A stretch of DNA of 64,000 bases from positions 372,001 to 436,000 of the forward strand of contig NZ_FPEI01000005.1 in the NCBI RefSeq assembly GCF_900117415.1, given 5' to 3'. Shown one piece after another: positions 1 through 64,000 of this stretch (within the stretch, counting starts at the first letter, position 1; each line of letters begins with the position of its first letter). The DNA comes from Hyphomicrobium sp. CS1BSMeth3. GTDB lineage: Bacteria > Pseudomonadota > Alphaproteobacteria > Rhizobiales > Hyphomicrobiaceae. The notes beneath the pieces are model-generated. The model saw nothing but the letters and a program-made list of their open reading frames with translations, was not told where the DNA came from and searched no databases. The position numbers and the translations under genes are program-made.

Positions 1-1041
1 CAGTTTCTCATCGCCTACATGAAACACGGCGGCAAGCTCACAGCCCCGCGCCACAGCAGCCGCTTCTCGGCCCACGAATGCATCACCACCGCCAAGACCC
101 TCAAACAGCGGGCTCTCGACAGGGGCCAGGTCGCCTACGCCCAGATGGTCGATGCCCTCGAAGAAACGCAAGCCAACATCCCACCGCCCAAGGTCGCTGC
201 CATTGCAAAAGCAAAACCCGCACCTTCCGCCACATCCCCCCTCCGGCTGACGGGCTCACTCAATCCCCGCCAATCTCCAAGCACCACCGCGCCCCTTGCT
301 CGCAAGCTCAACCCCGGCGACACCCTCTCGCTCGAAGGCGCGCCCCGCGACGGCTGGTCCGCAGCCAGGCTCGCCGATGGCACCACCGTGTGGGTCAACC
401 TCGCCGCCTTGGCAAAGAACGCCGCAGCGGACACCGCGACGGCCGCACCATCAGGCCCACCGCCGTCCCCGCAGGACACCGAAACCGCCCACCTCCAGGC
501 CATCGCCATCGTCCTCCAGGGCGCCGCCGACATCGAGCCCCATACCACCAACACCATCGTCCGCAACAGCTTCGGCACGCCCGCCTGGGAATACCGCCAG
601 ACAACCACCATCATGACCGAGACGCCGTGCAGCTTCCGCGTCGTCACCGAGCGGGCCAAGCGTGACTTCGATGCGCAAAAGGGCACCTGGGGGCCATGGC
701 ACTCGGGCTCGCCATTCAACAAATCACCGACGTCCCGCTACGAGCAGCGCGTCGATTTCGGCAAAGCGACGGCCATCAAGATCGAACGCATGGAAGATCC
801 CGAAGAAGGGCTCATGCGCTCCTTCGTAAACCGCCCCGGCAATCATCATCCACCGATGCTGACCCGTATCTCCTTCAAAGGCGTCGGTGCCGTCTGCCCT
901 CTAGGCAAACGCAACGACGGCTCGGACATGGTCTGCAGCCCCAACGAAGACAGCGGCGCCTACCGCGACACCCGTGAGCCCGCCGCCATGGCGCAGCGTG
1001 CCAAGCAAGCCTTCGCTACCATCAAGCGCCGGTGCCCCTAG
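1..1041 (+). CDS. SH3-like domain protein, 5' end cut by the window
   Basis: The reading frame is open from base 1. The first ATG (19) has no purine-rich ribosome site in front of it, so the true start is probably left of the window. Counting from that ATG, residues about 75-130 resemble a bacterial SH3 (SH3b) fold: a short strand, a variable loop, a GD-type turn and a closing 'WVN' strand. The central part is Ala/Pro-rich. The roughly 180-residue C-terminal region has two to three cysteines and no family I recognise. The next gene, a lipoprotein, begins 66 bases downstream of the stop, so the two may form one unit acting at the cell envelope. Function is unknown. Confidence 0.6.
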   Translation, partial: QFLIAYMKHGGKLTAPRHSSRFSAHECITTAKTLKQRALDRGQVAYAQMVDALEETQANIPPPKVAAIAKAKPAPSATSPLRLTGSLNPRQSPSTTAPLARKLNPGDTLSLEGAPRDGWSAARLADGTTVWVNLAALAKNAAADTATAAPSGPPPSPQDTETAHLQAIAIVLQGAADIEPHTTNTIVRNSFGTPAWEYRQTTTIMTETPCSFRVVTERAKRDFDAQKGTWGPWHSGSPFNKSPTSRYEQRVDFGKATAIKIERMEDPEEGLMRSFVNRPGNHHPPMLTRISFKGVGAVCPLGKRNDGSDMVCSPNEDSGAYRDTREPAAMAQRAKQAFATIKRRCP

Positions 1042-1106
1042 GTCCTTCCAGCTCCCACCCCCATCGCCCTCAACCGACCACTCACGTCAAACAGGCCGAG
1101 GCACGA

Positions 1107-3176
1107 ATGTTCTCCTTCTCGCGCGCGTTGCTCATTGCGTTCTGGACCTCGATGGCGCTCTCCGCTTGCGATGATCCAGAGCGCGCAGCCAACCAGAAAT
1201 ACGTCACGGCCGCGGAACGCATTGCAGCGGCGCAAAACAGCGCCGACGCGCTCGAGCGCCGCAAACTCTTGACCGACGCCGAGGCGCTTGTTGCCGTCAT
1301 CCTGAAGGACTACGGCGGCACGGCCGCCGCCGTCCGCATCTCTGCGAACGAAAAGATTGGCACTCTGACCCGGCAGGAGCTCGCCAACGCCTTGCGTGAC
1401 GCATCAGGCCAGCCCGAGAATTGCATCACCGAACCGACCTACGCTTGCCTAAAGGCAGCTCTCGATCGTTACGTTGCCCAGGCACCGACAGCCCTCGACA
1501 AGCTTCCCGATCCTCAAGCCGAGGCCCTCCGCGCTACGTCCGAACAACATGCGCTGATGGCGGTCGGAACACTAAGGGCCCTCGGCGAACCTGTTGCCGA
1601 CCAGCTCCAGAAGACCAAAGGCCCGAAAGCCGCGGAATACTATCTCGCGGCATCATCCGAAGTCGGCATGGACCGGGATTGCGAACTCGCCCTTGCCCTC
1701 TATCGTGTCCACGGCATTGAACGCGCCAAGACATTCCTCCGCACGTTCTCATCGCCGCAGATGTGCTCGCCCGACGGCCTTGGCACAACAGCGCGCTGGC
1801 GGCTTGATATCGACGACACGGAAGCCCTTGTCGATATACTCAAGGTTCACACCCCCGCTCCTGCCCCCGATCAGCTCACCTCGATGCTTTCGGCGCTTCT
1901 GGGAATCGACTGCGCCCATGCACAAGCGCACGTCACCAAGATCCTTCCGTGGTGGCCACGGGATCGCTTGGCTCAACTCCTCAATGCTCGGAGTTCCTGC
2001 GAGATGTCGAGTGGCCTCGTCACCAAAATTTACGACATGTCGACTTCACAAAAAGACAAAGAAGCCATTGCCTCCTGGATTGCCACCTTCAGCAACGCGC
2101 CCCCCATCCAGCGCTACGGGTTCATGCTCAAATCACCCCAGCACAATCGTTGGGATCTCAACTATGAATGGTTGCGCAGGGCTTTTGCGAACAATGACGC
2201 GGCCCTCCTGACGGCCGTTGCAACCCACATGCGCCGCCTCCCTCCGCACACCTACAACCCCGAATACGGCGCCCTCGCCCAACTCCAACTCCACCTGGCC
2301 AACGCAATCATCGATGGAGCCATGGCCACCCGCTTTCCGCAACTCGTGAGCCAATTTCTAGCAGCCCAACCCTCTATCACTCCCCGGCATATTCTCAGCT
2401 ACTGCGCTGAACTCCTGAATATCGCCCAAAGCAAGCCTGAACTTCCCACAGACGCCCTCAACGATACATGCATAGCGACCGTCGCCGCCAAAATCACGAG
2501 AAAGGACTTCACCGACGCGGCTTACTCCAGCGAGGTGGTACGCTTGCTCGTTGCCGTATCGCAAAACCGAGGCGCCCCTTCCTTCAAGGCCACCCTCCAA
2601 AAGATGCCCGATCCGCTCCTCGCCTATGCACTCGAGAACAGCAGCGCGCTCTATCCTGACATGAACGCCGCGCTCCCCGCATCGACCATGCGCCGCGTTC
2701 TTTCCTTGATCGTAAGCCGGGAGCAATTCCGCATCCGCACCTACCAGCTTCTTCCCTCGATCAAGGCCGGCACCAACGAATGGCGCGAGGAGGTGGGCAG
2801 AGACGAAAATGTCCGCGAATACGTCATCGGAAGATTGCTCAATCCCAATCCAGGCGAGGACGGATCCTGGAGAAACGCCGCACTGGAAGAGATGAAACGC
2901 GCCTATCCTCTCATGGTCTATGACATGACGACGGGACAATCGTCGATCAGGCTCACTCCCGAGGAACGACTACGCGACCTCAGGGCCGTGATGCAGAAGC
3001 ACAACCTACCGCGGCTGCACGAACATGAAAGCGGCACGCTTCTCGAGATCGCCAAGAACACAATCAGAAGCAGGAACCCTGCCGCCCTGCTTAAACTATA
3101 CGCCGAGCCCGCACTCACCAGCGAGGACCGCATCTGGCTGCTCGGCGAGGCCACCATCCTCATGTCGGCCAAATAG
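1107..3176 (+). CDS. Large putative lipoprotein of unknown function
   Basis: The start at 1107 is chosen because it gives a textbook lipoprotein signal: a short basic-aromatic start, a hydrophobic stretch, and the lipobox 'LSAC' placing the acylated Cys at about residue 20. The frame also stays open upstream to 1032, but those 25 codons give no signal peptide. The mature part, about 670 residues, is mainly helical in character, with alternating Ala/Leu-rich segments suggestive of a helical-repeat scaffold. No catalytic motif was recognised. It follows the SH3-like gene closely and is probably co-transcribed with it. I do not recognise the family. Confidence 0.7.
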   Translation: MFSFSRALLIAFWTSMALSACDDPERAANQKYVTAAERIAAAQNSADALERRKLLTDAEALVAVILKDYGGTAAAVRISANEKIGTLTRQELANALRDASGQPENCITEPTYACLKAALDRYVAQAPTALDKLPDPQAEALRATSEQHALMAVGTLRALGEPVADQLQKTKGPKAAEYYLAASSEVGMDRDCELALALYRVHGIERAKTFLRTFSSPQMCSPDGLGTTARWRLDIDDTEALVDILKVHTPAPAPDQLTSMLSALLGIDCAHAQAHVTKILPWWPRDRLAQLLNARSSCEMSSGLVTKIYDMSTSQKDKEAIASWIATFSNAPPIQRYGFMLKSPQHNRWDLNYEWLRRAFANNDAALLTAVATHMRRLPPHTYNPEYGALAQLQLHLANAIIDGAMATRFPQLVSQFLAAQPSITPRHILSYCAELLNIAQSKPELPTDALNDTCIATVAAKITRKDFTDAAYSSEVVRLLVAVSQNRGAPSFKATLQKMPDPLLAYALENSSALYPDMNAALPASTMRRVLSLIVSREQFRIRTYQLLPSIKAGTNEWREEVGRDENVREYVIGRLLNPNPGEDGSWRNAALEEMKRAYPLMVYDMTTGQSSIRLTPEERLRDLRAVMQKHNLPRLHEHESGTLLEIAKNTIRSRNPAALLKLYAEPALTSEDRIWLLGEATILMSAK

Positions 3177-3511
3177 ACGCTCCCATCCAGCAGCCGGAGC
3201 ACCACCGATACGTCTCATATTCGCGGAATGGCGTTGTCGACCGACTGCCCAAGTAGGAGGCTCACCATGCACCAGCAGCAACGCCGAGCCATTTACATGC
3301 CTGCGTCTTCGGCAAACGACAATCGCTCCCACCTCCTTCTCTTGTCCATGATAGCCAAACACACAAAATGCACGGCCACCGCTACCGCCAACTAATTATG
3401 TCCTTCGCAACACACCCCCGTGCCATCGAACGCGCCACCTGTATGCGCCATGCCCACACTTTGTGCACACGGCATTGCGCCGTCCCCCCACCTGCCCCGT
3501 AACATCTCCGC
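3177..3511. other. Intergenic stretch, no gene seen
   Basis: 335 bases between the lipoprotein and the next gene. Short frames exist but none has a ribosome site or convincing codon use. No clear terminator hairpin was found. Confidence 0.5.
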
Positions 3512-3925
3512 ATGATCATCACGCATGCCGTCGATCCCCACGGCAATTCCCGCATCTATCTCGGCGGCAAGGCCAGCATCGAGTGCTGGATCGAACCCAG
3601 CCAAGAAGACGCGTCGTGGACATTCCACATGCAGGAAGGCTTGAGCGGCACCCACCTCGACCATCATCAGAAGCACCAATGGGCCATCCACATCCTGAAA
3701 GCCCTCGCCGATGAAATCGGCGTCGCGCCCTCCGACCTCAAAGGCGTGCCGTACCACGCCATCATGAACCACCACACACCAGATCCGTTCGACGGCCGCC
3801 GCGCGCCCGCGCCGCGCAAGCAGTCCTACGACACGGCTTACGTCGCCACGCCGCCCCACCGGCCACCTCCACGCAAGGATCAACCCAAGAGCCCGCACGC
3901 CATTCTTCGCAGCCGTGCCCGCTGA
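3512..3925 (+). CDS. Hypothetical protein of the mobile element
   Basis: A 137-residue soluble protein. The first ~90 residues look well folded, with alternating strands and a helix containing 'ILKALADEIG'. The last ~45 residues are rich in Pro, Arg and His and probably disordered. There is no signal peptide or membrane segment. It stands alone before the Fic gene, with a gap of about 90 bases. The coding frame is supported by codon use and by the lack of a better frame on either strand. No family or function is recognised. Confidence 0.5.
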   Translation: MIITHAVDPHGNSRIYLGGKASIECWIEPSQEDASWTFHMQEGLSGTHLDHHQKHQWAIHILKALADEIGVAPSDLKGVPYHAIMNHHTPDPFDGRRAPAPRKQSYDTAYVATPPHRPPPRKDQPKSPHAILRSRAR

Positions 3926-4012
3926 CGAGTTCAATCCACCTGTATGATTTGCGTGCTGCAATCGTAGGCAGTTGGCTTGCCATGCGCGGGCACGCCCCGC
4001 ATCCTCCAAGGA

Positions 4013-4996
4013 ATGCCCTCTCGCACCGCTCCCGGAACCAATGTCGCCGTCTTCACGGTGGACGGAACGTTCTCGCTGGATGTGCGGGTCGAAGCTGACA
4101 CCCTCTGGCTAACCCAGCATCAAATCGCAGCGTTGTTTGCTACCAGCGCCCCGAACATCACCATGCACCTCCGCAACGTATTTCGAGAAAGGGAGGTCTC
4201 CCCCAAACGAACCACTAAGGAATTCTTAGTGGTTCGAACTGAAGGCAGGCGCCAAGTCCAACGCACCATTCCTCACTATAACCTCGACGCCATTCTCTCC
4301 GTCGGTTACCGGATCAACTCTAAACGCGGCACGCAGTTTCGTATCTGGGCAAGCGGCGTCCTCCGCGACCATTTGCTGAAGGGTTACAGTCTCGACGCGC
4401 AGCGCCTCGAAGCACGCGGCACCGCCGAACTCCGCGCCACCATCGATTTGCTCGCCACGACCTTGTCCCAAGAAGGCCTTATCGAAGGCGAAGGCCAAGC
4501 CATCCTGGACGTCATCCAGCACTATGCCCGAAGCTGGAGTCTCCTCCTCGCTTACGACGAAGATGCGCTACGTGCCCCCACGCCCTCCTCCCGGCGTCCA
4601 CTCCCCCTGTCGCCGACCGCGGCGCGCAGGGCCATTTCCACTCTCAAGCGCGACCTCTTGGACAAGGGCGATGCCACTGACCTTTTCGGATTGGAACGCG
4701 GCCCTCAACTCGATGCCATCATCGAAGGCCTCGCCCAAACATTCGATGGCCAAGCCCTCTACCCATCGGCCGAGATCCGCGCCGCGCACCTGCTGTACTT
4801 CGTCATCAAAGACCACCCTTTTGCCGACGGCAACAAGCGCATCGGCAGCTTTCTCTTCGTCAGCTACCTGGCGCGCCATGGACTGCACGGCCGCATAACT
4901 GACACTGCCCTTGTCGCCCTTGCGCTGCTCACAGCGCAAAGCGCTCCCAAACAGAAAGACCTCATCATCCGGCTGATCATGAACCTCATCAGCTAG
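4013..4996 (+). CDS. RhuM-family protein with C-terminal Fic domain
   Basis: The N-terminal ~130 residues match the RhuM family (an 'LWLTQHQIAALF' helix-turn-helix-like start, then 'VGYRINSKRGTQFRIWA'). The C-terminal half is a Fic domain with the complete catalytic motif 'HPFADGNKR'. Known: Fic enzymes transfer AMP or other nucleotide moieties to target proteins using the His of this motif, and RhuM-Fic fusions occur on mobile elements. The start at 4013 was chosen over 3977 because RhuM proteins usually begin just before this point. No inhibitory S/TxxxE(G/N) helix was recognised. Inferred: a toxin or modulator carried by the element. No dedicated antitoxin is evident next to it. Confidence 0.85.
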   Translation: MPSRTAPGTNVAVFTVDGTFSLDVRVEADTLWLTQHQIAALFATSAPNITMHLRNVFREREVSPKRTTKEFLVVRTEGRRQVQRTIPHYNLDAILSVGYRINSKRGTQFRIWASGVLRDHLLKGYSLDAQRLEARGTAELRATIDLLATTLSQEGLIEGEGQAILDVIQHYARSWSLLLAYDEDALRAPTPSSRRPLPLSPTAARRAISTLKRDLLDKGDATDLFGLERGPQLDAIIEGLAQTFDGQALYPSAEIRAAHLLYFVIKDHPFADGNKRIGSFLFVSYLARHGLHGRITDTALVALALLTAQSAPKQKDLIIRLIMNLIS

Positions 4997-5042
4997 CCAA
5001 ACCCACCCGCTCCACGAACGCCCTCACCGACCAACTCCGCGC

Positions 5043-5065
5043 GGCGCCATGATCATGGCGGCGCC
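5043..5065. repeat. Palindrome downstream of the Fic gene
   Basis: GGCGCC, then a perfect 14-bp palindrome GCCATGATCATGGC, then a GC-rich right arm. It lies 46 bases after the Fic stop codon. It may be a protein-binding site or a weak terminator; there is no T-run. Confidence 0.4.
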
Positions 5066-5107
5066 CCGTGTCCTCCCACGCTCACCCGGCACACCTCCTC
5101 GCGGCTT

Positions 5108-5149
5108 CGGCCGACCGGCGCAACGAGACGCCTAGCCCGAAGCAGGGAT
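5108..5149. repeat. Dispersed 42-bp repeat, copy A
   Basis: Matches 8697-8738 at 38 of 42 positions by eye. Both copies lie in non-coding DNA in the same orientation, 130-175 bases upstream of the start of an element gene. The shared core contains 'agacgcctagcccg'. Confidence 0.6.
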
Positions 5150-5282
5150 GGCCGGCCCGCCCCCGTCATCAATAATGACCAAGAGCGGCAAAGCGCCCTA
5201 AACCCCTTCCGCCGACGCTAAAATAACCCCGCCCCCTTGCAATAAACCCACACCGCCCCATACCCTCGGCAACGAGGAAAGC

Positions 5283-7156
5283 ATGGAGACCTGCCTGGAT
5301 ATACCCGCCCCATCCGCGACATCGCCCAGGAGGCCGTCGAAAGCATACTTTCCGGCAAGACCACCACCGGCGCCGACTTTGCCCTCAAAATCCCCTTCAC
5401 CGCCGACCGCCTGACGCGCTCCATCGCCGCCCAACTGCTCACCGTCGTCATTCAATCGGGCAGCCTCGACCTCGATGACGCGCAGCTCACCGCCCTCACC
5501 GCCAAGCTGCTGAGCCACCTCTCGCGCACCGGCGCCCAAACGCCCGAAGCCATCGCCGAATTCCCCGCCTACATCCTCGCCGATGCGCTCCGCGAGCGCC
5601 CCGACCTCATCACCACGCGGACCAACATCGCCGCCATCCTGCGCACGCACGAGCAAGCCAGCCAGCAGGCCGCCGCGCGCTTCCGCCGCGCGCTCCTCGC
5701 CAATGCGCCACCGCGCACCATCCTCTGGCAAGACGGCCCCTGGCGCCTGGAAGAAGCCACCGACCCGCGCCACCTCCAGCTCGACAGCGCCGCCCTCGGC
5801 CACTGCGTCGGTGTGCTCCGGGATCATGAGGCCCTAGAGGCCCTCGGCATCGCCGAAAAGCACCCTGATGCCCGATATGCACTCGTCTACTGGCAGAAGA
5901 TCCACCGCGGCGAGAGCCGCATCCTCACGCTCACCGAGAACGGCAAACCCGCCCTCACCATCGAATACCTCACCACCACCCGCGCCATTGCCCAGATCGA
6001 AGGCGCCAGTCCAACCCTCGACGTCAATGCCGTCTGCTTCCCCCCTCTCTGCCGCGCCCTCGGTGCGCTACGCGACACACTCGAGTTCACCACCATCAAG
6101 CCCCTGCCCCAACTGCGCGCCGGCCACGTCCTCACAACCTCCGGCACCATTGTCCCCGCCACCCTCGACAGCATCCAACACGCCCTCGCCGGCACCATCC
6201 TCATGCCAACCAGCAGCTCGGCCGCCGACATCGTCCGCGCCGCCGATACCCCGCACATCATCGCCGACTTCGGCTACGTCCCCGCCGACATGCTTCAGCA
6301 CATTCCAACCTATCCCCGCGCCGAGCTGCACCTCCACGCCCGTGAAACCCTCTCCCTCCCTCAGCTCAAAGGCGGCACGCTGCGTGTGCTCGCCCAATAC
6401 CTCCACCTTCCCAACTTCGAACACGGCCGCATCGCCGCCCTCTACACACCCAGCGTCCATCTGCCGAAGTTCCACACTGGCATCCTCGAGGCCAACAATC
6501 TCCTCGACCTCGACCTCCCCGCCTTCCGCCGCGGCGACCTCTCTCTCCACGCCGTCGAGTATCTCAGCGCCCCGCTCATCGAACATGCCAACGTCACGGC
6601 CTACAGCGCCAAGGAGATCAACTTGCCCCGCCTTCAGGACGGGCATGTGCGCGTTCGCTCGGCCAAAAGCGTCCACCTGCCTCAACACCGCCACGGCACT
6701 GTCGAAGCCGACGTCGCCACCACCCTCTCCCTCCCCCTGCACGAAACCGGCAACGTCACCGCCCTCCTCGCATCCGACGTCCACCTGCCCCGTCACCGCG
6801 AAGGCGACCTCCTGCTCTCCTCCGTGCACAACATCGATCTCCCCGCCTTCACCACCGGCGAGCTCGTCGCGAACAACCTCCTGCAGCTCGACCTCCCGCA
6901 GCACCGCACCGGCGCCATCCACGCCCTTCATGCCACCTCCCTCACCGCCCCCCTCCACGAACGCGGGCGCATCAGCGCCCGTAGCGCCGAAAACCTCCAC
7001 CTGCCAAGCCACCTCGAAGGCACCATCGCGGCAAGCGCGAGAGCCACCATCCACGCCCCCCGATACATCCCCACGGCCAGCGAACAACGCCTCATGAACG
7101 GCGAGCCACCGCTCACGCCGTTCCCCCCATGGGACCACCACGCGCCCGAGCGCTGA
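5283..7156 (+). CDS. PcfJ-like protein with an 18-residue repeat tail; apparent frameshift near the start
   Basis: The main frame is open from 5246 to 7156 and reads as protein throughout, but it has no ATG, GTG or TTG until GTG 5813. An ATG at 5283 with a strong ribosome site (gaggaaag) is in another frame and stops at 5414. The simplest reading is one missing base just after this ATG. The middle part carries a PcfJ-like signature: 'GHCVG', then about 45 residues on 'KPALTIEY', then 'IAQIEGAS'. Residues coded from about 6330 to 7065 form about 13 tandem units of 18 residues with 'LP' and a Gly five residues later, compatible with a beta-solenoid. Known: PcfJ-like proteins occur on conjugative elements; their role is poorly defined. 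The repeat fusion looks unusual. Confidence 0.65.
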
Positions 7157-7195
7157 CCGCCGAGACCGCAAGCCAGTCAGGCCGCCAAAACAAAA

Positions 7196-7215
7196 CCACC
7201 CGCTAACGCGGGTGG
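7196..7215. terminator. GC hairpin after the PcfJ-like gene
   Basis: Perfect 8-bp stem CCACCCGC / GCGGGTGG with loop TAAC, 40 bases after the stop. On the minus strand it is followed by a T-rich run, on the plus strand it is not. It could terminate minus-strand transcription or weakly terminate the plus gene. Confidence 0.4.
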
Positions 7216-7442
7216 CTCGAGCCCTATGAAGACGAGCATGGCCTCTGCAATCGAATATCCTGAATTTGAGCGTGCAACTCACTCTTGCGGGCAGTCCACG
7301 CCAAACCCGCGCGCCCGCGCAGCCAAACCTCCAGACCCGGCCGAAAACCCCTTCCCGCTCTAACCCCGCCCTCACCGTCAAACCCATCGCCCGGCCCGGC
7401 TCGAAAGGGCGGCCGGCCGCGCGACCAGAACCGCAACCCCCA

Positions 7443-7471
7443 CAAAAAAGGGCGCCGCCGCAGCGACGCCC
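7443..7471 (-). terminator. Rho-independent terminator of the Hint gene
   Basis: On the minus strand a 9-bp stem (one G-U pair) with a 4-base loop at 7450-7471 is followed by six T residues, about 30 bases after the Hint gene stop. Confidence 0.7.
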
Positions 7472-7502
7472 CTCACACACATCCTGTCAGCAGATCACAA
7501 CC

Positions 7503-8402
7503 TTACGCGGGCACCAGGCCCATCACCGGCCCAACCGCACGCGCAAGCCGCGCTTCTGCCTCATCCCGCACCCTGTCACGCACATCGCGAACGTCCCGCA
7601 CCACCGCCAGCGCGCTCCGCAAACGCGAGCGCAAGGCCGCGCGCCCACCGTTGAAAGCCATCACGCGCGCGCACGCCACCATCTCGCCGGGACGCAGCCC
7701 CCTGTAGTACGCCACCAGCTCCGCACCATTGTCGAAGCCCGCCGCACTCCTAGCCACGTCACTTACCTGAAGGCTCTCACAACCCAGACCCTCGGCAAGC
7801 ACCACGTCATGCGACGCCAGACCCACGTGGAAGTAGCGCAAACGCTCACCCGCCACGTCCGCCCAGGCAATGCTCACCCCGTTGATCAGATCTTCCGCCG
7901 GAACCAAAACCCCGCCGAGAAACAACAAGTGAGCTCCGGTCACGAACAGGTCGCGCGCCGGCAACCCGGCGCCTAGCGCTCCCCGCCGCACCCGCACCGG
8001 AAGGCCAGCCAAAGGCCACCGCCCCGACGTGTCGCGTTCAACACTGAACCAACCCACGAAACCCGCCTGCCGCCGCGCACCCGACGCCGTCAGCACCATA
8101 TCTCCCGGCCGCAGGCCCTCGACCGGCACCTCCCCGCCCGGCACCGCCAATCGCGTTCCCTCGAGGAAGCACTGGCCACCCCCTGACCCCATGGGCGGCG
8201 GCACATACCCGCCCGGCGGAATCGGCATCGGCGGCGGCACGTAGTCGCTCGGCGGCGGCGGCATAGGCGGTGGCACCTGCGCCAACGCCCGCGAGGTCAC
8301 GCCACCTGCACTCGTGGCCAACACCCCCAACGCCGCCACCATGCTCCGCCGCGACAAAGCAATACCCGGCGCCCCATCTTTGCGATCTGAAGTCACTGTC
8401 AT
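7503..8402 (-). CDS. TAT-exported Hint-domain protein (element copy)
   Basis: 299 residues. The start at 8402 has AAGGAG upstream and gives a twin-arginine signal ('SRRSMVAALG') ending near 'RALAQ'. It is followed by a Pro-rich linker of about 35 residues, then a Hint domain beginning at Cys78 ('QCFLEGTRL'), with 'RPGDMVLTASG' and a late 'ARDLFVTGAHLLFLGG' block. Known: Hint (hedgehog/intein) domains cleave at the bond before the nucleophilic Cys, via thioester chemistry. Inferred: self-processing outside the cytoplasm. Two paralogues are at 51.2 and 52.2 kb; this one differs in the C-terminal ~60 residues, which are Arg/Val-rich here. It is transcribed alone, divergent from the ArdC-like gene. 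Confidence 0.8.
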   Translation of the reverse strand: MTVTSDRKDGAPGIALSRRSMVAALGVLATSAGGVTSRALAQVPPPMPPPPSDYVPPPMPIPPGGYVPPPMGSGGGQCFLEGTRLAVPGGEVPVEGLRPGDMVLTASGARRQAGFVGWFSVERDTSGRWPLAGLPVRVRRGALGAGLPARDLFVTGAHLLFLGGVLVPAEDLINGVSIAWADVAGERLRYFHVGLASHDVVLAEGLGCESLQVSDVARSAAGFDNGAELVAYYRGLRPGEMVACARVMAFNGGRAALRSRLRSALAVVRDVRDVRDRVRDEAEARLARAVGPVMGLVPA

Positions 8403-8861
8403 TTTCGCAGTCTCTCCTTGGCAATAAATCCGTTCACTGAAACGACAACTGAACAGATCCAAGAAAACACTGTTCGCAGGCGCCTGCCATGCCGGGCACA
8501 CCCGTTTTCCAGCCCAATCCCCGGCCCAGACGCGCCATCCTCGCTCAATTATCCGCCAACCTCCCTTCCGCCGGCGTCCTGTCCCCAACCGTGGCGCTCG
8601 TCCTCACCCCGCTCCGCTCGACCACAGCCGTGTGGCAATCCCCGCCCGTGCTGGCCGACATCGCACGCAATCGCGACACCCACCTCCCATCGCCCCCGGC
8701 CGACCGGCGCAACAAGACGCCTAGCCCGGAGCGGGTATCCCGCAAGGGCAAGCCTCGCGCCTAAGGGCGCGCCCACGAGGGTGCGGGCCCCTCCCCGCCC
8801 ACGGGCTCTCACGGCGTCAGCGCCGGTCATCACGGCCGCCGCCGAAACCGAGGAGGTTCCC
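8403..8861. other. Divergent intergenic region between the Hint and ArdC-like genes
   Basis: About 460 bases between divergent genes. It holds the Hint ribosome site near 8414-8420, repeat copy B at 8697-8738, and the AGGAGG site at 8851-8856. No convincing gene was found. Promoters for both genes should lie here but no clear -35/-10 pair was identified. Confidence 0.5.
8697..8738. repeat. Dispersed 42-bp repeat, copy B
   Basis: Second copy of the 5108-5149 repeat, same orientation, about 125 bases upstream of the ArdC-like gene start. Confidence 0.6.
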
Positions 8862-9770
8862 GTGTCGAAAGTTTCCGCGTTCGATGTCCACCAGGCCGTC
8901 ACCGACCACATCATTGCCGCCATCGAGGCGGGCGTCGGCGGTGACGTGCGCATGCCGTGGCACCGCCCAGGCATGTTCTCCATGCTCCCCCGCAATGCTG
9001 AGGGCACGCACTACCAAGGCATCAACATCCTGCTGTTGCTTGCCCAAGCGCAAATGCGCGGCTTCTCCAATTTGACCTTCGCCACCTACAAAGCCTGGAA
9101 AGAAGCCGGCGCCCAAGTCCGCAAGGGCGAAAAGGCCAATCTGATCGTCTTCTACAAGCAATACTCGGTCGATCCCGACCCGGAGAATACCGATGACGAC
9201 GGTAGCCGCAAGGTCGCCCGCGCCTACTCCGTCTTCAACGTCGCCCAGGTCGACGGCTACGAGCTTCCGGCCATCCCCGAGCGTCCGCCCATCCAGAAGC
9301 ACGCCGAAGCCGAGGCGTTCTTCCGCCATCTCGGTATCGCGCTCGTCACCGGCGGCGAGAATGCATTCTATCGCCCGTCCGATGACAGCATCACGATGCC
9401 CGATGAGCGCTACTTCGATGCCTCCACCGAGGAACAGCGCACGCTCGATTGGCTGAGCGTCATCTTTCACGAGGCAGGTCATGCGACTGGAGCCAAGCAC
9501 CGCCTCAACCGCGACCTCGGCAAGCGCTTCGGTTCCCCCGAGTATGCCGGCGAGGAGCTCGTGGCCGAGCTGATCTCGGCCTACACCATGGCCTATCTCG
9601 GCCTCTCGGCGCAGCCGCGCGACGACCACGCCCGGTACATCGCAAATTGGCTGAAGGCGCTCAAGGACGATAAGCGCGCCATCTTCACGGCCGCAGCGCG
9701 GGCGCAGGAAGCCCTCGCCTGGATGATTGCCCGCCAGCCCGGCGCATCCGCCGCCACCGATGCCGCGTAG
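8862..9770 (+). CDS. ArdC-like antirestriction / ssDNA-binding protein with zinc-peptidase-like domain
   Basis: 302 residues. The GTG at 8862 is chosen because a perfect AGGAGG sits 5 bases upstream; the frame stays open further upstream but with poor protein character. The N-terminal ~125 residues match the ArdC N-terminal fold ('MPWHRP', 'YQGINILLLLAQ', 'FATYKAWKEAGAQVRKGEKA'). The C-terminal part carries the metallopeptidase motif HEAGH near residue 205 and a downstream 'EELVAELISAY'. Known: ArdC proteins are carried by conjugative elements, bind single-stranded DNA and can protect incoming DNA from restriction. Inferred role: protecting the element during transfer. Confidence 0.88.
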   Translation: MSKVSAFDVHQAVTDHIIAAIEAGVGGDVRMPWHRPGMFSMLPRNAEGTHYQGINILLLLAQAQMRGFSNLTFATYKAWKEAGAQVRKGEKANLIVFYKQYSVDPDPENTDDDGSRKVARAYSVFNVAQVDGYELPAIPERPPIQKHAEAEAFFRHLGIALVTGGENAFYRPSDDSITMPDERYFDASTEEQRTLDWLSVIFHEAGHATGAKHRLNRDLGKRFGSPEYAGEELVAELISAYTMAYLGLSAQPRDDHARYIANWLKALKDDKRAIFTAAARAQEALAWMIARQPGASAATDAA

Positions 9771-9910
9771 CGGCATCATCGCCGCTGCCTCCAGGCAGCG
9801 GCTCTCTCACGCTTTCGGCAAACATCCGATCATCGGACAAAGAACGCGAAAACTTGCCATCCCCTGCAACATCCCCATACCTTCCCAACGCCAACGATTG
9901 AAATCACCTC

Positions 9911-10129
9911 TTGAAAACCATCATCATCACCGCCGAAGCCCTCGCCGCCATCAAGCAGTTTGGTCCCCGCATCACCATCGACAATACCGAACGCCTCGCC
10001 GATGGCACCCACCGCGTCCCCGTTGACAACGACGTCTTTCATGCCCTCCACGCCGCAAAACATCCTTTGGAATCCTTGAGCGACGTGCTGATCCGCAAGA
10101 TTGCGCGCCTTACAAACCAGCTCAACTGA
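9911..10129 (+). CDS. Small hypothetical protein
   Basis: A 72-residue frame starting at TTG 9911, about 140 bases after the ArdC-like gene. It has a strand-rich N-terminus, a central 'DGTHRVPVDNDVFHAL' and a helical C-terminus. No strong ribosome site is visible and no ATG lies nearby. The regular amino-acid composition supports coding. Function unknown. Confidence 0.5.
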   Translation: MKTIIITAEALAAIKQFGPRITIDNTERLADGTHRVPVDNDVFHALHAAKHPLESLSDVLIRKIARLTNQLN

Positions 10130-10490
10130 CGAAGATATCGCCAGCCGTCCGGCCTGGCTCGAGGGCCGGCCCGCCGGCCGGCACGTCCCGCAATGGGCCA
10201 ATGCGCGCCTCAATGCGCAAAAAAGCGCCCCTGCCGTTTCCAGCGCAGTGGGACGCCTTCGAATCCCATGAGGGCCGCGTATCCAACGGCTTTCCTCACG
10301 TCTACGGTCATCGCCCTTCGGCTGTCCCGTACTTAACATCCTCCCCCAACACCCGGTCCGCGCCAATACTCATCGCGCACCGAACACAACATGCCTCCAC
10401 CCCCTATGGCACTGCGAGCACATCTCCGAATAACCCCATAACGCTGAGCAACGCCCCTTCTTGTATACATTCTACGCCCTCACGTCTTCC
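10130..10490. other. Gene-free region with GC palindromes
   Basis: About 360 bases with no convincing gene. Near its start, GCCGGC repeats at 10165-10182 can form a hairpin shortly after the preceding stop, without a T-run. The second half is relatively AT-richer than the surrounding element and leads into the candidate transfer origin. Confidence 0.5.
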
Positions 10491-10503
10491 GTACTTCGGG
10501 GGT

Positions 10504-10567
10504 CCGGGGGCAGAGCCCCCGGTGGCACCCATCTCACTTTTGATACTCCACTTTCCACATGTGAGAT
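10504..10567. promoter_or_regulatory. Inverted repeats upstream of mobC: candidate oriT
   Basis: Two distinct inverted repeats. A perfect 8-bp hairpin CCGGGGGC-AGA-GCCCCCGG lies at 10504-10522, and ATCTCAC (10531-10537) pairs with GTGAGAT (10561-10567) around a 23-base AT-rich loop. Known: transfer origins usually lie beside the relaxase genes and contain inverted repeats with an AT-rich part. Inferred: this 200-base zone ahead of mobC and the relaxase is the likely oriT. The nic site was not identified. Confidence 0.45.
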
Positions 10568-10630
10568 TCCTGCAATGGAATTGATGAACCCCTGTGCATG
10601 CGCCTTGTATGCATTGAGATGCGATGTGAA

Positions 10631-10746
10631 GCTGAAAGGAACGGGGCGAGGTATGCGTTTCTGGACAAAATGCCAAAAACGCCCTCGCCGCGCGGTGTGA
10701 CCGCGCGGACACCGCCTGCGGCGGCCCCTGCCCCGTTCCTTTCAGC
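10631..10746 (+). ncRNA. Structured 116-nt element closed by a 17-bp perfect stem
   Basis: GCTGAAAGGAACGGGGC (10631-10647) is exactly complementary to 10730-10746. Inside are three hairpins in series: one pairing CGAGG+GCGTTT with AAACGC+CCTCG (about 10647-10687), a perfect 9-bp stem with GTG loop (10688-10708), and CCGCC-TGC-GGCGG (10712-10724). The fold resembles a four-way junction. It ends 5 bases before the AAGGAGG ribosome site of mobC, so as RNA it would sit in the mobC leader. Alternatives: part of oriT as folded single-stranded DNA, or a MITE-like insertion. Confidence 0.55.
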
Positions 10747-10760
10747 AACAAGGAGGCCTC

Positions 10761-11126
10761 ATGCCCACACGCGGTTACCGAAAAGGGGTATCAAAACCCA
10801 AGCTCACAAAACCCCGTCAGATCTACACGCGCGTGACCGAAGACGACCACATCGCTCTCGCCAACGAGGCGGCCAGCCGCAGCATCACCGCCTCCGACCT
10901 CACCCGCGCTATTCTCACAGCTCACATCCATGCGCAGAGGGTTAGCCTCCCGCACTTCCGACCAAACCCGCAACTGATGGCCGCCCTCTCCCGGATCGGC
11001 AACAACCTCAACCAGATTGCCCGCCAGGCCAACACGGAGATGGTTCCTGTCGCGGCCGCAACAATCAACCGCGCGCTTGCCGAAGTGCTCGAAGCCATGG
11101 ACCGCGTAGCACCAAGTGCTCGCTAG
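10761..11126 (+). CDS. mobC: MobC-like relaxosome accessory protein
   Basis: 121 residues, ATG preceded by AAGGAGG. The N-terminal part is basic with a ribbon-helix-helix-like 'IYTRVTEDDHIALANEAA'. The C-terminal part has the MobC hallmark 'LSRIGNNLNQIARQAN'. Known: MobC-type proteins bind oriT and help the relaxase nick DNA. It overlaps the relaxase gene by 11 bases, implying translational coupling. The structured element just upstream could control expression of both. Confidence 0.85.
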   Translation: MPTRGYRKGVSKPKLTKPRQIYTRVTEDDHIALANEAASRSITASDLTRAILTAHIHAQRVSLPHFRPNPQLMAALSRIGNNLNQIARQANTEMVPVAAATINRALAEVLEAMDRVAPSAR

Positions 11127-12324
11127 CATTGCGCCAGCCACCAACGACTTTCACGCGCTCGCGCGCTATCTCGTGCATGGCAAGCCCGGCACCACGCCGC
11201 ATCCCGAACGCGTTGCCTGGATACTCCCGCACAACATTCCCACCGACGATCCCGAACGCGCCGCGCGCATCATGCAGGCCACGGCCGGCCTCTCGGCGCG
11301 CACGCGCAAGGCCGCCTATCATCTGATGATCGCTTGGCATGAAAAGGAGCGGCCAACGCCGGAGCAGATGCAGGACATTGCCTTCAAGACCCTTGCGATG
11401 GCTGGCCTCGGCGAACACCAGGCGCTCATCATGGGCCACGACGACCGGCCGCATCGCCACCTGCATATGCTGATCAACAGGGTGCATCCCGAAACCGGCA
11501 AGGCCTGGCACCAGGCCCACGACTACGCCCGCTTCGACGCCATCATGCGCGAGCTCTCGGAGACCCACGGCTTCCTCTATGCACCGGCCCACGCCTACAA
11601 TCCCGAGCAGACCAAGCACCGACGCAAGAAACCCAACAGCCGCGCCACCTACGCGGCCAAGCGCGGCGCCCCCACCAACCGCCCTCAGTGGAGCCGTGAC
11701 GAAGCCGAAGTCTACGGCGCCCGCGTTTCAGACGGCATTGATGCAGGTTCCTCCTGGGAGGATTTGGAGGATCTGTTCGCCCGCGATGGCTACGCCCTCG
11801 AGCCCAAGGCATCGGGATGGATTGTCGGCAATGCCAATGGCTACACCAAGCTGTCCGCCCTGCGGCTCCAGCGTTCGGCAAAATCCATGTCGCGCTTCCC
11901 GGCCGCCGCAATTGCCAGCCTATTCAAGCCGACACCGGAACGCCGTCACATCCCGCTCGTCGATGCCGTCGACATCGCCAAGGGCCTTGCCGCCTGGGGC
12001 CTCATCAGCAAGGACGACGTCCGCACCGCCATCTCGGAAACCATCGAGGGCCGGCAGGAGCGCCGTAGGCTCAAAGAATCTGCTGCCATGCTCGATAAGC
12101 TCATCAAGACCCATCTGCTGGCTAGCACATCCATGACCGCACCACGCCCAAGCCCCTCTCCGGATCCAGCAAACAAGCGCCCTGCCGCCACCCGCCGCCA
12201 ACGGCACCCTTCTCGCGCAACACACCGCCTGCGCATTGCCCTGTCGCCGCCGCCTGATTTCACACCATTTTCCGCAACTTCGAGCACCAGCTACCGCTTA
12301 AAATCGCACAAGATTGACCGCTAA
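11116..12324 (+). CDS. Relaxase / mobilization nuclease (VirD2-like)
   Basis: 402 residues from GTG 11116, inside the end of mobC. The N-terminal ~170 residues form the relaxase domain with the metal-binding motif III 'HDDRPHRHLHMLINRV' (histidines at about residues 111-119) and a helical 'AYHLMIAWHEKERPTPEQM' motif II region. Known: such relaxases nick oriT and pilot the strand in conjugation; the motif arrangement is of the VirD2/MOBP kind. The C-terminal half is basic with no primase or helicase signature, and the last ~50 residues are low-complexity. The catalytic Tyr is not certain from sequence alone; a candidate is 'ARYLVHG' near residue 18. Confidence 0.85.
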   Translation: MLASIAPATNDFHALARYLVHGKPGTTPHPERVAWILPHNIPTDDPERAARIMQATAGLSARTRKAAYHLMIAWHEKERPTPEQMQDIAFKTLAMAGLGEHQALIMGHDDRPHRHLHMLINRVHPETGKAWHQAHDYARFDAIMRELSETHGFLYAPAHAYNPEQTKHRRKKPNSRATYAAKRGAPTNRPQWSRDEAEVYGARVSDGIDAGSSWEDLEDLFARDGYALEPKASGWIVGNANGYTKLSALRLQRSAKSMSRFPAAAIASLFKPTPERRHIPLVDAVDIAKGLAAWGLISKDDVRTAISETIEGRQERRRLKESAAMLDKLIKTHLLASTSMTAPRPSPSPDPANKRPAATRRQRHPSRATHRLRIALSPPPDFTPFSATSSTSYRLKSHKIDR

Positions 12325-12586
12325 ACCCCTGCAATAGCCTCACGTCCAATTTCAGCTTAGGGCCAGAAGAAGACCAATGCATCGATCCGGACGGTGCACC
12401 GTATAAAGGTGTGTTTCCCAGCAAGCGATCATCGGCTCGCCAAAACTGGCAATACAACTAGCAGCAACGACCAAGTCCGGTCTAAGACGCGGTCCGTCGA
12501 TCGTTTATTGCCGTCACTTTGCCAGAAAAGACTTGGCTACAACAGCAAAGGAGGCTTGCTCATAGAATAGATATTCGAGAGCCAGA

Positions 12587-13360
12587 TTATTCCTGACCCT
12601 TATAGCCTTCTCCGTCTCCGCCGAAGCTCAGCTGCACGCGAAGACAAGGCATGCGGGCGACCGTGTAGAGAAACACCTTTCCGTCCCGCGTGGCATTGCG
12701 CCCACGTATCTCGAAGATTGGAGAGGTCGAGGCAATTTTCAGGTTGGCCCTTTCTAACTCGGTCGGCAGCCTGCCGCTTACGAGGGTCTCGATGCGTATG
12801 TAGTCCTCAATGCCGAAGGTCTTGAGTGCACTAGTCAATGAGCGGAGTTCCGCGAAGCGGAGATCTATTCCGTCAAAACGACCTGCTTGCAGATAGTGAG
12901 TGGCGAAGGACATAGGCTGATTGGCTGCATAGCGCAGGAGATCCAAGCGGATCACCTCGGCGCCGGCGCCGGCGTCCAGCGCCAAGGCATTAGCCACATC
13001 TTCGGGCACGGCTACCGTTGTGCAAGCGAGCAGATCGCCTCTGCTGCTCAACCCATGGCGCATCAGGTTCTCGGTAAAACGAGTACGCACTCCGATGTGG
13101 TAGTCAATGACTTCTCGATTGATGTAGGTGCCGCTGCCATGCCGGACACGCAAAAGGCCCTCGCCTTCCAAGGCACGGATTGCCTTTCTGACGGTGTGCC
13201 GATGGACACTGAACAACTCGGCAAGGTCATTCTCGCCGGGCAACTGCTCGTGTTCGGCGAAACGGCCCGAAAGAATCTCTCCACGCAGCTCTAACGTCAG
13301 CCGAGACCAGATCGCACGATTACCCGTGGGCGAGCTTCCATCCACACAACTCTTCGTCAT
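12587..13360 (-). CDS. GntR-family transcriptional regulator (UTRA, PhnF-like)
   Basis: 257 residues. An N-terminal winged helix-turn-helix ('LPGENDLAELFSVHRHTVRKAI', residues about 38-60, then 'EGEGLLRVRHGSGTY') is followed by a UTRA ligand-binding domain. Known: this subfamily includes PhnF- and HutC-type repressors of nearby transport and catabolic genes. The start overlaps the stop of the TRAP permease by ATGA, so it is the last gene of the four-gene minus-strand unit and probably autoregulates it. Confidence 0.88.
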   Translation of the reverse strand: MTKSCVDGSSPTGNRAIWSRLTLELRGEILSGRFAEHEQLPGENDLAELFSVHRHTVRKAIRALEGEGLLRVRHGSGTYINREVIDYHIGVRTRFTENLMRHGLSSRGDLLACTTVAVPEDVANALALDAGAGAEVIRLDLLRYAANQPMSFATHYLQAGRFDGIDLRFAELRSLTSALKTFGIEDYIRIETLVSGRLPTELERANLKIASTSPIFEIRGRNATRDGKVFLYTVARMPCLRVQLSFGGDGEGYKGQE

Positions 13361-15474
13361 GAAGCCTGCCAGTGTTCCGGCTTGCCGCCTGCCCTCAAGC
13401 CGTTCTCAATCAAGACGGCCAACCCAAGCAATATTCCCGCGCCATACCATAGCGGATCGGTCGCGACCAGCAGGATGGCCGCCGCCGTGAGTACTAGGCG
13501 TCGCAATAAGCCGACGGCTGCGCGGAAGTACCCGACCATGGCGACGCCACAATAAATCATCGCTATCAACACTCTGATCGTTGCGAGGGCCGTGTCTGCC
13601 CAAGTGCCTTGGACCAACAGAAGTTCAGGTGAATAAACGGCCACGAAGGGTACGAGCAGCCCTGATAGCGCCAGCATCGTGCCGATCACCGCAATCCGCA
13701 GCGAGGAAGCGCCGGGCCCCGCGAACGGGAGCGCCGCGATCGCAGCGAGCGCTACGGGCGGCGTAAGCTGCGCCAGAACGGAGAAGTAGAACACGAACAT
13801 ATGCGCGACCAGCGGACTGACGCCCAATTGTACAAGCGGGGGCGTCACGACCACAGCACAGATGACATAGCTCGGCACGGTCGGCAGGCCCAGGCCGAGC
13901 AGGAGGCAGATAAGCATTGCCATAGTCAGACTGAGCCAAAGATGGCCAGCGCCGAGTGTCACCAGACCCGATGCGACCTCCAGCATCACACCGCTTAGCC
14001 CGAAGATGCCGTCGAACACGCCAACAATTACGCAGGTTATGCCCACGGCCACGGCATTGATCGTGCCGTGATACGTGCTCTCGAAACAGCGCCGCAACGT
14101 CTGACGCCCGCCAGCAAAGCTCGCGCAGACTACGGCAAGCACGGCAACCAGTAGCGTCAGAATCTGCGGATCGGCGATGACAACCATGCACGCGGTGGCG
14201 ACGCCGAAACTTGCGATATGCACGATCCATCGGGTCCTCGGCGGGCACAACTCGGCCAGCGGCACCGTCAGTATCAATGTGATCGTGAAACACAGTGCCA
14301 CAATCGCCGAGTAGAGCGGCGTATAGCCGAAGAAGAGAAGCGCCATGATCACGACCAGAGGCAGAAGCAGATGCAGACGACCTCGGATTGATGCTTCGGA
14401 CGCCCCCATGGCAACGCCGGTCATGACCGAAAGATTGAGGCGCCGCGCCTCCAGATAAGAGACCCAAGCAATACCGACGAAATACAAGATTGCCGGAATT
14501 GCCGCCGCCAAAGCGATCGTCACATAGGGAATGCCGAGCATCTCGGCCATGACGAAAGCGCCGGCTCCCATGATCGGCGGCATGATTTGGCCGCCCATAC
14601 TGGACGAGACCTCGACCCCAGCCGCAAATTCCGGCTTGTAGCCGTAACGCCGCATCAAAGGAATCGTCACCTGCCCAGAAGTGACGACATTGGCGATACC
14701 TGAGCCACTGACAGTCCCCATCATTGCCGAAGACAGAATGCAGGCCTGCGCCGGCCCCGAACGCCAGCCGCCGACGAATCGAATGGCAATGTCGTTAAAC
14801 AACGTAAGGATACCTGATTGCTGCAGGTAGGAGGCGAACAGTACAAACAGGAAGATGTAGGTGGCTGATACGGCCGTCGCAGTGCTGAACATGCCCTCGG
14901 TCCCGATCACCAATTGCTCAATGATTTGATCGAACCCATAACCCCGGTGCACCAAGGGCCCAGGCAGATAGTGTCCGAAAAGACCCCATAGCAGGATCGT
15001 TCCCGCCATGAGCGGCAGCGCATATCCGGTCGCGCGACGTGTCGCCTCGAATACGAGAACGACGAAGACGCTGCCCACCGCCAAATCAGCGGTGGTGGGA
15101 AAGCCCGGTCGATAGGCGAACTGCGCGCTCTCCGTCCAGAAATAGGCGCCGCAAACAGCCGACAGAGCAATCAATAACCAGTCGTACCAAGCGGCGTGGC
15201 CAAGCCGCGGCCTCATGTCGGAAGTGAAAATCAGAAAGCACAGCATGACCAGAAATGCGGCATGCACGCTACGCAGAGTTATTGCAGGAAGCGGGTTGAC
15301 CAGCGCGGTCCACATCTGGAAGGCCGCGAAGATCATCGCCACCATGATGATGGCCCAGCGGGTCACGCCGAGTCCGATGTCGGCTGCACCTTCGAGCTTC
15401 ATCTCAAGTGCATCCGCTGCCGAGAGTGTATTCACTGTGGCATCCGGCGCGAGATTGGAGCTGGCGTGTGTCAT
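13357..15474 (-). CDS. TRAP transporter fused permease (DctQM-type, TAXI-associated)
   Basis: 705 residues, strongly hydrophobic with many membrane spans. An N-terminal four-helix small-subunit-like part is fused to a large DctM-like part, with blocks such as 'GTVSGSGIANVVTSG' and 'GGQIMPPIMGAGAFVMAEMLG' typical of fused 4TM/12TM TRAP permeases that work with TAXI receptors. It moves a substrate, usually an organic acid, using an ion gradient. The TAXI receptor gene lies 39 bases upstream and the regulator overlaps downstream. Confidence 0.92.
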   Translation of the reverse strand: MTHASSNLAPDATVNTLSAADALEMKLEGAADIGLGVTRWAIIMVAMIFAAFQMWTALVNPLPAITLRSVHAAFLVMLCFLIFTSDMRPRLGHAAWYDWLLIALSAVCGAYFWTESAQFAYRPGFPTTADLAVGSVFVVLVFEATRRATGYALPLMAGTILLWGLFGHYLPGPLVHRGYGFDQIIEQLVIGTEGMFSTATAVSATYIFLFVLFASYLQQSGILTLFNDIAIRFVGGWRSGPAQACILSSAMMGTVSGSGIANVVTSGQVTIPLMRRYGYKPEFAAGVEVSSSMGGQIMPPIMGAGAFVMAEMLGIPYVTIALAAAIPAILYFVGIAWVSYLEARRLNLSVMTGVAMGASEASIRGRLHLLLPLVVIMALLFFGYTPLYSAIVALCFTITLILTVPLAELCPPRTRWIVHIASFGVATACMVVIADPQILTLLVAVLAVVCASFAGGRQTLRRCFESTYHGTINAVAVGITCVIVGVFDGIFGLSGVMLEVASGLVTLGAGHLWLSLTMAMLICLLLGLGLPTVPSYVICAVVVTPPLVQLGVSPLVAHMFVFYFSVLAQLTPPVALAAIAALPFAGPGASSLRIAVIGTMLALSGLLVPFVAVYSPELLLVQGTWADTALATIRVLIAMIYCGVAMVGYFRAAVGLLRRLVLTAAAILLVATDPLWYGAGILLGLAVLIENGLRAGGKPEHWQAS

Positions 15475-15513
15475 TGGGCCATCATCCTATTCGTTGCAGA
15501 GAGCGGGCGGCGA

Positions 15514-16500
15514 TCAGCCCGCCGTCACGCCATGCGCAGCAAAAAACGTCTTCGCACCATCGTGGAGAGGGATCGGCATCCCTTGAACGGCGCGCTCCAA
15601 TGAGAACTCGCGAAGCGCGGCGTGACCGCTACGGAACTTTTGGAGATCGGCGAAGATCGCCTCAAGGTAGCTGCGTACTTTCTCCGCTGGATGACTCTCG
15701 CTGCAGAAGAGCTGGGTCCATACCACCACGCCGGGGGCTGGTAGGCCCTGCACCTGATAGGTGCCGCTTGGGATCTCGGTTGCGACATAAGCCGAGTCGC
15801 CGATCTTCTTGACAAGCTCCGCAGGGATCGGCACGGCGACCATGTCGACTCCCGTTTGCAGTTCCTGCACCATCGGCGCGCCTAGCCCCGTTGACAGGAA
15901 GAAGCCATCGATGCGTCGGTTGCGAACCGCGTCACCCGCGTCGCCGGCGCCAAGGAAATCCACGCGCTTCAGATCCTCGAAGGACATGCCCGACGCAGCA
16001 AGAATGGCGCGAGCGTTTGTCTCGCTGCCGCCGCCGGGCGCGCCGACGTTCATGATGCGGCCGCGGAGATCCTCGATGCTCTTGATGCCTGAGTCGGCTC
16101 GAACCATCAGGTGCACGTGGCTGGGAAAGATCGAAGCGATGCCGCGCAGCCCTTGCATCGGCTTTGGAAATCGCTTCGGATCCGCCCCTCGCATGGCAGT
16201 CGATAGTACGTCAGCCAGCGCGATACCGAGCTCCGCCTTCCCGCCCATAACGAGAGTGACATTCAAGTTCGACCCGCCAGTTTGCTGGACTTGGACACGA
16301 GTATCGGGCAGTGCGGTGCTGATCGCATTGGCGACAGCAACACTGATTGGATAAAAGGAACCGCCCGTCGGGCCGCCAACAATCGTGACAAAATCTGCGG
16401 CTTGCGCGGGGAGCGTGGGGGCGAGCACGCCCGCAGCCACGGCCGCGGCTGAGGTGGACAGGAAGCTTCGGCGACTAAGAGGGATGTCTCGAGCGCTCAT
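15514..16500 (-). CDS. TAXI-family TRAP transporter periplasmic receptor
   Basis: 328 residues. The start at 16500 gives a twin-arginine-type signal ('LSRRSFLSTSAAAVAAG') ending near 'AQAA'. The mature protein begins 'DFVTIVGGPTGGSFYPIS', the TAXI hallmark, with later 'GAPGGGSETNARAIL' that usually contacts the ligand. It delivers ligand to the fused permease. It lies 72 bases after the dioxygenase gene. The ligand cannot be told from sequence; the adjacent TauD-type enzyme suggests a carboxylate or sulfonate. Confidence 0.92.
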   Translation of the reverse strand: MSARDIPLSRRSFLSTSAAAVAAGVLAPTLPAQAADFVTIVGGPTGGSFYPISVAVANAISTALPDTRVQVQQTGGSNLNVTLVMGGKAELGIALADVLSTAMRGADPKRFPKPMQGLRGIASIFPSHVHLMVRADSGIKSIEDLRGRIMNVGAPGGGSETNARAILAASGMSFEDLKRVDFLGAGDAGDAVRNRRIDGFFLSTGLGAPMVQELQTGVDMVAVPIPAELVKKIGDSAYVATEIPSGTYQVQGLPAPGVVVWTQLFCSESHPAEKVRSYLEAIFADLQKFRSGHAALREFSLERAVQGMPIPLHDGAKTFFAAHGVTAG

Positions 16501-16572
16501 AATTGTTTCTCTGTTTGCTATTGTGGGAAGGTTAGGTCGCAGACTTGCGATCCGATTGCACACGGGCCGGCA

Positions 16573-17442
16573 TCAGGCGGCGATGGGCACGCTACCGTTT
16601 GTCGTGATCCGATACATGCGCCTGACTTGATGCGCCGGCAGCTGATCCGTCGTCGCCGAATGGATGGTCGAGCGGTTGTCCCAGATCACAAGATCGCGTG
16701 GCCGCCATTTGTGGCGGTAGGTGAAGTGAGCCTGCGTCATGTGGTCAAACAGGCTTGAGAGCAGCACGTCGCTTTCAGCCTCGTCCATATCGACGATGCC
16801 TTTGACTCCTGACAGGTCGCCAGGGGCGATGAAGAGCGCCAAGGCTCCGGTTTCGGGATGGCGGATGACGAGCGGGTGGATGACCTCGGGGGTCGCCGCT
16901 TGCTCGGCTTCACTCAGGAAATTCCAGCGTGCACTGGGGCGCGAGCGATCCTTCATGAAACGGTATTCATGGCGAACGCGCAGGCCAGTGATCTTGTGCT
17001 TGGCGGCTTCGGACAGCGCCTCGTAAGCTGCGACCGTATCGGCAAACAGTGTGTCTCCCCCCTGATCGGGCACGACGACCGCCATCAGGAGCGTCGCACG
17101 GGATGGCACGCGCTTATAGGAATAGTCCGAGTGCCAGCCGACGCCGAAGGTTTTCATCTCCGGCTTGCGGCCGGTTTCATCTTGATTGGAGAGAATGGTG
17201 ATCTTCGGCTGCTCAGGATGACGAACCGCCACGACATGGTGCGGGTCGCATGATCCGAATGTCTCGGAAAATTTGACGAACTGCTCGGGCGAGAGCGCTG
17301 CATCCCGAAGCACAACCGTCTTGTTCTCCAGATAATGCCGGTGGAGAGCTGCCATGACTTTGGCGTCACTCAATAGCTCCGGAGTAAAGCCCGTGATTTC
17401 TGCCACGAAGGAAGGGCCTAGCTGCTGCACGTTGAATGTCAT
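16573..17442 (-). CDS. TauD/TfdA-family Fe(II)/2-oxoglutarate dioxygenase
   Basis: 289 residues, the usual family length. The iron-binding triad is visible: His and Asp in 'GWHSDYS' (residues about 102-108) and the distal His in 'DNRSTIHSAT', followed by the 2-oxoglutarate-binding Arg in 'VRRMYRITT'. Known: these enzymes hydroxylate sulfonates, phenoxyacetates or related acids, often causing cleavage. First gene of the unit dioxygenase, TAXI receptor, TRAP permease, GntR. Substrate not assignable; taurine itself is only one possibility because the expected tauABC are absent. Confidence 0.9.
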   Translation of the reverse strand: MTFNVQQLGPSFVAEITGFTPELLSDAKVMAALHRHYLENKTVVLRDAALSPEQFVKFSETFGSCDPHHVVAVRHPEQPKITILSNQDETGRKPEMKTFGVGWHSDYSYKRVPSRATLLMAVVVPDQGGDTLFADTVAAYEALSEAAKHKITGLRVRHEYRFMKDRSRPSARWNFLSEAEQAATPEVIHPLVIRHPETGALALFIAPGDLSGVKGIVDMDEAESDVLLSSLFDHMTQAHFTYRHKWRPRDLVIWDNRSTIHSATTDQLPAHQVRRMYRITTNGSVPIAA

Positions 17443-18037
17443 AATTCGAGCCTCGCATTCGGTCGGTCAACTTGTACGTATGTCTTTAGCGAGGCTCGAT
17501 GACGCTCGTGCGTCGAATGCATTTCGTTTGTGTGATGGCCTGAACGCCCTGCCGTGCGGCATCAGGCTCCGACATCCTGATCTCAGCGATGCTTCGCTTC
17601 GGCCCCACAGAGCTTCGGGGCAAAGTCGCTTATTCTGGCGTGCTGCCCGCCCATTTTCGATCAGGGCGCGTAGGTCTTGAAGTTTCGGAGTCTCACCACT
17701 GACGCGCGGGGTACGGACACGTCTTGCTGCTCCGACAATTTCCGCAGTAGCCTTTTGCTATCCGATCATCCGCAGTGCCCCAATTTGCCGAATAGTCCAT
17801 TGTCCCCGGCAATGCCTGCTGCTCGCAGAGCGAGGGGATGCCGGGGCTGCGACAGCGAACGTCCGCTGGCAGGGGCTAAGCAAAAGATGAACCTATTCGG
17901 CCTTGTTGATCGTGATCAGCAAGGAGACGAAAGGACCTTTCTCTGCGCTGCGTCCCGGTGGCGTGGCCGGCGCGCTGCAGCTGCTCAGGACAGCTACGGG
18001 TCAAAAGCAGCTATTGATCCCAGCATACGGAACTAAC
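17443..18037. other. Gene-free region upstream of the dioxygenase operon
   Basis: About 595 bases. It must contain the promoter of the dioxygenase operon. A short palindromic motif TACGTA at about 17475-17480, roughly 35 bases upstream of the start, could be part of a GntR-family operator, but this is weak. A plus-strand frame covering most of 17677-18036 has poor protein character. Base composition shifts here from the cargo block to the C-rich element. Confidence 0.4.
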
Positions 18038-18532
18038 CTAAAGTGAGCGCCCCCTCTGACGACGCCGCCATTCCAGCGCGTCCTTCTCCACGTCTTTGCG
18101 AAGCTTCTCTCGGTCAATCACCACCACGCGCTTCTCGGCATGATTGGCCTTGAGCTCCTTCACTGCCTCGTCGACAAACTTGCGGTGGATCACACCGAAC
18201 ACGGCGCTATCCGGTTTGTAGTACGCGCGTGGCTGCATCTCCTTCAGCGGCCATGCCGCCCGATTGCCTTCCCGCGTAACTATGAACGACGGCTTGTGCG
18301 TTTCCAGACCAAGACGCAACAGCTCCTGGCGCGCAATCTCCACACCCATGTTGTCGTACTGCAGCGTATGTGTAATCGGCAGTAGCAGCGCCCGCCGCGC
18401 CTTCCCCTCACCCCTCAGCCCAACGATAACGGCGGGTCGGAACTTCCCCGCATCATCATGTCCGTCGTCGCGGTCCTGCGCCCACAGGTACGCGTACCAC
18501 ACGACCAGCCCCACCTCCGGCTTGATCATCAC
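18038..18532 (-). CDS. PemK/MazF-like toxin candidate
   Basis: 164 residues. The N-terminal ~60 residues show a PemK/MazF-like barrel start: 'GLVVWYAYLWAQDRDD', then 'KFRPAVIVGLRGEGKARRALLLPITHTL'. The C-terminal ~40 residues are highly charged. Known: MazF/PemK proteins are ribosome-independent mRNA interferases paired with an antitoxin encoded just upstream. The upstream gene here overlaps it and is a possible partner. Assignment is by fold-like pattern only; catalytic residues were not confirmed. Confidence 0.5.
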   Translation of the reverse strand: MMIKPEVGLVVWYAYLWAQDRDDGHDDAGKFRPAVIVGLRGEGKARRALLLPITHTLQYDNMGVEIARQELLRLGLETHKPSFIVTREGNRAAWPLKEMQPRAYYKPDSAVFGVIHRKFVDEAVKELKANHAEKRVVVIDREKLRKDVEKDALEWRRRQRGRSL

Positions 18533-18770
18533 CCGCCTTCTCCGCCACTGGCCGGCTCACTCCGTAGTCACCCACGTCCCATCCGCGACCCAATGCCCAG
18601 GCACGCAACTCCGCCCGTGTCGCTTCATCGTGAAAATACCCCAGGTTCTCCTCCTGCAGCACATCGCCCGGGACGCAATGGCTCAATTCCTCCGCCAGCT
18701 CCTCGGTCGTGAGCACCGCATCCCAGTCATCCCGCGTCTTCGCCTCAGCCATGCTCAAGGCTAACGTCAT
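18456..18770 (-). CDS. Small acidic protein upstream of the toxin candidate
   Basis: Starts at 18770 (alternative 18752). The first ~60 residues are acidic and helical ('DDWDAVLTTEELAEELSHCV') and look genuine. The last ~40 residues turn Gly/Arg-rich where the frame overlaps the next gene by 77 bases. A second frame in that zone gives a more natural ending with a stop at 18557, so a frameshift near 18590-18630 is possible. It could be the antitoxin of the downstream gene, but no DNA-binding motif is recognised. Confidence 0.4.
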   Translation of the reverse strand: MTLALSMAEAKTRDDWDAVLTTEELAEELSHCVPGDVLQEENLGYFHDEATRAELRAWALGRGWDVGDYGVSRPVAEKAGDDQAGGGAGRVVRVPVGAGPRRRT

Positions 18771-18922
18771 ACGACCAGGCCCGGCAACCCAGCTGCACCA
18801 AATTGCACCACCCAAGCCTTCTTACCTTTGACCGCCGCCATTAAAGCCACGCGGTACGCACTTCCCACTTTCTGCAATCCGACAGCTCTCACTTTCTCCG
18901 TCAGTGCTTCCCCTGCACAGCG

Positions 18923-19077
18923 CAACCGTTGGCACCGTGACAGCCCCAGCCCACGCCGCCCAGGGCCGGCTGCAAGGGGCCCCTTCCCTTTCGCCGCCGC
19001 TTCGCGGTTTGCAGCCCGGCATCGTGCCCGTGTGCCTGTCCCCAAAGGGTGCAACGGAGCTGCACAGGGTAGCTCCG
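18923..19077 (+). ncRNA. Candidate structured leader RNA, copy 1
   Basis: About 155 nt, clearly homologous to 22750-22902. A long-range stem pairs CCGTTGGCACC (18926-18936) with GGTGCAACGG (19048-19057), one bulged G. Inside, CCGGCTGCA and TGCAGCCCGG can pair. At the 3' end GGAGCT/AGCTCC (19056-19061, 19071-19076) encloses the conserved loop GCACAGGGT. It ends 24 nt before the start of the small gene at 19101. Both copies keep this spacing. Confidence 0.55.
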
Positions 19078-19100
19078 ACCATCAGCGAAAGATCAAAGCC

Positions 19101-19328
19101 ATGTCGAACCAACCGAAAACCAACCGCAAGCCGACCCACGATGTCTTCCACGTCCGCGAAGGCAAACCCGGCTCCAAGGGCTTCTGGACCCGCATCGGCG
19201 CCGCCTGGATGCACGACGACCAGGGCGGACTGAACCTCCAGCTCGAGATGATGCCGATCGGCAAGGACGCCGGCCGCCTCGTCATCCGGGTGAAGAAACC
19301 CGACGAGCAAACCAACGCCGGGAACTAA
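19101..19328 (+). CDS. Small conserved-type hypothetical protein
   Basis: 75 residues. After a polar N-terminus it reads 'THDVFHVREGKPG', 'FWTRIGAAWMHDDQGGLNL', 'GRLVIRVKK', a compact beta-rich pattern I associate with small proteins of plasmids and integrative elements without known function. The ATG at 19101 lies 24 bases after the structured leader. It is followed by a hairpin and then by the five-gene overlapping operon. Confidence 0.7.
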   Translation: MSNQPKTNRKPTHDVFHVREGKPGSKGFWTRIGAAWMHDDQGGLNLQLEMMPIGKDAGRLVIRVKKPDEQTNAGN

Positions 19329-19339
19329 CCAACCACCAC

Positions 19340-19370
19340 GCGGGAGCGCGAGCCCACCTCGCTCTCCCGC
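19340..19370 (+). terminator. Hairpin after the small gene, attenuator-like
   Basis: A 13-bp stem with one mismatch (19340-19352 with 19358-19370) and loop CCCAC, 11 bases after the stop and 26 bases before the next start. There is no T-run, so it may be an RNA-stabilising or attenuating hairpin rather than a full terminator. Confidence 0.45.
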
Positions 19371-19396
19371 AACCCTCATCAACGAAAGCAACAACA

Positions 19397-19711
19397 ATGC
19401 CCATCACCACCTGCAACACCTGCGGCGGCGACTACCGCTGGGATTGGGAGGAAGCCTTCGACAAGTTTGGCTTCGGCGACGGCGACGGCCAGATCGAAAC
19501 CGACCGCGTCATCGATGTCCTGACTGAAGCTGGCTACCAAGTCGAATTTGGCGAGACCGGCCTGCACAATACCTTCATCGACAAAATCGCCGATGCCAAC
19601 GGTGTCACGCTCTACGAAGCTGACCGGGAATTCAGCCGCGACGTGCTCCCCGCCGAAATCCTCAAACTGCTCGACGAGAAACTGCCCGCCAATGGGAGGC
19701 TCGACAAATGA
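19397..19711 (+). CDS. Hypothetical protein, first gene of the overlapping operon
   Basis: 104 residues. The N-terminus has a CxxC pair ('CNTCGGDYRWDW') that could bind metal; the rest is acidic and helical. There is no signal peptide or membrane span. Its stop overlaps the next start by 4 bases (ATGA). Function unknown. Confidence 0.65.
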   Translation: MPITTCNTCGGDYRWDWEEAFDKFGFGDGDGQIETDRVIDVLTEAGYQVEFGETGLHNTFIDKIADANGVTLYEADREFSRDVLPAEILKLLDEKLPANGRLDK

Positions 19712-19968
19712 GCGACAACCTCACACGCGCCGGATGGGCCGCGCAATGCCTCAGCCTCTTTGCCAGCATGACCGGCACCGACACCGACGAGGAATCCATA
19801 GGCGACCTGATTGCCAACCTCGGTCACTACGCACGGCAAGAAGACCTCGACTTCCCGAGCCTTCTTCGCACCGGCATTGGCCACTGGCACCTCGAGCAGA
19901 TTGACGAGGAAAGCTTCGACCTGATGCCGACCGTCACTATCACCATCAACGGAGACCTCCTGCAATGA
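19708..19968 (+). CDS. Hypothetical protein, second gene of the overlapping operon
   Basis: 86 residues, acidic, with helical 'AAQCLSLFASMTG' and 'IGDLIANLGHYARQE' segments and a strand-rich end ('PTVTITINGDL'). It overlaps the genes on both sides by ATGA. No recognised family. Confidence 0.65.
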   Translation: MSDNLTRAGWAAQCLSLFASMTGTDTDEESIGDLIANLGHYARQEDLDFPSLLRTGIGHWHLEQIDEESFDLMPTVTITINGDLLQ

Positions 19969-20180
19969 GCAACCAGGACACCTACGCCGTGATCATTGAA
20001 GCCACCAACCGCTACGAAATCCGACTGCCGGCCAATGACGATGTCTCCGCACTCGACCACGCCCTGCGCCGAGCCCGCTGCTTTCGCCTCACCACCAAAG
20101 CGGGCTTTTCCCTCATCGACCACGCAATCAAGCCCGTGAATGTACGCCTACTATCCGACAATGAAAGCAGCCCATCATGA
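19965..20180 (+). CDS. Hypothetical protein, third gene of the overlapping operon
   Basis: 71 residues; begins with a strand pattern ('YAVIIEATNRYEIRLPAND') followed by a helix and a basic C-terminal half. ATGA overlaps on both sides indicate coupled translation. Function unknown. Confidence 0.65.
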   Translation: MSNQDTYAVIIEATNRYEIRLPANDDVSALDHALRRARCFRLTTKAGFSLIDHAIKPVNVRLLSDNESSPS

Positions 20181-20422
20181 GCCAACTCAAATCCTACACC
20201 GTCACTTTCCTCGACACTCTGCGCATCGAGGTGGAAGTCGAAGCCGAAAATCCCAATCACGCGCACTCGCTCGCCCTAGACCACTGGTCTGTCAGCCTGT
20301 GGGCCAAAGCCGACCCCGCGTTGAAGGACACCCCTTGCACCATCGCTGAAAGCACCCAGAAAGCCTTGCTCGAGGTTGAAGAGAATGAGTCTCCGCAAAC
20401 TAGTGAAAGCCAAAGCCAATGA
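20177..20422 (+). CDS. Hypothetical protein, fourth gene of the overlapping operon
   Basis: 81 residues. The first half is a beta-alpha pattern ('YTVTFLDTLRIEVEVEA', then 'HAHSLALDHW') similar in outline to the third gene, so the two may be distant relatives. The C-terminus is acidic and Ser/Gln-rich. It overlaps the methyltransferase-like gene by ATGA. Confidence 0.65.
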   Translation: MSQLKSYTVTFLDTLRIEVEVEAENPNHAHSLALDHWSVSLWAKADPALKDTPCTIAESTQKALLEVEENESPQTSESQSQ

Positions 20423-21144
20423 TGCCCCGCCTCTTGCACCCACGTAGCCTGATAAAACCCGCCAACCAGCCTATCCGCCTGCTGCGACCGAACGACATTC
20501 CCTCGACTGGGCAATCCAAGGCGACCAACCACGCCTTCGCCTTTGGCCCGCGCATCTCCCCCTCGCGCGCCGCCTGGGAATTCTACCCAACGCCACCTGA
20601 GGCCACGCGCGCTCTCCTCGGAGCCGAGCCCTTCTCCGGCAAGACCTGGGAACCGGCCTGCGGACAAGGACATATTGCGAACGTGCTTCTCGAGCACGGC
20701 CACCAGGTCATCGCCACCGACCTCGCCCCCTGCTGGGGCTACGGCGAAACCGGCCGCGACTTCCTTGCCGAAAGCCACGCCCTCGCCCCCGACATCATCA
20801 CCAACCCGCCCTACGGCCGCGGCCTCGGCGACAAATTCTGCAAGCACGCCATCGAGCTCACCCGCAAATTGCGCGGCAAGGTCGCCATGCTGCTCCCCAT
20901 CAACAGCCTCTGCCACCCCATCCGGCATCCCTTCTTCGAGACGCACCCGCCAAGCGTCATCTACGCCCTCGACGAATGCCACTGCTGGCCCTACGGCGAT
21001 GCCGCTCAAGCAACGCAAAGCCTCAAGCAGCAACGCTACTGCTGGATTGTCTGGGATCACACCTACCAGGGCGAAACCCGCCTGCGCTGGCTCACCACAG
21101 CGCACTACCGCAATGCTGAAAACTCAAGCCTCAGGGTCGCCTGA
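20419..21144 (+). CDS. DNA adenine-methyltransferase-like protein
   Basis: 241 residues. SAM motif I is seen in 'WEPACGQGHIANVLLEHGH' (residues about 76-94) and the catalytic N6-adenine motif in 'NPPYGRG' (about residue 133). The N-terminal ~45 residues are variable. Known: NPPY is the active site of N6-adenine DNA methylases; small stand-alone versions are common on phages and integrative elements. Last gene of the five-gene overlapping operon. No cognate endonuclease is present, so it is an orphan methylase at most. It converges with the next gene and overlaps its end by 21 bases. Confidence 0.8.
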   Translation: MMPRLLHPRSLIKPANQPIRLLRPNDIPSTGQSKATNHAFAFGPRISPSRAAWEFYPTPPEATRALLGAEPFSGKTWEPACGQGHIANVLLEHGHQVIATDLAPCWGYGETGRDFLAESHALAPDIITNPPYGRGLGDKFCKHAIELTRKLRGKVAMLLPINSLCHPIRHPFFETHPPSVIYALDECHCWPYGDAAQATQSLKQQRYCWIVWDHTYQGETRLRWLTTAHYRNAENSSLRVA

Positions 21145-22293
21145 ATCGATGGCGGCCACATTCTTCCGCAACCCCACGCCGTGGAACACGAGGTTGCTGC
21201 CCGCTTTCCCGAAATCTATCGCCTCATGCAATGGGTCAATTGCAACAATGGCCACACACAGCTGCTCCTGGACCCATGCCGCGCCCATGGGCTCATATCC
21301 CTTCTCCCGACACCATTCGACATAATCGTCGAAGGCTTCGTGCATGGCCGTCTGTTCGATTTTCGGCACCGGCACCCACCGCTCCGCCATGTACGCCTTG
21401 ACCCTGTCGCCAAACGGCCTGTCCACCGGCACCTCCACATCATCCCGCCGCGCTACGCGCCGCACCTCGCCCTGCTCCACGACGCCCGGCCGCAACAACA
21501 ATGTCGACAAATACAAACCCACCCCACTGCCCACTTCAACCACCAACGCAAACAGCAGCCCCAGCGCCAGCCGCACCGCGCCAACTTCCGGCGCGTCCTG
21601 CACCACAGTCCACAAGCGCCTCAAAACAGCCACCTGCGGATCGACGCCTTCCTTCACCGCCTTCTGTCCGCTACGCAGCAGCTCCACACTTCGCCGCGAG
21701 TTCGCCAATTCGCCATCCAGGCGCACCGCCTCGCGGCTGCGCGCCATTTCCACGCCCAGCCGCGCATATTCCTCGCAATGCTCCCGCGAAAGATATCCCG
21801 CCTTGGTGCATCCCTCCGACGCCTGCCCCACCGTCGTTCCCCGACCGACCGGGCGCGCAAGGACGGCTCGCCTGGCTTCCTCAAGCTCCTCAAGCGAACG
21901 CACGGCTCCATGATCTTCACGCGCGCGCTCGGCCCGCGCTAAAGCCCGCAATGCATCGCGGTAGGTCCCGGCCGCCGCATCCAGCCGCTCGCCCCGCACC
22001 ACACGGTGCCCTTCCGCAAATCCTAACGAAGCAACCAGGCTCGCCACCGTCGCCAGCGCAAAGACGCCCCAGGCGACGCTCCCACCAATGCGATGGCGCG
22101 CCGCCCATGCCGATAAGGCAACGAATGGCATCAACGCCTTGAGCCCATCCATGCTCACCAGCGCAACACCATAAATCCAGGTATCAATTTCGTTATCGGC
22201 GAGGCTCTGACCGAACCTGAAATTCAGAAAAGCTGAAACCCCAATCAAACCGAGGCTACACAGCACCCCCATCGCCGCGACCGCGCGCGCCAC
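21124..22293 (-). CDS. Membrane protein with internal coiled-coil region
   Basis: 389 residues. Three hydrophobic segments lie in the first ~95 residues, a charged coiled-coil-like stretch with 'CTKAGYLSREHCEEYARLG' occupies about 95-230, and another membrane segment ('VRLALGLLFALVVEVGSGVGLYL') is near 245-267. A cytosolic C-terminal domain of about 110 residues has a DNA-binding-like 'AAWVQEQL' stretch. The start overlaps the upstream gene by 38 bases. Family not recognised; the layout fits an element-encoded membrane factor. Confidence 0.7.
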   Translation of the reverse strand: MARAVAAMGVLCSLGLIGVSAFLNFRFGQSLADNEIDTWIYGVALVSMDGLKALMPFVALSAWAARHRIGGSVAWGVFALATVASLVASLGFAEGHRVVRGERLDAAAGTYRDALRALARAERAREDHGAVRSLEELEEARRAVLARPVGRGTTVGQASEGCTKAGYLSREHCEEYARLGVEMARSREAVRLDGELANSRRSVELLRSGQKAVKEGVDPQVAVLRRLWTVVQDAPEVGAVRLALGLLFALVVEVGSGVGLYLSTLLLRPGVVEQGEVRRVARRDDVEVPVDRPFGDRVKAYMAERWVPVPKIEQTAMHEAFDDYVEWCREKGYEPMGAAWVQEQLCVAIVAIDPLHEAIDFGKAGSNLVFHGVGLRKNVAAIDSGDPEA

Positions 22294-22612
22294 CAGCCTG
22301 CCTCCGCCGCACCAATCTCAATAGGACATCCCATTCCTCGGCACTCACCGCGCCCTTCAAAGCCGCCACCTTTGCTTTCACCGCCCTCCGCAATGCGGCT
22401 TCGCAGAAGCTGTTCTTGCTCTGCCCGCCGACCGTCGCAATAATATCCAACCCTTCCGCCACCTCATCGGTCACCCGCAACGTCACCCGTACGCGCCCGA
22501 TGCCTGATGCCTCCGCGACCACCACCTCCGCAGGAGCATCGGTCACGACTTCCTTCGCCTTGCTGAACAACCGCCGCAAGGCATCCTCATCGTCATCCGC
22601 CACTATCGCCAC
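22256..22612 (-). CDS. Putative ribbon-helix-helix regulator
   Basis: 118 residues. The centre reads 'VRVTLRVTDEVAEGLDIIA' followed by 'KNSFCEAALRRAVKAK', the strand-helix-helix pattern of Arc/MetJ-type DNA-binding proteins, at about residues 40-80. It overlaps the membrane-protein gene by 38 bases, so the two are co-expressed and it may regulate that pair. No catalytic motif. Confidence 0.6.
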   Translation of the reverse strand: MAIVADDDEDALRRLFSKAKEVVTDAPAEVVVAEASGIGRVRVTLRVTDEVAEGLDIIATVGGQSKNSFCEAALRRAVKAKVAALKGAVSAEEWDVLLRLVRRRQAGGARGRGDGGAV

Positions 22613-22749
22613 CTCCCGGCATCATGACGCCATGGCACTACCTTAACAGCCTCCCTCATCACCCCCGCAAGAGAACCGCGACGAACCCACAGCCGTTACA
22701 CCGGCTCATCCCGCTCTCCCGCATGTTTCAGCGAACCCCTGGTGCGCCC

Positions 22750-22902
22750 GAACCATTGGCACCGTGGCACCCGTTTCACCCGCTGCCCAGGGCCGGCTGC
22801 AGCCGGGGCCCCTCCCCCAACTTCGCCGCCTTACGGTTTCAGCCCGGCACCGTGCGCAATCGTGAGCCCCACGGTCGCCAACGGCGCTGCACAGGGCAGC
22901 CC
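22750..22902 (+). ncRNA. Candidate structured leader RNA, copy 2
   Basis: Homologous to 18923-19077. The outer stem is kept with compensating changes: CCATTGGC (22753-22760) pairs with GCCAACGG (22877-22884) apart from one A-C. The CCCAGGGCCGGCTGCA block and the GCTGCACAGGG 3' hairpin are conserved. It ends about 25 nt before the ATG at 22927. Confidence 0.55.
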
Positions 22903-22926
22903 GCTCAACAAACAAGGAAAACCGAA

Positions 22927-23094
22927 ATGATAACCTCCGTCACCGACCGCGCCTTCCTCCGCGACCAGTTCGAACTCGAGTTTCAAGGCCTGACCGGCAC
23001 CGCCCTCGACCACGCTATCGATGCCTGGTACGCCAGCGACCACTACGCCGACAATCCCGCCTACAGTTGGAACGACGAGGAGGTCATCCAATGA
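22927..23094 (+). CDS. Small hypothetical protein downstream of leader copy 2
   Basis: 55 residues, acidic and aromatic-rich ('FELEFQGLTGTALDHAIDAWYASDHY'). Preceded by AAGGAAAA and by the second structured leader. It overlaps a 30-codon frame at 23091 by ATGA. Unrelated in sequence to the protein behind leader copy 1. Confidence 0.65.
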   Translation: MITSVTDRAFLRDQFELEFQGLTGTALDHAIDAWYASDHYADNPAYSWNDEEVIQ

Positions 23095-23183
23095 CCGCCT
23101 TAACCCATCCTCTCTCACCCCTGCTCAAACGCATTCGCCTCCAAGCAGTAAGCCTCAAGGTGCGGACCATCCTCTCCGCATAG
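23091..23183 (+). CDS. Possible 30-residue peptide, translationally coupled
   Basis: Starts in an ATGA overlap with the preceding gene and ends two bases before a strong terminator. Basic, Leu-rich. Its position between a coupled start and a terminator is the only support. Confidence 0.3.
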   Translation: MTALTHPLSPLLKRIRLQAVSLKVRTILSA

Positions 23184-23184
23184 C

Positions 23185-23213
23185 AAAGGGGCCGCCCCGT
23201 GGGCGGCCCCTTT
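23185..23213. terminator. Bidirectional rho-independent terminator
   Basis: A perfect 13-bp stem AAAGGGGCCGCCC / GGGCGGCCCCTTT with loop CGT, followed by T on the plus strand and preceded by A. It sits between convergent genes ending at 23183 and 23236. Confidence 0.88.
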
Positions 23214-23235
23214 TGCCTTCAATCTCATCAAGCCC

Positions 23236-23715
23236 CTAACGGCTCCGTCCGCGCTCGCGCGACCGGGCCCTACCATCATCCGGCGCCACCAAATCGGGAG
23301 GAATGGGATGCCGCTCCCCATTGTCCAGGTAGCGCATCTCGCCCTTCTCCTGATCCAACTCGAACATGCGCCCCAGGTGGCACATCGTCCGCGTGACAAC
23401 AGGCAGCCCGCCATGCACCAGCTTGTCGAACTTCGCCGCCAGCAAATCGCACTCCCGCGACAGCTCTTGTGCCTGCTCAAGCAACGGCCGCAATCCCGAC
23501 GGCGCCGCTTTCAAATCGAAATGACCTGGCTTCGCCTCGACATCCGCCAAGGTCTTTTCGACACCGAACTCCTCGGCATAACTGAGAAGGTGGTCCGCGA
23601 TCTCATGCGGCCCGCTTGCTTGCGGCAACAAGGCGTTCAAGCGCTCGCGTACACGCACATAGCTCGCGCGAGCTGCGTCCAACTTCCGGCCGACCGATAA
23701 GGCATCTTCTGCCAT
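23236..23715 (-). CDS. Hypothetical coiled-coil protein
   Basis: 159 residues, helical and charged throughout ('ARASYVRVRERLNALL', 'LLEQAQELSRECDLLAAKFDKLV'), with a disordered Arg-rich tail. No membrane span. It is divergent from the AlpA-like gene and ends at the shared terminator. Function unknown. Confidence 0.6.
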   Translation of the reverse strand: MAEDALSVGRKLDAARASYVRVRERLNALLPQASGPHEIADHLLSYAEEFGVEKTLADVEAKPGHFDLKAAPSGLRPLLEQAQELSRECDLLAAKFDKLVHGGLPVVTRTMCHLGRMFELDQEKGEMRYLDNGERHPIPPDLVAPDDGRARSRERGRSR

Positions 23716-23809
23716 CGCCCTTCCCTCGCAAACGAATCCACTGCTACCCTAGCCGCGCCATTTCGGATTCGCCAAGGCCCCTACCGCTTTCGGACCTGCT
23801 CAATCCCTC

Positions 23810-24043
23810 ATGACAGAAGCGCCTAGGCCTCTCCCAGTTTCGAACCTGCTCACCACGCCGGAAGCAGCCGAGTACCTGCGCGTCTCCGACCGAACCCTCG
23901 AAGCCAAGCGCGTGGACGGCACTGGCCCCCGCTACTTCAAGGTCGGCCCCGGCAAAGCCTCCAAGGTCGTCTACCGCATTGCCGACCTTGAGGAGTGGCT
24001 CCAGAAGCAGCAGTACGGCTCCACCGCCGAATACAAGCGATAA
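23810..24043 (+). CDS. AlpA-like helix-turn-helix protein (excisionase-type)
   Basis: 77 residues with an HTH_17/MerR-like domain: 'LLTTPEAAEYLRVSDRTLEAKR', then 'VVYRIADLEEWL'. Known: such small proteins next to att sites act as recombination directionality factors or integrase regulators. It lies about 150 bases from the tRNA. No integrase is next to it in this window. Confidence 0.85.
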   Translation: MTEAPRPLPVSNLLTTPEAAEYLRVSDRTLEAKRVDGTGPRYFKVGPGKASKVVYRIADLEEWLQKQQYGSTAEYKR

Positions 24044-24123
24044 GGCCGACGCGCCTCACTTCCTTCCACAAAACCGGCTCGCGCTCCATGTGCACTTGCA
24101 CCGGAAACAATCACCTGCCTGCG

Positions 24124-24144
24124 GTGTTACCTGGGTGTTACCTG
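24124..24144. repeat. Tandem GTGTTACCTG repeat beside the attachment site
   Basis: Two identical 10-bp copies at 24124-24133 and 24135-24144, 11 bases apart, one helical turn, and about 45 bases from the tRNA 3' end. This spacing suits binding of an integrase arm domain or an excisionase. Confidence 0.5.
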
Positions 24145-24189
24145 AACCGTCCGTCAAGTTCCCTTGGTGCTCGTAAGTCTTTGATTTCA

Positions 24190-24264
24190 TGGAGCGGGCG
24201 ATCGGGATCGAACCGACGACATTCAGCTTGGGAAGCTGACGTTCTACCACTGAACTACGCCCGC
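24190..24264 (-). tRNA. tRNA-Gly, anticodon CCC; attachment site of the element
   Basis: On the minus strand the 7-bp acceptor stem GCGGGCG/CGCCCGC, the anticodon stem TCAGC/GCTGA with loop TTCCCAA, the T-loop TTCGATC and an encoded CCA (24190-24192) are all visible. The anticodon reads CCC. The 3' end faces the mobile element, consistent with integration there. Confidence 0.93.
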
Positions 24265-24458
24265 AGCGCCGCCGACACTAGTCAAAACCCGGGGCGCAAT
24301 CAAGAACCCGCTCAGATCCCCGACGGCCATCCACTCCGAGGCCTTCGAGCGCCTCTTCCGCGGCTCGGCCAGCTGCGGGGGAGCCGGCCGGCCTTCACCA
24401 ACGGTAAATGGATTTGCGCTAGCTTCTTTTCGCTATTTGCGTCCTTCGGAGCGTCCCC

Positions 24459-24929
24459 ATGTCCTGGCGTGTTTCGTTGCAGGTGCTGATCCGCCTCGGT
24501 CTCGTGTTGTCTGTCGCTCTTTCCGCCGTGACGTTCGGCGCGGACGATGCGGAGGCGCGGCGCGGCAAGGTGCGCACTGTGAAGGAGCGCTCCACGAACC
24601 ACGACGATGCGAGCTCCCGCCGCAAATCCGACGACAATCACGGCGCGCAGAGCTCCGACGGCTCGGGTGGCACGTATGTGCCACGCGTGCGCAGCCGCGA
24701 GGCCGCGCATGGGAGTGCCGAGACGGCGACGGACTCCAGTGGCCTGCCGACGCCGCGGCGTCTGCCGCGCCCGCACGCCCAATCCGCCCGGCCATTCCAG
24801 GATATCGAAGTACCGGGCTGCCCCGAGGGCATGATCTGCACGGTCTGCCTCGCCGGATGCCACCAGGATGATATTGGCGCGATCGTCGACGCTCAGCCCA
24901 AGATGCCGCGACCCGAGCCACTGCGCTGA
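24459..24929 (+). CDS. Small secreted protein with a Cys-rich end
   Basis: 156 residues. An N-terminal signal peptide (hydrophobic residues about 8-28, ending near 'AEARR') precedes a polar, Arg/Ser-rich low-complexity middle and a short conserved-looking end with four cysteines ('CPEGMICTVCLAGC'), which could bind metal or form disulfides. First chromosomal gene after the tRNA. Function unknown. Confidence 0.55.
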   Translation: MSWRVSLQVLIRLGLVLSVALSAVTFGADDAEARRGKVRTVKERSTNHDDASSRRKSDDNHGAQSSDGSGGTYVPRVRSREAAHGSAETATDSSGLPTPRRLPRPHAQSARPFQDIEVPGCPEGMICTVCLAGCHQDDIGAIVDAQPKMPRPEPLR

Positions 24930-25187
24930 GACGATCGGGCGAGACAGTCGGCCAATTTTCCTGGAGCCGGCATCACTTGCCCGGGAAGGCACGGCAGCCG
25001 TCACCGCTTCCGCTTACCGCCCGCACCGTAATATCGCGCACCCCAAATAGGGGGTTCCACTGATGGACGCGCAACCTCAGTCAGCGACCATGGCACCGCA
25101 TCGTGCAAGTCTCGGCTTCCCGTGCGCACGCGCGGCAGGTGAGAAGCGTCGAACCGACATTGTCGTTTCCATGCATTGGAGATGAAC

Positions 25188-25421
25188 GTTATGCAGGTGA
25201 ACAGAGATCGCAGCGACCACCATGGCCACGAACGACTCTGGAGAACAAGCATCCATCAGCTCGCAGCCCCCACCTTCAATCAGCGCCCGACACCTCAAAT
25301 AGCCAAAGTGATCGGCCCAGTCGCACGCCCACGCCACCTGAGCGACGCGATCCTGAAGTGTCTGCACCGCGACGATCCCATGCGTCACAAGTATCTTCGC
25401 AGACGCTGGCAGGCGTCCTGA
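25188..25421 (+). CDS. Possible small basic protein
   Basis: A 77-codon frame starting at an ATG with GGAG 10 bases upstream, rich in Arg and His. It lies within an otherwise gene-free stretch (24930-25452). Composition is compatible with coding but there is no family support. Confidence 0.25.
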   Translation, partial: VMQVNRDRSDHHGHERLWRTSIHQLAAPTFNQRPTPQIAKVIGPVARPRHLSDAILKCLHRDDPMRHKYLRRRWQAS

Positions 25422-25452
25422 CATCGCCCCAAGGCTCGCGGTTGCTCAAGTC

Positions 25453-27324
25453 ATGGTGTCCGAAAATGTCACGCCATCCGCCATAGCCGGAGCCGAGGGA
25501 GCGCCGGTTGCTGCCTCGCAACCCTCCGCAGAAGACTGCGCAGACTCTCGGCCGGTTACACCATCTGGATCATCTGTGGCACCACTCATCGATCCGCGAC
25601 TTGGCGACGTCGAGGATGATGTCTCCAGCACGAAGCGGCGCTCGCTCTTTGCAATAGCGGGCAGCCTGCTGGCAGAGATCAGCCTGCCGAAGCTCGTTCT
25701 GGCGTGGCTGCTTCTCATCGTGGTTCCGGCGATCCTGCTCGGTCTTGCGCCACTGATCATCTCGGGCTGGCTGGCGGCTGTCTCCAGAAAGATTTCGGCG
25801 CCGCTGTATGAGGCGTGGCCTCTTCTCGTGCTCATTGTCGTGCTCGCTGCCGGATACCTGATCGGGCGACCTCTGTACCGGCTCGCCGAGAGTGGGTTCT
25901 GGTCGCTCAACTCGATTGCCGTGCAGCCGGGATATGCCCTGTGCCGCGAAAGCCTTCGCCATCTCGTCGAGCGCACCATGCGCCGGCGAAGCGATGCATC
26001 GAAGCGCGCACAACTGCGCGCTGCGACCGCTGCGGGTGCCGGAGCGATCCTGTGCATACTTGCGCTGATCGTCGTTGTGCTCGTCTGGCCGGCCACGCGC
26101 TGGTACGGCACGGCCGCAGATCTGATGTCGCCGCAGCGGCTGATCGTTCCGGCGCTTGCAAATGCCATCGTGATCGTGAGCGCCTATCTGGCTACGGCTT
26201 CGCTCGTGTGGGGCCTCGCCGACGCGACCATGGCTCAGCCGCGCGATCTTCCGCAGTTCGACGCCGCGCCCGCCGATGGCAGAACGTGGCGCATTGCCCA
26301 TCTCTCGGATCTGCATGTCGTCGGGGAGAGATTTGGCTTCCGCATTGAGAGCGGGCGCTCGGGCTCGCGTGGCAATGGAAGACTCGAGCGCGTACTGGCG
26401 CGCCTTGATGAGCTTCATGCCGACGAGCCGATCGATCTCGTGCTCATGACCGGCGACATAACCGATGCTGGCCGCTCGACAGAATGGGCCGAGTTCATGT
26501 CGGCCCTCGCAAAACATCCGAAGCTTGCCGCGCGGACCCTGATCCTACCCGGCAATCACGATGTGAACGTCGTCGACCGGGCGAACCCGGCGCGGCTCGA
26601 TCTGCCGACGAGTCCCGGTGGCCGCTTGCGCCAGATGCGTGCGCTCTCGGCCATGGCCGCCGTGCAGGGCGATCTCGTGCGGATTATCGACACGGACACG
26701 CGCCGTGTCGGCCCCACACTTTCGGAGGCGCTCACCCCGAACCGCTCCCGCATAGAGACCTTCGCTGATAGGGGATCGGTTCGCCTGTCGATCGGTCTCG
26801 CCGCACTCTGGGACGATATCTTTCCTATGGTGATCCCGCCGGAGAGCGAGGACGGCCTTGGCATCCTTCTGATCAACTCGACTGCCGAGACGCACTTCTC
26901 CTTCACCAATGCACTGGGTCTCGTATCGAGCACGCAGGCGCGCCGCATCATGGCGGTGCTCGAACAGTATCCCGGAGCACATTGGATCCTGGCGCTGCAT
27001 CACCATCTCGTCGAGTACCCGAAGTTGGCCACCGCACTCTCCGAACGCATTGGGACCGCCTTGATCAACGGTAGCTGGTTCGTCCGCCAATTGGCGCCGA
27101 TGGGCTCCAGGATCGTATTCATGCACGGCCATCGACACATCGACTGGATTGGCGCGTGCGGCAGCGCGAGAATCGTCTCGGCGCCCTCTCCGGTCATGGA
27201 AGCGACCAACGCCGAAACAACATGCTTCTATATCCATCGCCTGGCCACAGACCGGGATCGCGGCCTCTGCCTGCTGGAGCCGGAGCGCGTCGAGATCCCC
27301 GGCGAGATCGAGCCGCCGGCATAA
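25453..27324 (+). CDS. Membrane-anchored calcineurin-like phosphoesterase
   Basis: 623 residues. Several membrane segments occupy residues about 60-260. The C-terminal metallophosphoesterase domain shows all motifs: 'AHLSDLHVVGERFG', 'LVLMTGDITDAG', 'LILPGNHDVN', 'LALHHHLVEYP' and 'MHGHRHID', which bind two metal ions. Known: these enzymes cleave phosphate esters such as lipid pyrophosphates or cyclic nucleotides; the substrate is not predictable here. It converges with the AI-2E-family permease with 7 bases between stops. Confidence 0.88.
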   Translation: MVSENVTPSAIAGAEGAPVAASQPSAEDCADSRPVTPSGSSVAPLIDPRLGDVEDDVSSTKRRSLFAIAGSLLAEISLPKLVLAWLLLIVVPAILLGLAPLIISGWLAAVSRKISAPLYEAWPLLVLIVVLAAGYLIGRPLYRLAESGFWSLNSIAVQPGYALCRESLRHLVERTMRRRSDASKRAQLRAATAAGAGAILCILALIVVVLVWPATRWYGTAADLMSPQRLIVPALANAIVIVSAYLATASLVWGLADATMAQPRDLPQFDAAPADGRTWRIAHLSDLHVVGERFGFRIESGRSGSRGNGRLERVLARLDELHADEPIDLVLMTGDITDAGRSTEWAEFMSALAKHPKLAARTLILPGNHDVNVVDRANPARLDLPTSPGGRLRQMRALSAMAAVQGDLVRIIDTDTRRVGPTLSEALTPNRSRIETFADRGSVRLSIGLAALWDDIFPMVIPPESEDGLGILLINSTAETHFSFTNALGLVSSTQARRIMAVLEQYPGAHWILALHHHLVEYPKLATALSERIGTALINGSWFVRQLAPMGSRIVFMHGHRHIDWIGACGSARIVSAPSPVMEATNAETTCFYIHRLATDRDRGLCLLEPERVEIPGEIEPPA

Positions 27325-27331
27325 CCGTCGC

Positions 27332-28423
27332 TCAAACGGATTTGCCCACCGTCGGCGTGTCTTTCGGCGCCCCGAGCAGATCGGCGATCCAGCGGCTGGA
27401 TGGATGCTGTGCGCAGAAGGTCAAGATCGCGATCGTGATCGGCACGCCGATGAAAGCGCCAAACAGGCCCCACAGAAAAGTCCATAGGAAAACGGAGAAG
27501 AGCACAATGAACGGGGAAATCGCGAGCGCACTGCCGGAGACATGCGGCTCTATGTAGCTGCCAATGACGAACTGCGCGACATTGAGACAGACAAACACGA
27601 CGAGGGCTTCCTGCCACGACCCGAACTGTGCCAACGCGAACAGGGTCGGGAAGACAGTGGCGATGAAAGGACCGATGAAGGGGATGTAGTTGAGCGCAAA
27701 GGCGATGACGCCCCATTCCACGGCAAGCGGCAGGCCCCAGAACGAAGCAATAGCCCAGACGAGTACGCCGGTCGCGACGCTCATCGCTGTCCGTATCATC
27801 ACATAGCGCCGGAGTTTCTCGGCCGTTGCTGAAGCGCCATCGATCATGACGCGCCCCGCATTCGCGTTTGCCATCGCGCGCAATTTGCGCTCCGTGCCAT
27901 CGATCTCCAAAAGCCCGAGGATCACGTACACCATGACGACCAGCCAGAAGCTGATCGTCGTGTTCAGCCGCCCCGTGATCTCCTGCGCGGCCCGCATGAG
28001 CCAGCGCATATTGAAGTGCTCCGCCCAGATGCCAGCTACGGCAATGCCGCGCTCCTCCAGCCAGGCCACCAACTGTGTGTAGAGGAACTGAAAGCGCTCC
28101 CCGTCCATCGCGAGCCATCTCGCGATCCGGCCGAAGCCCCAGGCAATGAGAGACCCAAACACCACGAATACAACGGCAATCATTGCGATCACGATGCCCA
28201 AGGCAAGAAGCTTCGGCACGCGCAATTGGAGCCAGCTCTGCACTGGCCAGACAATCGCAATGATGAAGAGAGCGCAAACAACCGGCGCAATAACCGAGCT
28301 GGCAAGATAGACCGCCGTGAGCACCGCGATCGTCGCAACCGTAGCCACGGCCACGAACAGCGATCGATCCGCCCCCGAACGGCCGGCTGCAGTCGTCAAG
28401 GGAGCAGCTTCGCGATCAGGCAT
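27332..28423 (-). CDS. AI-2E family transporter (PerM-like)
   Basis: 363 residues with about eight hydrophobic segments. The central soluble loop and the block 'ALNYIPFIGPFIATVFPTLFAL' near residue 235 are typical of the family. Known: members range from the AI-2 exporter TqsA to Na+/H+ antiporters, so substrate is open. Usual length for the family. Single gene on the minus strand, upstream of nothing obviously related. Confidence 0.9.
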   Translation of the reverse strand: MPDREAAPLTTAAGRSGADRSLFVAVATVATIAVLTAVYLASSVIAPVVCALFIIAIVWPVQSWLQLRVPKLLALGIVIAMIAVVFVVFGSLIAWGFGRIARWLAMDGERFQFLYTQLVAWLEERGIAVAGIWAEHFNMRWLMRAAQEITGRLNTTISFWLVVMVYVILGLLEIDGTERKLRAMANANAGRVMIDGASATAEKLRRYVMIRTAMSVATGVLVWAIASFWGLPLAVEWGVIAFALNYIPFIGPFIATVFPTLFALAQFGSWQEALVVFVCLNVAQFVIGSYIEPHVSGSALAISPFIVLFSVFLWTFLWGLFGAFIGVPITIAILTFCAQHPSSRWIADLLGAPKDTPTVGKSV

Positions 28424-28487
28424 GATGCGCTACTTGACCATTCCTCGATATCGTAGCGCATCTACTTACACGCTCGAGCCGTGAGGC

Positions 28488-29009
28488 TCAAGCCGCCGCC
28501 GGCTTATGCTCAAGTGCTGCGCGGAGCTGCTCTTCCTGCTTGTTGGAGAGCGATGTCTTCAGGACCCGCGGATTGTACTGCTGGATCTCGGGGAGGACCT
28601 TGTCCGGCGTCGACTTCCTGATCAGCACGAAGAGGGCGGACGAGCCATTGGGAATGTGCTTGCCGATATCCTTGATGAAATCGTCGTTGATGCCGTAGTC
28701 CGCCAACGAACCGGACAGTGCACCGAACCCGGCGCCGGCAAGACCGCCAACCGCCATACCGGCAAGGGGATTGAGCACCAGCAAGCCAGCGAGCGCACCG
28801 ATCAGCATACCGGTGCTGGCCCCGCTCGCCGCTCCGAGCGAAACAAGATGAACCGCCTGCTTGACCTGGACCGCGCCGGTGCTGTCGCGCACGACGACAC
28901 AGGCATCCTCCAGGTCGATGAGATTTTCCTTCTTTAGGCTGCGAAGCTTCGTCAACACCTCATCGGCTGTTCCGGTGCCATCGAATCCGAGGACTACGAG
29001 ATCAGACAT
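28488..29009 (-). CDS. DUF1269-family membrane protein
   Basis: 173 residues. It starts 'MSDLVVLGFDGTGTADEVL', then contains a Gly/Ala-rich hydrophobic hairpin with repeated 'GALAGLL / GGLAGAGFGALSG' (residues about 60-100), then a soluble C-terminus. This pattern is characteristic of DUF1269 proteins, whose function is unknown. It follows the antiporter operon after about 200 bases and may be in the same transcript. Confidence 0.85.
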   Translation of the reverse strand: MSDLVVLGFDGTGTADEVLTKLRSLKKENLIDLEDACVVVRDSTGAVQVKQAVHLVSLGAASGASTGMLIGALAGLLVLNPLAGMAVGGLAGAGFGALSGSLADYGINDDFIKDIGKHIPNGSSALFVLIRKSTPDKVLPEIQQYNPRVLKTSLSNKQEEQLRAALEHKPAAA

Positions 29010-29210
29010 GCTTCCTCCTCTCCCCTCGGAGCCGCGTGAGCATCAAGGGCTTGAAGCGCCGACACCTCCCGCAGGACATGTCCGGCAGTTGCACTGAGAA
29101 TACCGCGAGGACTATGGCAATCGCGCGCGGAGGCGAGCCATACGGGAAAACCACCAAAGGCAGGGAGAGAATACCGAAGCACAATGACGGTCGGCGTTGG
29201 GGCAACAGCA

Positions 29211-30839
29211 CTACGCGGGCATCGCGAGGGCCAAGGCCGTCAGCACGACAAGTAGTGCAACGCACATGCTGGCAATCGGCCACTGACGCAACACACCATC
29301 GGCCCGCTCGAATGCCGCACCGAGCCGGCTGACCGTGGGAGCGCAACGCTCGGCGATGAAAAGCACGTCGCCTTCGGGAATTCGAGGCAGTCGCGTGCGC
29401 CACCGCCAGAGCAGAGCGGCCAGGAGCCCGCCTATCAGGATCGGCCAGGCGGCACCCCAAAGCTCCTGCAGCGTGAACGCATCGGCCCGCGAGGCACCAT
29501 CGAGTGTCGGAAACAGAAACCATGGCAATGCAAGCGCGGCAAATACCATCATGAGCCAAGCGACGACAGCAGCCGCACTTGGCCGATCTGCCGGGGCTTC
29601 GGCAATGCCGGCGCGAAAAAGATACAGAAAGTGGAGCATCAGGAGCGCGCTGCCGATTGCCGAGATCTGCGCGAGCACACTCGCGACGCCATCGCCCAGC
29701 GGATCCTTGATCGCCATTTTGGCGAGCTGCCCTCCTGTGAAAGGGAGGCCCGCGAGAGCAAGCGCTAGCACGACAGTGGGGACGAGTACGAGCAGCGCGC
29801 TGCCTCGGCGCGCGGCCGCTGCGCCAAGCGCGAGAAACAGGCCGCCCTTCGCCAGCATATGATGCACAGCATAGAACGCGACGGGCAGCAGCGCGGCTCT
29901 GCTGCCGGAGCCAAGCCCCATTCCGAGCACTGCCGCAAGCAAGCCCATCTGACTGACGCTCGAATAGGCGAGCACGGCCTTGGGATTTGTCTGAGCGAGG
30001 CCGATGGCGACGCCATAGAAGGCCGAGACAAAGCCGAGGACCATCAATACCTCGCTCCAACCCGCCAGCGACACGTCAAACGGAAGGAACCGGATCAGGC
30101 CGATCACGCCCGCCTTTACGGCTGCGCCGCTCAGCACGGCAGCAGCGGGAATTGGCGCGGCCGAGTACGTCAAAGGCATCCACACATGCAGAGGAACGAG
30201 ACCGATCTTCAATCCGAAGCCGAGAACGATCAGCAGCATCGTGATGTCGCGCCACGGTGACGACCGAAGGGCGGCGACGGCGTCGCTGATGAGGAGGCTA
30301 TTGCCTGGCGTCGCTGCGGCCAGCAATACGAAAGCCATGAGCAGGAAGGCTTCGCCGAGGAGAGCAAGCGCCACGTAAATGGTGCTCGCCCGGCGAGTCG
30401 CGGCAGTTTCATCGTAAGCGACCAGCCCATATGCCGCGAGGCTCACGAGGGTATAGAAGAAGTAGAAGCCGATCATGTCCGCGGCGATGAATACGCCGAG
30501 GCTTCCGCTGAGAGTGGTCAGCCACCAGATGGCGAAGCGGACGGCGCGCGCGGCATCTTGCAGCATCTGCCGCGCGTAAATGCCTCCGGCAATCCACAGT
30601 AACGACGCCGCTCCGAGCAGCATCGCCCCGGGTTTGTCCAGACTGAGCGTGATCCCGAGAAGGCTGCGAGGCAGGACAACAATCGTGCCGTCTGGAACCA
30701 CTAACGCGGCGAGGAGTGCAGGAAGCGGCGCGAACGGTAACAGGTCCGACAACCGCTCGCGTGTTCGTTGCCCGAGGGCGGCCACCAGCATGAAGAGCGG
30801 TACGATGAAGGAAGAGGCGAGCACTGTGCCGGCGGTCAT
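29211..30839 (-). CDS. Second MrpD/NuoM-like antiporter subunit
   Basis: 542 residues from the ATG at 30839, which has GAAGAGGC upstream; an upstream extension overlaps the previous gene. About 14 membrane segments. The proton-channel family blocks are seen: 'GLVPLHVWMPLTYSAAPIPAAAVLSGAAVKAGVIGLIR' region (residues about 215-250) with the conserved Lys, and 'HHMLAKGGLFLALGA'. It is the last of the antiporter genes. It could be a second D subunit or stand in for the missing MrpA N-terminal half. Confidence 0.85.
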   Translation of the reverse strand: MTAGTVLASSFIVPLFMLVAALGQRTRERLSDLLPFAPLPALLAALVVPDGTIVVLPRSLLGITLSLDKPGAMLLGAASLLWIAGGIYARQMLQDAARAVRFAIWWLTTLSGSLGVFIAADMIGFYFFYTLVSLAAYGLVAYDETAATRRASTIYVALALLGEAFLLMAFVLLAAATPGNSLLISDAVAALRSSPWRDITMLLIVLGFGLKIGLVPLHVWMPLTYSAAPIPAAAVLSGAAVKAGVIGLIRFLPFDVSLAGWSEVLMVLGFVSAFYGVAIGLAQTNPKAVLAYSSVSQMGLLAAVLGMGLGSGSRAALLPVAFYAVHHMLAKGGLFLALGAAAARRGSALLVLVPTVVLALALAGLPFTGGQLAKMAIKDPLGDGVASVLAQISAIGSALLMLHFLYLFRAGIAEAPADRPSAAAVVAWLMMVFAALALPWFLFPTLDGASRADAFTLQELWGAAWPILIGGLLAALLWRWRTRLPRIPEGDVLFIAERCAPTVSRLGAAFERADGVLRQWPIASMCVALLVVLTALALAMPA

Positions 30840-30853
30840 CGCTGTTTGCCTCT

Positions 30854-32350
30854 TCAGCGCCCGATAAAAAGAAAATCGGAAGATTGCAGCGGCCATATCC
30901 CCAGAAGAACCGCACATATGGCCAAGGAGAGTGCGGCGCACTCGCGCCACCTCGACACAGGCGCTTGCAGCGCCGGCACCTCAGTCGGACTGGCGAGCAA
31001 TCTTCCGAGAACCATGAAGATGTAACCGCCGGCCAATAGTCCACCGAGCACGATCACGACCGCCCACCACCATTGCCCCTCCATGACCGTCGCCAGAAGC
31101 AGCAGCCATTTCGCGGAGAAGCCGCCGCTTGGCGGCACGCCGACGAGCGACAGCCCCGAGAGGGCGAAGGCCAGCATGGTTATGGGAAGCTTGCGGCCAA
31201 TTCCGCCGAGCTCCGCGATGCGATCATGCCCGAGCGCCTCGGCAATCAGCCCTGCAGCCATGAACATCGCGGCCTTGGCAAAGGCATGTGAGAACAACTG
31301 AAGCCAGCTCGCCGTCCAGGCAATACCGCTCCATGCCACGCCGGTCGCGAGACCCGCTGCCAGCGGAAACACGAAGAACAGGTAGCCGATCTGCGCAATC
31401 GTCGAGTACGCAATCAGGAGCTTGAGCCGCTGCTGACGCAGCGCGAGCACGCTGCCGAGAAGGATCGCAGCGGCACCGAGGGCCCCAAGGAGCTGCGCGG
31501 CCCGAAAGCTCAACAAATCGGGCATCGCGTCGAACCAAATGCGAATGATGACGAAGAACGAACCCTTGACGACAAGCGCCGAGAGCATCGCGCTGCCGGG
31601 AGCCGGCGCGCCGGCGTGCGCTGGCGGCAACCACAAATGCAGCGGAACGAGCGCGGTCTTTGCCAGCAGCCCAATAGTCATCAGCGATGCGGCAATCAGT
31701 GTCGCGGGCTCGGCGTGACCCCTCTCGGAGAGTAAGCGAATGTCGAGCGTACCGTAGGCGCCATAGATCATCGCCGCGCCCAGCAGATAGAGAACGGAGC
31801 CGATCAGTGCGAACAGCATGTAGCGGAGCGCGGCTTCGACGGTTTCCTTTTTCCCCTTCAGGCAGACGAGCGGCACGGCGGCAAACGTCAGAAGCTCCAG
31901 CGCGACATAGAGATTGAAGAGGTCGGATCCGAGGACGAGCGCATTCAGCGCACTCCAGATTGCGAAGAGCAGCACCCAGAAGACGACCGGCGCACGCTCC
32001 TCCGGCCCGCCTGGCGGTTGACTGAACTCACCGTGCGCGAAGACGCCGGTGACGCAGATAACAATGGCTGTTGCCATCATCATGGCGACGGATATTCCAT
32101 CGGCGCGCAGTGCGATCCCCAGTGGCGGCGCCCAATTCCCGACGACGTAGATCTGTGATTGCCCTGCTTGCGTGACCGCGATCAGAGTTGCGCCCGCGAT
32201 CACGAGACCTACGGGCAGCACGATCCATGCGAGGCGCTCGATCTGGCGACCGCTCACGACGAACGACAGCAGAATGCCGATGACCGGCCACATGACCGCG
32301 AGCACGAGCAGGTATCCGCTTGATGTCGTCGCGACCGACGCCGTCGACAT
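30854..32350 (-). CDS. mrpD: Mrp antiporter subunit D
   Basis: 498 residues, about 14 membrane segments. It has the D-subunit signatures 'VPLHLWLPPAHAGAPAPGSAMLSALVVKG' region, 'STIAQIGYLFF' and 'FSHAFAKAAMFMAAG'. Known: MrpD is homologous to NuoM/NuoN and forms a proton pathway. Its start overlaps the end of mrpC by one base. Confidence 0.92.
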   Translation of the reverse strand: MSTASVATTSSGYLLVLAVMWPVIGILLSFVVSGRQIERLAWIVLPVGLVIAGATLIAVTQAGQSQIYVVGNWAPPLGIALRADGISVAMMMATAIVICVTGVFAHGEFSQPPGGPEERAPVVFWVLLFAIWSALNALVLGSDLFNLYVALELLTFAAVPLVCLKGKKETVEAALRYMLFALIGSVLYLLGAAMIYGAYGTLDIRLLSERGHAEPATLIAASLMTIGLLAKTALVPLHLWLPPAHAGAPAPGSAMLSALVVKGSFFVIIRIWFDAMPDLLSFRAAQLLGALGAAAILLGSVLALRQQRLKLLIAYSTIAQIGYLFFVFPLAAGLATGVAWSGIAWTASWLQLFSHAFAKAAMFMAAGLIAEALGHDRIAELGGIGRKLPITMLAFALSGLSLVGVPPSGGFSAKWLLLLATVMEGQWWWAVVIVLGGLLAGGYIFMVLGRLLASPTEVPALQAPVSRWRECAALSLAICAVLLGIWPLQSSDFLFIGR

Positions 32351-32691
32351 CAGGAATGCCCTCCCTCCGCACCCGCCTTCGGGTCAGCCTCCGAAGTCGG
32401 CGCGGCCTCGTCCGTCAGCGCGAACAGCCGCAGCACCAGGGCCACTGCCAGTGCCGTCGCGGAGAAGGCAACGACGATACCGGTGATGACCAGCGCCTGG
32501 GGAACAGGGTCCGCGCCGAGGCCGGCCGCCGCGCCTCTCCGCGCGACGACGCCGAAAAAGAGGAAGACGCCGCTCCCGAGAAGATTGAAGGCGAGGATCC
32601 TGCGTAGCGGGTGTGGACTGACGATGAGACCGAATAGCCCGAGACCGACAATAGCCGCACTGCAGAACCCGAATAGCGTCGCGCTGTTCAT
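32350..32691 (-). CDS. mrpC: Mrp antiporter subunit C
   Basis: 113 residues from the ATG at 32691, which overlaps the previous stop by ATGA. Three membrane helices; NuoK-like 'VPQALVITGIVVAFSATALAVALV' region is typical of MrpC/MnhC. The frame extends upstream but only as a shadow of the B subunit. Confidence 0.92.
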   Translation of the reverse strand: MNSATLFGFCSAAIVGLGLFGLIVSPHPLRRILAFNLLGSGVFLFFGVVARRGAAAGLGADPVPQALVITGIVVAFSATALAVALVLRLFALTDEAAPTSEADPKAGAEGGHS

Positions 32692-33623
32692 GGCTGAAGC
32701 GTCCGCTCGGGTGGCCCTGCTGCGAGCAGGGCAAGCGTGACGCCGATGGAAAGCGCAAGCGCAATCTCGATGAGCACGATCAGCGCTTTGGCATAGTCGA
32801 CCGGATAGGCCAGAAAGCCGGCCGCGATCACGAAGCCCAGGAAGCCGACAGCCAGAAAGAGCGCCGGCCCTGCGACAAGCAACCACCGCACTTTGGTGCT
32901 ACTGATCGGCGGCGCGCGCGCGACACCTGCCATCATGACGAGCAACCACATGACGGCCAGCACAGTGCCGCCTTGGAATGCGCCGCCCGGATGCGATGCG
33001 CCTGTCCAGGTCATGTAGGCGGCAAATACGATTCCGATCGGTGGCAGCACTTGCGCGAAGAAGACCAGAATATCATTCGGCGGCACGTAGGCGCCTAGCG
33101 CCGGTGCGCCACCCCACGCGCGATCCGATCCCAGCGACCACACACCGAGAAGCGCGAGCAGCAGGACCACCTTCTCAAGGAGCGTATCGAGCGCCCGATA
33201 GGCGAAGAGAACGCCCGCCACCGGATTTTCGAGCCCGGTATCGGCCAAGTTGGCAACAGCAAGCGGTGCGAGCGTCGGCGCGACATCGGCCGGCAGAAGG
33301 ACGACGCCTGCAAGGCCCGCCGATATCAAGGCGCACAATGATCCGGCGGCAACGCACACCGGAAATGATGGCCGCGCTCCCGCGCCTTCCGTTTGACGCA
33401 GGCGCGCGGCCGCACTCAGAAGCAGCATTCCTGTGATACCGCTGCCGATGGCGGCCTCCGTCAGCGCGACATCGACTGCCGATAGCCTGACCCAGGCAAT
33501 GGACATCAGAAGCCCATAGACGACGAAGATGATGACAGCGACGAGGGTGTCGCGTGCCATGATCATCCACGCGCCGATAGCAATGAGCAGGCTGACAATG
33601 CCGATGTCGAATACGAGAGCCAT
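32688..33623 (-). CDS. MrpA C-terminal module fused to MrpB
   Basis: 311 residues from the ATG at 33623 (AAGGGGAG upstream). Residues 1-~75 match the MbhD/DUF4040-type module normally found at the end of MrpA ('TEAAIGSGITGMLLL'). A middle part resembles MbhE. The C-terminal ~140 residues are MrpB/MnhB ('ASHPGGAFQGGTVLAV'). Known: in Mbh complexes these modules are encoded separately in this same order. The large N-terminal MrpA half is absent from the operon. Confidence 0.85.
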   Translation of the reverse strand: MALVFDIGIVSLLIAIGAWMIMARDTLVAVIIFVVYGLLMSIAWVRLSAVDVALTEAAIGSGITGMLLLSAAARLRQTEGAGARPSFPVCVAAGSLCALISAGLAGVVLLPADVAPTLAPLAVANLADTGLENPVAGVLFAYRALDTLLEKVVLLLALLGVWSLGSDRAWGGAPALGAYVPPNDILVFFAQVLPPIGIVFAAYMTWTGASHPGGAFQGGTVLAVMWLLVMMAGVARAPPISSTKVRWLLVAGPALFLAVGFLGFVIAAGFLAYPVDYAKALIVLIEIALALSIGVTLALLAAGPPERTLQP

Positions 33624-33643
33624 GCTGTGCGCGCGCTCCCCTT

Positions 33644-33919
33644 CTATCGGACCGCCCGCGCGATGAGCTGCGTGACGATCGCTCCCGAGAGCAGGGTCAG
33701 CAGCCACACACTCACGAGCTTCAACGCGCCGAGCAATCCGCCCGTATATGGCAGCAATCCGAGCACCACGAGACCGAGCCCGACATTGTCCGCCTTGGTG
33801 AGCGCGTGGAGGCGTGTCGGAACATCGGGAAAGCGGACGAGGCCGACTGTGCCGGCAATGAAGAACACGACTCCGGCCGAGACCGCGAGGATGGTGAATG
33901 CATGAAGAAGGCCGCTCAT
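33644..33919 (-). CDS. mrpG: Mrp antiporter subunit G
   Basis: 91 residues, three membrane helices, with the hallmark 'GTVGLVRFPDVPTRLHALTKADNVG'. It overlaps mrpF by ATGA and precedes the A/B fusion gene by 20 bases. Confidence 0.93.
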   Translation of the reverse strand: MSGLLHAFTILAVSAGVVFFIAGTVGLVRFPDVPTRLHALTKADNVGLGLVVLGLLPYTGGLLGALKLVSVWLLTLLSGAIVTQLIARAVR

Positions 33920-34200
33920 TTGTCGGCGCCCTCCGTAGCTTTGCTTCCAGTGCCGCGCATACCTCCAACGAACGCAACGGAGGCGAAGGCCGCGAGAAGC
34001 GCGAGCATCAAGGCGACATCGCCGGTGGGCGCCGTCTCTGTTGCCACAGCGACGAGGAGCAGCACGGCAATGCCCCCCGTTCCGACGAGCTGCGCCGCCA
34101 TCATGCAGTCGGCGGCTTGCCGGCTGTAGAGGATGCGGACAAGCCCTATGGCGATGGACGCCAGCACCAGGACGGCTGATACGAGCAGAAAGCTAGACAT
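33916..34200 (-). CDS. mrpF: Mrp antiporter subunit F
   Basis: 94 residues from the ATG at 34200; three membrane helices with 'VRILYSRQAADCMMAAQLVGT' typical of MrpF/MnhF. Overlaps mrpE upstream by 8 bases and mrpG downstream by 4. Confidence 0.9.
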   Translation of the reverse strand: MSSFLLVSAVLVLASIAIGLVRILYSRQAADCMMAAQLVGTGGIAVLLLVAVATETAPTGDVALMLALLAAFASVAFVGGMRGTGSKATEGADK

Positions 34201-34705
34201 TGTCGTGCTCCATTCCGAGTGCTGCAAGAAGGCGAGCCTCCTCCTGAGACAACTGCCGAGCGACAGGCTGCCCAACATCAAGGCAGTGGATCGCGGCAGT
34301 GCCGTCATCGTTGAAACCGGACGGAAGCAGGCCCGGCTGCAAGCTTGCCATCGTAAGGAACGCGCTCCTCATCGCTCCCGGTGGTGATACCGGCCGGTAG
34401 CTCACGAAGCCTGTCCGCAATCGCGATCGAGGATCGAGCGCGCGCCACGCAGCATCGCATCCAGCAACGACGGACTGGACCACGAAGCGCAGCAGCAGCT
34501 CCGCAAGAAGGAGAGGACGCAGTCTCATCCGCCCCGGCGGGAGAAGCTTCAGACTTGCCCAGGTTGCAGCGGCCGCCGCCAGAACCCCTGCAGGAAGATC
34601 GGCAGCCGAGAAAGCGGAGAGGATCAGCCAGAATACGAGCAAACCTGCGCCTCGCATGAACGCCGCGGAGGTCATTGGGGAATGATCACCAGCAGCGCTG
34701 CGCAT
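34193..34705 (-). CDS. mrpE: Mrp antiporter subunit E
   Basis: 170 residues from 34705 (GGGAG upstream; 34675 is an alternative). Hydrophobic N-terminal half ('LLVFWLILSAFSAADL'), then 'LLLAELLLRFVVQSVVAGCDAAWRALDP' and a C-terminal soluble part with 'RSAFLTMASLQPGLLPSG', the MrpE pattern. First gene of the antiporter set, only 10 bases after the RND pump stop. Confidence 0.88.
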   Translation of the reverse strand: MRSAAGDHSPMTSAAFMRGAGLLVFWLILSAFSAADLPAGVLAAAAATWASLKLLPPGRMRLRPLLLAELLLRFVVQSVVAGCDAAWRALDPRSRLRTGFVSYRPVSPPGAMRSAFLTMASLQPGLLPSGFNDDGTAAIHCLDVGQPVARQLSQEEARLLAALGMEHDNV

Positions 34706-34715
34706 GAGCTCCCCC

Positions 34716-37700
34716 CTATGGGACATAGGTCGGCTCGAGGGCAGGCTTCGAGGAAGCCGCCTCCCTCCAGCCGAACCAGGTTGCATAGAGTGTCGGCAGA
34801 AAGATCAGCGTGAGAACCGTCGCAACGAGCAGCCCGCCCATGATCGAGAGCGCCATCGGCCCCCAGAACACGGTCGGCGCAATCGGGATCATGCCAAGCA
34901 CGGTGGATACTGCCGTCAGCATGATGGGGCGGAAGCGCGCGCTGCTCGCGTCGATCGTCGCCCGATGAATGTCTTTCCCCTGCGATCTCTCCGCTTCGAT
35001 CTGCCCGATAAGAATGACCGCATTCTTGGTGATCATCCCGATCAGCGCGAGGATCCCGAGAATGGCGACAAAGCCGAGAGGCTGGCGGAACAAGAGCAAG
35101 GCAGCCACGACGCCGATGAGGCCAAGCGGCGCCACGCTCAGCACGATAAGCAGGCGCTGGAAGCTTCTGAGCTGCAACATCAGCACGGTGAACATGATGA
35201 GAAGCATGGCCGGCACGATCGCGGTGACCGAGGCCTGGGATTTCTGGCTCTCCTCCACGGTTCCGCCGGTCGCGATGGTGTAGGGCCGCGGCAGCTCCTT
35301 GGCCAAGGCCTGGACGCCGGGCGCCAGTGCCGTGACGACCGTCTCCGGCAATACCCCGCGAGAGACATCGGCCTGCACTGTCAGCGTCGGCACGCGATTG
35401 CGCCGCCAGACGAGAGGATAGTCCTGCATGTACTCGAACGTTGCGAACTGGCTGAGAGGAACCGTGCGGCCGCTCGGCAGCGGCACCTGCAGCGTGCGCA
35501 GGGTGTCGAGCGATACGCGCTGCTCATCGGTCGCGCGTGCGACGACATCCACGAGGTAGATATCGTCACGCACCTGGGTGATGGACGTTCCCGATATGAC
35601 GGTGTTGAGGACTACCGCGAGACTTTGCGAGCTCAAACCGAGCAGGCGCGCCTCGTCCTGATCGATGTGGATGCCGATCTGCCTTTCGGGCTCGATCCAG
35701 TCGAAGTTGACGTGGGCGGCCTGCGGATTTCGCGCGATGACTTCCGCCAGCTTGAGGGCGTACTCGCGCACCTGCGCGAGATCAGGACCGCTCACGCGAT
35801 ACTGTACGGGCCAGCCGACGGGCGGCCCGAGCTCCAGTGGATAGACGCGGCTTATCGCGTTGGGGAAGTCATTAGCCAGAACGCTCTCGAGCTTGGCTCT
35901 AAGCCTTTCCCTTGCCGCAACGTCCTTCGCCACGATCACGGACTGCGCGAAGAAATCATTCGGCAATTGCACGTTGAGCGGAAGATAGAAGCGAATGGCC
36001 CCCCGGCCGACATAGGTGCTCCAGCGCGCGACGTCGGGATCGCCCTGGAGCATGGCATCAAAGCGCCGAGCCAGGTTCTCGCTCGCAAAGATCGAGGAAT
36101 TCTGAGGAAGGCCGAGATCGACTATCAGCTCAGGGCGATCCGAGGAAGGAAAGAACTGCCGCGGCACCAGAGGCAGAGCGAGAAACGACAACACGAACAG
36201 GCCGAGCGTCAGCGGGATGGTCACCCATTTGCGGCGTATGGCGAGATCGAGGAACCCCTGGTATCGCTGCAGGATCTTGCTGGGCTCGGCCGATTGTGCC
36301 GCTTCCGGCGACTTGAGCAGGGCCACGCCCAGGAGGGGCGCAAAGAGCACGGCGACGAACCACGATACGATCAGCGCGATGCCGACGACCGCGAAGAGCG
36401 AGAACGTGTATTCGCCGGCAGAGCTTGCCGCAAAGCCGACCGGCACGAAGCCCGCGATCGTGACCAGCGTGCCGGCCAGCATCGCGAACGCATATGTGCG
36501 GAATGCAAAGGCTCCGGCCTGAACCTTGTCGTCGCCGGCGGCGAGCCGGGTGAGCATCGCATCGGTCGTCGTCATCGCGTCGTCGACGAGCAGTGCAAGC
36601 GCAATGATCAACGCGCCGAGCGATATGCGCTGCATGTCAATCCCGGACATCTGCATGACCGAGAAGACGATGGCAAGCGTCAGCGGTATGGCAAGCGCGA
36701 TGACCAACCCCGGACGCACGCCGAGACTAATGAAGCTCACCGCCAGGATGATCGCGATCGCCTGCCACAGCGAGGCCATGAATTCGGCGATAGCGCTCGT
36801 TACGGTGACGGCCTGATCGGCGACGCGTATGGGCGTAATGCCGATCGGAAGGCCTGCCGTGATCTCGTCGATGGATCTTTGAATATTCCTGCCCAGGGCG
36901 AGAACGTCGCCGCCGTCGCGCATGGCAACGGCCAGGCCGATGGCCGGCTTGCCATCGACGCGAAACAGCGGCTGCGGCGGATCGGAAAATCCGCGGCTGA
37001 TCTGCGCAATGTCGCTGAGGCGGATCATGCGCCCGCCGGCTGCGAAGTTGATGCTCGCGACATCCTGCTCGGATCTGAACGCGCCAGAAACGCGGAGCGC
37101 CAGAGTTTCGTGGCCTGTCTGGATCGTGCCGGCTGGCAGGACGACGTTCTGGGCCTGCAGCGCCGCGATCAGCGCCGAGCGGTCTATACCGAGCCCTGCA
37201 AGCTCCTTGATGGAGAACTCGACGAAAATCTTCTCGTCCTGCGCGCCGAGGATCTCGATCTTGGAGACGTCCGGCACGCCGAGCAGCTTCGATCGGATAT
37301 CCTCTACGTAGTCGCGCAGCTCGCGATGCGTGAAGCCGTCAGCCGTGAAGCCATAGATGATGCCGAATGTGTCGCCGAAGTCGTCATTGAAGCCTGGCCC
37401 GACGATACCTGCCGGGAGCGTGTGCCGGATATCACCGATGCTTTTGCGCACGTGATACCAGATATCCGGCACCTCTTTAGCCGTCGTGCTTCCGAGAAGA
37501 TTGACGAAGATCGTCGCCCTGCCTGCGGTCGTGAAGCTTCGGAGGAAGTCGAGCTTGGGCGTTTCCTGCAGCTTGCGCTCGAGGCGCTCGGTGACCTGCT
37601 TCAGCGTGTCGTCGACGCTCGCGCCAGGCCAGGCGGCCTGCACGACCATCGTCTTGATGATGAACGTCGGATCCTCACTGCGCCCGAGCCGGAAGTATGA

Positions 37701-37790
37701 GGCGACGTCGGCCAGGACCATCACGATCATGAAATAGACGATGACCGAGCGGTTCCTGAGTGCCCATGCGGAGAGATTGAATTCGCTCAT
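34716..37790 (-). CDS. RND-family efflux pump (AcrB-like)
   Basis: 1024 residues, full length for the family, with 12 membrane helices around two large periplasmic loops. The proton-relay aspartates of helix 4 are in 'ALLVDDAMTTTDAM'. Known: such pumps export drugs, bile acids or metals with an adaptor and an outer-membrane channel. The adaptor gene overlaps upstream by ATGA. No outer-membrane channel gene is nearby. A 998-codon antisense frame is a codon-bias shadow. Confidence 0.95.
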   Translation of the reverse strand: MSEFNLSAWALRNRSVIVYFMIVMVLADVASYFRLGRSEDPTFIIKTMVVQAAWPGASVDDTLKQVTERLERKLQETPKLDFLRSFTTAGRATIFVNLLGSTTAKEVPDIWYHVRKSIGDIRHTLPAGIVGPGFNDDFGDTFGIIYGFTADGFTHRELRDYVEDIRSKLLGVPDVSKIEILGAQDEKIFVEFSIKELAGLGIDRSALIAALQAQNVVLPAGTIQTGHETLALRVSGAFRSEQDVASINFAAGGRMIRLSDIAQISRGFSDPPQPLFRVDGKPAIGLAVAMRDGGDVLALGRNIQRSIDEITAGLPIGITPIRVADQAVTVTSAIAEFMASLWQAIAIILAVSFISLGVRPGLVIALAIPLTLAIVFSVMQMSGIDMQRISLGALIIALALLVDDAMTTTDAMLTRLAAGDDKVQAGAFAFRTYAFAMLAGTLVTIAGFVPVGFAASSAGEYTFSLFAVVGIALIVSWFVAVLFAPLLGVALLKSPEAAQSAEPSKILQRYQGFLDLAIRRKWVTIPLTLGLFVLSFLALPLVPRQFFPSSDRPELIVDLGLPQNSSIFASENLARRFDAMLQGDPDVARWSTYVGRGAIRFYLPLNVQLPNDFFAQSVIVAKDVAARERLRAKLESVLANDFPNAISRVYPLELGPPVGWPVQYRVSGPDLAQVREYALKLAEVIARNPQAAHVNFDWIEPERQIGIHIDQDEARLLGLSSQSLAVVLNTVISGTSITQVRDDIYLVDVVARATDEQRVSLDTLRTLQVPLPSGRTVPLSQFATFEYMQDYPLVWRRNRVPTLTVQADVSRGVLPETVVTALAPGVQALAKELPRPYTIATGGTVEESQKSQASVTAIVPAMLLIMFTVLMLQLRSFQRLLIVLSVAPLGLIGVVAALLLFRQPLGFVAILGILALIGMITKNAVILIGQIEAERSQGKDIHRATIDASSARFRPIMLTAVSTVLGMIPIAPTVFWGPMALSIMGGLLVATVLTLIFLPTLYATWFGWREAASSKPALEPTYVP

Positions 37791-38911
37791 TGAGCCGATC
37801 CGAGCAGTCGCACTGTCTGGCCCGGATGCAAGGCCTGCACGCCCGCAGTGACGATGATGTCACCGACATTGAGGCCGCCGGATACGGCTATGACGGCTTG
37901 ATCGAACCTCTGCACCTCTACATTCCGTATCGATACCTCGTAGCTCTTCGGATCAACGATCCACACGGCCGGCTGGCGGTTGAACTCGGTCAAGGCTGTC
38001 GCTGGGATCTCGAATGAGGCAAGCGCTTCCTGCTCGATGCGCCCGTTGACGGTCGCGCCGAGCCGCATAGCCGCCGGGGGGCTCGTCAAACCGACCTTGA
38101 CCTCGAAGGTCCGCGTAACCGGATCGGCCTGGGGCGCAAGCTCGCGAATGCGTCCGCGCGCCACGACGGATGGATCGTCTGCGAGACTAACTATGACTTC
38201 CGGATTCCTCGGCGCCGAGCGGATCAGTTGAGCCGGTGCATCGAACACGGCATCGCGGCCGTCCTTGCGAGCCAGCTTGGCGATCATCTGGCCGGTTTGA
38301 GCAACTTCGCCCGCGTTCGGGCCGACGGCGGTCACGACTCCTGGGGCATCTGCCTTGAGCTCGGTGAAGCTGACTTGATCCTGTGCCAGCCTCAATTGCG
38401 CTTCGGCAGCGTCGACGCGCGACAGCGTAGTCTGCAGCGCCTGTGCTGCGTCATCGTGGAGGGCACGTGTGGTCCAACCCTGCTTGAGAAGGGTGTCCTG
38501 GCGCTCGAAGTGATTGCGTGCCTGCGTGAGCTGTCCACGCGCGGCCTCGAGGTTCGCTTGGGCAGCCCGCAATGAGTTCAGCTCATTCTGTGGCTCGAGG
38601 CGCGCGAGCAACTGTCCGGCTTTGACGCTATCTCCGACATTGACGTTTCGTTCGAGGACGCGCCCCGAGATGCGGAATGCCAGCGAAACCTCGTCGTCAG
38701 CCTCGATGCGGCCCGTGAGCGTAACCGGCGTGATGGCGACACGCTTCTCGGCCACCACGGTTCTCACAGGTCTTGGCTGCGATTGAGCTGTCTCGGTATC
38801 CGATCGGCATCCTGCAAGAACCGCAGGCAGGGCAAGCAGCACGGCCGTCTGGAGCCAACGTCGCCCTGATGCTGGAGAGGCGGATGTCGATCGGATCAAG
38901 CTCCGCTCCAT
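37787..38911 (-). CDS. RND efflux adaptor lipoprotein (membrane fusion protein)
   Basis: 374 residues from the ATG at 38911, which gives a lipoprotein signal ending in 'AVLAGC'. It has the biotinyl-lipoyl-like halves ('AFRISGRVLERNVNVGDSVKAGQLLARL' region and 'APGVVTAVGPNAGEVAQTGQ'), a helical hairpin between them, and a beta-barrel end ('VLPVGTQAL'-like 'IIVTAGVQALHPGQTV'). It connects the RND pump to an outer-membrane channel. First gene of the long minus-strand run. Confidence 0.93.
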   Translation of the reverse strand: MERSLIRSTSASPASGRRWLQTAVLLALPAVLAGCRSDTETAQSQPRPVRTVVAEKRVAITPVTLTGRIEADDEVSLAFRISGRVLERNVNVGDSVKAGQLLARLEPQNELNSLRAAQANLEAARGQLTQARNHFERQDTLLKQGWTTRALHDDAAQALQTTLSRVDAAEAQLRLAQDQVSFTELKADAPGVVTAVGPNAGEVAQTGQMIAKLARKDGRDAVFDAPAQLIRSAPRNPEVIVSLADDPSVVARGRIRELAPQADPVTRTFEVKVGLTSPPAAMRLGATVNGRIEQEALASFEIPATALTEFNRQPAVWIVDPKSYEVSIRNVEVQRFDQAVIAVSGGLNVGDIIVTAGVQALHPGQTVRLLGSAQ

Positions 38912-39156
38912 TGGGCAACGGGCTCCACTCTTGCGGAAGAATGGCGGGATAGATCGAGGTTTTGCTTCAGCTCTGACGACACATCGAGCTTGCGGTGGCG
39001 CGCGGAATTTGCCTATCGGGTCAAACCCTGAACACAGTGCAGGCACACTGAACAGCGGACCGATCTACTGCTCGGTCGAGCGGCCATCAGCGTCGAACGA
39101 CATGAGGCCCCTTCCCCACGGCTCATCGGTGATGCGTGTGTTCTAGCCGGGCTTTT

Positions 39157-39411
39157 TCACCGCCAGCGCCAGCCGCATACACGACGCCCTCGATGCCACC
39201 AGCAAACCCATCTGCGCCGTCTGCGCCGCCGTGGTCCAACAACGACGACCTGAGCCTTGTCGATGATCGCGTCGGACTCTTGAAGAGGATCCAGACGAGG
39301 CATCAGCGGCGCGGCGTGCGCCTCCTCAACAAGAATGGTCGGAAGCGTGATGGACGCGGCTGCTGCGCCCAAGCTCAGCGCCAGCATCTGGCGGCGATCA
39401 ATGCGTGTCAC
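39157..39411 (-). CDS. Small TAT-exported Arg/Trp/Cys-rich protein
   Basis: 84 residues from GTG 39411 (GGGGAGAC upstream). A twin-arginine signal ('DRRQMLALSLGAAAASI') ends near 'EEAHAAP'. The mature end is extraordinary: seven consecutive Arg, then 'WVCWWHRGRRVCGWRWR'. Such a Trp/Arg tail with two cysteines is typical of surface-binding or antimicrobial-like peptides, but function is not known. Lies between the efflux operon and the permease gene. Confidence 0.65.
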   Translation of the reverse strand: MTRIDRRQMLALSLGAAAASITLPTILVEEAHAAPLMPRLDPLQESDAIIDKAQVVVVGPRRRRRRRWVCWWHRGRRVCGWRWR

Positions 39412-39533
39412 TTGGCCGTCTCCCCGAGGTGGAAGTCATCCCTCCCCAGGGACCGAGCTTAGATAGACGGCATGAGTGGCGTACATCCGGGGAAACCCGC
39501 GAAGTGTAGAGACAGTCCCCGTTCCGCGTTTTG

Positions 39534-40988
39534 TCAGAAACTTCCTAAAATTGAGCCGAGCAGAATCACGGCGACGAGCGCGATGAGCGCGCTCACGATC
39601 GCCGCCATGACAATGTCGAGATAGCCTTGCTTGTGCGTCACGCCGCACACCGACAGCAAGGTCACGACGGCGCCATTGTGCGGCAAGCTGTCGAGCGTAC
39701 CCGCGCCGATCACGGCGACGCGGTGCATCAACTCCGGGCTCATGCCGATCTCAGCGGCGAGCTTCATGTAGCTCGGTCCGAGCGCATCGAGGGCGATGGT
39801 GAGACCGCCCGAAGCGGAGCCGGTCAGCGCGGCAAGAATGTTCGTCGCCACGGCGAGCGACACGAGCGGTCCGCCTTCGATCGCGAGCACCCAGTCGCGC
39901 ACAACGGCGAACGCTGGCAGCGATGCAACGATAGCGCCGAAACCAACCAAGCTCGCGACGGAGACGATAGGCAGCACGGAAGCATTGGCGCCCGCCGTCA
40001 TGGTGGCGCGCAACTCCGGCACACTGCGGAAATTGATCGCGATCACGACGACGATGGCGGCCAGCAGCGCGACGATCACCGACCACACGCCGCCCACGGC
40101 GGAGAGGCTCGTCGAGCCCCACTGCGGCTCGGCGAGGAAGGCCAGGTCCATGCGCGGCAGGACGACGAACGACATCACGAGATTGGTCAGGATCACCACG
40201 ACAATGGGCAAAGCCGCGAGCACGATCGATGGCCCGCTCGGCGCTTCGGCACTGCGGTGGATCTCGGCTGGATCGAACTCGCGCGCGGTCGAGGCGCGCT
40301 CGCGGACAAGCGGATCGTCGGCCGCTTGCTCGGCGCTGTCCCCATCATCCGAGCCAAAGCCTTCGCCCACGAGGCGCGCCTTCGTTTCCGCACGCTTCAG
40401 CCACCACATGCCGAAGCCGAGCATGATCGCCGAGGCGATGATCCCGAGGCCGGGCGCCGCAAACGGCGTGGTCCCGAAGAACGGCATGGGAATGGCATTC
40501 TGGATTGCCGGCGTTCCGGGCATGGCCGACATCGTGAACGTCGAGGTGCCGAGCGCAATCGCAGCAGGCATCAGGCGGCGCGGCACACTCGCCTGGCGGA
40601 ACAACGCCATGCCCATGGGCGCGAGCACGAAGAAGGCAACGAACAGGCTGACGCCGCCATAGGTGACGATCGCTCCCGAGAGCACCACCGCGAGGATGGC
40701 CCGCTGTGGCCCGAGCTTGCGCGTCATGTAGTTCGCGATGGACGTGACCGAGCCCGAATCCTCCATGAGCTTGCCGAACAGTGCGCCGAGCAGGAACAGC
40801 GGAAAGAACTGCGCGACGAACTCCGCCGCATTGCTCATGAAAATCTGCGTCCAGCTCGCGAGCAGCGGCTGGCCGGCGAAGGCGGCAGCGATGAGGCCGG
40901 CGAGCGGCGCCAGGATGAGGATGCTCGAGCCGCGATAGGCGAAGTAGATGAGCCCGGCAAGACCGACGAGAATGCCAATGAGCCCCAT
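39534..40988 (-). CDS. GntP-like family permease
   Basis: 484 residues, about 12-14 membrane segments, two halves joined by a charged loop at about 205-245. Blocks such as 'TYGGVSLFVAFFVLAPMG', 'SAMPGTPAIQNAIPMPFFGT' and 'TGSASGGLTIALDALG' fit GntP/CitMHS-like carriers of hydroxy acids. The upstream lipase gene ends 3 bases before it. Inferred substrate: an organic acid such as 3-hydroxybutyrate, suggested only by context in related bacteria. Confidence 0.85.
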   Translation of the reverse strand: MGLIGILVGLAGLIYFAYRGSSILILAPLAGLIAAAFAGQPLLASWTQIFMSNAAEFVAQFFPLFLLGALFGKLMEDSGSVTSIANYMTRKLGPQRAILAVVLSGAIVTYGGVSLFVAFFVLAPMGMALFRQASVPRRLMPAAIALGTSTFTMSAMPGTPAIQNAIPMPFFGTTPFAAPGLGIIASAIMLGFGMWWLKRAETKARLVGEGFGSDDGDSAEQAADDPLVRERASTAREFDPAEIHRSAEAPSGPSIVLAALPIVVVILTNLVMSFVVLPRMDLAFLAEPQWGSTSLSAVGGVWSVIVALLAAIVVVIAINFRSVPELRATMTAGANASVLPIVSVASLVGFGAIVASLPAFAVVRDWVLAIEGGPLVSLAVATNILAALTGSASGGLTIALDALGPSYMKLAAEIGMSPELMHRVAVIGAGTLDSLPHNGAVVTLLSVCGVTHKQGYLDIVMAAIVSALIALVAVILLGSILGSF

Positions 40989-40991
40989 CCG

Positions 40992-42068
40992 TCACATCAT
41001 CTCCGCAAGCAACTGATCGATATCGAGGGTGGAGCGCTTGCCGAGATCATCGCCGTGCGTGATCAGGAACTCCTCCGCCGACTTGCGACCCTCCTCTCGC
41101 AACATGCTCAGGAATTCCCATTCCGCGTTCAGCTTCGAGGAATAGCCGAGCGTGTTCATGATGGGGTTGCGCACGATATGGACGCGCATTCTCGCCCACT
41201 CGGCACCTTCATCGTTGCCGGGGATCGTGTTCTTGCGCAGCAGCGCCATCATCTTCAGTTCTTTGATCAGCACCGCGTTGAACGACACCTCGTTCAGGCG
41301 GTTGAGAATCTCGGCAGCCGATTTCGGTGTTCCGGGTCTCTCGACGGGATTGATGGGAACGAGAATGGTGTCGTCCGAGACGAGCTCGCGAACCAGCGGC
41401 GCCAGAGTCGGATTGCCCGAATAACCGCCGTCCCAATAGCTCTCGCCGTCGATCTCGATGGCCTGGAACAGCGTCGGCAGGCAGGCCGAGGCCATCAGCA
41501 CCTCCGGCGTGATCTCCGCGTTCCGAAATATGCGCGGGCGGCCGGTGCGGACATTGGTGGCGGTGATGAAAACCTTGATGGGAGAGTTTCGAAGCCGCTC
41601 GAAATTGATCTCCTTCGCCAGTATGGGCGCCAGTGCGTTGCTGCCGGCCGGATTGAGCTGATACGGCGAGAACAGCCGCGACATGAGATCCATGGCGACG
41701 AACATCGGCGAATAGTCGAGCGACCAGCGGCCGAACATCCGATCGAGCGGCGTGCGCTGAAAGGGGCTGAAGCGGGCAGCTTCCGACACGTGCTGCCAGT
41801 AGGTGTCGAGCGCCCTGCGCGCACCTTGGGCGCCGCCTTCGGCCCACCCGTCTGCCATTACGGCCGCGTTCATGGCCCCAGCGGAGGTGCCCGACACGCC
41901 TTCGACTTCGAGCCATGGCTCCTCGAGCAGCCGATCGAGCACGCCCCAGGTGAAAGCACCGTGAGAGCCGCCTCCCTGAAGGGCAAAGTCCACGACGACC
42001 TTCGCCCGGCGCGGCGCCGCGCGCTTCGCGAGATCGGAGTCGGCAGGTAGGTCTTGGGAGATATTCAA
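40992..42068 (-). CDS. Patatin-like phospholipase (DUF3734-type C-terminus)
   Basis: 358 residues. The oxyanion loop 'LQGGGSHGAFTWGVLD' (about 31-46), the serine nucleophile in 'GVSGTSAGAMNA' (about 59-70) and the Asp of 'YWDGGYSGNP' (about 210) make a full catalytic dyad. The C-terminal ~110 residues resemble DUF3734. Known: hydrolyses acyl esters of lipids. Forms an operon with the permease. Confidence 0.92.
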   Translation of the reverse strand: MNISQDLPADSDLAKRAAPRRAKVVVDFALQGGGSHGAFTWGVLDRLLEEPWLEVEGVSGTSAGAMNAAVMADGWAEGGAQGARRALDTYWQHVSEAARFSPFQRTPLDRMFGRWSLDYSPMFVAMDLMSRLFSPYQLNPAGSNALAPILAKEINFERLRNSPIKVFITATNVRTGRPRIFRNAEITPEVLMASACLPTLFQAIEIDGESYWDGGYSGNPTLAPLVRELVSDDTILVPINPVERPGTPKSAAEILNRLNEVSFNAVLIKELKMMALLRKNTIPGNDEGAEWARMRVHIVRNPIMNTLGYSSKLNAEWEFLSMLREEGRKSAEEFLITHGDDLGKRSTLDIDQLLAEMM

Positions 42069-42160
42069 GTGGGACCTCGCATCGCGCCGGAAGGGGGCAG
42101 TTGCTGTCCGTTCGTGACTTTACGGCGGTCTGCTGGGAACGTTCGCTGGAACATACGCGC

Positions 42161-42236
42161 TAGTGTCCCGGTTCCGAAGTTCGCCATACCTCGATGCTGG
42201 CGCCCCGAGCGAACTTCGGCATCATAAGGGACACTA
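42161..42236. repeat. Palindromic element 1
   Basis: Outer arms TAGTGTCCC (42161-42169) and GGGACACTA (42228-42236) and inner arms CCGAAGTTCGC (42174-42184) and GCGAACTTCGG (42209-42219) are perfect inverted repeats. Likely a small intergenic repeat or MITE-like unit. Confidence 0.65.
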
Positions 42237-42238
42237 AA

Positions 42239-42330
42239 ATCATTAATTTTCTCGTGTGATTCGGATCGAGAAATTCGCTCGATACCGTGCCGCGAGATGT
42301 GGCGAATTTCTCGATCATCACACTAATGAT
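42239..42330. repeat. Palindromic element 2
   Basis: Three nested inverted arms: ATCATTA/TAATGAT, GTGTGAT/ATCACAC and the 15-bp GATCGAGAAATTCGC/GCGAATTTCTCGATC (42264-42278, 42302-42316). The right arm includes the stop codon of the DUF4203-type gene, so it could also serve as its terminator. Confidence 0.65.
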
Positions 42331-42952
42331 TTCGCAGGTCGACGTGCTTGCCGGATGGATTACTGAAGGGGTCCGCAGGTTTGGGCTGTTCGGGGACCCA
42401 CGTCGAAATGTTGCTGAGCTGCCAGCGCAGGCCGAAAACGCCGAGAATGACGGTGAGCAACGCTGGCAGGAAGCTTCCGATGGAATCTGCCGGCGTCGGG
42501 AGAAGGAGCTGCACGCCAGTGATGATCAGGGCAGCGCCGCCGAACGAAGATGCCGCGACGATGAAGAGGTCGAAATACTTGAGCGCGACAGTGGCGCCAA
42601 GAACCCCGCCGATGGCGGCAAGAGCGATGCCGGCGAAACCGGTCATCACGCGCTCGAGGCCGAGAAGAGACAAGATCGCCAGCACGATCACAACGCCGCC
42701 CGTGAAACCGACGAGCACGCGCCGATAGTGCTCGAGATAGTAGGCAACACCGGCGGCCAGAACCGCAAGCGCGATGCCGAGCGTGATCGCGACCACGCCG
42801 ATCTCACCCATCAACCAGCGGCCGAGCAGAATTCCGAGCTCGAAGCCGAAGAGGCCATAGAAGAGCGGCAGCCACGCGTAGAACATGAGGAGACCAAATC
42901 CCATGATCCCGAGGCCGCACAAAATGAGCAGGATCGCTAATGTGATCGTCAT
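42323..42952 (-). CDS. DUF4203-like multi-span membrane protein
   Basis: 209 residues from the ATG at 42952 (GGGGACGAGA upstream). Seven or so hydrophobic segments: 'LAILLILCGLGIMGFGLLM', then 'LPLFYGLFGFELGILLG' and further Gly/Ala-rich spans, ending in a short polar tail. Pattern resembles DUF4203/TMEM198-like proteins. Function unknown. Its stop lies in palindromic element 2. Confidence 0.7.
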   Translation of the reverse strand: MTITLAILLILCGLGIMGFGLLMFYAWLPLFYGLFGFELGILLGRWLMGEIGVVAITLGIALAVLAAGVAYYLEHYRRVLVGFTGGVVIVLAILSLLGLERVMTGFAGIALAAIGGVLGATVALKYFDLFIVAASSFGGAALIITGVQLLLPTPADSIGSFLPALLTVILGVFGLRWQLSNISTWVPEQPKPADPFSNPSGKHVDLRNH

Positions 42953-43229
42953 TTCTCGTCCCCACGCGCGCCAAGCCCGCCGCGTGGCGGCCGGGCTGTC
43001 AAACGGTTTGCCGAGCGAGAATACTGAACACTGCGCGTACGCTCCTATCCGGGACATCCCCCAATCCGTCAGGGAGCACCCCTACGAAGCGGGCGTCGGG
43101 CGCCGAGGCGGCGGCATGTATGACCGGATCCCGTAATCCGGCGCGCGGGGAGGCAGCCGCGCCAACCATCGCTTGCGCGCAGGATGCCCAGGAGACAACC
43201 TCGGGAGATCTGGCAGTTAGGAGAGCTGC

Positions 43230-45392
43230 CTACTCCGCCGCGACCTTCGGGCCATAGCCCAGCGCCACATTGAGCTTCACGAGCAGGTCGGCGGCTGCCT
43301 CAGCGATGTTCGTGCCGGGGCCGAACACGGCCTTCGCACCCGCCTCGAACAGGGCCGGGTAGTCGGCCGGCGGGATCACGCCGCCGACGACGATCATGAT
43401 GTCGCCGCGCCCTTCGGCTTCGAGCGCAGCCCTGAGCTCCGGCACCAGTGTCAGGTGCCCGGCTGCGAGCGACGACACGCCGACGATGTGCACATCGTTC
43501 TCGACAGCCTGGCGCGCGACCTCTTCCGGCGTCGAGAAGAGCGGCCCGATGTCGACATCGAAACCCAGATCCGCGAATGCCGTCGCAATCACCTTCTGGC
43601 CGCGGTCGTGGCCATCCTGACCGATCTTGGCGATCAGGATGCGCGGGCGGCGCCCGTCATTGCGCTCGAAGTTCTCGACGAGCCCCTGCACCTTGCCGAG
43701 AGCACTGGTCATCGCACCCGCCTCCGATCGATAGACGCCCGATACAGCGCGAATCTCGGCGCGATGGCGGCCGAAGACCACTTCCAGCGCATCGGAAATC
43801 TCGCCGACCGTCGCTTTCGCACGCGCGGCCTTGACCGCGAGATCGAGCAGGTTGGCGCCGCCCTTAGCGCCCTCGGTCAGCGCGTTGAGGGCCGCTGAAA
43901 CTTCCGCCGGATCGCGCTCACGCTTGAGACGCGCCAGCTTCGCGAGCTGCTGCTCGCGCACCTTCGCATTGTCGACCTTGAGGATCTCGATCTCGGCCTC
44001 GTTGGCGACGCGATACTTGTTCACGCCGACGATCGTCTGCCGGCCCGAGTCGATGCGCGCCTGCGTGCGCGCGGCAGCTTCCTCGATGCGCATCTTCGGG
44101 ATGCCAGCGGCGATCGCCTTGGCCATGCCACCGAGCCGCTCGACTTCCTCGATATGCTGCCACGCCTTCTCGGCAAGCTCGTACGTCAGCCGCTCGACGT
44201 AGTAGCTGCCGCCCCAAAGGTCGGCCGTGCGGGTCGTGCCGCTCTCCTGCTGGAGAACGAGCTGCGTGTTGCGGGCAATGCGCGCCGAGAAGTCGGTCGG
44301 CAGGGCAATGGCTTCGTCCAAAGCGTTCGTGTGCAGGGACTGCGTGTGGCCCTGCGTTGCCGCCATGGCCTCGATGCAGGTGCGCGTGACGTTGTTGAAC
44401 ACGTCCTGCGCCGTCAGGCTCCAGCCCGAGGTCTGGCTGTGCGTCCTGAGCGAAAGCGAGCGTTCGTCCTTCGGCGCGAACTCGGACTTGATGAGGCGCG
44501 CCCAGAGGAGGCGCGCGGCGCGCATCTTGGCGATCTCCATGAAGAAGTTCATGCCGATCGCCCAGAAGAACGAAAGCCGTGGCGCGAACTTGTCGATGCC
44601 GAGCCCGCCGGCGACGCCCGCCCGCGCATACTCGATGCCGTCAGCGAGCGTGTAGGCGAGCTCTAGGTCCGCCGTCGCACCGGCCTCCTGCATGTGGTAG
44701 CCGGAGATCGAGATCGAGTTGAACTTCGGCATGTTCGCGCTCGTATAGGCGAAGATGTCCGAGATGATCCGCATCGAAGGCGCAGGCGGATAGATGTACG
44801 TGTTGCGGACCATGAACTCCTTGAGAATGTCGTTCTGGATGGTCCCGGAGAGCTTGGCGAGCGGCACGCCCTGCTCCTCGCCCGCGACAATGAAGAGCGC
44901 GAGCACCGGCAGCACGGCGCCGTTCATGGTCATCGACACTGACATCTGCGAGAGGTCGATGCCGTCGAAGAGCGTGCGCATGTCGAAGATCGAGTCGATC
45001 GCCACGCCGGCCATGCCGACGTCGCCCTTCACGCGCGGGTGGTCGCTGTCATAGCCGCGGTGCGTCGCGAGATCGAAGGCGACCGAGAGCCCCTTCTGGC
45101 CGGCCGCGATATTGCGGCGGTAGAAGGCATTGCTCTCCTCGGCGGTCGAGAACCCCGCGTACTGGCGGATGGTCCACGGCTGCGTGACGTACATGGTCGG
45201 GTACGGCCCGCGCAGGAAGGGCGCGATGCCGGGGAGCGTATCGACGAAATCGAGGCCGGCAATGTCGGCACCCGTGTAGACCGATTTCAGCGCGATGCCC
45301 TCGGGCGTCTCGAAGCGCGCGGGGGGGACGGTAGCCGCCGCCGCAGACGACGCGGTGAGATTGACGGTCGTGAAATCGGGTATCCTGCTCAT
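43230..45392 (-). CDS. Methylmalonyl-CoA mutase, large subunit
   Basis: 720 residues, normal for the single-chain enzyme. The N-terminal barrel has '[21 protein letters not shown]' near residue 62, and the C-terminal cobalamin domain has '[11 protein letters not shown]' (the axial His) and '[16 protein letters not shown]'. It interconverts methylmalonyl-CoA and succinyl-CoA using adenosylcobalamin. With the propionyl-CoA carboxylase alpha subunit at 53.3 kb it serves propionyl-CoA catabolism. Confidence 0.97.
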
Positions 45393-45585
45393 GCCTCGGC
45401 CCTGGTGATAGATCGCTGGTCAGCACCGCCGAGCATCTTGGTTAAGCTCAGCGTCCTTACTTTCGGGCGTGCGCCGCAGCGAACCGATCGAAATCACCTG
45501 TAAAATCGCGCCAATGGGGGGCGGGGTCAACCCCGGCTCGCGCTGGCGGACCTGCAGGAAATGGCGATCCGAAGCGGGGCCCGCC

Positions 45586-46074
45586 TCAACCGCCCTCGCC
45601 CTCCACCCAGCGGTAGCGGAAATCACAGTGGCTGGCCCCCTGCATGATGGTCTGGGTCCGCTCCATCTTAAGGCGCGGGTCGTAGCCCTCGCAGAATGTG
45701 CCGTCGCGCTGGCAGGAGAGCAGGTGGCCGATCTCGCCGAGGCCCATCTCGCGATACATCTCCGCATAGCGGCAGCGCGTGACGTTGAAATCGAACTGCG
45801 CGTCGCTCTCGAGGAGGGTCTCGGTCCTCAGCGCGTCGCCCATACGCCACTGCGACTGGCGCTCGATGAACGTGCGCATGGAGGTCTGGCCGCCGGGCTC
45901 CGATGCGGCGAGCTGACGGGCCTGCTCGATGGAGGAACGGCGCACCGCATCGCCAATCGCGCGGCTCGCGACCTCCGTGCCGTGACTCTCCTTCAACGTT
46001 TCATAGACATGCTTGAGGATCGTCGCCTCGATCCGTCGGCGCTCGATCATGGGGAGGGTGTCGGCGGCTGTCAT
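45586..46074 (-). CDS. ATC-hydrolase-family protein
   Basis: 162 residues. The end of the protein carries the family pattern 'RCRYAEMYREMGLGEIGHLLSCQRDG', 'RLKMERTQTIMQGASHCDFRY'. Known: the namesake hydrolyses L-2-amino-thiazoline-4-carboxylate to N-carbamoyl-cysteine, but most members are uncharacterised. About 190 bases upstream of the mutase gene on the same strand, divergent from the protease gene. Confidence 0.85.
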   Translation of the reverse strand: MTAADTLPMIERRRIEATILKHVYETLKESHGTEVASRAIGDAVRRSSIEQARQLAASEPGGQTSMRTFIERQSQWRMGDALRTETLLESDAQFDFNVTRCRYAEMYREMGLGEIGHLLSCQRDGTFCEGYDPRLKMERTQTIMQGASHCDFRYRWVEGEGG

Positions 46075-46226
46075 ACGGCACTCCCGATGGTTCGCTATGC
46101 ACGCATCCTAGTTGATCCTCGTCGATCAGCCAGCCCGCATCGCGCTGCGCGTTGACCCTGATCGGGCAGCTCATTAACGTTGCGCGCAGCATAATGGAGC
46201 CACATACGCGAGCCAAAGATCCGGCC

Positions 46227-47522
46227 ATGCAGAATCACCCGAAATTCCGGGCCTGGCGGACCAGAGTGGCGGCTGCGGCATTGATGCTGACAGTCGCGCT
46301 CGGCGCGCTCGCACGCCCGGCCGAAGCGCAAGGTTTGAGCTTCATCCGCGATACGGAGATCGAGGATCTCCTGAGCGACTACGCCCAACCGATCTTCCGC
46401 GCAGCGGGTCTCGGGACGGGCCGCATCGCCATGCGGATCATCCGGCATGAGGCCTTCAACGCATTCGTGCTCGACGGCCGCAATGTCTTTATCCACACGG
46501 GCGCTCTTCAGGTGTCGGAGACACCCAATCAGGTCATTGGCGTGATCGCCCACGAGGCCGGCCACATCGCCAATGCGCACCTCTCCGATCTGCGCTCGAA
46601 GATCGCCGCCGATCCGACGCGTGGCTTTCTGTCGCAGTTCCTCTTCGTCGGCGTGATGCTCAGCCAGATCCGGGGCAATGAGCTCGTCGCGGACCAGGCT
46701 GGCCTGCGTTACCTCAACGCGACGAAACAGTCCGGCCGCGGCATGATCGAGACCTTCGAGCGCTTTGCGCAGGAGGAATCCTTCTCGCTCCAACGCACGC
46801 CGCAGAGCCTTTTCGCGCGCACGCATCCGTTCGCCGCCGACCGCGTCACGCAGCTCCGCAGCCGCGCCCAGGCGAGCCCCTTCTGGGACACGCGCGACCC
46901 GCCGGCGCTCCAGCTCCGCCACGACATGATGCGCGCGAAGATCTCGGGCTACCTCGACCGCCCGCAAATCGTCTTCAACCGATATCCCCAGTCGGACCAG
47001 TCGCTTCCGGCACGCTACGGACGGGCCATCGGCACGTTCTTCGGGAGCGGCGTCGAGCGCGCCATTCCGCTGGTCGACGCGCTCATCAAGGACCAGCCCA
47101 ACAACCCGTACTTCCACGAGCTCAAGGCGGATTTCCTCATGCGCTCGGGCCGCGCGCGCGAGGCCGTGCCGCTGCTGAGGCGCAGCGCCCAGCTTGCCGG
47201 TGCCAATGCACCCTTGATTACCGTGCGGCTCGCTCAAGCCATGGTCACGGCGGAGGACCCCAATCTCGACGAGACCATCAATCTGGCCCGGAAGTCCTTG
47301 ATCCAGGACCCGAATCCTCAGGCCTACCGCATTCTGGCGAACGCCTACTACAAGCAGAACAAGCTGCCCGAGGCCGACCTCGCGACTGCCGAGGCCCTGT
47401 TCCTCGAAGGCGACCTCAAACAAGCCCAGATTTTTGCCAAACGTGCGCAGCCTCGTCTCAAGAACGGCTCGCCGAACTGGATCCGGGCTGGCGATATCGT
47501 GAACTTCAAAATTTCCGGTTGA
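46227..47522 (+). CDS. Periplasmic M48 metalloprotease with TPR tail (BepA-like)
   Basis: 431 residues from 46227, chosen because it places a signal peptide (ending near 'RPAEAQ') at the N-terminus; 46194 and 46152 are possible earlier starts. Zinc motif 'IAHEAGHIANAH' at about residue 110 and downstream 'ELVADQAGLRYL' supply the ligands. The C-terminal ~150 residues are TPR-like. Known: BepA-type proteases maintain outer-membrane proteins and LPS assembly. Followed 45 bases later by the DsbA-like gene. Confidence 0.9.
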   Translation: MQNHPKFRAWRTRVAAAALMLTVALGALARPAEAQGLSFIRDTEIEDLLSDYAQPIFRAAGLGTGRIAMRIIRHEAFNAFVLDGRNVFIHTGALQVSETPNQVIGVIAHEAGHIANAHLSDLRSKIAADPTRGFLSQFLFVGVMLSQIRGNELVADQAGLRYLNATKQSGRGMIETFERFAQEESFSLQRTPQSLFARTHPFAADRVTQLRSRAQASPFWDTRDPPALQLRHDMMRAKISGYLDRPQIVFNRYPQSDQSLPARYGRAIGTFFGSGVERAIPLVDALIKDQPNNPYFHELKADFLMRSGRAREAVPLLRRSAQLAGANAPLITVRLAQAMVTAEDPNLDETINLARKSLIQDPNPQAYRILANAYYKQNKLPEADLATAEALFLEGDLKQAQIFAKRAQPRLKNGSPNWIRAGDIVNFKISG

Positions 47523-47567
47523 GGGTATAACCCTGCCGATCTGAACCCCCAAGGAGGGCGCTCCCCT

Positions 47568-48428
47568 ATGACGACCACACCTCGCGGCGGGCGCCGCCTG
47601 GCCGGCCTCGCCGCACTGGCCCTGGCCGCAGCACTGCTCCTGCCCATCGCCGCACCTTCGGCCGAACAGGCCGACCGCTCGGCGCCGATCCGCCTCGCCC
47701 AGGCCACCACGCCAGAGACGGCCGCGAAGGCCCCCGATGTCTTCTCGCCCGAGCAGAAGAAGGCGATCGAGGCCATCATCAAGGACTACCTGATCGCCAA
47801 CCCCGAAGTGTTCCTCGAGGTGCAAAGCGCGCTCGAGACCCGCATGGAGGAGATCCAGGCGAAGCGGCTGCAGGCCGCGATCTCATCGCAGGCCGAGGAG
47901 ATCTACCGCAGCCCGGGCGCGCCGATCGCCGGCAACCCGACGGGCGACGTCACCGTGGTCGAGTTCTTCGACTACAACTGCGGCTACTGCAAACGCGCCT
48001 TCGGCGACATCGCCAAGCTCGTCGAGAAGGACAGCAAGGTGAAGCTCGTCCTCAAGGAGCTGCCGATCCTCTCCAAGGGCTCCGAGGAGGCGGCACGCGT
48101 CGCCCTCGCCGCAAAGGCACAGGGCAAGTACTGGGAAGTCCACCGCGCACTCATCACATTGCGCGGTCAGGCCAACGAGGCGACCTCGCTCGCAGCCGCA
48201 GAGAAAGCCGGCGTCGACATGGCGAAGCTCAAGGCCGACATGAAGAGCGAGGCCGTGACGCAGGAAATCGCCCGGGTGCGTGAGCTCGCGCAGTCCATGG
48301 GCATCCAGGGTACGCCGCACTTCCTCGTCGCCGACCGCGCCATTGCCGGCGCTCCCCAGAACCTCCTCGAGCTGATGTCGCAGCACATTGCCGAAGTCCG
48401 CAAGGATGGCGGCTGCAAGGTCTGCTAA
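47568..48428 (+). CDS. DsbA-family thiol:disulfide oxidoreductase
   Basis: 286 residues with AAGGAGGG before the ATG. A signal peptide is followed by a helical region (residues about 55-105), then a thioredoxin fold with active site 'CGYCKRAF' (about residue 142) and cis-Pro in 'GIQGTPHFLV'. The last residues contain an extra Cys. It oxidises or isomerises disulfides in the periplasm; Com1/ScsB-like members share this layout. Confidence 0.93.
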   Translation: MTTTPRGGRRLAGLAALALAAALLLPIAAPSAEQADRSAPIRLAQATTPETAAKAPDVFSPEQKKAIEAIIKDYLIANPEVFLEVQSALETRMEEIQAKRLQAAISSQAEEIYRSPGAPIAGNPTGDVTVVEFFDYNCGYCKRAFGDIAKLVEKDSKVKLVLKELPILSKGSEEAARVALAAKAQGKYWEVHRALITLRGQANEATSLAAAEKAGVDMAKLKADMKSEAVTQEIARVRELAQSMGIQGTPHFLVADRAIAGAPQNLLELMSQHIAEVRKDGGCKVC

Positions 48429-48460
48429 GGGCGTTCTGAATAAAGCAAATCAGGCATTTG

Positions 48461-48491
48461 GGCCCGCCCATGCACCATGCATGGGCGGGCC
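48461..48491 (+). terminator. Hairpin terminator after the DsbA-like gene
   Basis: Perfect 14-bp stem GGCCCGCCCATGCA / TGCATGGGCGGGCC with loop CCA, 32 bases after the stop, followed by TTGACTT, a weak T-tract. Confidence 0.75.
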
Positions 48492-48691
48492 TTGACTTGC
48501 ATAGGCCAACTTGGGCCTTCACCTGCGGAACTTCCGTGCCGCGGAAAGGCCCATAACCTGCTCTATCGCAGCGCCAAAGAAGCTGATAGACGAACTTGGA
48601 TCAAGTGCAGGTGCAGCATGCCGACAGGCGCCATGGCCCCAAGCCTTGGCGGCAGAATGGTGGTGGTCGGATCAGGGGTCGAGGCGAAGCA

Positions 48692-49144
48692 ATGGCGAAG
48701 CCGGTCTATGTGCTGAACGGGCCCAACCTCAACATGCTTGGGCTGCGTGAGCCGCACATTTACGGCTCGGAGACATTGGACGACGTGCGCCGGATGGTCG
48801 AGGACCATGCCAAGAGCCTCGGTCTCAGCGTAAGTTTTCGCCAGTCGAACAGCGAGGGCGAGCTCGTTACCTGGATCCAGGAGGCGCGCACGGAGGCGAG
48901 CGGCATCATCCTCAATGCGGGCGCCTACACTCACACCTCGGTTGCCATTCTCGATGCGTTGACCGCCGCCGAGGTGCCCGTGGTCGAAGTTCATCTTTCG
49001 AACATCTTCCGCCGCGAGCCTTTCCGACATCACTCGTATGTCTCGCCGGCTGCATTCGGCGTGCTTTGCGGCTTCGGCCCCAAAGGCTACCTTCTCGCGC
49101 TCGACGGACTGCACGCGCGCCTTGGCGCCGCTGCAAAAAGCTGA
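48692..49144 (+). CDS. aroQ: Type II 3-dehydroquinate dehydratase
   Basis: 150 residues, normal length. Starts '[25 protein letters not shown]' with the catalytic Tyr region, then '[15 protein letters not shown]', '[14 protein letters not shown]' and '[21 protein letters not shown]'. The ATG at 48692 has GAGGCGAAG upstream. It dehydrates 3-dehydroquinate in the shikimate pathway. It precedes accB and accC, an arrangement common in alphaproteobacteria. Confidence 0.96.
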
Positions 49145-49179
49145 GCGGCCCCTCTGAACCCCATCTGCGGACCCACAGC

Positions 49180-49668
49180 ATGGCCAAGGAAAACAAGGAC
49201 CGCGATGCCCTCGATAAGGGCCTGATCCGCGATCTCGCGCAGCTCCTGAACGAGACTGGTCTCACGGAGATCGAGATCGAGAAGGAAGACCTTAAGGTGC
49301 GTGTCGCGCGCCACGCAGCGGCGCCCGCGGCCTATGCGGTCGGCGTACCGGCGCCACCTGCCGCTTCGGCGGGTCCGGCCTCGGCGCCAGGGGCGCCCGC
49401 GCCTGCAGCATCCGGTCCCGATCCGGCGAGCCATCCGGGTTGCGTCAAGTCGCCGATGGTCGGCACGGCCTACCGCGCCCCCGAGCCCGGCGCCGCAGCG
49501 TTCATCGATATCGGCACGCGCGTCACCCAGGGGCAGACGCTGCTGATTATCGAGGCGATGAAGACGATGAACCACATCCCGGCGCCGCGCTCGGGCGTGG
49601 TCAAGGAGATCCTGATCGAGAACGGCCAGCCCGTCGAATTCGGCGAGCCTCTGGTGATCATCGAGTAG
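49180..49668 (+). CDS. accB: Biotin carboxyl carrier protein of acetyl-CoA carboxylase
   Basis: 162 residues. N-terminal helical part, an Ala/Pro-rich linker (about 45-85), then the biotinyl domain with the biotinylated Lys in 'EAMKTMNHI' near residue 128. Followed by accC after 76 bases. First committed step of fatty acid synthesis. Confidence 0.95.
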
Positions 49669-49744
49669 CAGGGGATCCAGTAGCTGGGTCGGGCGCCGTC
49701 CGCTCCAGGGGCGCATCTGGGGCGAGGCGCGACGAGGACAAGGC

Positions 49745-51091
49745 ATGTTCGACAAGGTTCTGATCGCCAATCGCGGCGAGATCGCGCTCCGGATCCAGCG
49801 CGCCTGCAAAGAGCTCGGCATCGCGACCGTGGCCGTGCATTCGACGGCCGATGCGGACGCCATGCATGTGCGCCTCGCCGACGAGAGCGTGTGCATCGGC
49901 CCGCCGCCGGCTTCGGAAAGCTACCTCAACATTCCGCGGCTGCTCGCCGCCTGCGAGATCACCGGCGCCGACGCCATCCATCCGGGATATGGCTTCCTGT
50001 CGGAGAACGCGCGCTTCGCCGAGATCCTCGAGGAGCACGACATCACCTTCATCGGCCCGACCTCCGAGCACATCCGGATCATGGGCGACAAGATCGAGGC
50101 CAAGGAGACCGCGAAGCGGCTCGGCATCCCCGTCGTGCCCGGCTCCGATGGCGGCGTGCCCAACGAGGTCGAGGCGCAGCGCATTGCGAAGTCCATGGGA
50201 TTTCCAGTGCTGATCAAGGCCGCGGCCGGCGGCGGCGGGCGCGGCATGAAGGTTGCGCGCTCGGAAGAAGATCTCGAGATGGCCTTCAGGACCGCCCGCG
50301 CGGAAGCCAAGGCGGCCTTTGGCGACGACAGCGTCTATATCGAGAAGTACCTGACGCATCCGCGGCACATCGAGATCCAGGTCTTCGGCGACGGCAAGGG
50401 CAACGCCATCCACCTCGGCGAGCGCGACTGCTCGCTCCAGCGCCGCCACCAGAAGATCCTCGAGGAGGCGCCTTCGCCCGCGCTCAACGCCGAGCAGAGG
50501 AAGAAGATCGGCACGACCGTCGCCAACGCGATGAAGAAGCTCAAGTACCGCGGCGCGGGCACGGTCGAGTTCCTCTACGAGGACGGCGAGTTCTACTTCA
50601 TCGAGATGAACACGCGCCTGCAGGTCGAGCATCCCGTGACCGAGATGATCACCGGCCTCGATCTCGTGCTCGAGCAGATCCGCATTGCCTCGGGTGGCTC
50701 GCTTTCGGTGACGCAGGAGGAAGTGAATTTCTCCGGCCACGCCATCGAGTGCCGGATCAATGCCGAGAACCCGAAGAACTTCCGCCCCTCGCCGGGCAAG
50801 ATCACCTACTGGCATCCGCCGGGCGGCCTCGGCGTGCGTGTCGACTCAGGCGTGTATCAGGGCTATCGCATCCCGCCCAACTACGACAGCCTGATCGGCA
50901 AGCTGATCGTGCACGGCAAGAACCGCAACGAGTGCCTCATGCGGCTGAGGCGCTGCCTCTCGGAGTTCGTGATCGACGGCATCGAGACGACGATCCCGCT
51001 CTTCACCGAGCTCTGCCGCCATCCCGACATCGCCAACGGGCTCTATGACATCCACTGGCTCGAGCGGTACCTGAGCCAGAGCGAAGGCTGA
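49745..51091 (+). CDS. accC: Biotin carboxylase subunit of acetyl-CoA carboxylase
   Basis: 448 residues, standard. N-terminal '[21 protein letters not shown]', ATP-grasp glycine loop '[15 protein letters not shown]', '[21 protein letters not shown]' and '[18 protein letters not shown]' with the catalytic residues. It carboxylates biotin on AccB. Last visible gene of the dsbA-aroQ-accBC series. Confidence 0.97.
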
Positions 51092-51155
51092 TCAGACCGC
51101 ATTGCGCTTCGCTATCCCGCACGGCGCATGATGCGGGATCGGCCCACAAAAACAA

Positions 51156-51180
51156 ATGCGCCGGCACAAGGCCGGCGCAT
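51156..51180 (-). terminator. Terminator of the second Hint gene
   Basis: Perfect 10-bp stem ATGCGCCGGC / GCCGGCGCAT with 5-base loop. On the minus strand it is followed by a T-rich tract (TTTGTTTTTG), 22 bases after the Hint stop codon. Confidence 0.8.
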
Positions 51181-51201
51181 GAATTCGTGCGGTCGTGAGC
51201 G

Positions 51202-52074
51202 TCAGGCTGCTTTTGAAAGCAGCGCCCGCGCTTCGACATTGTCGCGCACGACATCCAGCGGTCGACGGAAATCGATCACCGGAGCCAATGCACTCCTCAA
51301 GCACGACTTCAGTTCGCCGCGGCCACCGTTGAACGATGCGATCGGCGCGTAAGGCGCCATATCCACCGACGCAAGGTGACCGTAAAGGGCCTCATACTCG
51401 GCGCGATTGTCGAATGCCGGGATCTGCCCCGCCACGATCTGCAGGCTCTCGCAGGGCGCACCCTCAGCGAGAACGACTTCGTGGCTTCCCAATTCGACGT
51501 GGAAGTACTCGATCGCGTCGACGTCCGGCGTCACGGCAGAAATGGTTCCGCCATTGATCAGGTCCGAAGCCGGGATGAGGACCCCATTGAGATAGAGAAG
51601 ATGCGCCCGCGTGACGTAGAGATCGCGGTGAGGCGTATTGGGGCCAAGCGCACCCTTGGAGATGCGGACCGGCAGTACGTCCTCATGCCACCCCTCGGCA
51701 CGGGCCAACGCGCGCTTTCCGATCCAACGGATCGCCCGCATCTCGCCATCAGTCGTGGTGACGAAATCACCGATCTTGAGATCCTCGATGGCGATCTCGC
51801 CATCGGGCGTCAGCAGCCGCGTGCCGCGAAGGAAGCACTGGCATTTCGGCGGCGTATTGTTGGACGGGCCACATCCCGGGATGCCGGTCTGACCGTTGCC
51901 GTTGCCGTTGCCGTTTCCTTTGCCCTTCCCCTGAGCAAGCGCTCTGGTCGCGGTCGCGGGCCCCAATGCGGCGAGAAGCGCGCCTGCAGCCACTAAGCTG
52001 CGACGACTAAGCTGCGGATTGGGGCGATGGGTGGAAGTCTCTAGGGAATTCAATTTGGTCACTATCCCCTCCAA
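51202..52074 (-). CDS. TAT-exported Hint-domain protein (chromosomal copy 1)
   Basis: 290 residues. A twin-arginine signal ('LSRRSLVAAGALLAALG') ends near 'RALAQ', then a Gly/Lys/Asn-rich linker, then the Hint domain from Cys80 ('QCFLRGTRLLTPDGE'), with 'LKIGDFVTTTDGE' and 'RDLYVTRAHLLYLNGVL'. The C-terminal ~60 residues ('FNGGRGELKSCLRSALAPV' onward) are nearly shared with the next paralogue. Known chemistry as for hedgehog/intein modules; processing here is inferred. Own terminator downstream. Confidence 0.85.
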   Translation of the reverse strand: MEGIVTKLNSLETSTHRPNPQLSRRSLVAAGALLAALGPATATRALAQGKGKGNGNGNGNGQTGIPGCGPSNNTPPKCQCFLRGTRLLTPDGEIAIEDLKIGDFVTTTDGEMRAIRWIGKRALARAEGWHEDVLPVRISKGALGPNTPHRDLYVTRAHLLYLNGVLIPASDLINGGTISAVTPDVDAIEYFHVELGSHEVVLAEGAPCESLQIVAGQIPAFDNRAEYEALYGHLASVDMAPYAPIASFNGGRGELKSCLRSALAPVIDFRRPLDVVRDNVEARALLSKAA

Positions 52075-52233
52075 ATAAAGCTACTACGCGTACGGAAAAG
52101 ATATTGCTTAATGGAACATTACCGCGGATTCGGCAATCCAATATCATGTATCATCAACCGCATTCCGCGTTCGGTGTTGCCGGCGTGTTACGTAAACGCC
52201 GAACGCGCGACCGGCCCCGCCGCGAGCCGCGCC

Positions 52234-53067
52234 TCACGCCGCCTTTGAAAGCAGCGCCCGCGCCTCGATATTGTCGCGGACGACATCCAGAGGTCGACGG
52301 ATGTCGACCACCGGGGCGAGCGCGCTTCTGAGCCTCGACTTCAGCTCGCCGCGACCGCCGTTATAGGCTGCGATCGGCGCATAGGGCCGGGCGTCAAGCG
52401 GAGGCAGATGTCCGCAGAACGCTTCATATTCTGCGTGATTGTCGAATGCCTTGAGGCTCGTGGGGGTCGCCAGCAAACTCTCGCAGGGCGCACCATCGGC
52501 AATGACAACGTCGTGGCTTCCGAGCTCGATGTGGAAGTACTGAAGCGTCTCCACGTCCGGTAAAACGACGGCAATGGTCGCGCCGTTGATCAAGTCCGCG
52601 ACCGGAACGAGGACGCCGTTGAGGTACAGCATGTGCGCGCGAGAGACGTAGAGATCGCGCTGCGGCACGCCTCGACCGAGCGCATCCTTAGAGATGCGGA
52701 CCGGCAGAACATCCCGGTCCCACCCTTCTGCGCGCGAGATCTCAATGCGACCGATCCACCGGACCGCACGCGTCTCGCCGCCGTGCGTGGTCACGACGTC
52801 GCCGATCTTCAGAGCCTCGATCGCGAGTTCGCCGTCGGGCGTGAGCAGGCGCGTGCCGCGAAGGAAGCAAAGGGCGCATTTGGTCTGGCAGTTCTCACCG
52901 CCAGTCCAATTGAATTTCGGTGCCTTCGAGCTTGAAAATGCAAGCGCTTTGCTGGCGGCCACAGGGCCCACCGCTGCAAGAACACCAGCCGCCGCCACCA
53001 AGCTGCGCCTGGTCAGGCGCGCATCTGGCCGCGTGGAATGACGCGGAATCGACTCCGACATACGCAA
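52234..53067 (-). CDS. TAT-exported Hint-domain protein (chromosomal copy 2)
   Basis: 277 residues. Twin-arginine signal ('LTRRSLVAAAGVLAAVG'), a short linker with additional cysteines at 60 and 64, and a Hint domain starting at Cys67 ('LCFLRGTRLLTPDGE'). The last ~35 residues are almost identical to the neighbouring paralogue ('RRPLDVVRDNIEARALLSKAA' region). The gap of about 160 bases to the neighbour suggests tandem duplication. Confidence 0.85.
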   Translation of the reverse strand: MRMSESIPRHSTRPDARLTRRSLVAAAGVLAAVGPVAASKALAFSSSKAPKFNWTGGENCQTKCALCFLRGTRLLTPDGELAIEALKIGDVVTTHGGETRAVRWIGRIEISRAEGWDRDVLPVRISKDALGRGVPQRDLYVSRAHMLYLNGVLVPVADLINGATIAVVLPDVETLQYFHIELGSHDVVIADGAPCESLLATPTSLKAFDNHAEYEAFCGHLPPLDARPYAPIAAYNGGRGELKSRLRSALAPVVDIRRPLDVVRDNIEARALLSKAA

Positions 53068-53275
53068 TACCCCGCAGCACGCTTATACACACCTGCGTTC
53101 ATGCTCTTTGTCGCAGCAACCGAAGGTCCTCGACAAGGCGCGTGCGGGGGCGCCGGCCCACTTAGGAGCGCGGCGTTGCAAATTCGGCACAAGGCGTGGA
53201 AGGCGAATTTCCTCGCGCGTGGGCTTCGTGCTGCGCCCAAGCTGGAGGATTGGGTTCAACTAAAGTCGTCGCGCG

Positions 53276-55294
<2,019 letters not shown>

Positions 55295-55419
55295 TTGCTG
55301 GCAGTTCCGGGTGCTGGTCGGTCGGCAGAAGGTTCTTCTAGACCGGGGGCGGCGGCGCGTAAACGTGTTCCGTGCACCACTGGTGCCCGGCTTGTATCCA
55401 CCGACGCGGGGCCTGCCCG

Positions 55420-56187
55420 CTATCCGTGCATCGTAAGGCCGCCGGAGACGCTGATCACCTGGCCGGTGATGTAGGCGGCCTCGTCGCTCGCGAGGAAGGC
55501 CACCATACCCGCAATGTCCTCGGGCTGGCCAAGCCGGCCGAGCGGGATGGCCCGTTTGAGCCCCTCACTCACCTTGGCGCCTTGGTCGCCGGCTCCCGTC
55601 AGCGCTTGGAGCAGGGGGGTCTCGGTCGGCCCGGGACAGACCACATTCAGGGTCACGCCGGATCGGGCCATCTCGCGGGCCATGGTCTTGGTGAAGGCAA
55701 TAATGCCGCCCTTGGCGCTCGAATAAACCGCCTCCATGGACGAGCCGACACGCCCCGCATCCGAGGCGATGTTCACCACGCGGCCCGAGCGGCGCGCCTG
55801 CATGCCCTTGAGCACGGCATGATGGAGGTTGATCGGCCCTTCGAGGTTGATCGCGATGATCTTGCGCCAGAGGTCCGGCTCGGTCGTGAGGAAGTAGGCG
55901 AACTTGTCCCACCCGGCATTGTTCACGAGCACGTCCGTCGGACCGATGTCCTTCTCGAAGGCCTCGACCGCGCGTGCGACTGCGGCGTGGTCCGTGATGT
56001 CGACCTCGTAGGCCTTGGCCGTCGCGCCCTCACCCGCCAACGCCTCGACCGTGCGCTCCGCAGCGCCCTTATCGAGATCGAACACGCCGACACGCGCGCC
56101 GGCCTCGCCGAGCCGCTTGCAGATGGCGCTGCCGATGCCGCCGCCACCACCCGTGACGATCGCCGCCTTCCCCTCGAGCCCTCTCAT
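55420..56187 (-). CDS. Short-chain dehydrogenase, BadH-like
   Basis: 255 residues from the ATG at 56187 (GAGGAAGC upstream); longer frames upstream are out of character. Cofactor motif 'TGGGGGIGSAICKRL', 'NNAGWDKFAYF', catalytic 'YSSAKGG' with Tyr and Lys, and Ser in 'NIASDAGRVGSSME'. Close in length and pattern to 2-hydroxycyclohexanecarboxyl-CoA dehydrogenase (BadH), but 3-oxoacyl reductases look alike. It follows the BoxA-like gene by 29 bases. Confidence 0.85.
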   Translation of the reverse strand: MRGLEGKAAIVTGGGGGIGSAICKRLGEAGARVGVFDLDKGAAERTVEALAGEGATAKAYEVDITDHAAVARAVEAFEKDIGPTDVLVNNAGWDKFAYFLTTEPDLWRKIIAINLEGPINLHHAVLKGMQARRSGRVVNIASDAGRVGSSMEAVYSSAKGGIIAFTKTMAREMARSGVTLNVVCPGPTETPLLQALTGAGDQGAKVSEGLKRAIPLGRLGQPEDIAGMVAFLASDEAAYITGQVISVSGGLTMHG

Positions 56188-56216
56188 GGATGCTTCCTCG
56201 CTGCGTGCTTTTGTTT

Positions 56217-57434
56217 TCAATACGTCTCGACGTGATAGCGGCCCTCGCCGCGCATGGCGGGCTTCAGGCTCGCCCAATCGAGCCCGTGCGCCGAGGCGAT
56301 CTCGGCCAAGGCTTCGTCGACGCCGGCCTCCATGCCCTTCAACCCGCATATGAAAATGTGCGTCGAGGGTGCGCCGATCAGCGGGCCGAGCGCGCCGGCT
56401 TCCGCGCGCATGCGATCCTGCACATATTCCTTCGGCGCTCCCTTCACACGCGAGAACACGAGATGCTTGGCGAGAACCTCGTCACGCACCTTCTGCAGCG
56501 GCCCGAAGTAGGGGAGTTCGCCCGGCGTGCGGGCGCCGAAGAACAGGATCGCGCGGCCGGGCGCACCTTCCATGGCGCGGCGGCGGCGCTCGGTGAAGGC
56601 GCGGAACGGCGCCGAGCCCGTGCCCGTGCAGATCATGAGCAGATTGGCATTGGCATCGTTCGGCATGAGGAAAGTCGCGCCGAATGGGCCTGTAACGAAC
56701 ACCTTCTCGCCGACCTTACGATTGCAGAGCCATTCGGAAACGAGCCCGCCGGCCACGCGCTTCACCGTCAGCGACACATTATTGGCATTGCGCTTCTCAC
56801 CGTCGCGCGCCGAGGCAACCGAGTAGAGGCGGATCGGCAGCTCCTTGCCGTCCGCATTCGTGACAGGCGGCACGATGCCGATCGACTGGCCTTCGAGCAC
56901 CGGAAACTGCGTCTCGCCGAATGAGAGCACGATATGGCGCACGTCGCTTTCGGTATCGGGATCGGTGATGCGGAAATTGCCCTGGATGGTGGCGATCGCG
57001 GGTTTCGCGCGCGTGAAGAGGTTGATTGCGGGTTTCGATGCACTCGCCGGCGGCACGGCCTTGCCGCCGGCGCCCCCGTGCGCCGCTTCGATCAGCGCCG
57101 CGATCTCAGCCTCGCTGGCGTCAGCGAGCGAAGCTGCAAGCGCCACATCGCCGAGATCTTCCTGTGAGGGCAGCTCCGTCCATTCCATCTGCTCGCCGAG
57201 CGAGTAGGCCGTCTCGGCGCGCACAATCCGCCAGTTGTCGATCGAGCCCGTGGGGCACGGCGAGATGCAATCCATGCAGTAGTTGCACTTCTCGGGATCG
57301 ACGACGTAGTTGGCGTCGTTGTGCGTCACGGCCCCGACCGGACACGTCGCCTCGCACGTGTTGCAGCGGATACAGATCTCGGGATCGATCACATGCTGCT
57401 TCTTGAGGCCATCGGGAAGCGCGGTCGCGGTCAT
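56217..57434 (-). CDS. boxA: BoxA-like benzoyl-CoA epoxidase reductase subunit
   Basis: 405 residues. Two [4Fe-4S] motifs near the N-terminus ('CIRCNTCEATCPVGA' and 'CNYCMDCISPCPTGS'), then a ferredoxin-NADP reductase fold with 'RLYSVASA', 'MICTGTGSAPFRAF' and terminal 'YHVETY'. Known: BoxA supplies electrons to the diiron oxygenase BoxB for benzoyl-CoA 2,3-epoxidation. boxB and boxC are not visible here. Overlaps the cupin gene by ATGA. Confidence 0.88.
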   Translation of the reverse strand: MTATALPDGLKKQHVIDPEICIRCNTCEATCPVGAVTHNDANYVVDPEKCNYCMDCISPCPTGSIDNWRIVRAETAYSLGEQMEWTELPSQEDLGDVALAASLADASEAEIAALIEAAHGGAGGKAVPPASASKPAINLFTRAKPAIATIQGNFRITDPDTESDVRHIVLSFGETQFPVLEGQSIGIVPPVTNADGKELPIRLYSVASARDGEKRNANNVSLTVKRVAGGLVSEWLCNRKVGEKVFVTGPFGATFLMPNDANANLLMICTGTGSAPFRAFTERRRRAMEGAPGRAILFFGARTPGELPYFGPLQKVRDEVLAKHLVFSRVKGAPKEYVQDRMRAEAGALGPLIGAPSTHIFICGLKGMEAGVDEALAEIASAHGLDWASLKPAMRGEGRYHVETY

Positions 57435-57754
57435 GTCTTCTGCGGTCCGTAGAACAGAACCCAGGTTGCAAAGTCGCCGCTGAACTCGACGAAGCGGTGC
57501 TCCTCGCCGGCAGCCGCAAAGAGCTTGTCCCCGGGACCGAAGCGAACCCGCTCACCGCCGCGGATGTATGTGCCGCTGCCCGAGATCACGAAATAGAACT
57601 CGTCGCGGTCATGAGGCGTCTGCGTGTCCTCGCCCTTCGGCGCATAATGGCGGATCTCGATCCCGTCGCCCTCGAACCAGCGGCTCGAGAGGCGCCCGCC
57701 GATGAGGGGCGCGGCGGCGGCTTCGGAGGGGGTGATCCGGGTCGGGGTCGCCAT
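57431..57754 (-). CDS. Small cupin-domain protein
   Basis: 107 residues, single beta-barrel with 'HDRDEFYFVISGSGTYIRGGERVRFGPGDKLFAAAGEEHRF' region, including metal-ligand His and Glu of the cupin motifs. First gene of the unit cupin-boxA-SDR, overlapping boxA. Similar cupins accompany box genes in other bacteria; role unknown. Confidence 0.85.
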   Translation of the reverse strand: MATPTRITPSEAAAAPLIGGRLSSRWFEGDGIEIRHYAPKGEDTQTPHDRDEFYFVISGSGTYIRGGERVRFGPGDKLFAAAGEEHRFVEFSGDFATWVLFYGPQKT

Positions 57755-58029
57755 GTCAAAGCTCCTCGGCGTGGCGCGGAATCAAATCATAGAACGGTTA
57801 AAGGCGCAAAGTCGCGAAGCCGGCCCAGGCGAGCAGAGGGGCGGATCCCGGTCCGGGCCTGGACCTGCGATGCTCCGGTACCGCCCAATTGAACGCGGGA
57901 CAGCCAAATAAGCGTCAAGACGCTGGAAAAAGGCGTTTTCCTTTGGCTATGATGGGGGTTCACAGATGGCGTGCCGGCCCTTTCCGTGCACGTTCCAGTC
58001 GAGTTCGCAGTCGATTTGTACGAGTACGA

Positions 58030-58350
58030 ATGGCCATGACGATGAACGGGACCTCGCTGGGCGAGCTGCGGAACGGCGCCGCACCGACTGAGGGCACGCA
58101 CGACAAGCTCGAGCAGATCCGGGACCTGCTCTACGGTGAATTCAAGCGCGATCACGATGCGCGGCTGAAAGCCATCGAAGCACGCCTCAAGGATCTCGAA
58201 GGCGACCTCCATCGCAAGCTCGACGTGATCCAGGCCCGTGTCGAGGCTCTGGCCTCCGAGGGCGCGGCCGAGCGGCGCTCCTCCTTCGACGAGCTCTCCC
58301 GCAGCATCTTCGAGCTCGGCGACCGCATCCGCCGCATCTCCCATGACTGA
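58030..58350 (+). CDS. Small coiled-coil protein
   Basis: 106 residues from the ATG at 58030 (58036 and 58042 are alternatives; the ribosome site is weak). After a variable start it is a continuous amphipathic helix with heptad-like spacing ('ARLKAIEARLKDLEGDLHRKLDVIQARVEALA'-type segment). It begins the plus-strand cluster with the OmpA-like gene, 50 bases upstream of it, and could be a partner of that coiled-coil protein. Confidence 0.6.
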   Translation: MAMTMNGTSLGELRNGAAPTEGTHDKLEQIRDLLYGEFKRDHDARLKAIEARLKDLEGDLHRKLDVIQARVEALASEGAAERRSSFDELSRSIFELGDRIRRISHD

Positions 58351-58400
58351 CGCCGCAGGCACTCCCCTGCATTGCAACGCCTAGGATACGGCAGCCCGCC

Positions 58401-60236
58401 ATGTCGCAGGACGGCGTCATCCGGCTCAAAGAGCTGCTCTTCGACAAGGAGAGCCGCGAGCTCAATGCGCTAACGCGGCGCCTCGAGGAGGTCGCCGAAC
58501 GCGCCGGCACGGACGCACGGTTCCGCCAGAGCGTCGCGGCGACCCTCGAAGGGGCGTTGCGCGACGCGGAGACGGCCAATCATCGCCAGGTATCCGACGC
58601 GCTCGCTCCCCTCGTCGTACGCACGGTGCGCACCGAGATCGAGACCAACAGCGAGACCCTACCCGCGAAGCTTTATCCGCATATCGGCGTCATGGTGCGC
58701 GACTATGTGCGCAGCGCCATCCGCGATCTCATGGAGGACATCAACCGGCGGCTCGAGGACGGCCTGACCAAGAACCGCCTCTCGCTGCGTCTCAGGAGCT
58801 GGACGACCGGCCGTCCGATGGCGGAACTCGCGCTGGCCGACAGCGGCCGTTTCGAGGTCGAGGAGCTTCACCTCATCCAGCGCGGCTCCGGTGAGCTGCT
58901 GGCGCATTGGAGCCGATCAGCGCCGGAGAGCGCTGCGAACGGCCCTCCTGACGGGCGCGGGGCCCTGTTCAGCGGCATGCTCACGGCCATGACCGCTTTC
59001 ATCGAGGAAGTCTACGAGGCCGACAAGGCAGGGCTGCGCACGATCGATTTCGGCGGCCACACGATCTACCTGCGCGGCTCACCGCATCATCTGCTCGCTG
59101 CAAGGTGCCGCGGCGAAGCCGGCGCCGGGGTGCAGACCCTCCTCGACGAGGAGTTCCTTCACACGCTCGAAAAGCGTGGCGTGACACTGGACCTCGCCGA
59201 TCTCGCCGCGCGCCTCGAGGCGGGCATCGCGACACGGCAGGAGAGCCTGAGAAAAGCCCAGCGCCGCTCAGGCCTGCGTCCGCTCCGTGCCCTCCTCTGG
59301 CTGATTGGACTCGCGCTCGCGGCGTACTTTGCCTGGCAGGCTTACATTTCACACCAAACGAACAGCCTCCAGGCTGCTGTCGACGCGGTCATTGCCGATA
59401 CGCCGGCCCTGAAAGGCTATCCCACGCGAGCGCACGTCGCACGCGGCGGCGCGCGCATCGACGTCAGCGGACTTGCACCCTCCGGCGACATCCGCACACA
59501 AATTCTCGGCAAACTCCGCGACGTCGCTCCGGCCGCGACGATCAGCGAGACGATCGGCATCGTCCCCGGCGCCGAGAGCGCCGGTCTCGCCGACGAAGCC
59601 GCACGCACGCGCGAGCGGCTTTCGGCCCTCGAAACTCGCCTCGAGACAATAGCCGCAACGCTTGGAGACATGACCAAGTCGATCGACGGCATGAGCGCCT
59701 CGGTCGGCAGCATGGCAAGATCGGCAACGGTCGCCTCCGAGCTTCAGGACCTCCGCAAGGAGATAGCGGGGCTGACCACCTCGCTCGGCAGCATGGCGAA
59801 GTCGGCGGCCGTCGCCACCGAGCTCCAGTCTCTGCGCAAGGAGATCGCGGCGCTCGCGCCCAAGCCCGATCCTCAGGCAGACCTCGAACGCTGGATGCAG
59901 AGGCACGCCATCTTCTTCGCCGACGGAACCGCCTACCAGGCTCAGGGCGACGTCGATGCCGCGCTCGATTCCCTTGCCGGGCTCATGCGCCGCACGGATA
60001 CGGCCATCCGCATTGTCGGCTATACCGACGAGCGCGGCACGGCCGAGCGCAACCTGCCGCTCGCGCTCGCGCGCGCCGACCGCGTCGCCGCCGATCTCGC
60101 GCGCCGCGGCGTGGATGCCGCCCGCATCAAGACCGTCGGCCGGACATCCGCGCTCGACATCAGCCAGCGCAGCGGGTCCTCGAGCCCCAACCGGCGCGTC
60201 GTCTTCGAGCCCGCCTTCGTGGGCGAGGGACAATGA
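58401..60236 (+). CDS. Membrane-anchored OmpA-family protein with large cytosolic domain
   Basis: 611 residues. Residues 1 to about 290 are a charged, probably cytosolic domain of unknown family; a single membrane segment lies at about 296-315 ('LLWLIGLALAAYFAWQAYI'). Then follow a small BON-like alpha/beta part (about 320-390), a coiled coil with a ~28-residue internal duplication ('ELQDLRKEIAGL' / 'ELQSLRKEIAAL'), and a C-terminal OmpA domain ('IRIVGYTDERGTAERNLPLALARADRV') that binds peptidoglycan. Its stop overlaps the small GTPase start, so the cytosolic part may meet the GTPase. Confidence 0.85.
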   Translation: MSQDGVIRLKELLFDKESRELNALTRRLEEVAERAGTDARFRQSVAATLEGALRDAETANHRQVSDALAPLVVRTVRTEIETNSETLPAKLYPHIGVMVRDYVRSAIRDLMEDINRRLEDGLTKNRLSLRLRSWTTGRPMAELALADSGRFEVEELHLIQRGSGELLAHWSRSAPESAANGPPDGRGALFSGMLTAMTAFIEEVYEADKAGLRTIDFGGHTIYLRGSPHHLLAARCRGEAGAGVQTLLDEEFLHTLEKRGVTLDLADLAARLEAGIATRQESLRKAQRRSGLRPLRALLWLIGLALAAYFAWQAYISHQTNSLQAAVDAVIADTPALKGYPTRAHVARGGARIDVSGLAPSGDIRTQILGKLRDVAPAATISETIGIVPGAESAGLADEAARTRERLSALETRLETIAATLGDMTKSIDGMSASVGSMARSATVASELQDLRKEIAGLTTSLGSMAKSAAVATELQSLRKEIAALAPKPDPQADLERWMQRHAIFFADGTAYQAQGDVDAALDSLAGLMRRTDTAIRIVGYTDERGTAERNLPLALARADRVAADLARRGVDAARIKTVGRTSALDISQRSGSSSPNRRVVFEPAFVGEGQ

Positions 60237-60745
60237 TTTCCCGCAAGCTCATGCTGCTTGGCGAGATCGGCGTCGGGAAGACCTCGCTCATCCGCCGCCT
60301 CGTGCAGGGACGCTTCGAGACGGAGTACAAATCGACGTTCGGCGTCGAGCTCTATCGCGTGCCGATCACGCGCGCGGGTCCGAACGGAGATCAGGCCATC
60401 GAGCTGATCGTCTGGGATACCGACGGCAACTTCGGCCAGAGGATCTTCCGCCACGTCTATATCAAGGGGGCTTCGGCGGCGCTCATCATCGGCGATCTCA
60501 AGCGGCGCGCGACACTCGAAAGCATGGTCGCGCTCGCCGAGAGCTTCCAGGATGCGCTGCCCGGCCGCCACTTCTCTTTCATTGCCAACAAGGTCGATCT
60601 CCTCTCTGAAGGAGAAGGCGCCGAGCTGCCAGCCAAGCTTCGCGAGGCGCGCCAGCCGGTCCTGCTCACTTCCGCAAAGACGGGTGCCAATGTCGAGGAC
60701 ACCTTCATCCAGGCCGCCAGCTCCATCCTCCGCCGCGAAAGCTGA
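60233..60745 (+). CDS. Ras-like small GTPase
   Basis: 170 residues. P-loop 'GEIGVGKTSLIRRL' at residues 10-23, switch I region 'YKSTFGVELY', G3 'WDTDG', G4 'NKVD', G5 'TSAKTG'. The G3 motif reads DTDG rather than DTAG, so switch II differs from Ras and Rab. Known: prokaryotic Ras-superfamily GTPases control polarity and motility in some bacteria. ATGA overlap with the OmpA-like gene and overlap with the kinase gene show co-expression. Confidence 0.9.
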   Translation: MISRKLMLLGEIGVGKTSLIRRLVQGRFETEYKSTFGVELYRVPITRAGPNGDQAIELIVWDTDGNFGQRIFRHVYIKGASAALIIGDLKRRATLESMVALAESFQDALPGRHFSFIANKVDLLSEGEGAELPAKLREARQPVLLTSAKTGANVEDTFIQAASSILRRES

Positions 60746-61886
60746 TCAGCTGGACGACGAGCACGCGCACCTCATCGCGGCCGGCAACTTCATTGCCGCA
60801 CGCCGCTCCTTCGGCATGGTCTGGACCGATCGAGACCTCGTCGTCTGCCGCTGCTTTGGCCCGCTCGTTGATTTCGTCGCCGTCGGCCGTCCGCTCGCGG
60901 AAAGCGTCATCGCCCTCATAGGCTTTGAGCCTGAAATTGCGGCGCTGCGCGCTGGAGATGGTGGGCCGCTCACGATTCCGAATGTCATTCTGGACGGGCA
61001 CGCCGAGCCTTCGCTTCGGCTGAGCCTCGACATCTACTGGGTCGATAACGCGCAGCGCCATCTCATGCTCGTGCGCAGCGTCCGGGATGTTTCCGCGCTC
61101 GAGTCCGAGCTTCGCACGCAGATGCGTTTGCGCGTCATAGCGGAGGCCGAGCTCGTCGAGAAGAGCGAGGCCATCCAGCGCGCGAATCAGGAGCTGGCGC
61201 TGATCAACCGCGATCTCGAGGAGTTCGCGTACGTCATCTCCCATGATCTGAAGGCGCCCTTGCGCGCGCTGCGCTACGACGCCGACGATGCGGATCGCGC
61301 TCTGGCCGCCGGCGACGTCACCACCGTGGGCACCAAGCTAGTTGCCATGCGCGGCTATCAGGCACGCATGCGTACGATGCTCGACGGCCTCTTCGAGTAC
61401 GCGCGGGCCGGGCGCAAGATAGATACTCTCGAAGAAATCGATACACGGACGCTCGTCGAGAGCCTCGCCCAAGGTTTCGCAGCAACCACGAGCCTCAGCA
61501 TCGAGGTCGAGGGGTGCTGGCCGCGCATGACGACACTCGGTCCACCGCTCGAGCTCGTGCTGCGCAACCTCATCGATAATGCGATCAAGCATCATGATCT
61601 GCCGCGCGGGCGCATCCTGATCTCGGCCCGAGATGCTGGAGATGATCTTGAGATCACCGTGGCCGACGATGGCCCCGGCATCCCGGACGATCACCACACC
61701 GCGGTTTTCCTGCCCTTCCGCACGGTCAACGACGCGCGCAACGCCGAGGACAGCTCCGGCATGGGCCTCGCCCTCGTGCGACGCACGCTCGACCGGATCG
61801 GCGGCAGCATCTGGCTCCGCTCCGATGCACCGCATCGGCGCGGCACGACATTTCACGTCCGTTGGCCCAGGACGATCAGCGTCTGA
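60690..61886 (+). CDS. Sensor histidine kinase with PAS-like input domain
   Basis: 398 residues if it starts at ATG 60690, inside the GTPase gene; no other start lies between this and the conserved region. N-terminal PAS-like domain (about 30-130), a coiled linker, the H-box 'YVISHDLKAPLRAL' (His near residue 185), then 'NLIDNAIKHHDLPRG', 'VADDGPGIP' and 'GMGLALVRR' of the ATPase domain. No membrane span or receiver domain. No response regulator is adjacent. Soluble, and encoded with the GTPase and OmpA-like protein. Confidence 0.88.
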   Translation: MSRTPSSRPPAPSSAAKADQLDDEHAHLIAAGNFIAARRSFGMVWTDRDLVVCRCFGPLVDFVAVGRPLAESVIALIGFEPEIAALRAGDGGPLTIPNVILDGHAEPSLRLSLDIYWVDNAQRHLMLVRSVRDVSALESELRTQMRLRVIAEAELVEKSEAIQRANQELALINRDLEEFAYVISHDLKAPLRALRYDADDADRALAAGDVTTVGTKLVAMRGYQARMRTMLDGLFEYARAGRKIDTLEEIDTRTLVESLAQGFAATTSLSIEVEGCWPRMTTLGPPLELVLRNLIDNAIKHHDLPRGRILISARDAGDDLEITVADDGPGIPDDHHTAVFLPFRTVNDARNAEDSSGMGLALVRRTLDRIGGSIWLRSDAPHRRGTTFHVRWPRTISV

Positions 61887-61896
61887 AAGCGATGCT

Positions 61897-62184
61897 TCAG
61901 CTCGCTTTCATGAGCTTGGGGCCCTGGGCGCCCTCACGCTTTTCGCGCTCGCGCGGAAGCGGTGGCGGCGCCGCGCCCCGCAACTCGCCTGATTTTGCCG
62001 ATGCGACGCGCTTGCCGTTCACCGCCAGCAGGCATTCGGCATAGAGATCGAGAAGATAGGTACGGAACTCGTCGCTCGATGGTGCCGGCCGGCGCGGATC
62101 ATCGAGCAGGATGTCGCGCATGAGATCGTAGGCGACCGCCGCCGGGCACGTGCGGTCGGCGGTCAGGCTCATGTCGTGGGTCAT
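61897..62184 (-). CDS. Hypothetical protein
   Basis: 95 residues (an internal ATG at 62172 is an alternative start). N-terminal half is helical ('AVAYDLMRDILLDDPRRP', 'FRTYLLDLYAECLLAVNG'); the C-terminal third is basic and disordered. Converges with the kinase gene, 10 bases between stops. Function unknown. Confidence 0.55.
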   Translation of the reverse strand: MTHDMSLTADRTCPAAVAYDLMRDILLDDPRRPAPSSDEFRTYLLDLYAECLLAVNGKRVASAKSGELRGAAPPPLPREREKREGAQGPKLMKAS

Positions 62185-62286
62185 GAAAGCGATGTCCTTC
62201 TACGTCGGCTGTGCGCCGCATCCACTGCCCCTGCACGCGGCTGACGCTTTACTCACTCGTTTCCGATCGGGGCCCGATCAGGGAGG

Positions 62287-62526
62287 TCAGCTCGCGGTCT
62301 TGCCGCGCGGCTTCATTCCCGGCCGCTGCGAGTTCCGCTTGAAGCTCAACGTCAGACTGCCGTCTGTCAGCTCCGAGCACTCGACGCGGGCAACGAACGG
62401 GTCGGAGGCCTCGATCTTGGCCGCCTCGGCGCACGCCGCTCCCGTCTCGAAGGCCTTGAGGTGCACGCTCTGCTCGCCGTTCGGCATGGCCAGCAACGTG
62501 ATCATCACAATGATGTTTGGGTCCAT
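62287..62526 (-). CDS. Small hypothetical protein
   Basis: 79 residues from the ATG at 62526, which has AGGTGG upstream; an upstream extension to 62628 is possible but lacks a ribosome site. Alternating hydrophobic pattern ('NIIVMITLLAMPNGEQS') then a helical segment with two cysteines. Function unknown. Confidence 0.55.
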   Translation of the reverse strand: MDPNIIVMITLLAMPNGEQSVHLKAFETGAACAEAAKIEASDPFVARVECSELTDGSLTLSFKRNSQRPGMKPRGKTAS

Positions 62527-62746
62527 GGTCCACCTGCGCACGGTTGGCGTTCGGAGCGGCAAGCCGCTCCCCTGGACGCAGAACGCAATGGTAATCCCCG
62601 CTTCCCACCTCGCCGGACGAATGCGCACACCCTCCGTCGCCCGGCTGTAGCTGCCGGCGAATCGATGCAGCAGCCATCGTCAGTAGGCGTAGAAAAAATG
62701 GCAAGAATTCGAACGCCTTAAGTTCGAAACGTTCATTTCCCCGGTG

Positions 62747-63577
62747 CTACACGCCGGCAAGCACGCTGATGAGGAAGCGCGTGCCCATGGTCGCGAGCAG
62801 GAGACCGAACCCGATCTCGAGCTTGCGCCTGGAAATGCCGTGCGCAAAGCGCACGCCCCAGGGCGCGGCCATGACGCTCGTCGGTATCAACGCCGCCGCG
62901 CCGATGAGGCTGACATAACCGAGCGTGAACGGCAGCGGCACAGGCTCACCCCAGCCCGCCCAGACGAAGCCGATGGCGCCTGGGGCGGCGATCAACAGCC
63001 CGATGCCGGCAGCAGTCCCGACCGCGGTGTGGATCGAGCGGCCATAGAGCGTCAGCAGCATGGTGATCGAGGCACCGCCGCCGATGCTCAGAAGCGTGGA
63101 GAGAATGCCCGTGACGAGGCCCCACAGCTCGATGACCGGCCTCGGCGGCAGCACTTCGCCGAGACGCCAGGAATCGCGTCCGAACCAAAGCTTCGCTGCC
63201 ATGCTGAATGAGAAGGCGATCCACACCCATTTGAGCGCCGTGCCCGAGGCGATGCTCGCGATCGCCGCACCAAGTACCACGCCGACGACAATGCCGGGCG
63301 CGAGGCGCCACCAGGCCTCCATGTCGACGCTGCCCCGCGCGCGATGAGCAAGGAACGATCGGATCGTCGTCGGGATCATCACGGCGAGTGATGTGCCGAG
63401 CGCCAGATGCATGCGCACAGCCGGATCGACGCCGAGAAATCCGAACACTTCATAAAGCACCGGCGCCGCAATACCCCCGCCGCCAATGCCGAAGAGCCCG
63501 GCGAGGAAACCCATGGCGACGCCCGCCGCGGCCAGCGCAGCCGCGATGGCCAAGAGATCCAGCACCGAAATTTCCAT
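62747..63577 (-). CDS. TauE/SafE-family permease
   Basis: 276 residues from the ATG at 63577; about eight membrane segments. Family blocks: 'GFLAGLFGIGGGGIAAPVLYEV' near the start and 'GLVTGILSTLLSIGGGASITMLLTLYG' in the second half, the duplicated half-sites. Known: exports sulfite or sulfonates in some members; substrate here undetermined. Confidence 0.93.
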   Translation of the reverse strand: MEISVLDLLAIAAALAAAGVAMGFLAGLFGIGGGGIAAPVLYEVFGFLGVDPAVRMHLALGTSLAVMIPTTIRSFLAHRARGSVDMEAWWRLAPGIVVGVVLGAAIASIASGTALKWVWIAFSFSMAAKLWFGRDSWRLGEVLPPRPVIELWGLVTGILSTLLSIGGGASITMLLTLYGRSIHTAVGTAAGIGLLIAAPGAIGFVWAGWGEPVPLPFTLGYVSLIGAAALIPTSVMAAPWGVRFAHGISRRKLEIGFGLLLATMGTRFLISVLAGV

Positions 63578-63874
63578 TGCGCCCCGGCCCCTTGTCGGCC
63601 GCGCCTCGATCTGGCTGGCCTGCACCAAGCGATGCCGGGCACCGCCCGAGGTGTCAACGATGAGCCCGGCTCATGCGGGCTCGTGCAGGGCGGTCATGCA
63701 TAGTCGGCACCTTTGGATAAACTGCTTTCGCCGCGCGTGCGCCGCGGAAGTGCCCCAGATTGGCCCGGCTTCTAATCAACTTTTAACTCCCTCGGCTGCT
63801 AATGGACGGGTGCGAGCACGTATACGTCCGAACCGCCCCTCCGGCTCGGGCAAAAGGCCCAAAAAGGACTTCAC

Positions 63875-64000
63875 ATGCAGATCAAGGTGCCCCCTGGAAA
63901 CAACGGCGACCTCCAGGAAACGCGAGAGCATCGCCTGATGGCTTTTGCAGCCGCCAGCATCGAAAAGCTCCCCGGCACTAACGATGACACCCCCGGGACG
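63875..64000 (+). CDS. Hypothetical protein, cut by the right window edge
   Basis: A frame of 42 codons continuing past the window end. The ATG has AAGGAC 5 bases upstream. Visible residues are polar with a short helix ('HRLMAFAAASIEKL'). Nothing to assign. Confidence 0.45.
   Translation, partial: MQIKVPPGNNGDLQETREHRLMAFAAASIEKLPGTNDDTPGT

Follow-up and report, generated by a model that had tools for sequence, protein, structure and literature searches.

Two diverged copies of a structured leader of ~155 nt stand before small genes in the window (the whole 64,000-nt stretch of Hyphomicrobium sp. CS1BSMeth3 DNA analysed here). They belong to a family that keeps its base pairing and a fixed place before an ATG, is located in relaxase-bearing elements and, in relatives, has a consistent polarity against nic sites. 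There is, in our judgement, a somewhat better than even chance that these leaders are single-strand promoters of a transferable element and a sequence-unrelated counterpart of the F-plasmid Frpo.

The leader copies and their family

Copies A and B (Table 1) match over their full length, as the sequence-only reading had reported, with a mean column identity of 79% (flanks included), and a blastn search of the genome with copy A returns copy B at 74% (E=4e-17). The fold is composed of a long branched stem followed by a separate hairpin, H3, before the ATG. The outer stem, in which TTGGC-ACCGTGG pairs with CCACGGT-CGCCAA in copy B, is retained despite the sequence change between the copies, strongly in copy B and in a weaker version in copy A; against 200 shuffled arms, the outer-arm pairing gives p=0.12 for copy A and 0/200 for copy B. 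H3 with its loop GCACAGGG is present in both copies, and the distance from the leader end to the ATG (at 19101 and 22927) is 24 and 25 nt, respectively. The 75-aa and 55-aa proteins encoded downstream have separate tblastn match locations, in agreement with the earlier view that they are unrelated.

Seven other loci have a leader followed by a relative of the 75-aa protein, and the relative in L037 matches 24 plasmid records. The predicted fold of the 75-aa protein itself (mean pLDDT 78) has no PDB match at E<=0.001. Five more genes follow in line with leader A, of which the 104-, 86- and 81-aa products have pI values of 4.1–4.5. At least four gene families follow leaders (75-aa, 55-aa, DUF6878 and an AlpA-like gene, the last read by eye).

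Both copies sit in an 84.2-kb integrated element bounded by 46-nt att repeats, which were located by the tRNA end itself; a guessed att repeat gave no match. Two weaker copies lie in the same island beyond the window, at C3:347168-347307 (E=0.008) and C3:335607-335744 (E=0.7), the latter being retained because of its conserved hairpin and ribosome-site module.

Table 1. Features of the window, numbered from its first nucleotide
Feature	Position	Strand	Evidence or remark
MobC	10761..11126	+	Pfam PF05713
Relaxase	11116..12324	+ (leaders' strand)	Pfam PF03432; NCBIfam TraI_MobP below cut-off
Leader copy A	18922..19077	+ (strand of downstream gene)	alignment, blastn, covariance model
Inner hairpin P3, copy A	18970..18994	+	
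3' hairpin H3, copy A	19056..19076	+	24 nt before ATG
75-aa protein behind leader A	19101..19328	+	
Five more genes in line with leader A	19397..21144	+	104, 86, 71 and 81 aa, and 241-aa DNA methyltransferase with NPPY
Leader copy B	22749..22903	+	alignment, blastn, covariance model
Inner hairpin P3, copy B	22797..22826	+	
3' hairpin H3, copy B	22883..22902	+	
55-aa protein behind leader B	22927..23094	+	pI 4.1
AlpA-like helix-turn-helix protein	23810..24043	+	Pfam HTH_17; tblastn
attR	24189..24234	none	46 nt identical to attL, C3:312008-312053
tRNA-Gly(ccc), integration site	24190..24264	-	

The leader family numbers 18 copies from 11 genomes; 10 of these genomes belong to the window's own family (Hyphomicrobiaceae). 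A covariance model matches the leader in 10 of the 103 genomes of that family, the source genome included, and the leader is thus a unit beyond chance. A related branch was observed on Hyphomicrobiales plasmids. H3 lies 19–24 nt from the ATG in all 18 copies.

Covariation in further homologues, which the sequence-only reading had named as its own test, is strong. In an alignment of 12 copies made by sequence only, 25 of 47 pairs are changed on both sides, and 62 cells carry such double-sided changes compared with 24.3 in shuffles (0/500 reach this value). Paired cells account for 83.2% of 553, and sliding the partners drops the pairing to 32–49%.

Searches of known collections returned little. 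Among 4227 Rfam families (radC included), the sole match of the window at gathering score is a tRNA, and at E up to 10 two sub-threshold matches appear in the window, both outside the leaders. The plasmid branch yields only tRNAs in Rfam, in 6 of 13 records, together with one sub-threshold match (E=4.4) in the L122 leader. No blastn match was found for copy A or the L014 leader in the plasmid collection (F included), or for copy B in phages. Another leader copy gave weak, chance-like blastn matches, two of which were looked at and were uninformative; further blastn returned one short match. A strict DNA pattern finds 6 stretches in genome contigs, 5 apparently on contigs already found, and none in viral contigs. 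The 15-mer CGGTTNCAGCCCTTG was rejected as a leader marker: it matches 28 of 297 genomes, but only 1 of 30 places has a leader, as judged by CAAGGGC upstream and by eye.

Polarity against nic and the folding strand

In 18 of the 19 elements or plasmids that have an RSF1010-type nic-like site, the gene behind the leader has the transferred strand as its template; these cases share common ancestry and are not independent. Such a site was defined as an inverted repeat followed by TAAGTGCG/C, the RSF1010 site being printed as TAAGTGCG/CCCT in the consulted part of PMC4814116, and was counted only when adjoining a relaxase gene; short nic motifs elsewhere (for example in L041, L051 and L114 454, and several in plasmids) were left uncounted. 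In transfer order, the leader lies 0.4–12.2 kb ahead of nic in 14 of the 19, would enter late in four and is reversed in one. Among integrated elements, the nic-like site is opposite to the strand of the relaxase and leader gene in 7 of 8 (L037, L042, L044, L047, L049, L113 and L114), with a leader–nic distance of 2.4–5.8 kb for six of them and 12.2 kb for L044. The leader of G076 (L054) has a polarity opposite to the sole nic-like site found on its contig. All 11 plasmids with a nic-like site have the same polarity, and the leader is 0.4–8.7 kb ahead of nic in seven of them. In the L125, L130, L131 and L132 plasmids, the leader is behind the relaxase and would enter last if the molecules were circular, although the records give L131 and L132 as linear.

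Both leaders and nic are within one att-bounded element in G052 and G048, in which the second leader is 11.5 and 10.4 kb, respectively, from nic across the att joint. No nic was identified in the window's own island. Counted across the att joint, mobC1 is 12.8 kb from copy A and 9.0 kb from copy B, though both come after a second relaxase; for the remaining two copies of the island, each mobC gene is >15 kb away.

The earlier proposal of a control region common to a mobile element, without gene duplication, is supported by the different gene families behind the leaders and by the covariation. Its other part, action as RNA, is the less supported: the leader's orientation relative to nic, together with a layout common with F-plasmid Frpo, points to a structure in the transferred single DNA strand rather than to RNA, although the leader, and above all H3, may still have an RNA role.

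The folding statistics conflict over which strand folds. Wobbles were counted on an arm alignment with fixed anchors. The inner hairpin has 15 C.A and 2 G.T on the sense strand, which favours the template strand in a set of related sequences that are not independent; one pair, read on the template strand, is U.G in 9 of 11 and G-C in 2 of 11. H3 has 10 G.T and 2 C.A, which favours the sense strand, and the outer stem (25 C.A, 12 G.T) carries no signal against composition (p=0.30). Consensus folding with RNA energies favours the template strand (-88.8 versus -72.5 for the sense strand), whereas DNA energies favour the sense strand (-7.6 versus -3.3 for the template strand). By free energy, the complementary strand comes out as the more stable for 11 of 12 leaders, the twelfth (L015) being badly trimmed. 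Free energy alone was dropped as a proof of strand because composition explains part of it and the DNA consensus energies point the opposite way.

A proposed mechanism and its alternatives

In the integrated double-stranded element, the leader would be quiet. On conjugation, the relaxase would nick oriT and the template strand of the leader genes would enter the recipient. On this single DNA strand the leader would form a long branched stem and a small hairpin, and the duplex so created may serve host RNA polymerase as a start site. Transcripts, presumably early, would cover the downstream small genes (75-aa family, acidic proteins, methyltransferase, DUF6878 and DUF6915), whose function is likewise presumed, with H3 at the transcript start directly before the ribosome site. 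Completion of the second strand would abolish the fold, and expression would stop. Against this mechanism stand the four plasmids with late-entering leaders, the reversed case in G076, the failure to find nic in the window's island and the positions of the copies there, the common ancestry of the polarity cases and the conflict among the strand statistics. No sigma70-like hexamers occur above chance in the 18 copies either, although F Frpo1/2 fail that scan as well.

A structured 5' UTR is possible but doubtful: transcription would begin at a conventional promoter further upstream, and the fold of the mRNA would govern translation or stability, perhaps through masking of the ribosome site. The constant H3–ATG distance, the sense-favouring H3 wobbles and the DNA-energy consensus folding are consistent with it. 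In part of the plasmid branch, CTCCC before H3 could, by eye, pair with a GGGAG ribosome site, but this pairing is not seen in the window copies. A scan of the DNA upstream of copies A and B, itself weak, returned no sigma70-like promoter. The polarity against nic (18/19) is unpredicted by an RNA leader.

A second-strand priming site of the ssi/sso type, active as ssDNA and without promoting the downstream genes, would share the polarity evidence with the single-strand promoter and would remain useful in a late-entering position, but it has no need of the 19–24 nt ATG distance found in every copy; we regard it as improbable. Less probable still is a double-stranded operator with inverted symmetry, to which a protein of the element, for example AlpA or the ribbon-helix-helix protein, would bind. 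AlpA-like genes are within 2 kb of the leader at six loci among those searched (L037, L038, L042, L044, L047 and L049, by tblastn) and in the window, but the compensatory changes of the outer stem keep pairing and not sequence, which a sequence-specific protein site does not need. Likeness of the copies from common coding sequence only, to which the long open frames spanning A and B would lend themselves, has a negligible chance given the different downstream genes, the compensatory changes and alignment gaps that are not in threes.

The single-strand promoter, if correct, would provide a tractable second system in the form of a covarying family with clear boundaries, carried by integrative elements and small plasmids of Alphaproteobacteria. 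It would also provide a leading-region marker where a Frpo-sequence search fails, and the uncharacterised small proteins behind the leaders would become candidates for establishment or anti-defence roles. The wider proposition is evenly balanced: a sequence-unrelated Frpo-like promoter family may drive early conjugation expression across Hyphomicrobiales elements and plasmids, and ssDNA transcription start may be a general strategy, either with more than one origin or with a divergence too great for kinship to be recognised.

Comparison with known systems

Work on single-stranded promoters has dealt with plasmids of enterobacteria, for example F and ColIb-P9 (PMC9849209, in excerpt). Judged by titles, no literature on such promoters in Alphaproteobacteria was found. 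Neither 'alphaproteobacteria' nor 'rhizob' occurs in the main text of Samuel et al. 2024 with its wide data set (PMC11541004) or in the portion consulted of PMC12826799.

STAXI (Weinberg 2010) is also a structured motif near DNA-handling genes, for which the authors considered single-stranded DNA; it is a repeated pseudoknot, and the leaders have no Rfam match (PMC2864571, in excerpt). Samuel et al. 2024 described Frpo-like candidates that are similar in being leading-region promoters before methyltransferase and anti-defence genes, encoded for transcription from the transferred strand; they were found through Frpo similarity or through a -35/-10 consensus with a fold (PMC11541004, main text).

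The closest layout is that of Frpo1 and Frpo2 (ssi) of F, which also have a long branched stem, a small GC-rich 3' hairpin and a ribosome site (PMC9849209, in excerpt). No sequence similarity to Frpo was found for copy A or the L014 leader by blastn, and the leader, at ~155 nt, is shorter than the F segment of some 340 nt that was folded in this analysis. Unlike Frpo, the leaders occur on integrative elements as well as plasmids, in Alphaproteobacteria. The scan recognised no -10/-35 boxes in the leaders, and Frpo1/2 fail it too. In both systems, two diverged copies (Frpo1 and Frpo2 are 89% identical) precede small genes that are unrelated and directed towards oriT.

Anatomy and occurrence of the leader family

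Leader copies A and B, the folded ~155-nt units before two small genes in the window, align from end to end, as the sequence-only reading had proposed, and are the two clear blastn matches within their own genome. An Rfam scan of the window returned tRNA only, without even a sub-threshold match for the leaders. A model built from these two copies detected relatives in seven other genomes of the same family (8/103 including its own). The next model, based on 12 copies in template-strand orientation, matched 10 of the 103 family genomes at E<=0.001 and 2/121 genomes in a sample of the order, own genome included. With 13 genomes inspected more closely, 18 leader copies were collected in 11 genomes, including two weak members (E=0.008 and 0.7).

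The outer stem, variable in sequence, surrounds an inner hairpin and a conserved stem formed by CAAGGGCCG with CAGCCC. Directly 3´ of the main stem follow a separate hairpin, a ribosome site (often CGAAAG) and an ATG, which is located 19-24 nt from the 3´ hairpin in 18/18 copies. The covariation expected from the sequence-only reading extends to further homologues: 25 of 47 pairs are altered on both sides and the observed pairing was reached in 0/500 shuffles, in a test that used a sequence-only alignment, derived the structure from the same alignment and had slid controls biased toward it. The arms pair better than shuffled arms in 14 of the 18 copies (p<=0.05); locus L013 was misaligned in this test, and copy A, L008 and L014 are no better than p=0.10. 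The conserved stem of G162, a genome from another family of the order, is swapped for a compensated version, as read from the sequences. This leader precedes an AlpA-like gene (identified by eye), adjoining tRNA-Lys.

Downstream genes and the integrated element

The similarity among leaders is unexplained by the genes behind them, consistent with the earlier argument against gene duplication. In a comparison that leaves out L013, L056, L069 and others, relatives of the window's 75-aa family occur behind seven other leaders, and 55-aa relatives occur behind leaders in genomes G048 and G052 (G052 at E=8e-4). A further leader in the own genome is followed by DUF6878 and DUF6915, and the leaders of G043 and G076 have DUF6878 and DUF2958 genes in line. 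Copy A heads a line of six genes ending with a methyltransferase that carries NPPY. The 75-aa gene directly followed by a DNA methyltransferase gene is a conserved pair in seven plasmids (L120, L121, L122, L124, L125, L131 and L132).

The right part of the window is the end of an 84.2-kb element enclosed by a 46-nt repeat of the tRNA-Gly(ccc) end, with two MobC-relaxase pairs; this element may be composite. All four of its leaders and both relaxases are carried on the + strand. The elements of G052 (33.8 kb, 50-nt repeats) and G048 (49.2 kb, 49-nt repeats) are bounded at tRNA-Ala and contain two leaders each. Upstream of mobC in the window, a 13-nt inverted repeat (GAAAGGAACGGGG / CCCCGTTCCTTTC) encloses a block that recurs upstream of other mobC genes; this region is a candidate oriT.

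Features of the integrated element and its surroundings (C3, own-genome contig numbering)
Feature	Position	Basis or remark
Element	C3:312008-396234
tRNA-Gly(ccc)-end repeat	C3:312008-312053; window 24189-24234
Integrase	beside attL	own element
MobC + relaxase relatives	about 319.7-321.0 kb (C3)	tblastn
VirD4-like gene	about 325 kb (C3)	tblastn
Leader before DUF6878 + DUF6915	C3:347 kb
Second MobC + relaxase	within window	Pfam
Candidate oriT	window about 10635-10743	inverted repeat
Right part of window (element end)	window 10761-24234
TauD-like dioxygenase, in a stretch between relaxase and leaders	window 12587-17442	Pfam; perhaps cargo
GntR-like regulator, TRAP-type transporter, substrate-binding protein, in the same stretch between relaxase and leaders	window 12587-17442	by eye; perhaps cargo
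164-aa protein, minus strand	window 18041-18532	very weak MazF-like PHROG match (E=0.035)

Polarity of leaders against nic-like sites

Six elements carry a nic-like site next to their MobA/MobL relaxase and coupling-protein genes: an inverted repeat with ATAAGTGCG/CYCT behind it, in agreement with the RSF1010 nic (relaxase cut site) as printed in PMC4814116. Relaxase and leader gene share one strand, and the nic-like site is on the other. Because transfer proceeds 3´-ward from nic, the transferred strand serves as template for the leader genes, and it comes to the leader 2.4-5.8 kb after the nic-like site. At L044 the distance is 12.2 kb and the polarity unchanged, and the site is next to the second relaxase of that locus. 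G076, where the leader is near a contig end, is the exception, with reversed polarity. G043, G064, G162 and the second G078 contig stayed outside the polarity count, since a tblastn search with the relaxases from this analysis found none there. PMC11541004 describes leading anti-defence genes as oriented so that the transferred strand is transcribed, and places the relaxase, as a rule, in the region that enters late.

One relative of the 75-aa protein has matches in 24 plasmid records; the leader search matched 15 plasmid records and no phages. Among 13 plasmids of this group, five of them included via the leader search, 11 have a nic-like site and a leader with a terminal hairpin like CCGGCCGCGA..GGCGTGGCCGG with AACCAACGGGAG (the L129 leader was identified by blastn only), and the site is on the strand opposite to the leader in 11/11 plasmids having both. 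L124 has a leader on a stretch without relaxase; L127 has a 75-aa-type gene and a relaxase, and the leader hairpin module was not found there. The leader covariance model R2 misses this branch (one match, E=0.99), so the kinship of the branch rests on the common hairpin and ribosome-site module and the common gene. The leader is 0.4-8.7 kb ahead of nic in 7/11 plasmids, and in the other four (L125, L130, L131 and L132) its place is behind the relaxase, so that it would be the last to enter. These four Rhizobiaceae plasmids carry an integrase-like gene between relaxase and leader. The Rhizobium plasmid L128 has, at about 1780-1850 and shortly upstream of a DUF3768 gene, a second AACCAACGAAAG module, which resembles the Hyphomicrobiaceae ribosome-site module.

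Folding strand and comparison with F-plasmid Frpo

We lean toward reading the leaders as single-stranded promoters; the main rival, that they are RNA leaders, appears less likely. The evidence on which strand folds is mixed. The inner hairpin points to the template strand, the 3´ hairpin to the sense strand, and the outer stem is uninformative. Consensus energies favour the template strand with RNA parameters and the sense strand with DNA parameters. By z-score of single sequences, the template strand comes out more negative in 10/12 (DNA energies) and 8/12 (RNA energies), and in the plasmid branch this strand has the lower DNA minimum energy in 7/8. Our guess is that the main stem is a single-strand DNA fold combined with an RNA hairpin at the transcript start, which would fit much of this evidence.

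Hexamer scans also miss on Frpo, the single-stranded promoter of the F plasmid, and a negative outcome on the window therefore carries little weight. In Frpo1 and Frpo2 of F (NC_002483), the template strand is more stable in 4/4 comparisons, and z-scores favour neither strand consistently. A blastn comparison with copy A and the L014 leader revealed no sequence similarity to Frpo, and the leaders are therefore not filed as Frpo. Like the leaders, both F promoters have a long stem followed by a small hairpin and a ribosome site, and as a class the leaders may well work like Frpo.
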